The notes below the pieces were generated by a model, which had not been told where the DNA came from, ran no database searches, and worked only from the letters and a program-made list of their open reading frames with translations. The position numbers and the translations under genes are program-made. From Pseudobutyrivibrio sp. (GTDB lineage: Bacteria; Bacillota; Clostridia; Lachnospirales; Lachnospiraceae), in contig NZ_JAFUSK010000009.1 in the NCBI RefSeq assembly GCF_017471675.1, positions 1 through 39,041 on the forward strand: 39,041 bases of DNA, in the 5' to 3' direction. Shown here piece after piece: positions 1 to 39,041 of the stretch (position 1 is its first letter; each line of letters opens with the position of its first letter).

Positions 1-66
1 CTAGTGTTTATCTTTGACGGAGACAGTCTTATCTCCATTGAATACGACAGCGCTTTGAACTTATAA
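1..66 (+). CDS. 3' end of an unidentified protein gene
   Basis: Only one frame is open from base 1 to a TAA at 64-66, giving 21 residues ending in ISIEYDSALNL. The fragment is too short to place in a family. Hydrophobic/acidic alternation (LVFIFDGDSL) suggests terminal beta strands. The gene would read toward the tRNA. It may belong to the conserved chromosome upstream of the tRNA-Gly locus. Confidence 0.4.
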   Translation, partial: LVFIFDGDSLISIEYDSALNL

Positions 67-90
67 AAAGGCTGAATTGTCTGAAAAACA

Positions 91-130
91 AAGGGATTTT
101 TTAAAGCTTTGCAACTTTAGAAAATCCCTT
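91..130. terminator. Hairpin between partial gene and tRNA promoter
   Basis: Arms AAGGGATTTT (91-100) and AAAATCCCTT (121-130) are perfectly complementary. It follows the partial gene by 25 bases. The T-rich tail is better on the minus strand, so use as a plus-strand terminator is only plausible. Confidence 0.4.
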
Positions 131-157
131 GACTTATGAGTAGTTGTACTATAGAAT
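129..157 (+). promoter_or_regulatory. Sigma-A promoter of tRNA-Gly
   Basis: TTGACT (129-134), 17-base spacer, TAGAAT (152-157). Transcription would start near 164, about 50 bases before the tRNA. The leader has a short hairpin (AGCCAA/TTGGCT). Confidence 0.7.
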
Positions 158-214
158 ACATATTGTTGTTGAGGCAAACAAGTAGCCAAGTTGGCTGAGA
201 TTTGTTTCGAAAAT

Positions 215-287
215 GCGCGAGTGGCTCAGTTGGTGGAGCACCACCTTGCCAAGGTGGGGGTCGCGGGTTCGAGTCCCGTCTCGCGCT
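215..287 (+). tRNA. tRNA-Gly (anticodon GCC)
   Basis: A complete cloverleaf folds by eye. Acceptor arms GCGCGAG (215-221) and CTCGCGC (280-286) pair, with discriminator T at 287. The anticodon stem is CCACC/GGTGG (241-245 and 253-257) around the loop TTGCCAA, with anticodon GCC at 248-250. The T arm carries the TTCGAGT loop. CCA is not encoded. A promoter lies upstream and a hairpin terminator downstream, so this is a single-gene unit. The 3' end is repeated nearby (see 353-427). Confidence 0.97.
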
Positions 288-296
288 CGATAATTA

Positions 297-336
297 AAAT
301 AGGCAGTATCGCAATTGCGGTACTGCCTATTTTAGT
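297..336 (+). terminator. Rho-independent terminator of tRNA-Gly
   Basis: Thirteen-base perfect arms AAAATAGGCAGTA (297-309) and TACTGCCTATTTT (321-333), followed by a short T-rich tail. It begins ten bases after the tRNA. Confidence 0.85.
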
Positions 337-352
337 TATCGGGCACTTCAAT

Positions 353-427
353 CGAGACGGGACGACCTATCTTGATTTCATGAGCTTGCGAATGAAATCG
401 AGATGTTTCCTTAATCCCGTCTCGCGC
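353..427. repeat. Nested inverted repeat carrying copies of the tRNA 3' end
   Basis: TCCCGTCTCGCGC at 415-427 is an exact copy of tRNA bases 274-286. Its first ten bases also occur inverted at 353-362 (CGAGACGGGA), closing an outer stem. Inside sits a second stem, GATTTCAT (374-381) with ATGAAATC (392-399). Tyrosine-recombinase elements commonly use tRNA 3' ends as attachment sites. This may be a remnant attachment site or a secondary structure; no integrase gene is seen beside it. Confidence 0.55.
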
Positions 428-453
428 GTAGTTTGTTTAAGAATAATGTAGCA

Positions 454-482
454 TTGAATTAAAGAGAATTTGATGTTATAGT
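454..482 (+). promoter_or_regulatory. Promoter of the putative antitoxin RNA
   Basis: TTGAAT (454-459), 17-base spacer, TATAGT (477-482). The predicted start is near 489, directly ahead of three stem-loops, with no ORF on this strand. Confidence 0.6.
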
Positions 483-486
483 ATAG

Positions 487-518
487 ATAAAGAAAGCACC
501 CACTCCAAAGTGGATGCT
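487..518 (-). terminator. Terminator of the toxin transcript
   Basis: On the minus strand AGCATCCACT and AGTGGGTGCT form a stem (495-518) followed by TTTCTTT. It lies about 65 bases past the toxin stop codon. Confidence 0.65.
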
Positions 519-592
519 CCCGAATTAGAGTTAATTAGCTCTCAGTGAGAGCCGCCTCTTTCGTTTGCCGACGAGAGAGGCATTATTTTTTT
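489..592 (+). ncRNA. Putative type I antitoxin RNA, antisense to the toxin mRNA 3' end
   Basis: From the start site near 489 the plus strand runs through three stem-loops: 495-518, 538-552 (GCTCTCA/TGAGAGC) and 554-581 (GCCTCTTTCGT/ACGAGAGAGGC). It then meets a T-rich tail (ATTATTTTTTT), a good rho-independent terminator. The RNA of about 100 bases is fully complementary to the toxin transcript's 3' UTR and last codons. This is the convergent arrangement known for TxpA/RatA and BsrG/SR4. Function is inferred from layout, not shown. Confidence 0.55.
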
Positions 593-705
593 CGCTTGTT
601 GTTCCTCTTATCGAGAAAGCTAAGCAACGCCAGTAAGAAACCACAAGCTGTAAAAAGCAATGCTAACATCGTTAGCATAATCATCAAGATTTCATAGTCC
701 GTCAT
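583..705 (-). CDS. Small hydrophobic type I toxin-like peptide (holin-like toxin family)
   Basis: This is a 40-residue ORF with ATG at 705 and an excellent ribosome site (GGGAGGTGA) ahead of it. The peptide starts MTDYEILMIM, has one membrane-spanning segment (about residues 5-31) and ends in a basic tail DKRNNKRKK. That is the build of the Firmicute putative holin-like toxins related to TxpA/BsrG: M-T-x-Y-E start, single helix, lysine-rich end. A convergent antisense RNA with its own promoter and terminator covers its 3' end. The peptide would act at the cytoplasmic membrane if translated. It could instead be an ordinary small membrane protein, but the antisense layout favours a toxin. Confidence 0.7.
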   Translation of the reverse strand: MTDYEILMIMLTMLALLFTACGFLLALLSFLDKRNNKRKK

Positions 706-1031
706 GTGCGTCACCTCCCTTCCATAGTGACATCCACTCTGTGGAGCACCTTATAGAATGGCTCGGGAGATTTCCACCTCGTCATGGGTACTTTCAGTGC
801 AGACAAACTGCATGAATAAATATGGCACAAATGTTCTGTCTTCGCAATCGAACCTTCTAAGTTTCTTAGTACTTTTATTAGTTCATTTTTAACACCCAAT
901 AATGTATAAAACAAGTTAATAAAAAAGGGTACAAAATAGAAAAACTCCCAAAAAAGAGGAGCAAAAAATGAGGCATACAAGACGCCTCATTTCAATACTA
1001 TAACTACGGATTTTTGAACTCTCAGTATGAT
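706..1031. other. Non-coding stretch upstream of the toxin
   Basis: I see no supported gene here. It contains the toxin ribosome site and 5' UTR, with a small hairpin TCCAC/GTGGA near 734-744, and a possible minus-strand -10 (TATAAG, 750-755) without a good -35. A long minus-strand frame across it lacks a ribosome site and overlaps the toxin leader, so I do not call it. Confidence 0.5.
961..992 (-). terminator. Terminator of the 2.0-1.0 kb minus-strand operon
   Basis: On the minus strand AAATGAGGC and GCCTCATTT (984-992 with 966-974) form a stem followed by a T run. It lies 40 bases beyond the stop of the 21-aa ORF at 1032-1097. Confidence 0.6.
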
Positions 1032-1097
1032 TTATCTCTCAGGATGACTTGGATTTATTCTTCTTAAATTCTGATATTCATCATCTGCTATTTGCAT
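1032..1097 (-). CDS. Very small ORF (21 aa), last in its operon
   Basis: ATG at 1097 is preceded at good distance by AAGGAGGAT, and the ORF ends at 1032. The peptide is polar (MQIADDEYQNLRRINPSHPE). It sits between the membrane-anchored protein gene and a terminator. A ribosome site this strong before so short a frame suggests real translation, but no family is recognised. It could be the relic of a longer gene. Confidence 0.3.
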   Translation of the reverse strand: MQIADDEYQNLRRINPSHPER

Positions 1098-1158
1098 AAA
1101 ATCCTCCTTAAAGTATTTAAGGGCAACTTTAACAGCTACCCGTAATAATTTTTAAAAA

Positions 1159-1971
1159 TTACTGAACTAGTTCACCATTTATATAAACTGTACCAGGAAT
1201 AGGTATTCCATCAGGCCCTGCTTCACATTCCCAATAAGGTGGTTTTGTTTCTGTATAATCATATGTGGACCAGCACATGTTACCGTTGGGCAATTCTATA
1301 CAAAACCAACCTTTTGAAGGTGCTAATTTAACTAATTCTGCTGGACAGTGCCAAACAACACCTGTATTTTTAGCTACAATATCGTATGGACTACTTGTAG
1401 TAGTTGAACTTGAATTACTTGAAGAACTATCTGTTGTCGATTCTGTGTTATTAGATGACTGCTGCTCATTTGAAACAGTCGCATTTGATGATGTAGTACT
1501 TTCATTCTTAATGTCTGATGAACTTGTATCAGAAGATGCATTTTCTTTATCTGAAGTCTGAACGTCTTCACTTTCAGTATTTTCAGAATCATCTGTCTCT
1601 GTTTCAAGTGATTCCTGGGCATCAGCTTCATTAGCTTGAGCCTGTTCAATTTCAGCTTCTGTAGCAGCAATTTCTGCTTCTATTTTTTCAATTTCGCCTT
1701 CAAAGTATTCCTTTGTTGAATCATAACTCTCATCAAAAGAATCATTACTTCCATAATAATCACTTAATGTAGAATCACCTACAAATGAATCATAAACAGC
1801 CTGCTTTGAATCTAATTCATCATTAGAATCAAAATCTCCCTTGTATTCCTCTATTAATTCCATTGCGGTTGCATATTTATTTGAGGAAGAAACATTAACA
1901 CCTATAGCGATGCAAATTGCCACAATTACGATTGCTAAGATACATACTATTAAAACTTTCTTATTTTTCAT
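1159..1971 (-). CDS. Membrane-anchored extracellular protein of unknown function
   Basis: A 270-aa protein. Residues 5-26 form one N-terminal transmembrane segment after a short basic head (MKNKK), so the rest is probably extracellular. Residues about 30-85 are acidic and helical. Residues 85-115 are a coiled-coil-like Glu/Ala stretch (IEKIEAEIAATEAEIEQAQ). Residues 120-200 are a low-complexity Ser/Thr/Asn/Asp linker. The last 75 residues form a small Cys/Trp-containing domain (WHCPAEL, WFCIELPNGNMCW, YWECEAGPDG) that I do not recognise. The start follows GAAAGGAATAGG. It overlaps the upstream 37-aa ORF by 11 bases, suggesting translational coupling. The linker suggests presentation of the C-terminal domain outside the cell. 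Confidence 0.75.
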   Translation of the reverse strand: MKNKKVLIVCILAIVIVAICIAIGVNVSSSNKYATAMELIEEYKGDFDSNDELDSKQAVYDSFVGDSTLSDYYGSNDSFDESYDSTKEYFEGEIEKIEAEIAATEAEIEQAQANEADAQESLETETDDSENTESEDVQTSDKENASSDTSSSDIKNESTTSSNATVSNEQQSSNNTESTTDSSSSNSSSTTTSSPYDIVAKNTGVVWHCPAELVKLAPSKGWFCIELPNGNMCWSTYDYTETKPPYWECEAGPDGIPIPGTVYINGELVQ

Positions 1972-2074
1972 TTCCTATTCCTTTCTCAATAGCTATTATT
2001 GTTTGGTGTTCGATTTCTGTGATAAAGTTTTTACATTCCTCGAGCCTAGATGGATTATTAATATATACCTTCAT
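1961..2074 (-). CDS. Small ORF (37 aa) coupled to the membrane-anchored protein
   Basis: ATG at 2074 follows GAAGGG at normal spacing. The frame runs 37 codons (MKVYINNPSRLEECKNFITE...) and ends at 1961, 11 bases inside the next gene. It is the first gene after the divergent promoter. No family is recognised. The start, ribosome site and overlapping stop/start favour a genuine gene or a translational-coupling leader. Confidence 0.45.
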   Translation of the reverse strand: MKVYINNPSRLEECKNFITEIEHQTIIAIEKGIGNEK

Positions 2075-2101
2075 TGATTTCCCTTCACTGTAATAAGTTA
2101 T

Positions 2102-2162
2102 ATTGTGGATATATATATAATATTACACGTATATTATAACATATTGTGAATAACTCCACAAT
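2102..2162. promoter_or_regulatory. Divergent promoter region with two dyads
   Basis: ATTGTGGA (2102-2109) recurs inverted as TCCACAAT (2155-2162). Between them ATAATAT (2117-2123) is inverted as ATATTAT (2131-2137). The minus-strand -10 TATAAT (2138-2133), with TTGTGG 17 bases upstream, lies inside these dyads. The region separates the minus-strand operon from the HTH gene, so it is a natural operator for that regulator. Confidence 0.5.
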
Positions 2163-2204
2163 GTCGATATGCACAACACCTATTTATAATCAACTTATAA
2201 GATT

Positions 2205-2414
2205 ATGCAGGGAGTGATGGAAATAATTAGTTATGCGCCTTTGTGGGAGACTATGAAGAAAAAAGATATTTCCCAATATCAATTACTGAAAGCGGGAATA
2301 GATAATAAGACATTAGATGGTTTTAAGAAGAACAGAAATGTTACACTTTTAACCATTGAAAAGTTGTGCGCGATTTTGGAATGCACACCGAATGATATTG
2401 TAGAATTCAAGTAA
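2205..2414 (+). CDS. Small XRE/Cro-type HTH regulator
   Basis: A 69-aa protein, nearly all one helix-turn-helix domain. SQYQLLKAGIDNKTLDGFKK is the HTH core, followed by NVTLLTIEKLCAILECTPNDIVEF, the typical third and fourth helices of short Cro/CI-like regulators (HTH_26 type). The likely true N-terminus is MEIISYAPLW (ATG 2217), matching the family's usual start, but its only ribosome-site candidate (AGGGAG) is very close; ATG 2205 has none. It faces the membrane-protein operon across a dyad-rich promoter and probably controls it. Confidence 0.85.
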   Translation: MQGVMEIISYAPLWETMKKKDISQYQLLKAGIDNKTLDGFKKNRNVTLLTIEKLCAILECTPNDIVEFK

Positions 2415-2456
2415 AAGCAGTTATCAAAGAGATTAATGATAACTGCTTATTTTATT
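2415..2456 (+). terminator. Terminator of the HTH gene
   Basis: Perfect 12-base arms AAGCAGTTATCA (2415-2426) and TGATAACTGCTT (2437-2448), followed by ATTTTATT. It starts right at the stop codon. Confidence 0.85.
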
Positions 2457-2489
2457 AGTTTTTTAACCACAAATATAATCTGATAGGTA

Positions 2490-2518
2490 TTGACTTACAG
2501 TTGCGTAGCGACTATTAT
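2490..2518 (+). promoter_or_regulatory. Strong promoter of a small RNA
   Basis: TTGACT (2490-2495), 17-base spacer, TATTAT (2513-2518). The spacer holds a dyad (GTTGC/GCGAC around TA) that could bind a regulator. Confidence 0.75.
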
Positions 2519-2524
2519 GATTAT

Positions 2525-2592
2525 AGTGAATGCGTCACATATCTCTGTGTGAGTTGTGACCCAGGGAAGTCTCTGCGGAGCTTCCCTTTTTT
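2525..2592 (+). ncRNA. Free-standing small structured RNA (~68 nt) with its own promoter and terminator
   Basis: The predicted start is 2525. GTCACA (2534-2539) can pair with TGTGAC (2555-2560) or, more locally, TCACA (2535-2539) with TGTGA (2548-2552); the two are mutually exclusive. Next comes a textbook terminator, GGGAAG (2564-2569) with CTTCCC (2581-2586) and six Ts. No ORF with a ribosome site fits inside. It may be a regulatory RNA or a terminated leader for the ORF at 2608. I do not recognise a known RNA family. Confidence 0.6.
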
Positions 2593-2607
2593 ATATTTGG
2601 GAGAGTA

Positions 2608-2763
2608 TTGGATAGTTCTGATTTTATAGAGTTTAAAAATAGTCTGAGCAAGTTAATTAAAAGATACCAGAGAGAATCAAAAGCAGAAATTGCAACAATG
2701 ATTTTAAAAGAAATGGGATTTCCTAGTAATTGGGAAACTATAACCAAATATAGAAAATACTAA
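2608..2763 (+). CDS. Small ORF (51 aa), possible Abi_2-type C-terminal remnant
   Basis: A TTG start at 2608 follows GGGAGAG. The product is basic and helical and ends KEMGFPSNWETITKYRKY. The GFP-x-NW motif resembles the C-terminal end of Abi_2 (AbiD/AbiF) abortive-infection proteins, from memory of that family. It could be a fragment of a degraded gene or a stand-alone small protein behind the small RNA's terminator. Start codon and reality are uncertain. Confidence 0.35.
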   Translation: MDSSDFIEFKNSLSKLIKRYQRESKAEIATMILKEMGFPSNWETITKYRKY

Positions 2764-2837
2764 GACAAGTATCGCAAATATAAGGGGTACAAAAAGGGTC
2801 TTTGATATTAAATGATAAAAAATTAATAATAAGCAGC

Positions 2838-2879
2838 TTGAAAATCTCCCTCCGAATGCCTATACTAACTACAGTTAGT
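2838..2879 (+). promoter_or_regulatory. Promoter and operator-like palindrome of the ZinT-domain gene
   Basis: TTGAAA (2838-2843), 17-base spacer, TATACT (2861-2866). A perfect dyad ACTAACT-AC-AGTTAGT (2864-2879) overlaps the -10 and start site. TAAC/GTTA half-sites recall MarR-type zinc repressor (AdcR) boxes. A metal-responsive repressor is an inference. Confidence 0.6.
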
Positions 2880-2906
2880 CGTATATAACTCGAGAGGAGA
2901 ATGATT

Positions 2907-3692
2907 ATGCAAAGAAAAACAGCTTTATTACTTACTTTAGTCATGGCAGCATCACTTTATGGGTGCGGTTCAACAGAAACAAATACTCAGGAATCATCAA
3001 ACACTGATGTTGTGGAAGCTTCCAACAAGACTGATGAATCCCAAACAACAACACCAGCAGATGAAACTGAATCTGGTTATAATCTTTCGGCACTACAAGG
3101 AACATATGTCGAACTGTTCCCTGAATTTATGAAAGACGAATACAAAGACTGGTGGGTAGAATGCATTAACAAATATGAAACAGACCCAGATACTGTTGAG
3201 CAATATTACGCAATGCTTACAGAATCATACATTGGAACAGTAACTGGACAGGATGCTGTCGAGAAATATTCTGATGGTACATTCGTGTTTGACTGTTATT
3301 TTGAGAACGATATCAAAACAATCACTATAGAGGGTAATACAATTTCAGGAGAAGATGCAGAAGGCAATGATGTGTTTAGTCATGAATACACCTACGTTGA
3401 AGACATTGATGCATTACATGGCGAGGATGTATTACCTGGATATTTCCATGTTTTCAAAACAGAGGATACAGATGCTGGTGAATTTACATACTTTGCATTT
3501 ACCGATGATACTCCTTCAGGTGAGTACCACATTGAATTTAGATATGGTGAATCATTGGATGGTATTGATGAATTCATGAGTGGCGACTATGCTTATTGGA
3601 TGGCATCAGGTATAACTCAAGATTATGACGAGGAAATGATTCATAATTGCATCAAATTATTTGTTGATGAAAATGTCGGTGGCGAAGAGTAA
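2907..3692 (+). CDS. ZinT-domain metal-binding lipoprotein
   Basis: A 261-aa protein. The signal peptide ends in lipobox LYGC (Cys20), followed by a Ser/Thr/Asn/Glu linker to about residue 58. The remainder resembles the ZinT (YodA) zinc/cadmium-binding domain also fused in AdcA. It has LQGTYVELFPEF at the start, a KTITIEGNTISG beta strand, then GYFHVF, GEYHIEFRYGE and SGDYAYWMASGI toward the end. The family binds Zn at histidines in these strands and scavenges metal outside the cell, handing it to ABC importers. ATG 2907 was chosen over 2901 because AGAGGAG (2893-2899) is then 7 bases away. It is monocistronic between its own promoter and terminator. No zinc ABC genes are beside it. Confidence 0.8.
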   Translation: MQRKTALLLTLVMAASLYGCGSTETNTQESSNTDVVEASNKTDESQTTTPADETESGYNLSALQGTYVELFPEFMKDEYKDWWVECINKYETDPDTVEQYYAMLTESYIGTVTGQDAVEKYSDGTFVFDCYFENDIKTITIEGNTISGEDAEGNDVFSHEYTYVEDIDALHGEDVLPGYFHVFKTEDTDAGEFTYFAFTDDTPSGEYHIEFRYGESLDGIDEFMSGDYAYWMASGITQDYDEEMIHNCIKLFVDENVGGEE

Positions 3693-3727
3693 TTTTAAAA
3701 GTGTAAATCCATTTCCATCAATATTTT

Positions 3728-3762
3728 AAAGGACATATCTAATGGGATATGTCCTTTTTTAT
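3728..3762 (+). terminator. Terminator of the ZinT-domain gene
   Basis: Perfect arms AAAGGACATATC (3728-3739) and GATATGTCCTTT (3746-3757) followed by Ts. Confidence 0.9.
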
Positions 3763-3790
3763 TTACATTTGTAAACGCTTGTACTATTAT
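3762..3790 (+). promoter_or_regulatory. Promoter of the potassium uptake operon
   Basis: TTTACA (3762-3767), 17-base spacer, TATTAT (3785-3790), starting immediately after the preceding terminator. The start near 3797 leaves a leader of about 45 bases. Confidence 0.6.
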
Positions 3791-3843
3791 TTCTTTTTGT
3801 GATGTTAACATGTCACGATTCTCTTTGATATATGGAGATGTTT

Positions 3844-5214
3844 ATGAAAAAGAAAAAAATATCATCGGTACAATTGATACCATTAAGTTTCTTGTGGGCG
3901 ATTATTATAGGTGCGTTGCTTTTGATGCTTCCTATATCTTCTGCCACAGGGCAATGGACAAATCCGCTGGTAGCGCTGTTTACAGCCACCACTTCTACCT
4001 GTGTTACGGGGCTTGTTGTGGTAGATACCTATAGCTATTTCAGCCTATTTGGTCACATTATTATCCTGCTTATGATTCAGGTAGGTGGTCTTGGTATTAT
4101 CACAGTTATTTCTATGGTAATGCTCATCACCCAAAAGAAGTTTTCTTTGGGCGATAGAATGATGCTACAGGATTCCCTTAATCTAAAAACAGATGTAGGT
4201 ATTCTAAAGATTTTAATTAGAATCTCAAAAGATGTTGCTAAGATTGAATTAACGGGAGCAGCACTTTATGCCATATATTTCATTCCAGAATATGGCATTG
4301 CAAAGGGAATATGGTTCTCCATTTTCCACTCTGTCTCGGCCTTCTGTAATGCAGGTATAGACATTATTGGAAACAACAGTCTGATGGATTATAAATCAAA
4401 TCCATTGATTATGATTACAACCATGCTTTTGATCATTCTAGGTGGTTTAGGATATGTAGTTTGGTTTGATATGTCCGAAAAAATCAAAGCTGGCATCGTT
4501 AAAGGATTTACACCTGTTCAGATTTTTAAAAGATTTACAGAACACACTAAACTGGTTGTGGTTGTGACAGTAACTACTTTCCTGATTGTTTCCGGTGCTG
4601 TGGCATTTTTTATTGCAGAATATAACAACCCTGGCACACTTGGTAACCTTTCGCTTTTTGATAAGGTTATTAACAGCTTTTTTGAATCAATCACTTTAAG
4701 AACTGCAGGATTTTCATCCATCCCACAGGAGAATATGACAGATTTTTCATGTGTCATATCATATACACTGATGTTTATTGGTGGCTCTCCTATCGGTACA
4801 GCAGGCGGTGTAAAAACAATTACTATTTTCCTGGCTTTATTAAATATTATTGCCTACATCCACGATGATGATCAAAGCATAATTTTTAATAAACGTGTTA
4901 CAGATGAAAACATGCGTAAAGCAACTGTTATTGTTGCTGTGGCTACATTTACAATTATAATTTTAACCCTGGCATTAATCGTTACAAACCCTATCAACAT
5001 TCAGGACGGACTATACGAGGTTATCAGTGCTTCCGCTACTGTTGGATTGTCTCGTGGCCTAACTTCAAGCTTGAATAGCGTAGGACAGATTATAATAATT
5101 ATTGCCATGTATCTGGGACGTATAGGTCCTATCTCACTTGCAATTTTCTTTGCTGGCAGAAGCCATCATAAGTCAAAATGTAGATATGTAGAAGGCGAAT
5201 TTTTCGTAGGATAA
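3844..5214 (+). CDS. ktrB: Potassium uptake channel subunit, TrkH/KtrB family
   Basis: A 456-aa integral membrane protein that conducts K+ (with Na+ or H+ coupling in the family) and is gated by a cytosolic RCK subunit. The four pore loops are visible: TSTCVTGL, SAFCNAGID, TLRTAGFSS and SATVGLSRG, each followed by a hydrophobic helix. The total gives the expected eight membrane helices. ATG 3844 (MKKKKISS) follows TGGAGA better than ATG 3832. The stop lies inside the ribosome site of the RCK gene, so the two are co-translated. Length fits KtrB rather than the longer proteobacterial TrkH. Confidence 0.95.
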   Translation: MKKKKISSVQLIPLSFLWAIIIGALLLMLPISSATGQWTNPLVALFTATTSTCVTGLVVVDTYSYFSLFGHIIILLMIQVGGLGIITVISMVMLITQKKFSLGDRMMLQDSLNLKTDVGILKILIRISKDVAKIELTGAALYAIYFIPEYGIAKGIWFSIFHSVSAFCNAGIDIIGNNSLMDYKSNPLIMITTMLLIILGGLGYVVWFDMSEKIKAGIVKGFTPVQIFKRFTEHTKLVVVVTVTTFLIVSGAVAFFIAEYNNPGTLGNLSLFDKVINSFFESITLRTAGFSSIPQENMTDFSCVISYTLMFIGGSPIGTAGGVKTITIFLALLNIIAYIHDDDQSIIFNKRVTDENMRKATVIVAVATFTIIILTLALIVTNPINIQDGLYEVISASATVGLSRGLTSSLNSVGQIIIIIAMYLGRIGPISLAIFFAGRSHHKSKCRYVEGEFFVG

Positions 5215-5225
5215 GGAGTTTATTG

Positions 5226-5876
5226 ATGAAAAAGACAATAGCAGTTTTAGGTTTAGGAAAATATGGAATAAGTCTTGCTAAAAGCATGTACGAAATGGGT
5301 GCTGATGTTTTAGTTGTAGATAACGATAGAGACAAGCTAAAGGATATGGACGGCTTTTGTACTGCCGCTGTTTGTGCCGATTTAACAAACGAAGATGAAG
5401 TTGAAATGCTTGGTCTTAAAAACATGGATATCGTAGCTGTTGCTATGGCCGGTAATCTTTCTGCAAGTATTATGTCTGTTGCCGTAGCTAAAGAAGTTGG
5501 CGTACCTCTTGTAGTTGCAAAAAGCTCATCTGACAGAATGACATCCATTCTTAAAAAAATAGGTGCAAATAAAGTTATCGTGCCTGAGGAATACGGCGGA
5601 GAACAATCCGCTAGAATTCTTGCTTCTGATACATTCTTAGATTATTTCAAGGTAGATGACAATCTATGTATGGTAGAAATGTTGCCAATGGACAAATGGG
5701 TTGGCAAAAATATGATAGAATTGAATCTTCGTAAAAACTATAAGATAAACGTAATCGCTTATATGAATCATGAAACTGGTCATTGGAAGATTCTCGACCC
5801 AGCAGAACCATTAGAAGCTGAAAACGAGCTCTTAATTGTCTTAGAGCGTGACTACCTCTATAGAATTAATAAATAA
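5226..5876 (+). CDS. ktrA: Cytosolic RCK regulatory subunit of the K+ uptake system, TrkA/KtrA family
   Basis: A 216-aa protein. The N-terminal Rossmann fold begins VLGLGKYGISLAKSM (GxGxxG), with the ribose-binding acid in VVDNDRDKL. Residues about 135-216 form an RCK-C domain (MVEMLPMDKWVGKNMIELNL ... LLIVLERD). The family forms an octameric ring under KtrB and gates it in response to ATP/ADP; c-di-AMP binding to the C domain is known in Firmicutes. ATG 5226 is 7 bases after AAGGAG (5213-5218). It is second in the two-gene operon. Confidence 0.95.
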   Translation: MKKTIAVLGLGKYGISLAKSMYEMGADVLVVDNDRDKLKDMDGFCTAAVCADLTNEDEVEMLGLKNMDIVAVAMAGNLSASIMSVAVAKEVGVPLVVAKSSSDRMTSILKKIGANKVIVPEEYGGEQSARILASDTFLDYFKVDDNLCMVEMLPMDKWVGKNMIELNLRKNYKINVIAYMNHETGHWKILDPAEPLEAENELLIVLERDYLYRINK

Positions 5877-5894
5877 TCGGTTTTTTTTCTATAT

Positions 5895-6309
5895 TTAAGT
5901 GAGAATCATGTTTTTCCAAATACACTTAACTATAAATTGAACAAAAGTTAAGTGTATTAAAATGATAATTTTTTTCACTTAAAAATCCATATTGCTGTTA
6001 AGTGTATTTATGGTTTACAAAAATAAACTTAACATTTTAATTGTAACTTTTGAGCTTCTTAAGTTTATTTCTTTTGAAATAGATATACACTTAAGAAGCT
6101 TACTTACTTTATTAAGTGAAAAAACATATTCTTATAATAAACTTAACTTTACCTAAAATGTTTTAATATATTTTAAGTGAATTTCTATTTTTCTTATATT
6201 CACTTAACCCACTTTCCATTTTTTAAGTGAAAAATTCATTTTTCCATTTTCACTTAACCTGCTCCCCGACAAATTTAAGTGAAATAGCCATTTTCAAACA
6301 TTCACTTAA
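5895..6309. repeat. Array of eight 35-bp inverted-repeat units
   Basis: Eight units each carry TTAAGTG, about 21 variable bases, then CACTTAA (or AACTTAA). Units: 5895-5929, 5948-5982, 5998-6032, 6059-6094, 6112-6146, 6173-6207, 6223-6257, 6275-6309. Seven are exactly 35 bp and one is 36. Start-to-start steps are 53, 50, 61, 53, 61, 50 and 52. Stems often extend with matched changes: unit 7 pairs TTAAGTGAAAA with TTTTCACTTAA, and unit 4 extends outward with AGCTTC/GAAGCT. The array fills the space between two converging genes and has no ORF. Confidence 0.9.
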
Positions 6310-6322
6310 CAAGAATACATCC

Positions 6323-6718
6323 CTATGCGAATATATGAATCACTACCCCATCAGGGGCGCCTTCAACGGTGCCAGTCAAGGCAGCTGTCTCCAAATGCTT
6401 AAGAGCAGCACTGTCTGTAAGCACATAGGGTTTTGTAGCCATGCTGCCATCAGAAAGAATCTTGCCATTATTTTCAATGAAAATACGGCAAGGCTGGCCT
6501 TCACTATCTACACCCTCCATAATGTATCTAGCAGAAAGGCTTACAAGGCCATCCTCCCCTATACGCTGAGTGTCAACTCCGCCAGGTAGAATCTTGCCTT
6601 TAAAATTATCGCAATCACAATCACCATCAAAAAGAATCATGGTAGCCCCATTACTACTACCCTTAACCTCTAATGCCTCTTTAATACGAACTCTAACAGT
6701 TAAAACCTCTTTTCCCAT
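6323..6718 (-). CDS. DUF3237-like small protein
   Basis: A 131-aa protein. Near the N-terminus is VRVRIKEALEVKGSSNGATM, then FKGKILPGGVDTQRIGEDGLVSLSARY and CRIFIENNGKI. The pattern G-x-LPGG-D, then ARY and a single-barrel layout fits the DUF3237 family, whose function is not established. AGGAGA precedes the start. It lies 45 bases downstream of the MATE gene with no terminator between, so the two are probably co-transcribed. Confidence 0.7.
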   Translation of the reverse strand: MGKEVLTVRVRIKEALEVKGSSNGATMILFDGDCDCDNFKGKILPGGVDTQRIGEDGLVSLSARYIMEGVDSEGQPCRIFIENNGKILSDGSMATKPYVLTDSAALKHLETAALTGTVEGAPDGVVIHIFA

Positions 6719-6763
6719 TTATAAATATCTCCTATTCATTATTCTCATATAAAACACTCAGAA

Positions 6764-8113
6764 CTATCTGGTTAAATCCTTTACCCACTTGTATTTCCTG
6801 TAGTGAATAAATACCCATGGCAGCTTGCCTACCTCGTCGACGCAGGTGCAGGCATATACTGCAAGTACAGGCCATTTGAATACAAACGCACCAAGAAATG
6901 CCAGCGGCACTGCAATACACCACATGCTTACTGCAAGGCTATATACATCAAAAAGGGTATCTCCACCAGAGGCAAATACACCATTAATAATTACTGTATT
7001 GATAGCACGACCTATCATATAAAATGCCATAATCACCATCATGCCAACAAGATAGCGCTTTGCAAGTGGTGTTAGTATCATAAAGCTGGTAACAAGTGGA
7101 GTAACCAGTAAAATCACAGCTGTAGAAAACAATCCCACATACACGGATAATCTGGCAATTCTACCGCCGTATAGCTTACCCTTTACCAAATCACCTGAGC
7201 CTAGCTCGTTACCTACAATGATGCCACCAGCGGCGCTGATACCATCACACAGGCAGCACATCAAATCACGCACAACAGCTGCAACAGAATTAGCCGCAGC
7301 CGCATCTGTGCCCATGTGCCCCATTATCGCTGTATAAGAAGTAAAACCAACACCCCAGAACATAGCTGCACCAGCAAGAGGCATACCACATCTGATATAA
7401 TCCCTTGCTAAGAGCTTATCCCTTACTATCAAATCACCTAAAGATGGATGAACGAAATCTTTTTGATAAGAAGAAATAACAGCCCACACTAGTTCGATAA
7501 TTCTTGCAAGAAGCGTTGCAAGAGCTGCACCATTAGCACCTATAGCAGGTATACCAAGGAAACCAAATATAAAAATAGCATTTAGAATGATATTAATAAC
7601 AACAGCACCAGAGCTGATAAAGGCACACCTGTCGGCATGATCTGTTACACGCATCATTCCAAGAAAACACTGGGAAAATCCTGTGAGTAAATAAGACCAA
7701 CCAGCTATGCGAAGATATCCTGCGCCGATTCTAATAAGCTCTGAATCACTGGCAAATATCATCATCAACTGTCTGGAAAATCCTACACAAAGTACGCACA
7801 CAAATAAAGATATTACAAAAGCAATTCGAAGGCTCATTCCAAATATCTTATGTATAGTCTGCTTGTCTCCTTTGCCCCAGTACTGAGCGCCTAGTATGGC
7901 AATAGAGCCTGTCACAGCACATAACATCATATTCTGTATAAACTGAATCTGAGTTGCAAGAGAAACTGCCGCCATAGAATTCTGCTCTACTCTACCAAGC
8001 ATCACAGCATCACTGGCTGCCACAAGGGCTAGCATCAATGCCTGAAATGCCAGTGGCAATGTAAGATTAACCAGCCTTTTTAGAAATGCTTTGTCTTCAA
8101 ATAAACGTCCCAT
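6764..8113 (-). CDS. MATE-family multidrug/metabolite exporter
   Basis: A 449-aa membrane protein with about 12 helices in two MATE bundles. The N-terminal half starts RLVNLTLPLAFQALMLALV and has MLGRVEQNSMAAVSLATQ, the usual MATE helix 2 region. The family exports cationic drugs or metabolites using Na+ or H+ gradients; substrate is not predictable here. I chose ATG 8113 because AGAGGGG lies 6 bases before it; ATG 8131 has no ribosome site. A DUF3237 gene follows in the same unit. Confidence 0.92.
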   Translation of the reverse strand: MGRLFEDKAFLKRLVNLTLPLAFQALMLALVAASDAVMLGRVEQNSMAAVSLATQIQFIQNMMLCAVTGSIAILGAQYWGKGDKQTIHKIFGMSLRIAFVISLFVCVLCVGFSRQLMMIFASDSELIRIGAGYLRIAGWSYLLTGFSQCFLGMMRVTDHADRCAFISSGAVVINIILNAIFIFGFLGIPAIGANGAALATLLARIIELVWAVISSYQKDFVHPSLGDLIVRDKLLARDYIRCGMPLAGAAMFWGVGFTSYTAIMGHMGTDAAAANSVAAVVRDLMCCLCDGISAAGGIIVGNELGSGDLVKGKLYGGRIARLSVYVGLFSTAVILLVTPLVTSFMILTPLAKRYLVGMMVIMAFYMIGRAINTVIINGVFASGGDTLFDVYSLAVSMWCIAVPLAFLGAFVFKWPVLAVYACTCVDEVGKLPWVFIHYRKYKWVKDLTR

Positions 8114-8164
8114 TATTACCCCTCTTTTCATAAATCTGACTTTTAAATCATATCATTCCAGAAA

Positions 8165-8208
8165 TAAATAAAAAAGCCCTAACGACTAGATTTTATCTAA
8201 TCGCTAGG
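8165..8208 (-). terminator. Terminator of the 120-aa protein gene
   Basis: On the minus strand CCTAGCGATTAGAT and ATCTAGTCGTTAGG pair (8208-8195 with 8191-8178) and are followed by a T run. It separates this gene from the MATE gene. Confidence 0.85.
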
Positions 8209-8233
8209 ACCTTAACTCAAAATTCAAATAGTA

Positions 8234-8596
8234 TTAAGAATACAACTTCTTAACATTGCTTTCTACAACATTATCTGCCTTGATTGTAAACTCACCATTA
8301 AGGAAAGCCTGGAGCTGACCTTTTGTATTGATAGCCTTGCCATTTAATAAAATAACAAAAGGCTTCTGACCATCCGCATTTAATGTCATTCTATAATCTA
8401 CTCTATCAAGAGCATACTCAATTCCCATTTCGTAAGAATCAAAATAACTACGTGAATTTCCAAGTGTATGATCTGATGTAATCCAATATTCTTCAACAAG
8501 ATTAATATTAGGATCAATCTGAGTCATCTTAACAAATTTTTCATTACAATCTTCCCTTAATAACTTGTACTCTTTATTAAGTGTTGTAAGTTCCAT
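8234..8596 (-). CDS. Uncharacterised soluble protein (120 aa)
   Basis: I do not recognise a family. No signal peptide or membrane segment is visible. The N-terminal half is helical and charged (LNKEYKLLREDCNEKFVKM). The middle contains DSYEMGIEYALDRVDYRMTLN, and the C-terminal half has short strands (FVILLNGKAINTKGQLQAFL). A ribosome site (GAGGTG) precedes ATG 8596. It stands alone between its own promoter (8637-8665) and a strong terminator, so it is expressed independently. Confidence 0.8.
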   Translation of the reverse strand: MELTTLNKEYKLLREDCNEKFVKMTQIDPNINLVEEYWITSDHTLGNSRSYFDSYEMGIEYALDRVDYRMTLNADGQKPFVILLNGKAINTKGQLQAFLNGEFTIKADNVVESNVKKLYS

Positions 8597-8636
8597 TTTT
8601 CACCTCATATATAAAACAATTACCTAAACCAATAGA

Positions 8637-8665
8637 ACTTTAACACGTATTTTGTTATATGTCAA
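8637..8665 (-). promoter_or_regulatory. Promoter of the 120-aa protein gene
   Basis: On the minus strand TTGACA (8665-8660), 17-base spacer, TAAAGT (8642-8637). The -35 is perfect. The start falls about 35 bases before the ATG. Confidence 0.75.
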
Positions 8666-8696
8666 CATTTAATTATAATTCAAGACTGATTTATAA

Positions 8697-10019
8697 CTAT
8701 TTCTTCCACAATCTCCCCAGTGGTGCTGTCAAAAAGATAGCCTTAAGCACATTGTCGGCAATCATACAGGTCCATACATAAACAAGCCCTTGGCCGAAGA
8801 AATGAATTCCTACATATGTAGCCAGGATTCTAACCAGCCACATTCCTGCAAACTCAATAACAAAAGGATATTTGGTCTTGCCAAGGCCATAATAAATACC
8901 CTCGGAAATAATGTACATTCCAAAGAATGGTTCTGAGAAAGCAACCATTTTAAGCACCTTAGAGCCAAGCGCTATAACGTTAGCATCAGATGTAAAAAAT
9001 CCCATCAAAGGTGTTGCGAAAATAAATAGCAATATTCCGCTAAGAGTCATAACAGCAAGTGTACAAATAATACTGCTGACGCAAACAGCATGATATTTGT
9101 CGTGATTCTGCTCACCGTAAGAAATACCTACCATGGTATTAGCAGCAGATTTAAAGCCGTAACCGCCGATGTAGAATAGCTCCTCCGCTCCTACTGCAAT
9201 GCTGTGAGCCGCAAATATGATGGTGCCCATGTGAGATACCAAACCAGCAAACACTACATAACCAGATGTGGATGCCACATTTATAAGCAATACAGGAAGT
9301 GACAGCTTCCACATCTTATGTGTAATATCCTTATCAGTCTTGAAGATACTGTCTTTAAAACCAAGATAAGGATTTCTGAAAAATACAAACAGTGTAAGTA
9401 TTCCGCCAAGTGATGCAGAGATGCAGGTAGCATAAGCCGCACCATCTACACCTAAGCCAAATCCATAAATAAATATATAATCAAGTATTAGGTTAACAGC
9501 ATTGATTAGCAAGCTGATAACCATAGGTGTCTTAGTATCCTTGGTAGCACGTATGGCAGATGCTAAGATGTACTGAACACTCTTTAACACAACAGGTACT
9601 GATATCCAAAAGAAATATCTGGTAGCAGCAGGCCTGATTGTCTCCTCAGCCCCCATCCATACAGCAACAAACGGGGTAACTGCAAGACAAATAATCTCCA
9701 GCACTGCTCCAACGCCAATGGCAAAAATCAAGCTTTGCTTAGCCACCTGCTTTATTTTATTCTCTTCACCTGAGCCGATAGCCTGTGCAATAAGTGTCAT
9801 GGCTGCCACACCAAAGGCGTAAGGCATACTTCCTATAAGCCAGGTAATGGTGGTAGATGTAGATACAGCAGCGGTAGCATTTGCCCCTAATCGACCTACC
9901 ATGGCAGTATCCACATACTGCATAAGAACAGACAGAATCTGCTCTAGCATAGTAGGAAGTGCTACTGTAACAACACTCCAAAATATATGATTATTTTTAA
10001 TATTACTCTTTTGAATCAT
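8697..10019 (-). CDS. MATE-family exporter (second copy)
   Basis: A 440-aa membrane protein of the MATE fold: VALPTMLEQILSVLMQYVDT at the start and AMVGRLGANATAAVS in helix 2. Sequence is clearly different from the MATE protein at 6764-8113. ATG 10019 follows AAAAGGAT and overlaps the J-domain gene by 17 bases, so it is the last gene of the degV-folC-dnaJ operon. ATG 10040 is a less likely start. Substrate unknown. Confidence 0.92.
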   Translation of the reverse strand: MIQKSNIKNNHIFWSVVTVALPTMLEQILSVLMQYVDTAMVGRLGANATAAVSTSTTITWLIGSMPYAFGVAAMTLIAQAIGSGEENKIKQVAKQSLIFAIGVGAVLEIICLAVTPFVAVWMGAEETIRPAATRYFFWISVPVVLKSVQYILASAIRATKDTKTPMVISLLINAVNLILDYIFIYGFGLGVDGAAYATCISASLGGILTLFVFFRNPYLGFKDSIFKTDKDITHKMWKLSLPVLLINVASTSGYVVFAGLVSHMGTIIFAAHSIAVGAEELFYIGGYGFKSAANTMVGISYGEQNHDKYHAVCVSSIICTLAVMTLSGILLFIFATPLMGFFTSDANVIALGSKVLKMVAFSEPFFGMYIISEGIYYGLGKTKYPFVIEFAGMWLVRILATYVGIHFFGQGLVYVWTCMIADNVLKAIFLTAPLGRLWKK

Positions 10020-10473
10020 CACTATCCTTTTCCATTCCATTTGCCCATATCATAGACTGAATTGCCCTGGCAACCCTGATGGCATCAATAGCCTCCATGG
10101 CACGTTTATATTCAGCCTCCTGCTTTTCGTATTGGGCAGCAAAATCCTTTTGTTTTTGTTCAAACTCCTTAGCGCGGCGTTCCTTGGCTTCCTTAGCCTT
10201 CTTTTGAAAGGCTGCATAATCTGCGTTAGAAGCGGTATTTCGCTTTCCGGTCTTTCCCACAACTCTGCTATGGGTCAACACCTTATTATCGTTGTCGTTG
10301 CACAAAAACTTATATGCCTCCGTGATGCGATTATAGGCAGTAGCATCATCGCTGCCGGTCACATCAGGATGGCATTTCTTAACTAGTTCCTTATAAACAT
10401 TTTTAATCTGAGCCGGACTGGCATCTGGCCCTAGTCCTAGCATCATCAAAGCTTCATGCCTGGTTTTAATCAT
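10003..10473 (-). CDS. J-domain (DnaJ-like) co-chaperone
   Basis: A 156-aa protein. Residues 5-68 are a J domain: MMLGLGPDASPAQIKNVYKE, with HPD at 35-37, which stimulates Hsp70 ATPase. The remainder is a charged helical tail rich in Lys/Glu (KKAKEAKERRAKEFEQKQKD). There is no Gly/Phe region or zinc domain, so this is a class C J-protein and not the main DnaJ. The ATG overlaps the folC stop by four bases (ATGA). Confidence 0.9.
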   Translation of the reverse strand: MIKTRHEALMMLGLGPDASPAQIKNVYKELVKKCHPDVTGSDDATAYNRITEAYKFLCNDNDNKVLTHSRVVGKTGKRNTASNADYAAFQKKAKEAKERRAKEFEQKQKDFAAQYEKQEAEYKRAMEAIDAIRVARAIQSMIWANGMEKDSDDSKE

Positions 10474-11669
10474 AACTCTTTTAATACTTCCCCAATAAAA
10501 TACAATGAACCAAATGCTACTATCTTTTCGTTATAGCCCTTAGCAGCAGCCAATGCCTTATCATAAGAATCAAAAGCCTTAGCCTCTATTCCAAGAGAGC
10601 TGACACTATCTGCTAACTCCCTGGCCTGTAAGGCTCTGCTATATTCCACATTAACTGTAAAAATACGCTTAGCCTTTGGCGCAATTATTCTGGCCATCTC
10701 CAAATAATCCTTATCTGCCATTACTGCCATTATAAATGAAAATTGCTCATTTGAAAATTCGGCATCCAGACTATCATACAATGCCTGTACTCCAGATGGA
10801 TTGTGTGCCCCGTCAATCATAACAAAAGGCTCATGTGAGATGATTTGCATTCTGCCTGGCCACACAGCATTTGCTAAGCCACTGTCAATAATATCCTGGC
10901 TGATGCCACCTAAGCATTTAATCACCTCTACTGCAACTGCAGCATTTCTACGTTGATACTTACCAAATAGCCCTAGCTTTTGTTCTGATGATACTGAGCC
11001 TGCCAGCACATATCTACTGCCAAGCTGATTACATCTATCTATGATAGTATCCCTGGCGCCAGCTGGCATATCTCCTATTACAACAGGAATGCCAGGCTTG
11101 ATAATGCCTGCCTTTTCACCTGCTATAGCCTCTACTGTGTTACCAAGATACTGGGTGTGCTCTAATCCAATAGATGTGATGGCGCACACCCTTGGAGCCT
11201 GAGCCAAACCATTGGTAGAATCCTTGGCCCCACCTAGGCCTGTTTCAAGAACAATGTATTTAACCCCTTGCTCCTTAAAATACAAAAGAGCCATAACAAG
11301 CCAATAATCAAACATAGTAGGCTCTAAATCCAGCTTAATGCCAAGCAAATGGCTACCTAATCTAGCTACATCCTCTCTGCTAATCTGTTTACCATCTATT
11401 TGGATGCGTTCCGTATAATCAATAAGATGTGGGGATGTAAAAAGCCCCACCTTAAAGGATTCTTTAGACGCAAAAGAAGCAGCCTGCAAGATACTACTTA
11501 CAAAAGCTGCTACCGACCCTTTGCCGTTGGTACCAGCAATGTGGATGATGTTCATCCCATCCTCGGGATGATTAAGAACTGCTAAAAACTCCTTAGTAAC
11601 ATCCCTACCACATGCCTTACCAAAACGGCGCTTATTATCAATTGTATTAACTACTTCTTCGTATGTCAT
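10470..11669 (-). CDS. folC: Folylpolyglutamate synthase / dihydrofolate synthase
   Basis: A 399-aa Mur-ligase-type enzyme that adds glutamate to folates (and to dihydropteroate) using ATP. The P-loop is IHIAGTNGKGSVAAF near residues 42-56; GLFTSPHL follows, the folate/ATP site motif of FolC, and later VMIDGAHNPSG. Length is near the bacterial norm of 400-430. It follows degV by 8 bases; its own ribosome site (GGTGG) is weak, in keeping with coupling. Confidence 0.95.
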   Translation of the reverse strand: MTYEEVVNTIDNKRRFGKACGRDVTKEFLAVLNHPEDGMNIIHIAGTNGKGSVAAFVSSILQAASFASKESFKVGLFTSPHLIDYTERIQIDGKQISREDVARLGSHLLGIKLDLEPTMFDYWLVMALLYFKEQGVKYIVLETGLGGAKDSTNGLAQAPRVCAITSIGLEHTQYLGNTVEAIAGEKAGIIKPGIPVVIGDMPAGARDTIIDRCNQLGSRYVLAGSVSSEQKLGLFGKYQRRNAAVAVEVIKCLGGISQDIIDSGLANAVWPGRMQIISHEPFVMIDGAHNPSGVQALYDSLDAEFSNEQFSFIMAVMADKDYLEMARIIAPKAKRIFTVNVEYSRALQARELADSVSSLGIEAKAFDSYDKALAAAKGYNEKIVAFGSLYFIGEVLKEL

Positions 11670-11677
11670 AAAATTTA

Positions 11678-12514
11678 TTAGACCACCAGGATTACTCCAC
11701 CGTCATTTGCATACATGGTGCTAACGCCCCTCATATCCACAATGAATATATCCTTGAATGTGGCCAACGACTCCATTTTTTTCTTTAATGATAGAGCACG
11801 TTCAGGACAGTTGCAATGAGAAATTGCAACAATTTTGTTCTCACAGTTTGTTGTGACATCCATAACACACTTTGTCATTTTATCAATGGCCTGATTCATA
11901 CCACGGCCCTTAGCAAGCTGTTGGATATAACCAATCTCTGTAGAACCCATAACAGGCTTGATATTAAGTGTCTCTGCTATGGCTGCCTTCAGCCCTGATA
12001 ATCTACCGGATTTTCTAAAGGTCTCAAGTGTCTCAAGCACAAAGAATGTGTGCTGCTCTTCGATATAAGCCTCTACTGTCTCAACAACCTGTTCAAAAGA
12101 CATGCCTGCATTCTCACACTCAGCAATCTTCATACCGATAAGTGTCTCACCTATAGAAGCTGATTTAGAATCAAATACGTGAATGTTCTTAGATTCATCA
12201 TCCTCCTCAAATAAATCCTTAGCTAAGCAAGCGCTATTGTATGAGCCTGAAAGCTGGGAAGATAATGTAACTAAATAAATGTTATCTGCATCACATTCCA
12301 TCTCTACCATGTAGGCATTAGGGGATGGACATGCAGATTTAGGTGCATTAGGACTAGCTGCAACGGCCTTAATAAAGCTGGCCTGATCAAATGTTTCATC
12401 ATCAACTATCTGATTGTCATCTATCTCAAGAGTAAGTGGAACATTGACAAAATGCCCGTCTTTTTTCATTTCCTCTGTGAGCTCACCGCAGCTATCTATA
12501 ATAACTTTATACAT
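11678..12514 (-). CDS. DegV-family fatty-acid-binding protein
   Basis: A 278-aa protein. DegV/FakB proteins bind a fatty acid between two alpha/beta domains and present it to the FakA kinase. Signatures: IIDSCGELTEEM at the N-terminus, PKSACPSPNAYM, the lipid-head motif TLSSQLSGSYNSA, and FVLETLETFRKSGRLSG. It ends close to its usual length. ATG 12514 was chosen for its ribosome site (GAGGAATGAGG); the upstream ATG 12571 has none and overlaps the promoter. It is first in the four-gene operon. Confidence 0.92.
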   Translation of the reverse strand: MYKVIIDSCGELTEEMKKDGHFVNVPLTLEIDDNQIVDDETFDQASFIKAVAASPNAPKSACPSPNAYMVEMECDADNIYLVTLSSQLSGSYNSACLAKDLFEEDDESKNIHVFDSKSASIGETLIGMKIAECENAGMSFEQVVETVEAYIEEQHTFFVLETLETFRKSGRLSGLKAAIAETLNIKPVMGSTEIGYIQQLAKGRGMNQAIDKMTKCVMDVTTNCENKIVAISHCNCPERALSLKKKMESLATFKDIFIVDMRGVSTMYANDGGVILVV

Positions 12515-12557
12515 AATATCCTCATTCCTCCCACAAGGTGGGTTATTTGATATCTGT

Positions 12558-12586
12558 ATTATAGCACCCAAGTCTCTCTACGTAAA
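12558..12586 (-). promoter_or_regulatory. Promoter of the degV-folC-dnaJ-MATE operon
   Basis: On the minus strand TTTACG (12586-12581), 17-base spacer, TATAAT (12563-12558). The leader holds a CCCAC/GTGGG hairpin just ahead of the ribosome site. Confidence 0.8.
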
Positions 12587-12604
12587 TAGTTTTTATTAAT
12601 TCAT

Positions 12605-12627
12605 CATGTAGTTTTTAAAACTACATG
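12605..12627. terminator. Hairpin between transglutaminase-like gene and degV operon
   Basis: Perfect 11-base arms CATGTAGTTTT (12605-12615) and AAAACTACATG (12617-12627). It lies just after the transglutaminase-like stop codon, but the T tail is better on the plus strand. Confidence 0.45.
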
Positions 12628-12635
12628 TATTTTTA

Positions 12636-13790
12636 CTAATTCCATTTTACCGTAATTACATTGGAAACCTCATCCAATAAATAGTAGACAGATGGCAAAT
12701 CCGGACAATAGTCAGATATATGCTTCTCATCGAAGAAATATGTTATCACCCTGGAATACAAATCTGTATTACTGAATTTCAGGGATATTTCATCTTCCCC
12801 TGACATGTAAGATTCGTTAAGCTTCTGCCCTATGGAATCCACACCAAACCAATCGTAATACAGCCCCTCATGCACATAATAATTATCTGCATTGGATAAG
12901 CACTCAGGCACCTCGAAGGATGATGTGATTACATGATTCTGACTGATTTCCTCTGTTGTCATTGCAAGGTATGCGTAGTTGATTCTGCCAGCAGCATCAT
13001 TATTACTGTCTAGATATTTGCTGTTACCCCAGGTTACATCCATATAATAGTAAGCATCATCAAGATATACCAGGTTCCATGCGTGGCTTTCGTTGTTGGC
13101 AGTACCTGTTATTATGGTACTTTTGATTCCAAGCTGGTCCAATAGATACCAGGCAGCATCAGCATACCCTTGGCATACTGTAGATTGATATAGGAAAACA
13201 CTAAGGATGTTTTGGTTTTCCACACTGTCCTTGTCGTACTCAACATTGTTTATAAGTGTTTCAAATACATAAAGGGCCTTATCGTAATCACTGGCAGATA
13301 CACTAATGCCTGATAGCCAGTCCTGCACCACAGCATCTACCTCAGCCTGATAAACATCCTTCTGTTCCTCAGTCATGGAATACTTAGGCTCAAATTCCAA
13401 ACCAACCACTTCATCATTGTTAGTGTATGTGTTATATTGATAACCTTTAATCCAAAAGAGATTACCATAATCGGCCATAACAGCCTCGTAGGCATTTGCC
13501 AGCACATCTTTATCCTTGGTAGATAAGGTTATTCGATTTTTAAAGTTAACGATACAATCGTAGATTTGATCGTATGTGATTTTTTCATCCTCACCCAGCT
13601 GTTGATAGGCATACCTATCATAAGAAACACTTTCTACAACAACCGCATCCCCTATCATGGAATTCTTTATTGTAGTTTGAATGTTTTTTGTATTTTTTGT
13701 ATCAAGCATAAGGCATACTCCAAGAAATATGCCTAAGGCTATCATTGATGTTGTTAATAGGTTAAGTAAAAATCTTAATAGTCTTTTCAA
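12636..13790 (-). CDS. Membrane-anchored transglutaminase-like protein
   Basis: A 384-aa protein with one N-terminal membrane segment (about residues 8-29), then an extracellular region. The transglutaminase/papain-like core carries the triad Cys206 (STVCQGYADA), His236 (NESHAWNL) and Asp251 (YYYMDVTW). Bacterial members are often proteases or peptide-modifying enzymes of the cell surface; the substrate here is unknown. The start is TTG 13790 after GAGGG. It stands alone, downstream of the cold-shock gene's terminator. Confidence 0.85.
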   Translation of the reverse strand: MKRLLRFLLNLLTTSMIALGIFLGVCLMLDTKNTKNIQTTIKNSMIGDAVVVESVSYDRYAYQQLGEDEKITYDQIYDCIVNFKNRITLSTKDKDVLANAYEAVMADYGNLFWIKGYQYNTYTNNDEVVGLEFEPKYSMTEEQKDVYQAEVDAVVQDWLSGISVSASDYDKALYVFETLINNVEYDKDSVENQNILSVFLYQSTVCQGYADAAWYLLDQLGIKSTIITGTANNESHAWNLVYLDDAYYYMDVTWGNSKYLDSNNDAAGRINYAYLAMTTEEISQNHVITSSFEVPECLSNADNYYVHEGLYYDWFGVDSIGQKLNESYMSGEDEISLKFSNTDLYSRVITYFFDEKHISDYCPDLPSVYYLLDEVSNVITVKWN

Positions 13791-13843
13791 AATCAGCCCT
13801 CATCTGCACTACGGTAACAACATTTTCGTTACTAGCTTTTAAT

Positions 13844-13875
13844 AAAAAAAAGCAGCGTAGCCATTACTACGCTGC
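13844..13875 (-). terminator. Terminator of the cold-shock gene
   Basis: On the minus strand GCAGCGTAG and CTACGCTGC (13875-13867 with 13860-13852) pair and are followed by a long T run. Confidence 0.9.
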
Positions 13876-13964
13876 CTCTCCCCTTAATCCTTTTTTTATT
13901 GCCTATAGCTTGTTTTTCATAACATAACCAAAGGTATTCGAAAAATAGATTAATGTAAAATTGA

Positions 13965-14168
13965 TTAACGTACTACTGTTACGTTAACAGCCTGTGGTCC
14001 CTTTGCACCATCAGTTACTTCATACTCAACTGTAGCACCTTCCTCGAGAGTCTTGAAGCCCTCTGAATTGATGCCGCTGAAATGTACGAATACATCGTTT
14101 CCAGCTTCGTCTGAGATAAATCCGTAGCCCTTTGAATTGTTGAACCACTTAACTGTACCTTTGCTCAT
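13965..14168 (-). CDS. Cold-shock domain protein (CspA family)
   Basis: A 67-aa OB-fold RNA chaperone. [16 protein letters not shown] (RNP1 region) and DVFVHFSGI (RNP2) are intact, and the C-terminus PQAVNVTVV fits the family. It binds single-stranded RNA/DNA and melts mRNA structure, often at low temperature. The ribosome site is GGAGG and the leader is about 90 bases with a hairpin (GATGTC/GACATC), typical for cold-shock genes. Monocistronic. Confidence 0.97.
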
Positions 14169-14263
14169 GCTAAAGTACCTCCAATATATTACTTGCCAAG
14201 TTCACTAGAATGATATTAGATGTCTAGGACATCCCTTCATTATTCTTCCCCTTGACTAGAATT

Positions 14264-14292
14264 AGTTTAACAGAACACTTTCCTAAAGTAAA
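14264..14292 (-). promoter_or_regulatory. Promoter of the cold-shock gene
   Basis: On the minus strand TTTACT (14292-14287), 17-base spacer, TAAACT (14269-14264). The start near 14257 gives a long leader of about 90 bases. Confidence 0.55.
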
Positions 14293-14383
14293 GAATTTGT
14301 CCGAATATTTTGTACAAATTTTTAAATACGTTACTTAAAAGCCCTCTCGGTCAAACTTTATATGGGGTACATAACTTTTTGAG

Positions 14384-15886
14384 CTAGTTAGCTGCAGCTT
14401 TTTCAGGGATAAGTCCTGTTGTTCTAAGTAAAATCTTAGGACCACCCTTTTTCTCTATATAATCTTCTGTAATAACAACCTGACCGATGTTCTCATCCTT
14501 AGGAATCTCGTACATGATATCAAGCATGAATTCCTCGATAATAGAACGCAAGCCTCTTGCTCCAAGTTTCTTATCAAGAGCCTTCTTAGCAATAGCATGA
14601 AGTGCCCCTTCGTCAAATTCCAGCTTAACCTCGTCAAGCTCAAGAAGCTTTTGGTACTGCTTGATAATAGCGTTCTTTGGCTCCTTAAGTATGCGCACAA
14701 GCATATCCTCATCTAACATCTCTGTGGCAAATACGATTGGAAGACGACCAATAAATTCTGGAATCATTCCAAACTCTCTTAAATCCTCTACAGTAACCTT
14801 CTGAAGGATGTTCTTGTCATCATCATATTTGTCCTTAAGGTCAGCCATAAAGCCCATTGATGAATGTTTGTTTAGACGTGATTTGATGATTTCATCCATT
14901 GCTGGGAAGGCGCCACCGCAAATAAATAAAATATTTCTTGTATTGATTGTAGTGGTAGGTACCATTGCATTCTTGCTAGAAGCGCCAATTGGCACCTCAA
15001 CATCAGCACCCTCAAGAAGCTTAAGCATTCCCTGCTGAACTGATTCACCGCTAACATCACGCTGATTTGTATTCTTCTTCTTTGCCAGCTTATCAATCTC
15101 ATCGATGAAGATAATACCCTGCTGGCAACGCTCTACATCATTGCCTGCTGCCGCAAGTAGCTTGCTAACAACAGATTCAATATCATCACCGATGTAGCCT
15201 GCCTCTGTAAGAGATGTGGCATCAGTGATAGCAAGAGGCACATCAAGAAGCCTTGCAAGGGTTCTAACCAAATATGTCTTACCTGAACCTGTAGGTCCAA
15301 GCATAAGCATATTTGACTTTTCGATTTCTATATCGTCCATTGTGCCTGTAGCTACACGCTTGTAGTGATTGTAAACTGCTACAGACATAACCTTTTTAGC
15401 ATAATCCTGTCCTACCACATATTCATCAAGCTTTTCCTTAATCTTGTGTGGTGGAATGATATTGTTGATATCGATTGCTGGTGCTGGTCTATCCTTTTCA
15501 TCAGCAGCCTTGGCTGTGCCGTGGGCATTCTTAAGCTTAGGGCCATCATTAAACAGGCTGCCAAGATTTAAGAAGCTGATGTTTGGCATCTTTGACATAT
15601 CCATGTTGCTCTTAGAATTGTCACCACCACCAAATCCAAAGCTACCCATAGAATCAAAGGTGCGCTGCATACATTCTGTACAGACACTCATACCTGGCGC
15701 CATTTTAATAAGTGGTCCTGTAATGTTGTCTGGTCTGTGGCAAATGTAGCAAAACTCAGTAGTCTTATTATCCTTTTTATCATCCTTAGATGAGTCCTTA
15801 TTACCTGTAACCTCTTCTATAACCTCATCTGAGATATCATTATCTGTCTCATTTGGGTCAAACTCTCTATAATCCTGATCTGACAT
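14384..15886 (-). CDS. clpX: ClpX-type AAA+ unfoldase
   Basis: A 500-aa protein, about 80 longer than usual ClpX. The order is: acidic N-terminal extension (1-44), ClpX zinc finger with Cys46/49/69/72, a Gly/Ser/Asn spacer, Walker A GPTGSGKT (197-204), pore loop EAGYIGDD, Walker B IIFIDEID (258-266) and the C-terminal ClpB-D2 small domain (KLGARGLRSIIEE). ClpX unfolds tagged proteins and feeds them to ClpP; the ClpP-docking IGF loop appears here as MGF (344-346). It is the last gene of an operon with lipid-related genes and has no clpP, tig or lon beside it. It may be the housekeeping ClpX or a second paralogue. Confidence 0.92.
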   Translation of the reverse strand: MSDQDYREFDPNETDNDISDEVIEEVTGNKDSSKDDKKDNKTTEFCYICHRPDNITGPLIKMAPGMSVCTECMQRTFDSMGSFGFGGGDNSKSNMDMSKMPNISFLNLGSLFNDGPKLKNAHGTAKAADEKDRPAPAIDINNIIPPHKIKEKLDEYVVGQDYAKKVMSVAVYNHYKRVATGTMDDIEIEKSNMLMLGPTGSGKTYLVRTLARLLDVPLAITDATSLTEAGYIGDDIESVVSKLLAAAGNDVERCQQGIIFIDEIDKLAKKKNTNQRDVSGESVQQGMLKLLEGADVEVPIGASSKNAMVPTTTINTRNILFICGGAFPAMDEIIKSRLNKHSSMGFMADLKDKYDDDKNILQKVTVEDLREFGMIPEFIGRLPIVFATEMLDEDMLVRILKEPKNAIIKQYQKLLELDEVKLEFDEGALHAIAKKALDKKLGARGLRSIIEEFMLDIMYEIPKDENIGQVVITEDYIEKKGGPKILLRTTGLIPEKAAAN

Positions 15887-15895
15887 GTTTCACTC

Positions 15896-16870
15896 CTATC
15901 TTCTGCCCTCGCAGAAATCAAAAACTATATTGTAAAAATCCAGAATGATGTCATCAGTAGCATTGAAAATCTCATGCTTGCTACCCTCAAAGCGAATAAC
16001 CTGGCAATTAGATGCAAGGCGTGCAAATTCGTTTTGAGCCTCTGGCATTACAAGTGTATCCATAGATGCTTGCATTATTATAACAGGAATTTTCACCAAA
16101 TCAGCATTTTTAAGAATTTTTTTAGAAACATTAATGGATTCTCTGGACCAGCCTAATGAACATCCATTAGTCTGATAGTGAACCTCTCTTTCTCTTTCCT
16201 CATACTGATAATTGTATCTTGCCTTAGAAAGAGCTGAGCATCGTGGATATTTGTAGGTGTGATCATAATCATGATGCTTTAGCATATATCTGGTGTTTAA
16301 GAAAGGTAGATGGGAAAGCAATGTTACGATTTTGACTACAAAGCCACTGGTAGAGCCTGTTACAAGCTCTATCATAGGAGATGAAAGTATAGCTCTTTCA
16401 AAGGTGTCAGGGTACTTTTCTAAATACATTGCCCCAATGGCGCCTCCCATAGAATGAGCAAATAAAATCAGCTTTTCTGTTAAGCTATCAGGCACAACTA
16501 CCTTTTCGATAAATTCGTTGAAGTCTGAAACGTAATCTTCAAAATGATTAACATGTACCTTGGAAAAGCCTGGTACCTGCCTCTCAGAAAGACCGTGACC
16601 TCTGTGGTCAACAATAAACACAGAGTATCCCATATTATAGAAATAATACATTGTCTCAGCATACTTTGTGGTGAACTCACAGTATCCGTGGGAAATCACA
16701 ATTGCTGCCTTCTCATCTTTGTTAATCAGCTTTTCATAGTGTAGTTTCAGGCCATCCTTATTGGTGAAATAGCCATGTTCAGTTTTTTCCCTTAGAAAAG
16801 GAAGGACCTTGCTGTGCATGGCATCAGCAAAATCCTGCTCTCTTAAAATCATGTCCTCTATTGTTTTCAT
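15896..16870 (-). CDS. Alpha/beta hydrolase, lysophospholipase/monoglyceride-lipase-like
   Basis: A 324-aa serine hydrolase. The nucleophile elbow is AHSMGGAIG; the oxyanion region is VISHGYCEFT; a VDHRGHGLS motif is typical of the Hydrolase_4 (lysophospholipase L2/MGL) group. The C-terminal acid and His are in QASMDTLVM and EGSKHEIFN. There is no signal peptide, so it acts in the cytoplasm, probably on lysophospholipids or monoacylglycerol. ATG 16870 lies just past the GDPD stop codon. Spacing to clpX is 9 bases. Confidence 0.88.
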   Translation of the reverse strand: MKTIEDMILREQDFADAMHSKVLPFLREKTEHGYFTNKDGLKLHYEKLINKDEKAAIVISHGYCEFTTKYAETMYYFYNMGYSVFIVDHRGHGLSERQVPGFSKVHVNHFEDYVSDFNEFIEKVVVPDSLTEKLILFAHSMGGAIGAMYLEKYPDTFERAILSSPMIELVTGSTSGFVVKIVTLLSHLPFLNTRYMLKHHDYDHTYKYPRCSALSKARYNYQYEEREREVHYQTNGCSLGWSRESINVSKKILKNADLVKIPVIIMQASMDTLVMPEAQNEFARLASNCQVIRFEGSKHEIFNATDDIILDFYNIVFDFCEGRR

Positions 16871-16872
16871 AA

Positions 16873-17613
16873 TCAATCCCACTTGTATCCATTAACAATT
16901 TCAAGTGCTACATCTGGATAATTAGTAATAATACCATCCAGGCCCATATCACAAGCCATGTGTAGGTATTTCTTTGAATTAACAGTCCACGCGTTAATCT
17001 TAAGACCAAGCTCATGGCACCTGTCAACATAATTAGGATACTGCACATTGTAAAGTGCTGGATGAAGAGCCTCTACCCCGTGCTCCTTACCGTACTCAGG
17101 CATGTTAAGTGTACCGTCCATGTATAAGAAGCCTGTGCGGGCATTAGGGTCTAATTCCTTAATCTTCATAATACTGTAATGATTAAATGAAGAATAGATT
17201 ACCCTGTCTTCCATTCCAAATTCCTTTGTCATAGCCAGAATATCTGCCTCTATTCCTTCATAGAAAATAACACCGGTTTTAAGCTCAATATTAATTGACA
17301 AATCAGTAGGCTTAATCAGCTCAAAAACCTCTCGCATTGTAGGTATATCAGCATGCTTACACTCTGGATGTGTAGCATTGTAATTGAACTTTCTAAGCTC
17401 CTCTAAAGTGTAATCCTTAACATAGCCTTTGCCGTTAGATGTTCTGTCAATCTTTTCATCGTGGATAACTACCAGCTGTCCATCCTTGGTTTTGTGGATA
17501 TCTAACTCAATACCATCCGCTCCCATTTCAACAGCTTTTTCAAATGCAGGAATTGTATTCTCTGGCAGATAGCCACTTGCACCTCTGTGTCCCCAAATTT
17601 TAGGTCTATTCAT
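16873..17613 (-). CDS. Glycerophosphodiester phosphodiesterase (GDPD family)
   Basis: A 246-aa TIM-barrel enzyme that splits glycerophosphodiesters into glycerol-3-phosphate and an alcohol. Signatures: WGHRGASGYLPENT, ELDIHKTKDGQLVVIHDE (metal and catalytic residues) and the C-terminal INAWTVNSKKYL. The start ATG 17613 (MNRPKIWGHRG) follows AGAGG and matches cytosolic GDPDs. The upstream in-frame extension to 17709 is basic and lacks a ribosome site. It lies between an MFS transporter and a lysophospholipase-like hydrolase, suggesting a phospholipid-breakdown operon. Confidence 0.93.
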   Translation of the reverse strand: MNRPKIWGHRGASGYLPENTIPAFEKAVEMGADGIELDIHKTKDGQLVVIHDEKIDRTSNGKGYVKDYTLEELRKFNYNATHPECKHADIPTMREVFELIKPTDLSINIELKTGVIFYEGIEADILAMTKEFGMEDRVIYSSFNHYSIMKIKELDPNARTGFLYMDGTLNMPEYGKEHGVEALHPALYNVQYPNYVDRCHELGLKINAWTVNSKKYLHMACDMGLDGIITNYPDVALEIVNGYKWD

Positions 17614-17708
17614 TGAATCATTACCTCTTTTCTTTATCCCCCTAAGGTTGTAAATTCTAACTCTTATTTGTTTTAATAATAATCTTGTTCGATAAAATCT
17701 TTGTTTCA

Positions 17709-19040
17709 TTAATCCATATCTTCGAAGGCTTCTAAGCCCTTCTTTACTTCAACATTTCCATCTCCATGTTTTACAAAAAGCATGGTAACAAAAGCAAGTG
17801 CTGCAAAAATAGTCGCGTATGGGAACAATGTGATATATCCCACATGATTAAGGAGAAAGCCTGCAAATATAGGTGTTACAATCTGAGCCGCCATAGAAAA
17901 TGTATAGTAATATCCTGTGAATTTACCTACATCAGAACCCTTACACATCTCAACAACCATAGGCATAGAATTAACATTGATAAAGGCCCAGCCCATACCT
18001 ACACATGCAAATAACACATACAAAACCGGCGAAAAGCTTGGGTGAACTATCGTAAATACGAATCCACACAAAAAGCTAAGGCCAAGTATGGCAATGCCAA
18101 GAAGTATGGTTTTCTTTCTACCTATCTTAGATGCCAGCATACCTGATGGCACGAAAAAGATTATGGCGCCACCTGTTGCAACAAGCAGACAAAATGAAGC
18201 AGCACCAACTGCCATATCCCACATATTAACCGCATATGTTGTAAACCAGGTTTCCATACCGTTATATGCAATAAACCACAGCGCAACAGATATAAGCAAG
18301 AACGCCAATGAGCGTTTTACATCAGCCGGCAAAACCTCATTACCATTTTCATCTTCTACAGCCAAATTATCCTCTGGATGAAGAAGCTCATAGTTTTCCA
18401 CTTCTTTAGTAAATGCTATTTCATCCACAGTAATCATAACTATGCAAAGAGATATCAACATAATCCCTGCAACAATCATAAAAACTGGTAGATAATTAAT
18501 ATGCTCCAATCCCTTGGTACGCGATGATGGATAAAGCACTGCTGCAACCCCAAGATAAATGATGCCGCCAACAGCACCCATCAAATTAATAATAGCATTT
18601 GCTCTGGAGCGAAGTGGCTTTATAGTGCAATCTACCATCAATGCAACAGCTGGGCTTCTATATGTACCCATGGCAACAAGGAGTGCCCCCAGTATTCCAA
18701 TAAAAAGTGCTGCTTTTCCACCAGAAGGATTAGCGTAGTAGCTGTTATCCACAATTGGAAGCATAAGCATCAGGATAACTGCGGCAATTGTTCCATACAA
18801 AATAAAGGGCTTGCGCCGTCCCATTTTGTGCTTACATCTATCAGATACAGAACCAAAAATTGGAAGCAAAAAAAGTGCCAGCACATTATCCATTGCCATA
18901 ATCACACCTGAAATTGTCTCGTTCAGATGAAATGTACCCGTAAGTATAAGCGGAATCAGGGCATTATACATCTGCCAAAAGGCACATATACTAAGAAACC
19001 CAAACCCCATCTGTACCGTCTTCTTAATATCTAGCTTCAT
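17709..19040 (-). CDS. MFS transporter, GPH/sugar-symporter-like
   Basis: A 443-aa membrane protein with 12 helices. The loop 2-3 motif is GSVSDRCKHKMGRRKPFI and the second-half equivalent is ASKIGRKKTILLG, typical MFS motif A. Overall it resembles SLC45/GPH-type sugar symporters. In this operon it sits directly ahead of GDPD and a lysophospholipase-like gene, so glycerophosphodiester or sugar import is possible; that is inference. ATG 19040 was chosen for GAGGGGGG at 7-8 bases. Confidence 0.88.
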   Translation of the reverse strand: MKLDIKKTVQMGFGFLSICAFWQMYNALIPLILTGTFHLNETISGVIMAMDNVLALFLLPIFGSVSDRCKHKMGRRKPFILYGTIAAVILMLMLPIVDNSYYANPSGGKAALFIGILGALLVAMGTYRSPAVALMVDCTIKPLRSRANAIINLMGAVGGIIYLGVAAVLYPSSRTKGLEHINYLPVFMIVAGIMLISLCIVMITVDEIAFTKEVENYELLHPEDNLAVEDENGNEVLPADVKRSLAFLLISVALWFIAYNGMETWFTTYAVNMWDMAVGAASFCLLVATGGAIIFFVPSGMLASKIGRKKTILLGIAILGLSFLCGFVFTIVHPSFSPVLYVLFACVGMGWAFINVNSMPMVVEMCKGSDVGKFTGYYYTFSMAAQIVTPIFAGFLLNHVGYITLFPYATIFAALAFVTMLFVKHGDGNVEVKKGLEAFEDMD

Positions 19041-19062
19041 AAACATTCCCCCCTCGTAATCC

Positions 19063-19335
19063 GCCCGTTACGCTGACAAGCCTGATAATTCTCCGCTCGC
19101 TAAGATGCTTCGCTTGAGAATAATCATGCTTGTCATCTACGGGCTCATCTAAGAGCGCAACTACATAACCTAGGCAAGCGCGAGCAAGATATGACCATCA
19201 TTTTCCGAATGTAATGAAGGAAAATGTTGGTCTAGTAAGCGAAGCTTACATCTGGGAGGTGACCTGCGGGAGCTTGAAGTATTACGAGGTTGCGCTACTA
19301 CGTATTACTACGTATTACTACGTATTACTTCGTAT
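19063..19335. repeat. Nested inverted-repeat element with a decanucleotide tandem repeat
   Basis: First structure: GCCCGT (19063-19068)/ACGGGC (19139-19144), GACAAGC (19075-19081)/GCTTGTC (19128-19134), and GATAATTCTC (19084-19093) near-matched at 19116-19125. Second structure: AGCGCAAC (19154-19161)/GTTGCGCT (19289-19296) and a 14-base pair with one mismatch (19193-19206 with 19219-19232). Then TACTACGTAT is repeated from 19296: three exact copies and one changed copy to 19335. The last units form the 3' end of the SseB-family gene. No transposase is present; MITE-like origin is possible. Confidence 0.75.
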
Positions 19336-20605
19336 ATACCACCATCTGCAATGCATGTTCTGCCACTACGTTGTCGATGGCAGGTATTTTTCCTTTGATG
19401 GCGTATTCGATTTGGTTGATTTCCTTAGCGATAGGTGCAAGGGACTGATAGATAGCCTCCATGTGTGGCTTCATATTCTCTGGTGTGTAATCCTCTGGGA
19501 ATTCAAGCACTACCAGGTGTCTTACAATCTTTGTGTCCTCCTCAACCTTTGTTAGGAAGCTGATGGAATAAATATCATCATGAGCCTGACCGTATTCTAA
19601 AAGCTTAGCACGGATGGCAGATGTTTCCTCGCCGTCCTTTGGCACCCCGAGAAGTATTTTCTTGCCAGCAGGAATCTTTTCTTCCTTAACGTGACCACCG
19701 TCTTCTGTCTTAGGTGCAAACTCTGCCTGATATCCTGGTGTTCCTGTGATTGTATCAAGATAAGGAATAGGCAATGTGCAAGGTACTGGATTAAATGGAT
19801 TGATTGCAATACCAGCGTAAGCATCCCCTCTCTTAAGAAGTGCGTACACATCCTGGAATGAAAGTATCTGTGTATGTACCTTCTGTCCGTCCTTTGAAAG
19901 ACCTTCCCATCTACGAAGAGAATTCCAATCTGTAAACAATGGAAGTACCATGCTGTCCTTGTCCTCAGGTGTGCCTGCAAGCTTTATCTGAGATTTGAGC
20001 ATATAAAATCCGATTCTTGTGTCCTTCTTAATAACAGCTACGCCCTTTTCATTAACCTCTGGCTCTGCATCCATCTTGATAGGAGTAAGGAAATGACCAT
20101 GGCTAACGTGATAAGCAACTGTAGCATGAAAGCCATTGTCTGTGCCGTAGGTAGTCATTCCATTAACGATTCCAGCAAGAGCTGGGTTTTCCACAGATAC
20201 CTTAGGATTTACCTTATCCTGAGGTGGAACATTTGTGATAACAGAATACTTCTTAAGCTGTACCTCATCTGGCAATGTAAGCTGTAAAGAAACCTTAGTA
20301 TCTGCTGCCTCATCCACGATAGAAGTTCTTTCCTCAAGCTTAGCCTCAATTGCCTGTATTTCACATTCTACTGCAGGTGCACCGGCCATATATACATACA
20401 CCTTGTCACCCTTTACTACCTTGCCAAAAAGTGAACCTGATACAATGGTGCCATTACCATCAAGCATTGTTGTAACGCCATCTACTATTACCGAAAAGCG
20501 TCTGTTTGTATCAACAGATGCGGTAACATCAGCATCCTCTAATTTAATATTCTCAGCAGCCTCTGCTGCAGCTTTTTCTTTTTTCTTTTTGTCAAATAAA
20601 CCCAT
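19325..20605 (-). CDS. SseB-family protein with an N-terminal beta-barrel-like domain
   Basis: A 426-aa soluble protein. Residues about 35-115 resemble a translation-factor-like barrel (GSLFGKVVKGDKVYVY). Residues about 190-300 match the SseB N-terminal domain, with MVLPLFTDWNSLRRW and a proline-rich AINPFNPVP. Residues about 320-426 match an SseB C-terminal domain (KILLGVPKDGEE, ISFLTKVEED). SseB was linked to serine sensitivity in enterobacteria, but its biochemistry is not settled. The gene is single, with AAAAGGAGA ahead of ATG 20605, and is divergent from mscL. Its last codons lie within the 10-bp tandem repeat, so the C-terminus may have been reshaped by repeat insertion. Confidence 0.85.
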   Translation of the reverse strand: MGLFDKKKKEKAAAEAAENIKLEDADVTASVDTNRRFSVIVDGVTTMLDGNGTIVSGSLFGKVVKGDKVYVYMAGAPAVECEIQAIEAKLEERTSIVDEAADTKVSLQLTLPDEVQLKKYSVITNVPPQDKVNPKVSVENPALAGIVNGMTTYGTDNGFHATVAYHVSHGHFLTPIKMDAEPEVNEKGVAVIKKDTRIGFYMLKSQIKLAGTPEDKDSMVLPLFTDWNSLRRWEGLSKDGQKVHTQILSFQDVYALLKRGDAYAGIAINPFNPVPCTLPIPYLDTITGTPGYQAEFAPKTEDGGHVKEEKIPAGKKILLGVPKDGEETSAIRAKLLEYGQAHDDIYSISFLTKVEEDTKIVRHLVVLEFPEDYTPENMKPHMEAIYQSLAPIAKEINQIEYAIKGKIPAIDNVVAEHALQMVVYTK

Positions 20606-20661
20606 AACAAATTCTCCTTTTAATCATTATGCAAAAGCACTTTAATATTATAATCTATTTC

Positions 20662-20690
20662 TTGCTAAATACACAAGAAATAGCTAAAAT
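20662..20690 (+). promoter_or_regulatory. Promoter of mscL
   Basis: TTGCTA (20662-20667), 17-base spacer, TAAAAT (20685-20690). Confidence 0.6.
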
Positions 20691-20721
20691 AACAATAAAT
20701 AATACAACAAGGGAGGTATTT

Positions 20722-21165
20722 ATGAGTAAAAAAGGATTCATTGCAGAGTTTAAAGAGTTCATTATGCGTGGAAACGTAATGGACATGGCTGTCGGTGTTA
20801 TTGTCGGCGGTGCTTTCACAGCTATTGTCACATCCTTAAACGAAGATATTCTTACACCACTTCTTGGTATTTTTGGTGGTACAGATTTTTCTGAGCTTAA
20901 GGTTACACTTGGTATCGGAGAATTAGCGCCTACTCTCTATTATGGAAATTTCATTACAGCAGTAATTAATTTCTTAATCACAGCACTTGTTATTTTCTGC
21001 ATTATTAAGGGAATAAATCATGCAAGTGAAAAGGCTGCTGCAATCATTAAGCGTGATAAGGAAGAAGCAGAGGCTGCTGCTCCTACTGAAAAGGAATGCC
21101 CTTATTGCTTTAGCAAGATTGATATCAAGGCAACACGTTGCCCACACTGTACTTCACAGTTATAA
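20722..21165 (+). CDS. mscL: Large-conductance mechanosensitive channel with C-terminal zinc ribbon
   Basis: A 147-aa protein. FIMRGNVMDMAVGVIVGGAFTA is the pore-lining TM1 with the MscL signature; TM2 is about residues 70-95 (NFITAVINFLITALVIFCII). The channel releases solutes on hypo-osmotic shock. After a charged helix (KRDKEEAEAAA) the last 20 residues form a four-cysteine zinc ribbon (CPYC ... CPHC) not found in E. coli MscL. GGGAGG precedes ATG 20722. Confidence 0.95.
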   Translation: MSKKGFIAEFKEFIMRGNVMDMAVGVIVGGAFTAIVTSLNEDILTPLLGIFGGTDFSELKVTLGIGELAPTLYYGNFITAVINFLITALVIFCIIKGINHASEKAAAIIKRDKEEAEAAAPTEKECPYCFSKIDIKATRCPHCTSQL

Positions 21166-21190
21166 TATTATTAAACTTACGCAAATGCGA

Positions 21191-21236
21191 AAAAGAGCTT
21201 GTTACCCCAAAGGCAACAAGCTCTTTTATTACTTTT
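21191..21236. terminator. Bidirectional terminator
   Basis: Perfect 13-base arms AAAAGAGCTTGTT (21191-21203) and AACAAGCTCTTTT (21215-21227) with T-rich flanks on both strands. It ends mscL and the opposing 34-aa ORF. Confidence 0.85.
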
Positions 21237-21333
21237 TCTCTAACTCAGCTTTCTTAAGTTGTTTTCTAAGAATATGATTCTCAAACATAGTCTTAAACAT
21301 CTTCATTTTAAAAATAAACACCTTCATAAACAT
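21229..21333 (-). CDS. Small basic protein (34 aa)
   Basis: ATG 21333 (or 21327) follows AAGAGGATA. The peptide is MFMKVFIFKMKMFKTMFENH plus the basic coiled tail LRKQLKKAELEKK. Its stop codon abuts a strong shared terminator. Upstream on the same strand is TTGTTA-N18-TAAAAT containing a perfect TTAGTGTA/TACACTAA dyad. No family is recognised; amphipathic helix content suggests membrane or nucleoid contact. Signals at both ends support a real gene. Confidence 0.5.
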   Translation of the reverse strand: MFMKVFIFKMKMFKTMFENHILRKQLKKAELEKK

Positions 21334-21379
21334 TATCCTCTTAACTTCTATTTTATTAGTGTATTTTGTACACTAACAA

Positions 21380-23791
21380 TTACTGATTAAGCTTATCCAA
21401 AAGCTTAATTGCCGCCCTGTGCTTGGCTTCTAGTACAGCAACACCTATGCCTGCTGTAGAAACTCCAGCTAAACCAATGAACCATTTACCTCTGGCAAGA
21501 ATACCCGCAATTGTAATAGCACGAGGCGTCTCCTCATCAGGTATGGTAATTACAGGTACCTGCTCATTTGAAGTGTCCTCAGGCGTATCACTTATCTCGC
21601 CATCATTGTTTGTGCCATCACCATTTCCACCTGCATTTGCGCCTGTAGAATTGTTGATGTTATTTGTTGTTATGACAGTCTCTTCCGTGATTTCTCCCTC
21701 ATCCTCTGCTGTCATTTCCTCATCAACCATATCTTCCTGACTGGTAGCTTCTATATATGTTTTAATATCATTAACAGGAGTAATGATAGTTGATGGTGCA
21801 GTTGAAACAGTGTTAAATCTTTCTTCGTAAGCAGCACTTGCATTGTCAAGCTTTGTCTTAGCTGCTGCAAGATTATCCTTTGCCCTATCCAGATTCAGAT
21901 TTGCTTTTTCAAGCTTAGCTTCAAGGGCTGCTAAAGTTGCCCCTGTCTTAATTGTATCTGCTCCATTCAAATTAGAGATTTGATTCTTAAGACTCTCCAC
22001 CTGATTCTTGGCATTTTCGAAAGTTACTTGGGCTGTATTAACCTCTGACAAAAGCTTTGCATAATTGCTAAGCTTTGCCCTTATAGAAGTCATGTAGCTT
22101 GAATATTTTTCATCAGAGCTTCCAAATAATGGATTGTCTGCATTAACATGAGCTTCTTTTACGGTTGCATATTTAATATTCTCTGCAATATTTAAGTTAG
22201 TACTGTTTGCAAGATCAATATCACTTGCGCCGTATTTCTTATTAGCCTCTTCCTTTATGGCTTTAAGCGCATCCTGATATGTGCCATACTCTTTTTCTTT
22301 GGCATCCTCTACCTGATACTCCTGGATGAATCTAACTATGCCAAAGTCATATTCGTATGAAGAACTAATCACCTTCTTACCGGATTTGGCAAGATGCTTA
22401 ACCACCTCATCATATCCACCACTGCTTCTTAGCAGATAGTAAGTTTCCACCTGGTCGTAGGATACGTCGTAATAGATGTCTAAATCGTAATGTAATAACC
22501 AGCCGGTCTTAGTTCCTTCTACAAAATCTACATCTGTATTATAGAAATAACGATTGTCACTATACTCATCTTCCACAGCTTCCTTGCCCTGAGCAATTGC
22601 TTTTGCATCAGAATAATTAATCTTGGAAATCGTACCCTGATATCTGGCTGTTTCCTGATACCTAGGAATGTAAAAGCCTGTGGCTGTATAATAGCTTCCT
22701 ATCTGAACCCTGTTATCCTCCAGCTTGTTTGCTTCTTCTTTTGTAATGCGAACAACCTGACCTTCTGCATCAGTATATTCATAGTAAAGCTGATTATCGT
22801 ATATACGAATTTCTCCAGAATCCTTATCTAACTCATAACCATAATCTGCTGTAACATTTCTAAGAATATTTCCATCAGCATCTACTATATTGTAGGAAAT
22901 TGTTAGATAATCTTCCCCATTTTTTGTTACCTGATAGTCTGTTATCTGCTGACCTTCTGTAAGCTCATTATTAGGTGCGTAATAATATCTAACAATAGTT
23001 TCTACATAAGATGTAACATCTTCCTTATTATCATCTACCGTAATAAGTGCCTCAGCACCTGCATCTACTAAAGCCTGTCTAGCCTCCTCAAGCTCTATAG
23101 ATATCTTATCCAGCCTTTCAGTAGCCTGGGAAAGCGAATCCTTGGCTGAATCCAAAGAATTAATCGCTTTATCCTTATTAGCATTGTATGCATTTACCGC
23201 TGTATTATAATCTTCCTTAGCTTCTTCATACTTGGCAAGAGTGTCATCATAGGATGCCTTAGCGTCTAAATAGTTTTCCGAAGCCTGTGTGTATGTATTT
23301 TGTGCATCAGCCAAAATGGTAACAGCTTCATCCTTGGATGTGTTTGCATCTAAAACAGCTGATTCAGCTTGTGTTGCTGCTTCTAATGCTTTGGATGAAC
23401 TATCCATTGTGGCTTTTGTATTATCTATAGAGCTATCCGCCAATGCTTCGGCAGTATCCTCAGCTACATCCATAGCCTCTTTAGATTTTTCTATATTAGT
23501 TACTGATTCTAAAGCATTATCTATTTCCCCCTTAGCTTCATTAGCTTCAGGGATTTCTTCATCTACAACACTATCACTTAATTGTTCATTTGCATTATTA
23601 GATAAATCAGATGCATCTTCTACTACTGCAGATTCCTCTGACCTTGTTTGCTGTTCATTTGATTCTGATGGCACGAAAAGAAGGCTTTCAGAATCCTCTG
23701 AAGCCTCAGCATGTACTGGAAATGCCATAGTACCCGCTAATGTAATTGTCGACAAGCCAAGTGCGGCAGCTCTAGCCGAACTTCTTTTCAT
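21380..23791 (-). CDS. Large secreted coiled-coil surface protein
   Basis: About 803 aa. A signal peptide (RSSARAAALGLSTITLAGTM... to AFPVHAEA) is followed by an acidic Ser/Glu/Asn region. Then come two long helical coiled-coil segments (about residues 90-265 and 590-680) flanking a beta-rich, Tyr/Asp-rich middle domain (about 270-530). A low-complexity Thr/Asn/Glu stretch ends in VPVITIPDEETPRA, then a hydrophobic segment (WFIGLAGVSTAGIGVAVLE) and a short basic tail. This gives an extracellular protein anchored by its C-terminal membrane segment. No LPXTG motif is seen. ATG 23791 was chosen for AAAGGGCATAAGG; ATG 23830 has no ribosome site and sits against a terminator T run. A LytTR regulator gene lies directly upstream. 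Function unknown; an adhesin or stalk is plausible. Confidence 0.8.
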   Translation of the reverse strand: MKRSSARAAALGLSTITLAGTMAFPVHAEASEDSESLLFVPSESNEQQTRSEESAVVEDASDLSNNANEQLSDSVVDEEIPEANEAKGEIDNALESVTNIEKSKEAMDVAEDTAEALADSSIDNTKATMDSSSKALEAATQAESAVLDANTSKDEAVTILADAQNTYTQASENYLDAKASYDDTLAKYEEAKEDYNTAVNAYNANKDKAINSLDSAKDSLSQATERLDKISIELEEARQALVDAGAEALITVDDNKEDVTSYVETIVRYYYAPNNELTEGQQITDYQVTKNGEDYLTISYNIVDADGNILRNVTADYGYELDKDSGEIRIYDNQLYYEYTDAEGQVVRITKEEANKLEDNRVQIGSYYTATGFYIPRYQETARYQGTISKINYSDAKAIAQGKEAVEDEYSDNRYFYNTDVDFVEGTKTGWLLHYDLDIYYDVSYDQVETYYLLRSSGGYDEVVKHLAKSGKKVISSSYEYDFGIVRFIQEYQVEDAKEKEYGTYQDALKAIKEEANKKYGASDIDLANSTNLNIAENIKYATVKEAHVNADNPLFGSSDEKYSSYMTSIRAKLSNYAKLLSEVNTAQVTFENAKNQVESLKNQISNLNGADTIKTGATLAALEAKLEKANLNLDRAKDNLAAAKTKLDNASAAYEERFNTVSTAPSTIITPVNDIKTYIEATSQEDMVDEEMTAEDEGEITEETVITTNNINNSTGANAGGNGDGTNNDGEISDTPEDTSNEQVPVITIPDEETPRAITIAGILARGKWFIGLAGVSTAGIGVAVLEAKHRAAIKLLDKLNQ

Positions 23792-23842
23792 AACCTTATG
23801 CCCTTTCAATCTTTTTACATTTTTGCTCATAATTAGATTATC

Positions 23843-23909
23843 AAAAAAAAAACCAGACGCAATAGTTTTGGCAAGATTGTCGAAAATCTGGCAAAACTTT
23901 TCGTCTAGT
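23843..23909 (-). terminator. Strong terminator between LytTR gene and surface-protein gene
   Basis: On the minus strand a long imperfect stem (23909-23885 with 23878-23852; core AGTTTTGCCAGATT pairing AATCTTGCCAAAACT) is followed by ten Ts. It lies only about 50 bases before the surface-protein start, leaving little room for a promoter. Confidence 0.85.
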
Positions 23910-23918
23910 TTTCTGATT

Positions 23919-24632
23919 TTAATGATTATTGAATCGATATTCTTCTACTTTACTCATTAATTCCGGTAATTTTCTAGTAGAAACCGGGTATGCACTTCCA
24001 TCTGACATATAGGCATTGGTTCCGTCTATCTTGTCTAGGAAATCCATGTTTATAATAATACCTCGATTAATTATAAGGAAACGTTTGTCATCACCTGTTT
24101 CTTGTATAAACTCACCAGAGGTAAGCCTTACACGCCTATCCGTCTTATCATCCTTGTGAATTTCTAAGTAATGACCATCCGTTGTAACTGAAACAATATT
24201 TTTCAGCTTTAATCGCTCTTCTCTACCGCCATTTATTATCTTAATAAAGGCTGTATCAAGAGGGGTATGTTCAAGTATCTCTGTAAGAACCTGATCTATC
24301 CTCTCCATATTAAATGGTTTTGTTATGTAATCAAATGCGTGTAGCGAAAATGCATCCGGATAATGACCATCGGAAGCTGTCAAGAATACCAGAAATGTTT
24401 TTTCAGTTCTTCGCCTAAGTATTTTGGATGTTTCTATTCCATCCATACCCGGCATAAATATGTCCATAAAAACAATGTCATATCTTTTTTCTGATAATGC
24501 ATCTAAAAAAGCCTGCCCGCCAGAAAATTCATCCACAATGATTTGTACTGCCTTTGCCTGCGAAAGCTTTTCTACCATCATTTTCAACTGCATGCGAAAA
24601 ATATTTTCGTCATCAATTACCGCAACTCTCAT
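23919..24632 (-). CDS. LytTR-type response regulator
   Basis: A 237-aa protein. The receiver domain (1-115) has acidic pocket D7/D8, phospho-acceptor D57 (DIVFMDIFMPGMDG) and switch residues in VFLTASD and YITKPF. The LytTR DNA-binding domain (about 130-235) has SVTTDGHYLEIH, RFLIINRGIIINMDFLDKID and YPVSTRKLPELM. AAAGGGG precedes the start. It is divergent from a hybrid histidine kinase, its probable partner, and lies directly upstream of the surface-protein gene, its probable target. Confidence 0.93.
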   Translation of the reverse strand: MRVAVIDDENIFRMQLKMMVEKLSQAKAVQIIVDEFSGGQAFLDALSEKRYDIVFMDIFMPGMDGIETSKILRRRTEKTFLVFLTASDGHYPDAFSLHAFDYITKPFNMERIDQVLTEILEHTPLDTAFIKIINGGREERLKLKNIVSVTTDGHYLEIHKDDKTDRRVRLTSGEFIQETGDDKRFLIINRGIIINMDFLDKIDGTNAYMSDGSAYPVSTRKLPELMSKVEEYRFNNH

Positions 24633-24714
24633 ATCAATCCCCTTTAGCTTAATTCATATAGAAATAATACCACAATTCAATTAATTTGATAATGAAAATC
24701 AGAAATTAATTTTA

Positions 24715-24727
24715 TATAATGTAATTA
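24715..24727 (+). promoter_or_regulatory. -10 element of the hybrid kinase, suggesting a leaderless mRNA
   Basis: TATAAT (24715-24720) lies exactly seven bases before the A of ATG 24727, and no ribosome site is present between. The -35 is poor (TGAAAA with a 17-base spacer). Confidence 0.45.
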
Positions 24728-27360
24728 TGAGATTATTTTTAGACAATATACTATATGTTAATATTTTACTTTTGATGGCAGGTGCCGTCTCAATTCAGCT
24801 GGGAGCCAGTTTTCTCAAAAGAGAAAAGCATACTCGTGGTTTCTTTAAGTACTCTGTTTTTTTGCTGGCGCTGGGAAATGGACTGTGCCTTACCGGCTAT
24901 TCCATAATGTCAATAAGCACTAATCTTGAATATGCCTATATATTTAGAGTGATTGGTTTGATTGGCATTAACATCTATCTGGTTGCAGAAATAATCCTTA
25001 TTACAAGCTGTCTTAACTTTAGTAAATTCGCAGAATATTTGATAGCCATTATAGCATTTTTGGCTTCTGGCTTTGATGTAATAATATACGGTAACAGGGA
25101 AACCGATAAATTTATTCGATATGAAACCTTTACCAGCTATACCCGCGTGGATCCTTACAGACATATCTTCCACTACACCTATCTATTAGTACTTGCTTTT
25201 TGCCTTATTCTTATAAGTATAGTTTGGGCTAAGAATTCTAAATACCGCCGTGAAAAAAGATTGATTCTATACGCCTATATTTCAAACATAATTCTCATAT
25301 GTTCAACTATACCTGATGTAGTTAAAATTGTGGTTGATATTCCTTTTGCCCATATCTTTTACTGTATGGGAATATGTATTGCCTTTGCCGTATTTTACAC
25401 AGCTGCTAATGACTACATGGCATTTTACATCACCGTAAATAGTATAAGTAAGGATATATTTTCTACCCTTGCCACTGGACTGTTGATATTTGATACCAAT
25501 TATCATCTCAATCTGTCCAACGAATATGCAAACAAATTGCTAGGTCTTGATAAGGAGCCTGAACGTATCAGATTAAAAGAGATTTTTAAACTAAAAAGTG
25601 GTGAGCCTCTAAAAATGTTTCAGGCAGCAGCAGAGGGCGATGCCTTAGATTACAGACTAACCTCCGAGGTTACAGGCAAAGTAATACTTGTAAACTTTTC
25701 TTGCAAAATGGACAAAAACAACGAGCCTATGTGTTTCATATTAGTTGCCACCGATCTTACAGAAGAGAATCGCCTTATAGAAGAAGCCCAGGCTGCCAAC
25801 GAGGCGAAATCCCAGTTTATCAGCAATATTTCCCACGAAATCCGTACACCTATCAATATTATCACTGGTATGGACGAGCTTATCTGCAGGGAATGTAACG
25901 ATAATAATATATTGAAATATGCGGAAAATATTAAAATTGCCTCTAACAACCTGTCTTCACTAATAAATGATGTTTTGGATTTTTCAAAGATTGAATCTGG
26001 AAAATTAGAAATTATTTCCAACGAATACAGCATCAAGGCTGTAATAAACGACTGCTACAACATGTTCTTAAATATGGCAACGAAGAAAAGACAAAAGCTT
26101 AATGTTGTCTGTAATCCTAAGCTTCCTAAGCTACTGGAGGGTGATGAGGTTAGATTAAAGCAAATCATATCCAATCTTTTATCTAATGCTGTTAAATACA
26201 CTCCTGATGAGGGAGAAATTACTATAAAGATAGATTATGAGGAATCAGGTACAGACAATATCGACCTGATTATTTCCGTAATAGACAACGGTATAGGTAT
26301 AAAAGAAGAAGATTTGCCTCACATATTTGAGAACTTCCAACGTTTCGAGCTATCAAGAAACCGTTCAATCCAAGGTACCGGCCTAGGGCTTTCAATAACT
26401 CAGAATCTGGTGAATCTGTTACGTGGAAGGATAGATGTTGATAGCGTATACGGCAAAGGTTCAGCCTTTACTGTACATATACCACAGGCTGTTATTAATT
26501 CTGCTCCAATAGGAAGCATTATGGAAAGCCACTCTGGCACACGTGCTAAGCATAAAACTTTATTTACAGCGGAAAATGCAAAAATCCTTACCGTGGATGA
26601 CGTGCAAATGAACCTGGATGTTCTTATAGGTTTGTTGAAAAAAACAAAAGTACAGATTGATTCTGCATTAAGTGGGGCTGAAGCCCTAAAAATGATGGAT
26701 GAAACCAAATACGACTTAATCTTTCTTGACCACATGATGCCTGAAATGGATGGCATCGAGGTGTTAAACAGACTACGTGCCAACAAGCAGTGCATAAACA
26801 ATACAACCCCTGTAATTATGCTTACTGCAAACGCCATGATTGGAGCTGATAAACGCTATTTAGAAAGCGGATTTGACGATTATCTATCTAAGCCTGTAAG
26901 GCCAAAGGACCTGGAAAATATGATTATAAAGCATATTGATCCAAGCCTTGTTCACCTGGAAAGTTTAGAAGACAATGCTCTAACAGAAAAAATTAACACT
27001 GAACAATCCAGCTTTATTTCTTCATTGTATTTTCTTGACACAAAGGCCGGGCTTGAGTTTGCAGCTGGTGATGAGGATTTTTACAAGCAGATTATTAATA
27101 CCTACATTACAGAGGACAAGCGCCCTGCCCTTGAAAATCATTTCAAAGCTAATGATTGGCCAAATTATCAGATAGTTGCCCATTCATTAAAGGGCACATC
27201 TTCTACCATAGGAGCATTGGAGCTTTCGGCATTGGCTAAGGAATTAGAATTTGCTGTTAAAGAAAACAGGATAGAATATATCAAGGAACATCATAATCAT
27301 GTGCTTTTAGAATATGGCAAGCTACTTGATAAGCTAAAAAATGCATTAGATAAGGCCTAA
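24727..27360 (+). CDS. 7TM hybrid sensor histidine kinase with receiver and Hpt domains
   Basis: An 877-aa protein. Residues 1-235 are seven hydrophobic segments of the 7TM kinase type. Residues about 240-345 are PAS-like (LATGLLIFDTNYHLNLSNEY). HisKA follows with phospho-His near 370 (NISHEIRTPINII), then HATPase_c (N box ISNLLSNAVKYTPDEG, then VIDNGIGIKEED and GTGLGLSI). A receiver domain carries Asp668 (LIFLDHMMPEMDG), and a C-terminal Hpt domain carries His819 (AHSLKGTSSTIGA). A full internal phosphorelay is thus present. The Hpt could pass phosphate to the divergent LytTR regulator. ATG 24727 has no ribosome site. The gene ends at a terminator. Confidence 0.93.
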   Translation: MRLFLDNILYVNILLLMAGAVSIQLGASFLKREKHTRGFFKYSVFLLALGNGLCLTGYSIMSISTNLEYAYIFRVIGLIGINIYLVAEIILITSCLNFSKFAEYLIAIIAFLASGFDVIIYGNRETDKFIRYETFTSYTRVDPYRHIFHYTYLLVLAFCLILISIVWAKNSKYRREKRLILYAYISNIILICSTIPDVVKIVVDIPFAHIFYCMGICIAFAVFYTAANDYMAFYITVNSISKDIFSTLATGLLIFDTNYHLNLSNEYANKLLGLDKEPERIRLKEIFKLKSGEPLKMFQAAAEGDALDYRLTSEVTGKVILVNFSCKMDKNNEPMCFILVATDLTEENRLIEEAQAANEAKSQFISNISHEIRTPINIITGMDELICRECNDNNILKYAENIKIASNNLSSLINDVLDFSKIESGKLEIISNEYSIKAVINDCYNMFLNMATKKRQKLNVVCNPKLPKLLEGDEVRLKQIISNLLSNAVKYTPDEGEITIKIDYEESGTDNIDLIISVIDNGIGIKEEDLPHIFENFQRFELSRNRSIQGTGLGLSITQNLVNLLRGRIDVDSVYGKGSAFTVHIPQAVINSAPIGSIMESHSGTRAKHKTLFTAENAKILTVDDVQMNLDVLIGLLKKTKVQIDSALSGAEALKMMDETKYDLIFLDHMMPEMDGIEVLNRLRANKQCINNTTPVIMLTANAMIGADKRYLESGFDDYLSKPVRPKDLENMIIKHIDPSLVHLESLEDNALTEKINTEQSSFISSLYFLDTKAGLEFAAGDEDFYKQIINTYITEDKRPALENHFKANDWPNYQIVAHSLKGTSSTIGALELSALAKELEFAVKENRIEYIKEHHNHVLLEYGKLLDKLKNALDKA

Positions 27361-27386
27361 GCAAAACGCTTAGGCCTTTGTCATTT
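27352..27386. terminator. Terminator between kinase and sugar-binding protein genes
   Basis: Perfect arms AAGGCCTAAGC (27352-27362) and GCTTAGGCCTT (27368-27378) followed by a T-rich tail. It includes the kinase stop codon and probably serves both converging genes. Confidence 0.85.
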
Positions 27387-27390
27387 TATA

Positions 27391-28533
27391 TTAATCTTTT
27401 AATAGCTCTAATCTAGTTGGGTCGTTAGCAAATACTTCCTTTTCGTTTTCCTTTGTAACAATAAGAGGAGTAAGCTCGAATACAGGAACATCCTTTACTC
27501 CATTGTCAACTGTAACATCTGTTTCAGGTAAGCCCTTGCCATCCCTAAGTGAATTAATAACATCAATTGTCTCTTCCACAAGCTTATCTGTAGGCTTTGC
27601 TATTGTGGAATACTGTCTGCCTTCCCAAATCCACTGAACCGAATCATTCTCAGCATCCAGGCCTGAAACAATAGGAATATCCTGTCCAGCACTTTCACAT
27701 GCTGTGATACAAGCTCTTGCAATACCATCGTTAGGACAAAGCACGCCATCTATTTCCTTATCTGTATAATAAGTAGAAAGTAGCTTTTCCATTCTTGCTT
27801 GAGCCTTAGCATTGTTCCAATCGGCTGTTGCACACTGGATAAAATCAGTCTCCTCAGATGTGACAACCAACGTTCCATCATCTATTAATGGTTGTAACAC
27901 TGACATAGCTCCGTTAAAGAAGTTTGGTGAATTAGGATCAGCGTGACCGCCACCAAAGAGCTCTATATTGTATGGACCTTCACCCTTCTTTTCCTGCAAC
28001 CCCTGTACAAGCGCACTTGCTTGAAGCTTGCCTGTTTCTACAGAACCATATTGAACAACTCCATCAACTCCTGCTGTGTTCTCTAATGATCTATCATATC
28101 CAATAATGTATATTCCTGCTGCCTTAGCCTTATCCAAAACATCTGTCAATTGAGCGCTATCAACAGGTCCGATAACTATTACCTTCGCCCCAGCTTCTAT
28201 CATAGATTCAATCTGTTGCTGCTGCAATGTAACTGTTTGGTCTGCCGCCTCTATAAATGGTTTGTAGCCTGCCTTGCCAAGCTGGTCTGCAAACATTTCC
28301 TTGGCTTCAACCCAGTTTTGAGTGCCTAGCCATGGCAGTGTCACACCGATAACAGCATCTGATTCAAAGCCCGGCATTTCTGTAGTCTGATTAACTACCC
28401 CAGCATCGTTAGTTCCCTGTGGGTCCATTAACTGTGGGTCCAATACATCCTGATTATTGCTACCACAACCAGACAGTGTTGCAATTAGCATGGTAGCAGC
28501 CAATACCATTGACAGTATTGTCTTATTTTTCAT
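27391..28533 (-). CDS. Sugar-binding lipoprotein (ABC substrate-binding, type 1 periplasmic-binding fold)
   Basis: A 380-aa protein. Lipobox LSGC (Cys23) gives membrane anchoring outside the cell. The fold is that of ribose/galactose-type binding proteins: VIGVTLPWLGTQNWVEAKEM, QQQQIESMIEAGAKVIVIGP, IIGYDRSLENTAGVDGVVQY, then DGVLCPNDGIARACI and IPIVSGLDAENDS. It resembles ChvE/xylose-binding proteins. Its ATG touches the stop of the isomerase gene, and its ribosome site (AAAGGAGGGAAG) lies in that gene. No ABC permease or ATPase is adjacent. Confidence 0.93.
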   Translation of the reverse strand: MKNKTILSMVLAATMLIATLSGCGSNNQDVLDPQLMDPQGTNDAGVVNQTTEMPGFESDAVIGVTLPWLGTQNWVEAKEMFADQLGKAGYKPFIEAADQTVTLQQQQIESMIEAGAKVIVIGPVDSAQLTDVLDKAKAAGIYIIGYDRSLENTAGVDGVVQYGSVETGKLQASALVQGLQEKKGEGPYNIELFGGGHADPNSPNFFNGAMSVLQPLIDDGTLVVTSEETDFIQCATADWNNAKAQARMEKLLSTYYTDKEIDGVLCPNDGIARACITACESAGQDIPIVSGLDAENDSVQWIWEGRQYSTIAKPTDKLVEETIDVINSLRDGKGLPETDVTVDNGVKDVPVFELTPLIVTKENEKEVFANDPTRLELLKD

Positions 28534-29769
28534 TTACTTCCCTCCTTTAATTGCAGTGGCTATGGAGATTCCCACAAGCTCATTGTATGGAATCATCATT
28601 GCCTGAAGGGCGTGATATAAGTCTGATTTTCCAGGCCATACTGTGCCAAGAAGGTTATTGTTGCGATCAAGCTGATGGAACCAGGAACCATTCTTATGGT
28701 CCAATACCTTCTTATCTAAATATTCCATAAACTTGGCATAATCTTCCTTGTACTTTTCATTACCAGTAACTCTGTAGAGAACCGCTGATGTGTTTATAGC
28801 CTCTGCCAATGTCCAGTGCATTCTGTCGTGGACAATAGGTTTGCCCTCCCAATTAGTAGTGTAGCATATACCAGGTGCACCGTCCACATCCCAAGCATCA
28901 CTAACTGCTGTATTGTACAATTTTTCTGCTATCTTAATATAGTCTTTAGCATTTTCATTATCGTATTTACGATAGGTAGATACTGCCCACTGAGTGATTA
29001 ATCTTGCCCATTCAATACCATGTCCTGGGGTTGCACCATAAGGCTTAAACTGGTCATCCGGTTTATCCTTATTGCATTCCAAATCCATCTGCCAATCACT
29101 GGTAAAATGTTCTGGAATTCTCCAATTATTTTCTTTAGCCCAAACTACGATATGAGAGATTATTCTACCTGCACGTACTCTATAGTTTTCGTCACCTAAA
29201 GCATCCGCTGCTGCAAGAAAAGCCTCCACAGTATGCATGTTGGCGTTGATTCCTCTGTAATCATCAAGAACTGTAAACTCAGTATTCCATTTGTCCACTG
29301 ATAGTCCTATTTCATCCTGCCAAAAGAATTTATCGTATATACGAAGTGCATCCTTAAGTAATTCCCTGGCTTCAGGTCTTCCGGCAAGCATAGCAGAAGA
29401 TGCTGCTAAAATAACAAAAGCATGGGCATAGCACTGCTTATCCGGCAAAATATCTCCATCAGCTGTAAGTCCAGCGTACCAACCACCGTGTTCATCATCG
29501 TGAAGCTCTCCTGTAAGGCCTTTAAGTGCTGCATCCGCAAGAGCCTCGCTGCCCTCGTGACCTAGCATTGCCCCTAAGCTATACACATGGCACATTCTAC
29601 TGGTTATCCAGGTTTCTCTTGGCCTATCCTTCCAAGGAGTACCATCATCACCTAGATAATAAGAGCCCCCACCTGGGGATGGGAACTGATGGCCAAATGC
29701 CAAAAGGTTGTTCCTAATCTCTCTTACAAAGGTTTTGTTTTCTGCCGAATCAAGTACATACTTTTCCAT
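28534..29769 (-). CDS. AGE-superfamily sugar isomerase/epimerase, YihS-like
   Basis: A 411-aa (alpha/alpha)6-barrel enzyme. From memory of YihS (413 aa), Arg58 (WITSRMCHVY), His179 (NANMHTVEAF), His250 (ATPGHGIEWARL) and His386 (KSDLYHALQA) fall where its active-site residues lie. YihS interconverts aldoses and ketoses (mannose/fructose, lyxose/xylulose, sulfoquinovose). Other AGE members are cellobiose 2-epimerase and GlcNAc 2-epimerase. No signal peptide, so cytosolic. It is second in an operon with an aldo/keto reductase and a sugar-binding lipoprotein. The exact sugar is not predictable. Confidence 0.88.
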   Translation of the reverse strand: MEKYVLDSAENKTFVREIRNNLLAFGHQFPSPGGGSYYLGDDGTPWKDRPRETWITSRMCHVYSLGAMLGHEGSEALADAALKGLTGELHDDEHGGWYAGLTADGDILPDKQCYAHAFVILAASSAMLAGRPEARELLKDALRIYDKFFWQDEIGLSVDKWNTEFTVLDDYRGINANMHTVEAFLAAADALGDENYRVRAGRIISHIVVWAKENNWRIPEHFTSDWQMDLECNKDKPDDQFKPYGATPGHGIEWARLITQWAVSTYRKYDNENAKDYIKIAEKLYNTAVSDAWDVDGAPGICYTTNWEGKPIVHDRMHWTLAEAINTSAVLYRVTGNEKYKEDYAKFMEYLDKKVLDHKNGSWFHQLDRNNNLLGTVWPGKSDLYHALQAMMIPYNELVGISIATAIKGGK

Positions 29770-29814
29770 GCTTTTTTCCTCTTACAAGTTACTAGAATAT
29801 CATTTTAAAGGTTA

Positions 29815-30951
29815 CTAGAATTTCTTTTCAAAAGTTCCTGCCACCTTATCAAGTAAATCTCTGATTGGCAGGTGCTGTGGGCAAACCTTTTCACACTTAC
29901 CACACTTGATACAATCTGAAGCCTTACCATTATCTCCACCACTAACTAAATCGTAGTACATGCCAGAGTTCCAATCATGGAATGCCTCATGAGCATTCAT
30001 AGCTGAGAATAAATCCGGTATGCGGATATTCTTAGGACAGTGATTCTCCTCGATACAATATCTACAGCTGGTACATGGAATCAGATTAAGATTCTTAAAG
30101 ATTCCTGTAACACGTGCTACAGCTCCCATTTCTGCTTCTGTCAGTGGCTCAAAATCCTTCATGAAGCTGAGGTTATCTTCCATCTGCTCCATATTGCTCA
30201 TACCTGAAAGCACCATTGCCATGCTTGGGAAGCTTGCAGCAAATCTGATAGCGTAGCTTGCATTACTCTTATCACCAAGACTTCTAAATACTTCATCTGC
30301 CTCTGGTGGAAGATTAACAAGGCTACCGCCCTTAACTGGCTCCATAACAATCACAGGCTTATTGTGCTTCTCACATACCTCATAAACCTTGCGGCTTTCT
30401 ACAGAAGCATCCTCATAATCAACGTAGTTGAACTGAATCTGTACAATCTCCACCTCAGGATGGTCTGTCAGAATCATATCAAGAACCTCTGCCTTATCAT
30501 GGAATGAAAGTCCCACATGCTTAATCTTGCCTTCCTTTTTAAGCTCAAAGGCTGTCTCGTATGCCTTGCAGGCCTGGAACTTCTTATAGTTATCTTTATT
30601 CTGAGCATGCATCAGATAGAAATCAAAATAATCTACCCCGCACCATTTTAGCTGTTTTTCAAAAAATGGACGAATGTCCTCCTGCTTGTTAAAATATGGT
30701 TCAGTCAGCTTATTTGTAAGCAGAAATTTGCTTCTGTCATACCTTGCTGACAAGCATTTTGCAATAGCTGTCTCTGACTTACCATCTATATATCCATGTG
30801 CTGTATCAAAATAGTTAAGACCTGATGCTATAAAGGCATCAATCATCTTGATAAACTGCTCATGGTCAACTTCCTTGCCCTGCATTGGAAGTCGCATACA
30901 TCCAAATCCAAAGTTACCGTGAATCTCTGGGAAAAACTTATTTTCTACCAT
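29815..30951 (-). CDS. Aldo/keto reductase with C-terminal 2x[4Fe-4S] domain
   Basis: A 378-aa cytosolic protein. The AKR barrel carries the tetrad Asp49, Tyr54 (FDTAHGY), Lys81 (LLTNKL) and a His in LMHAQ. The C-terminal ferredoxin-like part has clusters Cys293/296/299/305 and Cys347/350/353/357. This arrangement is common in anaerobes, where the Fe-S domain may exchange electrons with ferredoxin. GGGAGG precedes the start. It is first gene of the sugar operon; no terminator separates it from the isomerase gene (45 bases). Confidence 0.93.
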   Translation of the reverse strand: MVENKFFPEIHGNFGFGCMRLPMQGKEVDHEQFIKMIDAFIASGLNYFDTAHGYIDGKSETAIAKCLSARYDRSKFLLTNKLTEPYFNKQEDIRPFFEKQLKWCGVDYFDFYLMHAQNKDNYKKFQACKAYETAFELKKEGKIKHVGLSFHDKAEVLDMILTDHPEVEIVQIQFNYVDYEDASVESRKVYEVCEKHNKPVIVMEPVKGGSLVNLPPEADEVFRSLGDKSNASYAIRFAASFPSMAMVLSGMSNMEQMEDNLSFMKDFEPLTEAEMGAVARVTGIFKNLNLIPCTSCRYCIEENHCPKNIRIPDLFSAMNAHEAFHDWNSGMYYDLVSGGDNGKASDCIKCGKCEKVCPQHLPIRDLLDKVAGTFEKKF

Positions 30952-30989
30952 TGTCTACCTCCCGTTATTAGTTACCTTTTACAGATTAC

Positions 30990-31019
30990 ATTGTACCATC
31001 CAATATGCATTTAGGACAA
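30990..31019 (-). promoter_or_regulatory. Promoter of the AKR-isomerase-binding protein operon
   Basis: On the minus strand TTGTCC (31019-31014), 18-base spacer, TACAAT (30995-30990). Confidence 0.5.
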
Positions 31020-31094
31020 TAAAATTGTGTAAAATTTTGCTCCCTTCTGGCATACTATTCTATTTTCAAAGCTTGATAAAAATTGGTGTGAATG

Positions 31095-31334
31095 TTGTGA
31101 AATTCTTCGAATATATACTTGGAATTGGACTCCGCCTAGGAGGCTCGAGAAAACTAGTATGACTTTTGTGAATTTTGGGGATTATATACTTGGAATCACG
31201 CTCGTTGGGCTGTACCCATAAAAAAAAGTATGACTAATGTGAAAAATCGACAAAATATACTTGATTCAGCCCAATTTTAAGTAGTGAACGCCGATTTCAA
31301 GTATATTTTTAAAAAATTCCACATTAGTCATACT
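31095..31334. repeat. BIME-like intergenic palindromic repeat
   Basis: A composite repeat pairs AGTATGACTAATGTG with AAATATACTTG about 10 bases later. Copies: 31227-31263, and its inverted partner 31298-31334 (15 plus 10 bases perfectly complementary, making a 108-bp palindromic element). Direct variant copies lie at 31156-31196 (AGTATGACTTTTGTGAA ... ATATACTTGGAAT) and 31095-31126 (right part). The region 30952-31439 has no ORF. Function unknown; comparable in layout to REP/BIME elements. Confidence 0.8.
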
Positions 31335-31439
31335 AATTTTGTTAAGATGAGGGCTATATTAAGCTAGTTTGAGTATGAGAACAGGAAAAATGGTGGTTCT
31401 ATATACTCACAATTTACCTCTGACCCCGTTATCTCATTA

Positions 31440-32213
31440 TTAGCTTTTTTTCTTTGCAACTATAAGGTATCTATGAATAGTTCCCTCTACAAATCCGTTC
31501 TTATCAATTGCTTCCTGCATTTCAAGAAGCTTCTCAAAGCATTTATCAACAGAGAATCCTGGGAATTCCCATTCGATAATATGTGCAAACCATACAAATG
31601 CACCAACATCGTAGAACCTGATTGGTTTAAAAACTTCTTCTGCCCTTATTATCTCAAAGCCTGCTTCTTCAAACTTCTTTCTCTGAATTGATAACTCCAA
31701 TTCTGGAAAAGGTGCAGGTACATCAGGAAGAACCAGCTCAACTAAATCTCTGTCGTTCTTGCCTCCTACCTGCTGTGTGATAAAAAGCCCTTCTCTCTTA
31801 AGAAGTCTATGTGCTTCCACAGGATCAAAACTCCCATGCCTGTTTATCATTATGTCAAAAGAGCTGTCAGCAAAAGGGATATTTGACTCATCATCGCAAG
31901 GTCTGAAATCTATCCCAAGTGGTAGTAAAATCTCCTTACACAATTCCACATTAGGGGCGTATCCTTCAGTAGCTGCAGTATTCTTATATGGGTGCTTCAA
32001 AGATAATAAAAACTCACCACCACCTGTATCAAAATCCAATAGCTTCATATCAGGAAGAAGAAATTCGTCAATTATCTTCTTGTAATCCCAAGGGAGATCA
32101 TCCTCCTCTTCATATCTTCCATGGATATGAGAAAAATCCCATCCATGAATGTGTGCAACCTTCTCCTCTGCTTCCCACTCTTTTCTTAATTCACTTATTC
32201 TATCTGTATTCAT
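31440..32213 (-). CDS. SAM-dependent methyltransferase (class I)
   Basis: A 257-aa protein with a Rossmann-type methyltransferase core: motif I LLDFDTGGGEFLLSL (residues 58-72), acid loop ATEGYAPNVELC, motif IV region FADSSFDIMINRHGSFD, and HRLLKREGLFITQQVGG. The N-terminal 45 residues are charged and Trp/His-rich. The substrate is not evident; it is not an Erm-type rRNA dimethylase by motif. AAAAGGAG precedes ATG 32213. Expression appears controlled by a 180-base leader with its own short ORF (32316-32351), unusual for a housekeeping enzyme and suggesting induced expression, possibly by a ribosome-targeting drug. Confidence 0.88.
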   Translation of the reverse strand: MNTDRISELRKEWEAEEKVAHIHGWDFSHIHGRYEEEDDLPWDYKKIIDEFLLPDMKLLDFDTGGGEFLLSLKHPYKNTAATEGYAPNVELCKEILLPLGIDFRPCDDESNIPFADSSFDIMINRHGSFDPVEAHRLLKREGLFITQQVGGKNDRDLVELVLPDVPAPFPELELSIQRKKFEEAGFEIIRAEEVFKPIRFYDVGAFVWFAHIIEWEFPGFSVDKCFEKLLEMQEAIDKNGFVEGTIHRYLIVAKKKS

Positions 32214-32226
32214 ATCTGCTCCTTTT

Positions 32227-32406
32227 CAAATAATAGTCTGCTCTTCATTATTTGTTCGGTGCAGTATGTGACAGCAAATAACATCTATTAACCTCGGTAC
32301 AACCTGCTGTCAGCATCAAAACTGCACCGAGTAATTATCTCGCATTCTCATGATTACCTCCCACGTGACCTCTGTTTGTCCAGATTGTCACAACAAAGAT
32401 ATTATA
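32227..32406 (-). promoter_or_regulatory. Structured attenuator-like leader of the methyltransferase gene
   Basis: The promoter is TATAAT (32406-32401) with TTTACG 18 bases upstream. The transcript then holds: a GTGAC/GTCAC hairpin; the leader ORF; segment A (TCGGTGCAGT, 32330-32321) inside that ORF; B (TGACAGCA, 32312-32305); C (GTACCGA, 32300-32294); D (TGCTGTCA, 32276-32269); E (ACTGCACCGA, 32265-32256). A pairs with E over ten bases, or A's first five bases with C; B pairs perfectly with D. A last hairpin CAAATAAT/ATTATTTG (32254-32247 with 32234-32227) abuts the methyltransferase ribosome site. Confidence 0.65.
32316..32351 (-). CDS. Leader peptide MRMRDNYSVQF
   Basis: This is an 11-codon ORF with an ideal ribosome site (GGGAGGT, 5 bases from ATG 32351). 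It contains an Arg-x-Arg motif at residues 2-4. Arg/Lys-x-Arg/Lys motifs are the established macrolide-dependent ribosome arrest sequence, as in ErmDL (MRLR). Codons 8-11 overlap leader segment A, so a ribosome held at codon 3 or 4 would shield A and change the downstream fold. Arrest itself is inference. Confidence 0.6.
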   Translation of the reverse strand: MRMRDNYSVQF

Positions 32407-32518
32407 AACAATGTTATAAGCACACGTAAATACTAATTTAATTATTTTCCGAGATAATCAATTAAAGCTTTATAACAGAACAAAATATCCCCTTTTCAAA
32501 ATATCTCTGCTTAACCTA

Positions 32519-32547
32519 TTGACACATCCCGATTCTAGCTTTAATAT
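32519..32547 (+). promoter_or_regulatory. Plus-strand promoter firing into the 149-aa gene's 3' end
   Basis: TTGACA (32519-32524), 17-base spacer, TAATAT (32542-32547). The -35 is perfect. No plus-strand gene follows; a T run (32608-32615) after a weak hairpin could end a short antisense RNA. Confidence 0.45.
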
Positions 32548-32552
32548 AATAG

Positions 32553-33002
32553 CTAAGAAATGGTTTTTTTGTCGTGTACAGCCAAGTGCTCAAGCGGGTT
32601 GCTCGTTTCTTTTTTTATGTCCAAAATATCGTATAGATAATACCATCCATATTTTGCATTTCTATAATGTTTATCCTCTTTATTCTCTCTAAAATGTTTT
32701 CCTTGTGCAGTTGTTATTAACTCTGGAATTCCCTGTGTAGCATTAGCTTTTGCTTTTGCATTAGTTCCTTTCAATCCAAAAGTATACTCAGAGCCTGTGT
32801 ATTCATTAGGTAGATCATTACCAATGTAAATCCAATCACCTGTACTTTGAATTTGAAAAGAATCATCAATATAACTCTTCAAGTACTTTTTCACATCATC
32901 CCAATTTATAGAACGCTTTCCTTTAAATTTAATATCATTAATTAAAACAACATCCTTCCCCGCAGAATCCTTCACAATAGTTACATTTCTATTACTCTCC
33001 AC
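32553..33002 (-). CDS. Phage/element-associated protein (149 aa), possibly internally deleted
   Basis: The GTG start follows GAAAGGATT. It begins MESNRNVTIVKDSAGKDVVL, has WDDVKKYLKSYI, then LPNEYTGSEYTFGLKGTNAK and HFRENKEDKHYRNAKYGWY, and ends LYDILDIKKETSNPLE plus a short tail. From memory, longer clostridial prophage/element proteins (MuF-C-like putative nuclease domains) share these blocks but have about 40 more residues between KYGWY and LYDIL, including a catalytic-looking strand. If right, this copy is truncated internally. It follows an XRE regulator and lies just outside the recombinase end of the mobile element. Confidence 0.7.
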   Translation of the reverse strand: MESNRNVTIVKDSAGKDVVLINDIKFKGKRSINWDDVKKYLKSYIDDSFQIQSTGDWIYIGNDLPNEYTGSEYTFGLKGTNAKAKANATQGIPELITTAQGKHFRENKEDKHYRNAKYGWYYLYDILDIKKETSNPLEHLAVHDKKTIS

Positions 33003-33029
33003 TTACAAAAATCCTTTCTTATTATTCAT

Positions 33030-33060
33030 AACTTGAAATTCCAAATTGGCATTTCAAGTT
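33030..33060. repeat. Perfect inverted repeat between HTH gene and 149-aa gene
   Basis: AACTTGAAAT (33030-33039) and ATTTCAAGTT (33051-33060), with CCAAATTGG in the loop. There is no T tail, so an operator or mRNA-processing hairpin is as likely as a terminator. Confidence 0.5.
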
Positions 33061-33067
33061 ACACTTT

Positions 33068-33424
33068 TTAGATATCCTCCAATTCCTCAAGCTGTCTCAA
33101 TGCCTTCAAATAAGCCTTTAACCTCTTCACCTGCTCCTTTTTAAGACTATGAATCTCAATAAGAAGCTCCTCATCCTGCTTTTTAGCCACATAATCAATT
33201 GTAGGCTCTATATAGTCTTCATCTATATCCTTCCCAGTAAGAAGCTGCTCTGGTGTCACGTCAAGGACTCTGCATATATCCATAATTTTATCAGCGGAAG
33301 GATTATGCCCCTTTCTCTTCCAATCACTGATTGTGCTAGGTGCTATCCCCGCAGCTTTGCCAAATGCATTCTGACTTAACCCACGCTCTTTTATAAGGAA
33401 AAATATTCTTTCAGTTATTGTCAT
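33068..33424 (-). CDS. XRE-family phage-type repressor
   Basis: A 118-aa protein. The HTH_3 domain is at residues 3-60: ITERIFFLIKERGLSQNAFG, KAAGIAPSTISDWKRKGHNP, then ADKIMDICRVLDVTPEQLLTG. The C-terminal half is a charged helix (KKEQVKRLKAYLKALRQLEE), probably for dimerisation. ATG 33424 was chosen because the promoter's start site (about 33465) lies after the alternative start at 33481. It probably regulates itself and the 149-aa gene downstream, a lysogeny- or element-type control pair. Confidence 0.88.
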   Translation of the reverse strand: MTITERIFFLIKERGLSQNAFGKAAGIAPSTISDWKRKGHNPSADKIMDICRVLDVTPEQLLTGKDIDEDYIEPTIDYVAKKQDEELLIEIHSLKKEQVKRLKAYLKALRQLEELEDI

Positions 33425-33471
33425 AGCTTCTATCCGCCTATCCGAATTTTTTAATCTTCGATTACACGAAC

Positions 33472-33500
33472 ATATTATCATGTAAACAAAACGTATTCAA
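33472..33500 (-). promoter_or_regulatory. Promoter of the XRE regulator
   Basis: On the minus strand TTGAAT (33500-33495), 17-base spacer, TAATAT (33477-33472). Confidence 0.5.
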
Positions 33501-33574
33501 TATCAAACAAATCTTTTTCCTCACATACACATGTAACCTTTTTGGTGCATCCTTATTCATACCTTCCGCAATCT

Positions 33575-33614
33575 AAAAAAAGCTTCCAAACTATTCACAG
33601 TTTGGAAGCTTTTT
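33575..33614 (-). terminator. Terminator of the serine recombinase gene
   Basis: Perfect 15-base arms AAAAGCTTCCAAACT (33578-33592) and AGTTTGGAAGCTTTT (33599-33613), with a T run on the minus strand. It lies 17 bases after the stop. Confidence 0.9.
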
Positions 33615-33630
33615 GCTTTATTTAATTCTT

Positions 33631-35382
33631 TCAATTTTTGCGATGGTTTCCACATGTGTCTACACTATGATTTGAGCACTGATTTTCCTGATGTACACTA
33701 CTATTTGAGGACACATTTTCGTCGCTCTTTTTACTCTTCGGACCAAACTTTGTTTTAGCATGATCGAAGCTATCCTTGAATCCGGTTTTGTATATAAAAG
33801 TGACCTTATAGGGATCTGCATTTCCGTCATCGTCGTACCCTCCGACAATGACTTTTTCAACAATACTTTCAAAAACCGCTCTATCAAATTCTTCAAGAAC
33901 CTGATTCTGAGTAAGAGTCTTTCTGAAGCCTTCTATTCTCTTGCGAAGACTATCGTCTCCCTGTACCTGCTTTTCATAGTATTCAAGCTGAGACTGTGCT
34001 TCTGCATATTTAACCTCATATTCAGCATCCATTGACATATAGGTTTCTTTATCTATCCCGTCATCAACATATTTATCAAGAAGTTTTTTTCTTTTTTCTT
34101 TGTATTGCTTGACCTCTTTCTTAGCCTTCTGATAGTTCTTCTCGTTGGCATCATCTCCAAGAGTCTTCTCTATCCTACTCAGAAACTCATTCATTACTTC
34201 CTGATTATCTGAACACAAAAGTCTATATGATTCTATAAATGCTTCCTCTATGACCTGTTCCGGAATACCTTTTGAATCGGGACATAGCTTTTTGCCACCC
34301 TTCGTAGATGTAACACACTGCCAAATAGTCTTTTTATACTTGGATGAGCTGTGCCATTTTCTTCTTGTGAGATGACCACCGCAAAAACCACATTCTATAA
34401 GAGAGCTAAACGCAAACATTCTACTGTACTTTTCTCTCTTGCCAATCTCAACATGGTGCTGTCTTCCACCATTACGCCTTTCTCTCAGAGCCTGTGCTTT
34501 TTCAAACGTCTCATGTGAGATAATTGGCTCATGATGATTTTTTATAAAAAAGCGATCTTCCTCTCCAAGATTATCAAGCCTTCTCTTAGTTATAGGATCA
34601 ACAGTAAATGTCTTTCCTAACAGAATGTCACCTGTATACTTTTCATTATTGATAACCCCCATGACGCTTGAAGATGTCCAAGGATTACCCCGTATAGTCA
34701 TGATGCCTTGCTCATTAAGCTCTCTGGCAATCATCGTGCTTCCGGCTCCTGCCACATATCTTTCAAACATATATCTGACAGTTTCGGCTTCTGTTTCATC
34801 TACCGATATCGTTTTGGTCTCTATATCATACTTATAGCCAAGGCAGCCCTGAAATCCTACAAGCTCACCCCGCTTCATCTTCATCTTAAGACCCTTTTTT
34901 ACATATGCAGAAGTGTTCTCTACTTCCTGCTGTGCCACAGAACTTAGAATGGTAAGAAGGAATTCTCCATCCTTGATAGTGTTAATCTTCTCAACCTCAA
35001 AATAAATAGCAACATTCTTTGTTCGGAGCTGCCTCACATACTTTAGGGTATCCAGTGTGTTCCTTGCAAACCTCGAAAGACTCTTTGCAATAACCATGTC
35101 GATCTTACCAGCCATGCAGTCTGCTATAAGCCTTTGGAAGTTCTCTCTCGTCTCTGCTTTGGTTCCGGTAGAAGCCTTGTCAGCATATACTTCAACAAAT
35201 TTCCAATCGGGATTCTTCTTTATTAAATCAGTATAATACTTAACCATAGAGTCATAACTCTTGATCTGCTCTTCATCCGCAGTACTTACTCGACAATACG
35301 CAGCTACTCTGAGGCGGTCTTTTCTGCCTACCGCCGCAGAATTGTCAAAGTTTGTCTTTGCTTTTATAACTTCAACTTCCAT
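33631..35382 (-). CDS. Large serine recombinase (integrase)
   Basis: A 583-aa protein. The resolvase catalytic domain begins RLRVAAYCRVSTADEEQ with nucleophile Ser33, then the Arg-rich IAKSLSRFARNTLDT helix. The recombinase domain (GCLGYKYDIETKTISVDE ... VMGVINNEKYTGDILLGK), a zinc ribbon (IECGFCGGHL ... CVTS ... LC) and a coiled coil (NEKNYQKAKKEVKQYKEKRK) follow. It would integrate and excise the element through attP/attB crossover. The Ser/Asn-rich tail (SSNSSVHQENQCSNH) is unusual. GAGAGGTGG precedes ATG 35382; the GTG at 35388 is less likely. Confidence 0.95.
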   Translation of the reverse strand: MEVEVIKAKTNFDNSAAVGRKDRLRVAAYCRVSTADEEQIKSYDSMVKYYTDLIKKNPDWKFVEVYADKASTGTKAETRENFQRLIADCMAGKIDMVIAKSLSRFARNTLDTLKYVRQLRTKNVAIYFEVEKINTIKDGEFLLTILSSVAQQEVENTSAYVKKGLKMKMKRGELVGFQGCLGYKYDIETKTISVDETEAETVRYMFERYVAGAGSTMIARELNEQGIMTIRGNPWTSSSVMGVINNEKYTGDILLGKTFTVDPITKRRLDNLGEEDRFFIKNHHEPIISHETFEKAQALRERRNGGRQHHVEIGKREKYSRMFAFSSLIECGFCGGHLTRRKWHSSSKYKKTIWQCVTSTKGGKKLCPDSKGIPEQVIEEAFIESYRLLCSDNQEVMNEFLSRIEKTLGDDANEKNYQKAKKEVKQYKEKRKKLLDKYVDDGIDKETYMSMDAEYEVKYAEAQSQLEYYEKQVQGDDSLRKRIEGFRKTLTQNQVLEEFDRAVFESIVEKVIVGGYDDDGNADPYKVTFIYKTGFKDSFDHAKTKFGPKSKKSDENVSSNSSVHQENQCSNHSVDTCGNHRKN

Positions 35383-35451
35383 ATCCACCTCTCATTTTTG
35401 TATCACTATCGTAATGTACTATGATAAATATAAAATAATACGGTAGATAAG

Positions 35452-35610
35452 TCAAGTTTTAAGATCAGATATTACGCCATAATCTCGCATAAGCACCGCT
35501 AATATTCTTTTATATTCCCTATCATCAATCAGGTGTTTGATAAGGAGCTGTTTTAGCATAGACAGTTGAATGCTATAACGTAATAGCTTCTTATTATCTA
35601 TAGCGACCAC
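35452..35610 (-). CDS. SHOCT-like small protein (52 aa)
   Basis: A short frame behind GGAGG. It reads VAIDNKKLLRYSIQLSMLKQ, then LLIKHLIDDREYKRILAVLM, ending RDYGVISDLKT. This matches the small SHOCT-type proteins encoded beside serine recombinases in clostridial elements. Its place 70 bases ahead of the recombinase suggests a role as recombination accessory factor or excision regulator, which is inference. The start codon is unclear: GTG 35610 overlaps the ribosome site. Confidence 0.65.
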   Translation of the reverse strand: MVAIDNKKLLRYSIQLSMLKQLLIKHLIDDREYKRILAVLMRDYGVISDLKT

Positions 35611-36095
35611 CTCCACTTCTCATCTCTTCATTAATTAATATCTGCAGGCAAAAGCCTGTCTGCTTCACAGATAAGCTTTTGCCCACAGACATTCAAAAAA
35701 ATCCTGCAAGTAGTTACCAGGTTCGTAACCCACATTGGCGTTGCACCACCTTCGCTAATTGGTTTCCCTCGGGAAAATGTATCATTATCACTGGAAGTAT
35801 CATCGCCGCGACAGCCCTTACTGTCGTTAGCCAGAACAGATAACGCTCGCTGCAATATAACCGCAGATCATCGCACCATCCACTTAGCAAGCTCCACATT
35901 CCATACGTCTTGCAGAATGACCATATTCTGTTTTCAAGGTTCACTCCCACCGTAGTGGTGGCAATTCTTACATCGGACTTGTCAGCCCGAAAAGCCTATA
36001 AGAGACACCATGCCTGCTAAAACACTTAACTCTTATGGACTTTATGAGAATGACAAATAAAAGGTGTAAGAATGCCAGAAAGTTCCGTTTTATTG
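35611..36095. other. Untranslated-looking, structured stretch of the mobile element
   Basis: I see no frame with a ribosome site here. It is more GC-rich than the host and has small hairpins: CAGGC-AAAA-GCCTG at 35645-35658, and CCACC/GGTGG near 35948-35960. Two overlapping minus-strand frames (35631-35855, 35714-35950) look spurious. A leader or regulatory RNA of the element is possible. Confidence 0.4.
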
Positions 36096-36314
36096 TTATA
36101 CTCTGTATTTCTCTCTGATGAGCCGCATAAGAGCCATCATGATTTCCTGGCTGCATTCTTCTCGACACTGCTTGTTAAGCCAAGGTGCTATATGATACAC
36201 CACTCTGTTTATATAGTCGCTGTGACGATCGAGTATGTATCCGAGAGCCTGCATACTTCCACTCTTGGCAGCAATGATCATGTCGTAATCAATTATGATT
36301 TTTTCTTCTTCCAT
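36096..36314 (-). CDS. HTH_16-type element regulator (72 aa)
   Basis: The pattern YDMIIAAKSGSMQALGYILD, then RHSDYINRV and CREECSQEIMMALMRLIRE, matches the small helix-turn-helix proteins (HTH_16) that accompany a sigma-like protein in Tn916-type and related clostridial elements. It overlaps the upstream sigma-like gene by 26 bases, so they are co-translated. Likely role: transcription control of transfer or excision genes. Confidence 0.8.
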   Translation of the reverse strand: MEEEKIIIDYDMIIAAKSGSMQALGYILDRHSDYINRVVYHIAPWLNKQCREECSQEIMMALMRLIREKYRV

Positions 36315-36729
36315 TCTTCTTAGCCCTCGCTTTCTTCAGCCCGTTATATTTGTAGTCCCTTGCTCGTTCAGGAGTGATCCCCAGGAGTTTTCCAATCGAA
36401 TCAAAATCGTAGCCAAAGCCTACAAATAAAATGAGTGCCTCTTTTTCCCTTTCCGTCAGATTATCAAAAACATCGCCAAAGCCGTCGCTTTTAATTGCGA
36501 AGCGTATATTTCTGATAATCATCTCAATTTCTTCCCCCAGTTCGTGACTGTTTTCCACTGCGATATAGTCTCTTAAGCTTCCTTCACTGAGAGATTCAAG
36601 TGAAATGCCGCTGTTTCTTCTTTCCGCAGCACTGGCACTTCTTGTCACGTTCCTTGCACAGTACCAGATGGAGTCTCTCATAAATTTCCAGAAGTCTTCC
36701 TCCACCTCCCGCTTTTCAGATTCGTTCAT
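36289..36729 (-). CDS. Sigma-70-family-like element regulator (146 aa)
   Basis: The C-terminal half carries a sigma region 4 helix-turn-helix: NLTEREKEALILFVGFGYDF, then DSIGKLLGITPERARDYKYN and GLKKARAKK. The N-terminal half (FWKFMRDSIWYCARNVTRS) is region 2-like but reduced. Such proteins in integrative elements activate excision or transfer genes. The ribosome site GAGGAGG is partly locked in a hairpin and preceded by a two-codon ORF (36733-36768). Confidence 0.78.
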   Translation of the reverse strand: MNESEKREVEEDFWKFMRDSIWYCARNVTRSASAAERRNSGISLESLSEGSLRDYIAVENSHELGEEIEMIIRNIRFAIKSDGFGDVFDNLTEREKEALILFVGFGYDFDSIGKLLGITPERARDYKYNGLKKARAKKNGRRKNHN

Positions 36730-36732
36730 TCA

Positions 36733-36768
36733 AAAGTTCCTCCTCTTCGCAAGGAACTTTCAAAACAT
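36733..36768 (-). promoter_or_regulatory. Minimal ORF plus ribosome-site hairpin ahead of the sigma-like gene
   Basis: On the minus strand AAAGGAG leads at 7 bases to ATG-TTT-TGA (36768-36760). The TGA runs into a stem AAAGTTCCT (36760-36752) pairing AGGAACTTT (36741-36733), which holds part of the sigma gene's GAGGAGG. Further upstream, near 36858, a GGGGAGGTG precedes another possible seven-codon frame (MPIGIKK). The layout suggests translational attenuation. Confidence 0.5.
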
Positions 36769-36880
36769 CCTTACACTCCTTTACTGTGTTTTGATATGCC
36801 AAAACATCACGGATAAAATAAAAAAATTTTTATTTTTTTATTCCGATAGGCATCACCTCCCCTGAAATAGCCGTAAAAAA

Positions 36881-36934
36881 GCCATAAAAAACCAGTCATA
36901 AGGGGTTGACTTGCGATTTTTTATGCCTTATAAT
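36881..36934 (+). promoter_or_regulatory. AbiE promoter with inverted repeat
   Basis: TTGACT (36906-36911), 17-base spacer, TATAAT (36929-36934). An inverted repeat CATAAAAAA (36883-36891)/TTTTTTATG (36917-36925) has its right arm in the spacer. AbiEi proteins are known to repress their own promoter by binding inverted repeats. Confidence 0.75.
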
Positions 36935-36987
36935 TCACTATGTATCATATTATATATTATATAGCGTGATTTTATAAGGAGCAGACT

Positions 36988-37611
36988 ATGCTTTTTGAAT
37001 ATTTGAAAGAACATTACGATGACGGGGAGCCTATCTTCCTCGATGATATTCATATAGAAGGAATGCGAAGGGATAACTTCCGCCAGCAGATCAAGACACT
37101 TGCAGACGCAGGTAAGATTGTGCGATATGAGAAAGGGATTTATTATATTCCGAAGAAAACCCGCTTCAGCTCATCCGCCGGCCCGACTCCCGAAACGGTA
37201 GCAAGGTACAAATATATCTCCCGTGGTGGTAAGACTGACGGTTATTATTCCGGCAGCACCTTTGCCAACATCATCGGACTGTCCTTGCAGGTACCTATGA
37301 AGAAGGAAATCGTCAGCAACAACATAGCCGCCATCGTAAGGGAAGTGCTGATCGGCAAGCAGTCCTTTATTGTCAGAAAGACCAATGTTCCCATCTCCGA
37401 TGATAATGTTAAGGTTCTTCAGCTTTTGGAATTATTAAAAAATCTGGACTCTTACCTTGACAGCGATTATGATGAAGCGAGGGAAAAATTAAAAAAATAT
37501 TCTCTTGCGAACCATATTACAAGAGACGATGTTGACCAATATATAAGACGATATCCGGATTCAACCTTCCGGTATTATTATGAAATGAGGTTAGACCATG
37601 TACTTGCATAA
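36988..37611 (+). CDS. AbiEi-type antitoxin/repressor (type IV toxin-antitoxin; DUF6088-like)
   Basis: A 207-aa protein. The N-terminal winged helix (residues 1-60) reads FLDDIHIEGMRRDNFRQQIK and LADAGKIVRYEKGIYYIPKK. The C-terminal antitoxin domain holds GGKTDGYYSGSTFANIIGLS and a helical end. In the AbiE family this protein represses the operon and neutralises AbiEii without direct contact. AAGGAGCAG precedes ATG 36988. It overlaps the toxin gene by 14 bases. It is a cargo gene pair of the mobile element that can defend against phage and stabilise the element. Confidence 0.88.
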   Translation: MLFEYLKEHYDDGEPIFLDDIHIEGMRRDNFRQQIKTLADAGKIVRYEKGIYYIPKKTRFSSSAGPTPETVARYKYISRGGKTDGYYSGSTFANIIGLSLQVPMKKEIVSNNIAAIVREVLIGKQSFIVRKTNVPISDDNVKVLQLLELLKNLDSYLDSDYDEAREKLKKYSLANHITRDDVDQYIRRYPDSTFRYYYEMRLDHVLA

Positions 37612-38500
37612 TGATAAGGATCTCTTTACAGAGGTCATAACAGAAGCCAACGCACAGACCGGCATCGCAGAATCCATCATTGAAAAGGATTACTACGTTA
37701 CCATGATCTTAAAACTGTTGGCAAAGAGCAATCCTGATATAGTTTTCAAAGGGGGAACCTCATTATCGAAGTGTTTTCACCTTATCAACAGGTTTTCCGA
37801 AGATATTGATATCACCTTCTCTGAACATATCGGAGAATCCCGGAGAAAGAAACTCAAATACAATATCCTCAAACCGATCAGTGATGAGCTGGGTATGCCC
37901 ATTGAGAACTGGGACAGTATCGAGAGCGATAAGGATTACAACTATTACCTCTTTGTCTATCAACCTGCAAACGACTACCCAGTTGAAGGCATCATGCCCG
38001 GAGTAAAACTTGAAACCGCCCTTGTCTCCTATTCCTTCCCGACCGAAGAAAGGGATGTTGACTCGATTATCTATGGAGCGATAAAAGACTCTGCACCGGA
38101 CATCATCTCAGATTACGGGCTTGAACCGTTTTCGATGAAAGTGCAGTCAGTCAGCAGGACATTCATTGATAAGATTTATGCCCTCTGCGATTATTACATG
38201 GAAGATAAAACGAAACGTTTTTCAAGACACCTGTATGATCTCCATATGCTCTATCCGACCATTACTGTGGATGATTCATTTATGGGACTTATACAACAGG
38301 TTCGTGAGCATCGTTCAAAGCTTCCTATCTGCCCTTCCGCAAAAGAAGGCGTAGATATAAAATCGCTCATAACGGAGTTCCTTGATAAAGAATTCTATAA
38401 GAGCGACTACGATAACATCACCAGAACGCTGATCTCCGATGATGTGACCTATGAGCAGACTTCTCTCACTCTGAGAGAAATCGCAGAAAAGCTGTTCTGA
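37598..38500 (+). CDS. AbiEii-type nucleotidyltransferase toxin
   Basis: A 300-aa protein. The nucleotidyltransferase core is KDYYVTMILKLL, FKGGTSLSKCF (GGTSLSK 52-58) and RFSEDIDITF (Asp69, Asp71 as metal ligands), followed by the family's later block (IDKIYALCDYYMEDKTKRFS with RHLYDLHML). Family members add nucleotides to tRNA acceptor ends or otherwise act as GTP-dependent nucleotidyltransferases, stopping growth on phage infection. All motifs look intact, so the system is probably active. GAGG lies upstream of ATG 37598. Confidence 0.92.
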   Translation: MYLHNDKDLFTEVITEANAQTGIAESIIEKDYYVTMILKLLAKSNPDIVFKGGTSLSKCFHLINRFSEDIDITFSEHIGESRRKKLKYNILKPISDELGMPIENWDSIESDKDYNYYLFVYQPANDYPVEGIMPGVKLETALVSYSFPTEERDVDSIIYGAIKDSAPDIISDYGLEPFSMKVQSVSRTFIDKIYALCDYYMEDKTKRFSRHLYDLHMLYPTITVDDSFMGLIQQVREHRSKLPICPSAKEGVDIKSLITEFLDKEFYKSDYDNITRTLISDDVTYEQTSLTLREIAEKLF

Positions 38501-38564
38501 TATATTTTCGTAAATCTATTGCCAGTCATTTCGCACTCTGATATGATATGGCTCATAAAACACC

Positions 38565-38619
38565 AAAACTGCTAAAGATACCGGCGCTATCCGTGCGCCG
38601 TACTGTGGCAGTTTTTTAT
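38565..38619 (+). terminator. Terminator of the AbiE operon
   Basis: AAAACTGC (38565-38572)/GCAGTTTT (38608-38615) with an inner GGCGC/GCGCC stem (38583-38587, 38595-38599), followed by six Ts. Confidence 0.8.
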
Positions 38620-38660
38620 TTTCTCTTTATTCCCCACAGTACAAAAGCATAAAGGCAATC

Positions 38661-38924
38661 GCCGGATACGGCGTTATGGGTTCAAAGCGAACCGCCCTAT
38701 GGCGGTCTGAACCCGCAAATCGGAACCGATTTGCAAGAAGAATACCAAGCATTGGATGTGTCATGACACATCCACATTTACTGCCATTTTCCCTCGCGGT
38801 AAAATGGCAGTAAATGAGCTTGCAAGGGGATACTCCCCCTGACCCCTGTTATTGCAGAACGGCATCTTTTTATCTCTTTGAAAACAGATGCATTCTGCCA
38901 AAAATCAAACACGCCGGATACGGC
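38661..38924. other. Probable origin of transfer (oriT) hairpin cluster
   Basis: Four strong inverted repeats in 140 bases: 38678-38714 (GGGTTCA/TGAACCC with ACCGCC/GGCGGT inside), 38715-38734 (GCAAATCGG/CCGATTTGC), 38754-38773 (a perfect 20-bp palindrome) and 38777-38814 (14-base arms TTTACTGCCATTTT). A GC-rich tract, GGGGATACTCCCCCTGACCC (38826-38845), may hold the nick site. GCCGGATACGGC occurs at 38661-38672 and again at 38913-38924. The cluster is directly upstream of a MobC-like gene, where oriT normally lies. The nick site is inference. Confidence 0.65.
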
Positions 38925-38947
38925 AATTTTGAAAGGAAGTGTCCTAT

Positions 38948-39041
38948 ATGAGCAAAGAACGTGATCGCAAGATACCCATCCAGGTGTATCTGAGCGAAAA
39001 TGAAAAATATGTCCTCGATGAGAAAATCAAAGAATCCAAAA
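38948..39041 (+). CDS. MobC-like relaxosome accessory protein (5' part)
   Basis: ATG 38948 follows AAAGGAAG. The first 31 residues, with KIPIQVYLSENEKY and VLDEKIKESK, match the ribbon-helix-helix start of MobC-type proteins that help the relaxase at oriT. The gene runs off the window. A relaxase gene is expected next. Confidence 0.72.
   Translation, partial: MSKERDRKIPIQVYLSENEKYVLDEKIKESK

Follow-up and report, generated by a model that had tools for sequence, protein, structure and literature searches.

A short leader peptide with competing RNA pairings upstream of a methyltransferase gene in Pseudobutyrivibrio: a probable translational attenuator with relatives in other Bacillota

What controls a methyltransferase gene lying behind a very short open reading frame (ORF), and does this control respond to compounds that act on the ribosome? 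The question is raised by a 39,041-nucleotide stretch of Pseudobutyrivibrio DNA (contig NZ_JAFUSK010000009.1 of assembly GCF_017471675.1; hereafter the window, meaning the whole stretch that was analysed). A gene for a putative class I SAM methyltransferase of 257 amino acids (31440..32213, minus strand), recognized from Pfam, AlphaFold2 and PDB folds, starts about 100 bases after the end of an 11-codon ORF. A first-pass annotation had proposed here a candidate erm-like, drug-inducible resistance switch. Our comparative data point to a translational attenuator that is probably turned on by ribosome stalling at a conserved arginine codon. The host genome resembles Butyrivibrio-type Lachnospiraceae, the closest named full-length relative of the methyltransferase being from Butyrivibrio and 96% identical.

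The ORF, MRMRDNYSVQF followed by TGA (32351..32316, minus strand; start ATG at 32351, stop ending at 32316), is preceded by a strong Shine-Dalgarno (SD) sequence, GGGAGG (32357..32362, minus strand). Among 62 distinct leaders, a start led by a strong SD was found in the leader frame of 58, versus one and none of the 62 in the other two frames. On comparison, the leader is shown at the sequence level to be an ORF under selection, and the translated MRMR peptide proposed in the first-pass annotation is borne out to that extent. A short upstream ORF with its own SD, the broad mark of a leader-peptide attenuator, is thus present in these 58 sequences. A candidate promoter, TTTACG-18-TATAAT (32401..32430, minus strand), was located by a consensus scan, and its layout recurs in the close relatives L002, L003, L005 and L058; the scan gave eight promoter-like sites in the region against 3.9 expected, a count that says little on its own. 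No second copy of the leader was found in the window's genome, either by pattern or by covariance model.

Several other features of the locus were recorded. A 24-codon ORF, MLFAVTYCTEQIMKSRLLFEKEQI (32210..32284, minus strand), begins within the leader RNA and reaches the methyltransferase start through an ATGA overlap; a second, coupled leader is possible at this place. A large serine recombinase gene adjoining that of a Cro/C1-type regulator (33068..35388, minus strand) lies just upstream of the leader, and the methyltransferase, given this neighbour, may stand at the edge of an integrated element. On the other strand (36988..38500, plus), a gene for a DUF6088 protein is followed by one for an AbiEii-type nucleotidyltransferase, which looks like a type IV toxin-antitoxin pair.

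The leader RNA of the window has a predicted folding energy of -57.9 kcal/mol (z -3.74 versus shuffles, one of 200 shuffles being as good). Its last codons form segment A, CTCGGTGCAGT (32321..32331), which resembles the SD of the target gene and, as the first-pass annotation had recognized, has two alternative downstream partners. These are segment C, GTACCGAG (32293..32300), the competitor for A and proposed OFF latch, and segment D, ACTGCACCGA (32256..32265), a partner either of A (ON) or of the methyltransferase SD (OFF). Segments B, TGACAGCA (32305..32312), and B', TGCTGTCA (32269..32276), covary with each other. The SD region of the methyltransferase, AAAAGGAGCAG (32216..32226), forms with D a duplex of -10.7 kcal/mol in the window, a pairing that the earlier annotation had missed; all of these segments are on the minus strand. 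C and D are each complementary to A and not to each other, and A:D is the conserved alternative pairing. A second hairpin, CAAATAAT...ATTATTTG (32227..32254, minus strand), was seen between D and the methyltransferase SD, right before the latter; by eye, a similar one with an altered loop occurs in close Butyrivibrio relatives.

Pairing of A with D and of B with B' was followed in 34 related leaders, in which 97.6% of the cells were paired and the covariation score was 0.138, versus at most 0.043 with the partners slid. In a more diverse set of 53 leaders, two-sided changes were counted in 5 of the 9 A:D pairs (36 cells, versus a mean of 10.6 after shuffling) and in 4 of the 8 A:C pairs (20 cells, versus 6.0); the narrower set of 34 gave no two-sided change in A:C. 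One control was not low: sliding A:D by +3 in the 53-leader set gave a score of 0.228 versus 0.290 in the true register, with 58.8% versus 95.4% of cells paired. Individual variants fitting the pairings were also noted by eye, such as A CTTGG with C CCAAG (L145), A CCCGG with C CCGGG (L198) and A CTCGATACAG with D TGTATCG (L197), together with an SD extension matched to D in L147 and L196. In the class of leaders preceding ABC exporters, all four segments are altered together (A CAGTACAG, D CTGTACTG, SD GGAGTACAG), while synonymous codons keep the peptide at YSVQL. Pairing of the CGA region with the beginning of A in a further hairpin was also considered and dropped, as CGA persists where A becomes CTCAG.

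The way in which these sets were assembled bears on how the figures are to be read. Leaders were first picked by the sequence of A, and rows were later filtered for six A:C pairs plus AA or AT opening codon -1; D was chosen as the best partner of A. Percentages paired are therefore flattered, and the sounder evidence is that of matching changes, of shuffles and of the D:SD class test described below. The smaller alignment holds 34 of 35 leaders, L019 being omitted for its long loop; the larger holds 53 of 59, with L002, L004, L005, L037, L057 and L189 omitted as near duplicates and L019 already outside the 59. Three leaders that failed the row filter (L082, L131 and L146) were added by hand, and six target starts were assigned manually; L146, which has no target start, is absent from the fold-model and D:SD sets. 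Alignment rows are related and not independent.

Duplexes between D and the SD of the target provide the class test. Over 59 leaders, each D pairs with its own SD at a mean of -10.3 kcal/mol, versus -4.22 with a shuffled SD. When D segments of the GC class (CGGTGC and like) were matched with SDs of the UA class (CAGTAC), the mean fell to -6.53 kcal/mol, and the reverse exchange gave -5.45 kcal/mol; swaps inside a class nearly equalled own pairs (-8.87 and -10.87 kcal/mol). D is hence matched to the SD by class and is an anti-SD, A being similar to the SD of the target. At the level of sequence, comparison shows A:C, A:D and D:SD all to be pairings maintained across relatives.

Conservation of the RNA raises the possibility that the ORF is incidental and that the element is a riboswitch or a protein-binding RNA. 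Peptides were compared over 74 leader loci (a few places being counted under two handles), which gave 56 distinct peptides, with positions counted from the codon where A begins. Serine at +1 and valine at +2 are each found in 53 of the 56, and the exceptions (S to L, R or P; V to I, G or M) accompany changes in the RNA of segment A; much of the peptide conservation may therefore be RNA conservation, and for the same reason 'YSVQ' was mostly dropped as a conserved arrest peptide. The SD-led start in the leader frame runs against an incidental ORF, as does the codon before A (-1), which encodes Asn in 42 and Lys in 8 of the 56 peptides. Rfam likewise offered no family: the only match in the window above gathering threshold was a tRNA, and relaxed E-values added two chance-level matches for the window stretch, while six relatives gave none. 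An RNA element of this kind appears very improbable, and the translated leader is retained in what follows.

The effect of ribosome position was modelled by masking the RNA up to 15 bases past the first P-site base and computing, for each of 59 leaders, the energy cost of freeing seven bases at the SD of the target; the models assume this 15-base front edge and equilibrium. The mean cost was 3.35 kcal/mol without a ribosome, 3.17 and 3.12 with the P site at codons -6 and -5, and 1.99 at -4, where the Arg codon occupies the A site; it then rose to 3.63 at -3 and to between 6.7 and 7.7 from -2 to +3. Two codons past the Arg-in-A-site state, predicted SD closure is thus greater by about 5 kcal/mol on average. 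The window leader follows the same course (2.5 free, 0.5 at -4, 4.5 at -3 and 8.7 at -2). In 59 of 59 leaders the cost at -2 was higher than that at -4 by a margin above 0.5, and such a margin over -4 was also found at -3 in 43 and for the free RNA in 35 of 59. On rounded values, -5 lay above -4 by this margin in only 27 of 59, and in 34 of 59 leaders -4 had the lowest cost among the six states. Shuffling the spacer in 24 of the 59 leaders reduced the step from a mean of 5.78 to 0.24 (sd 0.85). Alternative pairings that depend on the position of the ribosome, one of them sequestering the target SD, are in this way indicated by covariation and fold models together.

These models support the earlier view that the geometry fits a stall at codons 3-4. 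The accompanying claim that such a ribosome covers A stands only in part: with a 15-base edge, codon 3 in the P site covers just its first two bases, and codon 4 covers 5 of 11. With Arg in the A site, the front edge would fall between the second and third bases of A, at the beginning of the A:D helix. The RNA without a ribosome is predicted to be only partly closed (mean 3.35 versus 1.99 kcal/mol), so the OFF state must rest on translation or folding order, neither of which equilibrium folding can show.

Control at a terminator was considered at this point, as terminators under leader control have been described in B. subtilis for tlrB (PMC6851288) and bmrCD (PMC4191407). On the minus strand, no terminator-like site was found between 31300 and 32620; in the window, the D hairpin lacks a U-run immediately behind it, and one of the pairing partners is the SD itself. 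Transcription attenuation is the least probable reading that we weighed, and the proposal remains one of translational attenuation.

Beyond conservation, the steps of this mechanism are ones that we infer from the models. Running ribosomes would cover A and leave D to pair with the methyltransferase SD; after their departure, the nearby C would catch A, and the gene would be held OFF in a state combining A:C with D:SD. A stalled ribosome holding the Arg codon in the A site (and, in the window, the peptide MRM) would have its front edge over just the first two bases of A. Such an early stall would break A:C while leaving eight to nine D-pairing bases of A free; A could then capture D, B:B' would zip up, and the SD would be exposed. 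The ON state would accordingly be A:D, strand 1 freeing the SD. The stall itself may be caused by a ribosome-targeting compound acting together with a short nascent chain and an Arg acceptor, and a macrolide-like drug binding the tunnel would be the best-known fit for the inducer. The product of the target gene, be it a methyltransferase, an exporter or a radical-SAM enzyme, would counter the stalling compound.

Central to this proposal is the arginine at position -3 of the peptide. It occurs in 47 of the 56 distinct peptides and is encoded by CGA in 47 of 47; in the window it is the fourth leader codon (32340..32342, minus strand), the proposed A-site codon of the stalled ribosome. The nine peptides without it have Y, L, P, S, F or H instead, and Lactobacillaceae plasmid leaders are among them. 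The 25 Arg codons counted elsewhere in these leaders were AGA (20), AGG (3) and CGG (2), and CGA makes up 8 of 229 Arg codons in 18 ORFs of the window and 9 of 97 in eight sampled target genes.

Such a preference could also be expected of a general sensor of slowed translation, in which the rare CGA would pause the ribosome in the right place and many inhibitors, or a shortage of the CGA-reading tRNA, would prolong the pause. Earlier reports lend this some weight: CGA was a slow codon in a his-leader assay (PMC4046918), rare codons are functional in the bmrB leader (PMC4191407), and toiL of E. coli senses at least five drug classes (PMC12121999). However, a built-in pause would leak expression without inducer, and CGA, which is less rare in the eight target genes, could reflect shared ancestry. 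The nine leaders without Arg at -3 also speak against a CGA-based pause, which in addition leaves the near-constant Asn or Lys at -1 unexplained. We consider this sensor unlikely to be the explanation, and stalling with Arg as acceptor remains the preferred one.

A stricter version of drug sensing, close to the first-pass annotation, would have the +x+ tripeptide itself respond to a macrolide or ketolide and the methyltransferase modify 23S rRNA in the exit tunnel, in the manner of TlrB or RlmA(II). The window leader MRMR fits the pattern Arg/Lys-x-Arg/Lys, and +x+ is found at -5/-3 in 22 of the 56 peptides (MRMR, MKKR, MRER and so on); the remaining 34 do not have it there, many of them being of the form M-x-x-x-R (MKIIR, MQFVR). 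The +x+ macrolide motif that had been put forward thus fits this leader and a minority of its relatives, codon 3 being variable and nine leaders lacking Arg at -3. Set against the stems, codon 4 is conserved, codon 2 loosely so, and codon 3 is not. In the published account of ErmDL, the A-site Arg is strictly needed for arrest with telithromycin and the motif is dispensable with erythromycin (PMC8298421). By this analogy, the formulation that survives best is a short nascent chain combined with an Arg acceptor, on the pattern of ErmDL arrested by telithromycin, and sensing of macrolides by the leader is plausible.

The enzyme bears on the other half of that version. The sole Pfam match of the window protein up to E 0.001 is Methyltransf_11 (23.9 bits), its AlphaFold2 model has a mean pLDDT of 94.3, and NCBIfam gave no family up to E 0.001. 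No Erm or rRNA adenine dimethylase profile of Pfam or NCBIfam matched it at that threshold, and one of 29 family members gives E 0.067 with Erm(32), a guanine-748 enzyme; the methyltransferase is not an Erm, as had been surmised. In favour of rRNA modification, 27 of the 29 family members reach E 0.1 or better with the RlmA model of NCBIfam, the best value being 1.6e-8, and the RlmA(I) structure 1p91 ranks third by Foldseek; the tlrB leader MIIQFIRYR of B. subtilis is moreover described as tylosin-induced (PMC6851288). Against it, the window protein scores 15.3 bits with RlmA, far below the curated cut-off of 303, two other methyltransferase models match 29 of 29 members, and several small-molecule methyltransferases are equally near in structure; structure comparison did not separate rRNA from small-molecule methyltransferases. 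Its first 90 residues contain no cysteine, and hence no zinc ribbon is present there. A single-sequence search returned no solved structure, and the window's own genome gave three weak RlmA matches, all below cut-off. A strict macrolide switch is thus doubtful, at about the same level as the slowed-translation sensor, and the broader stalling attenuator is kept.

Distribution of the leader was examined at methyltransferase loci and in genome sets. By the sequence of segment A, it was first located at 38 sites among 109 loci. Genome contigs, when scanned, yielded 79 loci of the methyltransferase, of which 29 had a leader at E 0.001 and 50 had none, some contigs being cut. The methyltransferase itself was matched in 27 of 299 family genomes, some of the matches being weak. 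The covariance model built on 34 leaders (R1) found the element in 30 of 397 family, 6 of 29 genus and 8 of 391 class genomes, five of the 8 lying outside the family; the wider model built on 53 (R2) detected it in 9 of 391 class genomes and in 6 of 398 at the phylum level, four of the 6 lying outside the class, the R1 and R2 genome sets being overlapping. Linked to the methyltransferase, the element is present in some of the Lachnospiraceae, in a few further families of Bacillota and on plasmids of Lactobacillaceae. Among eleven plasmid loci of the methyltransferase (L182 to L192, out of 59 matching records), seven carry the leader, all of them from Lactobacillaceae, and four of these deviate, with CTG for ATG (L184), Leu for Val (L186) or a stop for Gln (L189, L192).

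The leader was missing at the methyltransferase loci of Fusobacterium vincentii (60% identical enzyme), Niallia, Priestia and Streptomyces clavuligerus, was not found at those of the distant homologues L071, L073-L075 and L077-L079, and was absent from a Melissococcus relative of the ABC exporter. Methyltransferase relatives at about 40% identity without leader (L073, L074, L077, L078 and L079) lie on contigs labelled Heimdallarchaeota. A query with leader DNA matched nothing in plasmid and phage collections, the plasmid leaders, later reached by protein search, being too diverged for DNA. Three pattern scans of viral contigs returned 0, 0 and 32 stretches, and none of the 32 matched R1 at E 0.1, which provides no evidence for a phage-borne copy. 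Signs of decay were seen by eye: L006, L009 and L029 retain no more than the last part of the leader, which is the SD region or, in L029, D plus SD. This part follows a different sequence, a pattern that would fit loss of the switch at these loci. Some leader-bearing methyltransferases appear damaged, with an internal gap (L119), an in-frame stop (L145) or a shortened start (L146).

Target genes are not restricted to the methyltransferase. By our reading, the 31 leader matches in the R1 family set (30 genomes) precede methyltransferase genes in 18 cases, ABC exporter subunits in 10 and a radical-SAM protein in 3. For the exporter subunits, only L133 was run against Pfam (ABC_tran), and L137 is cut by a contig end; among the radical-SAM targets L121, L136 and L140, two have a SPASM domain by Pfam. 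Matches in the class and phylum sets add another radical-SAM protein (L148) and, in two genomes that belong to different families, an MFS-type exporter (L147, by Pfam MFS_1; L196, by resemblance to L147). The leader therefore stands before five gene types, namely the methyltransferase, ABC exporters, MFS exporters and two kinds of radical-SAM protein, two of the five being exporter-like. None of five non-methyltransferase target proteins exceeded an NCBIfam cut-off among the matches listed, so that target names rest on domains. The radical-SAM and MFS targets would require another story under a strict macrolide switch.

It is possible, and we put it forward tentatively, that the element represents a transferable 'plug-in' stalling leader across Bacillota. 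At least five unrelated gene types would be placed under one signal, with a 1:3 wiring that depends on the ribosome edge falling two bases inside strand 1, and with a CGA codon that is read; the targets would provide inducible defence against a ribosome-targeting compound met in the gut, the rumen and fermented food. No description of this leader, including the strings NYSVQL, NYSVQF, KYSVQF and KYSVQL, was found in the open-access literature. Its conserved sequence could serve as a tag for uncharacterised inducible resistance genes in gut and rumen bacteria, the covariance models can be used to find further members, and the element may offer a test system for an RNA flipped by one codon of ribosome position. 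Identification of the inducer would suggest a role for a methyltransferase family without assigned function.

Leader-controlled resistance genes are already a known kind of system, and what would be new is the modular, shared attenuator with 1:3 wiring. As in attenuators of the ermC/cat type, the OFF state would combine 1:2 with 3:4 (SD), and a stalled leader ribosome would switch the gene on. In the classic erm arrangement the ON pairing is 2:3, strand 1 lying beneath the ribosome; here, in contrast, ON would be 1:3 (A:D), with most of strand 1 uncovered by the stalled ribosome, and the 'classic erm attenuation logic' of the first-pass annotation is not supported in that form. To our knowledge, an ON state that joins strand 1 with strand 3 is not known from erm or cat.

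At the level of the peptide, ErmDL and other +x+ leaders are described as having a basic-x-basic motif near the peptidyl transferase centre and Arg as A-site acceptor, and MRxR is similar to RLR, the site of macrolide arrest in ErmDL, whose last Arg is in the A site (PMC8298421). The present leaders differ in that most of the 34 relatives without +x+ at -5/-3 keep only the Arg, and in that the target is not Erm. The leader of B. subtilis tlrB (yxjB) is likewise short and has a basic arrest site; it also shares the placement of Arg in the A site, an SD-sequestering hairpin and a methyltransferase target, and differs in adding a terminator and NusG pausing and in that the ribosome stalls at the end of the peptide and blocks the sequestering hairpin (PMC6851288). 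Mutation of the start abolished induction in tlrB. In the window, the proposed early stall would instead leave A free to capture D, and the methyltransferase is at most remotely related to TlrB. The bmrB leader of B. subtilis, in which rare codons are functional, governs a multidrug ABC exporter (bmrCD) in response to ribosome-targeting antibiotics, but is 53 residues long and acts on a terminator (PMC4191407). In the E. coli toiL-topAI system, an upstream ORF is similarly combined with SD occlusion relieved by ribosome stalling, and its authors propose relief by stalling anywhere in toiL (PMC12121999). For the window leader, by contrast, only an early stall is predicted to relieve the occlusion, and ribosomes at later positions are predicted to close the SD.
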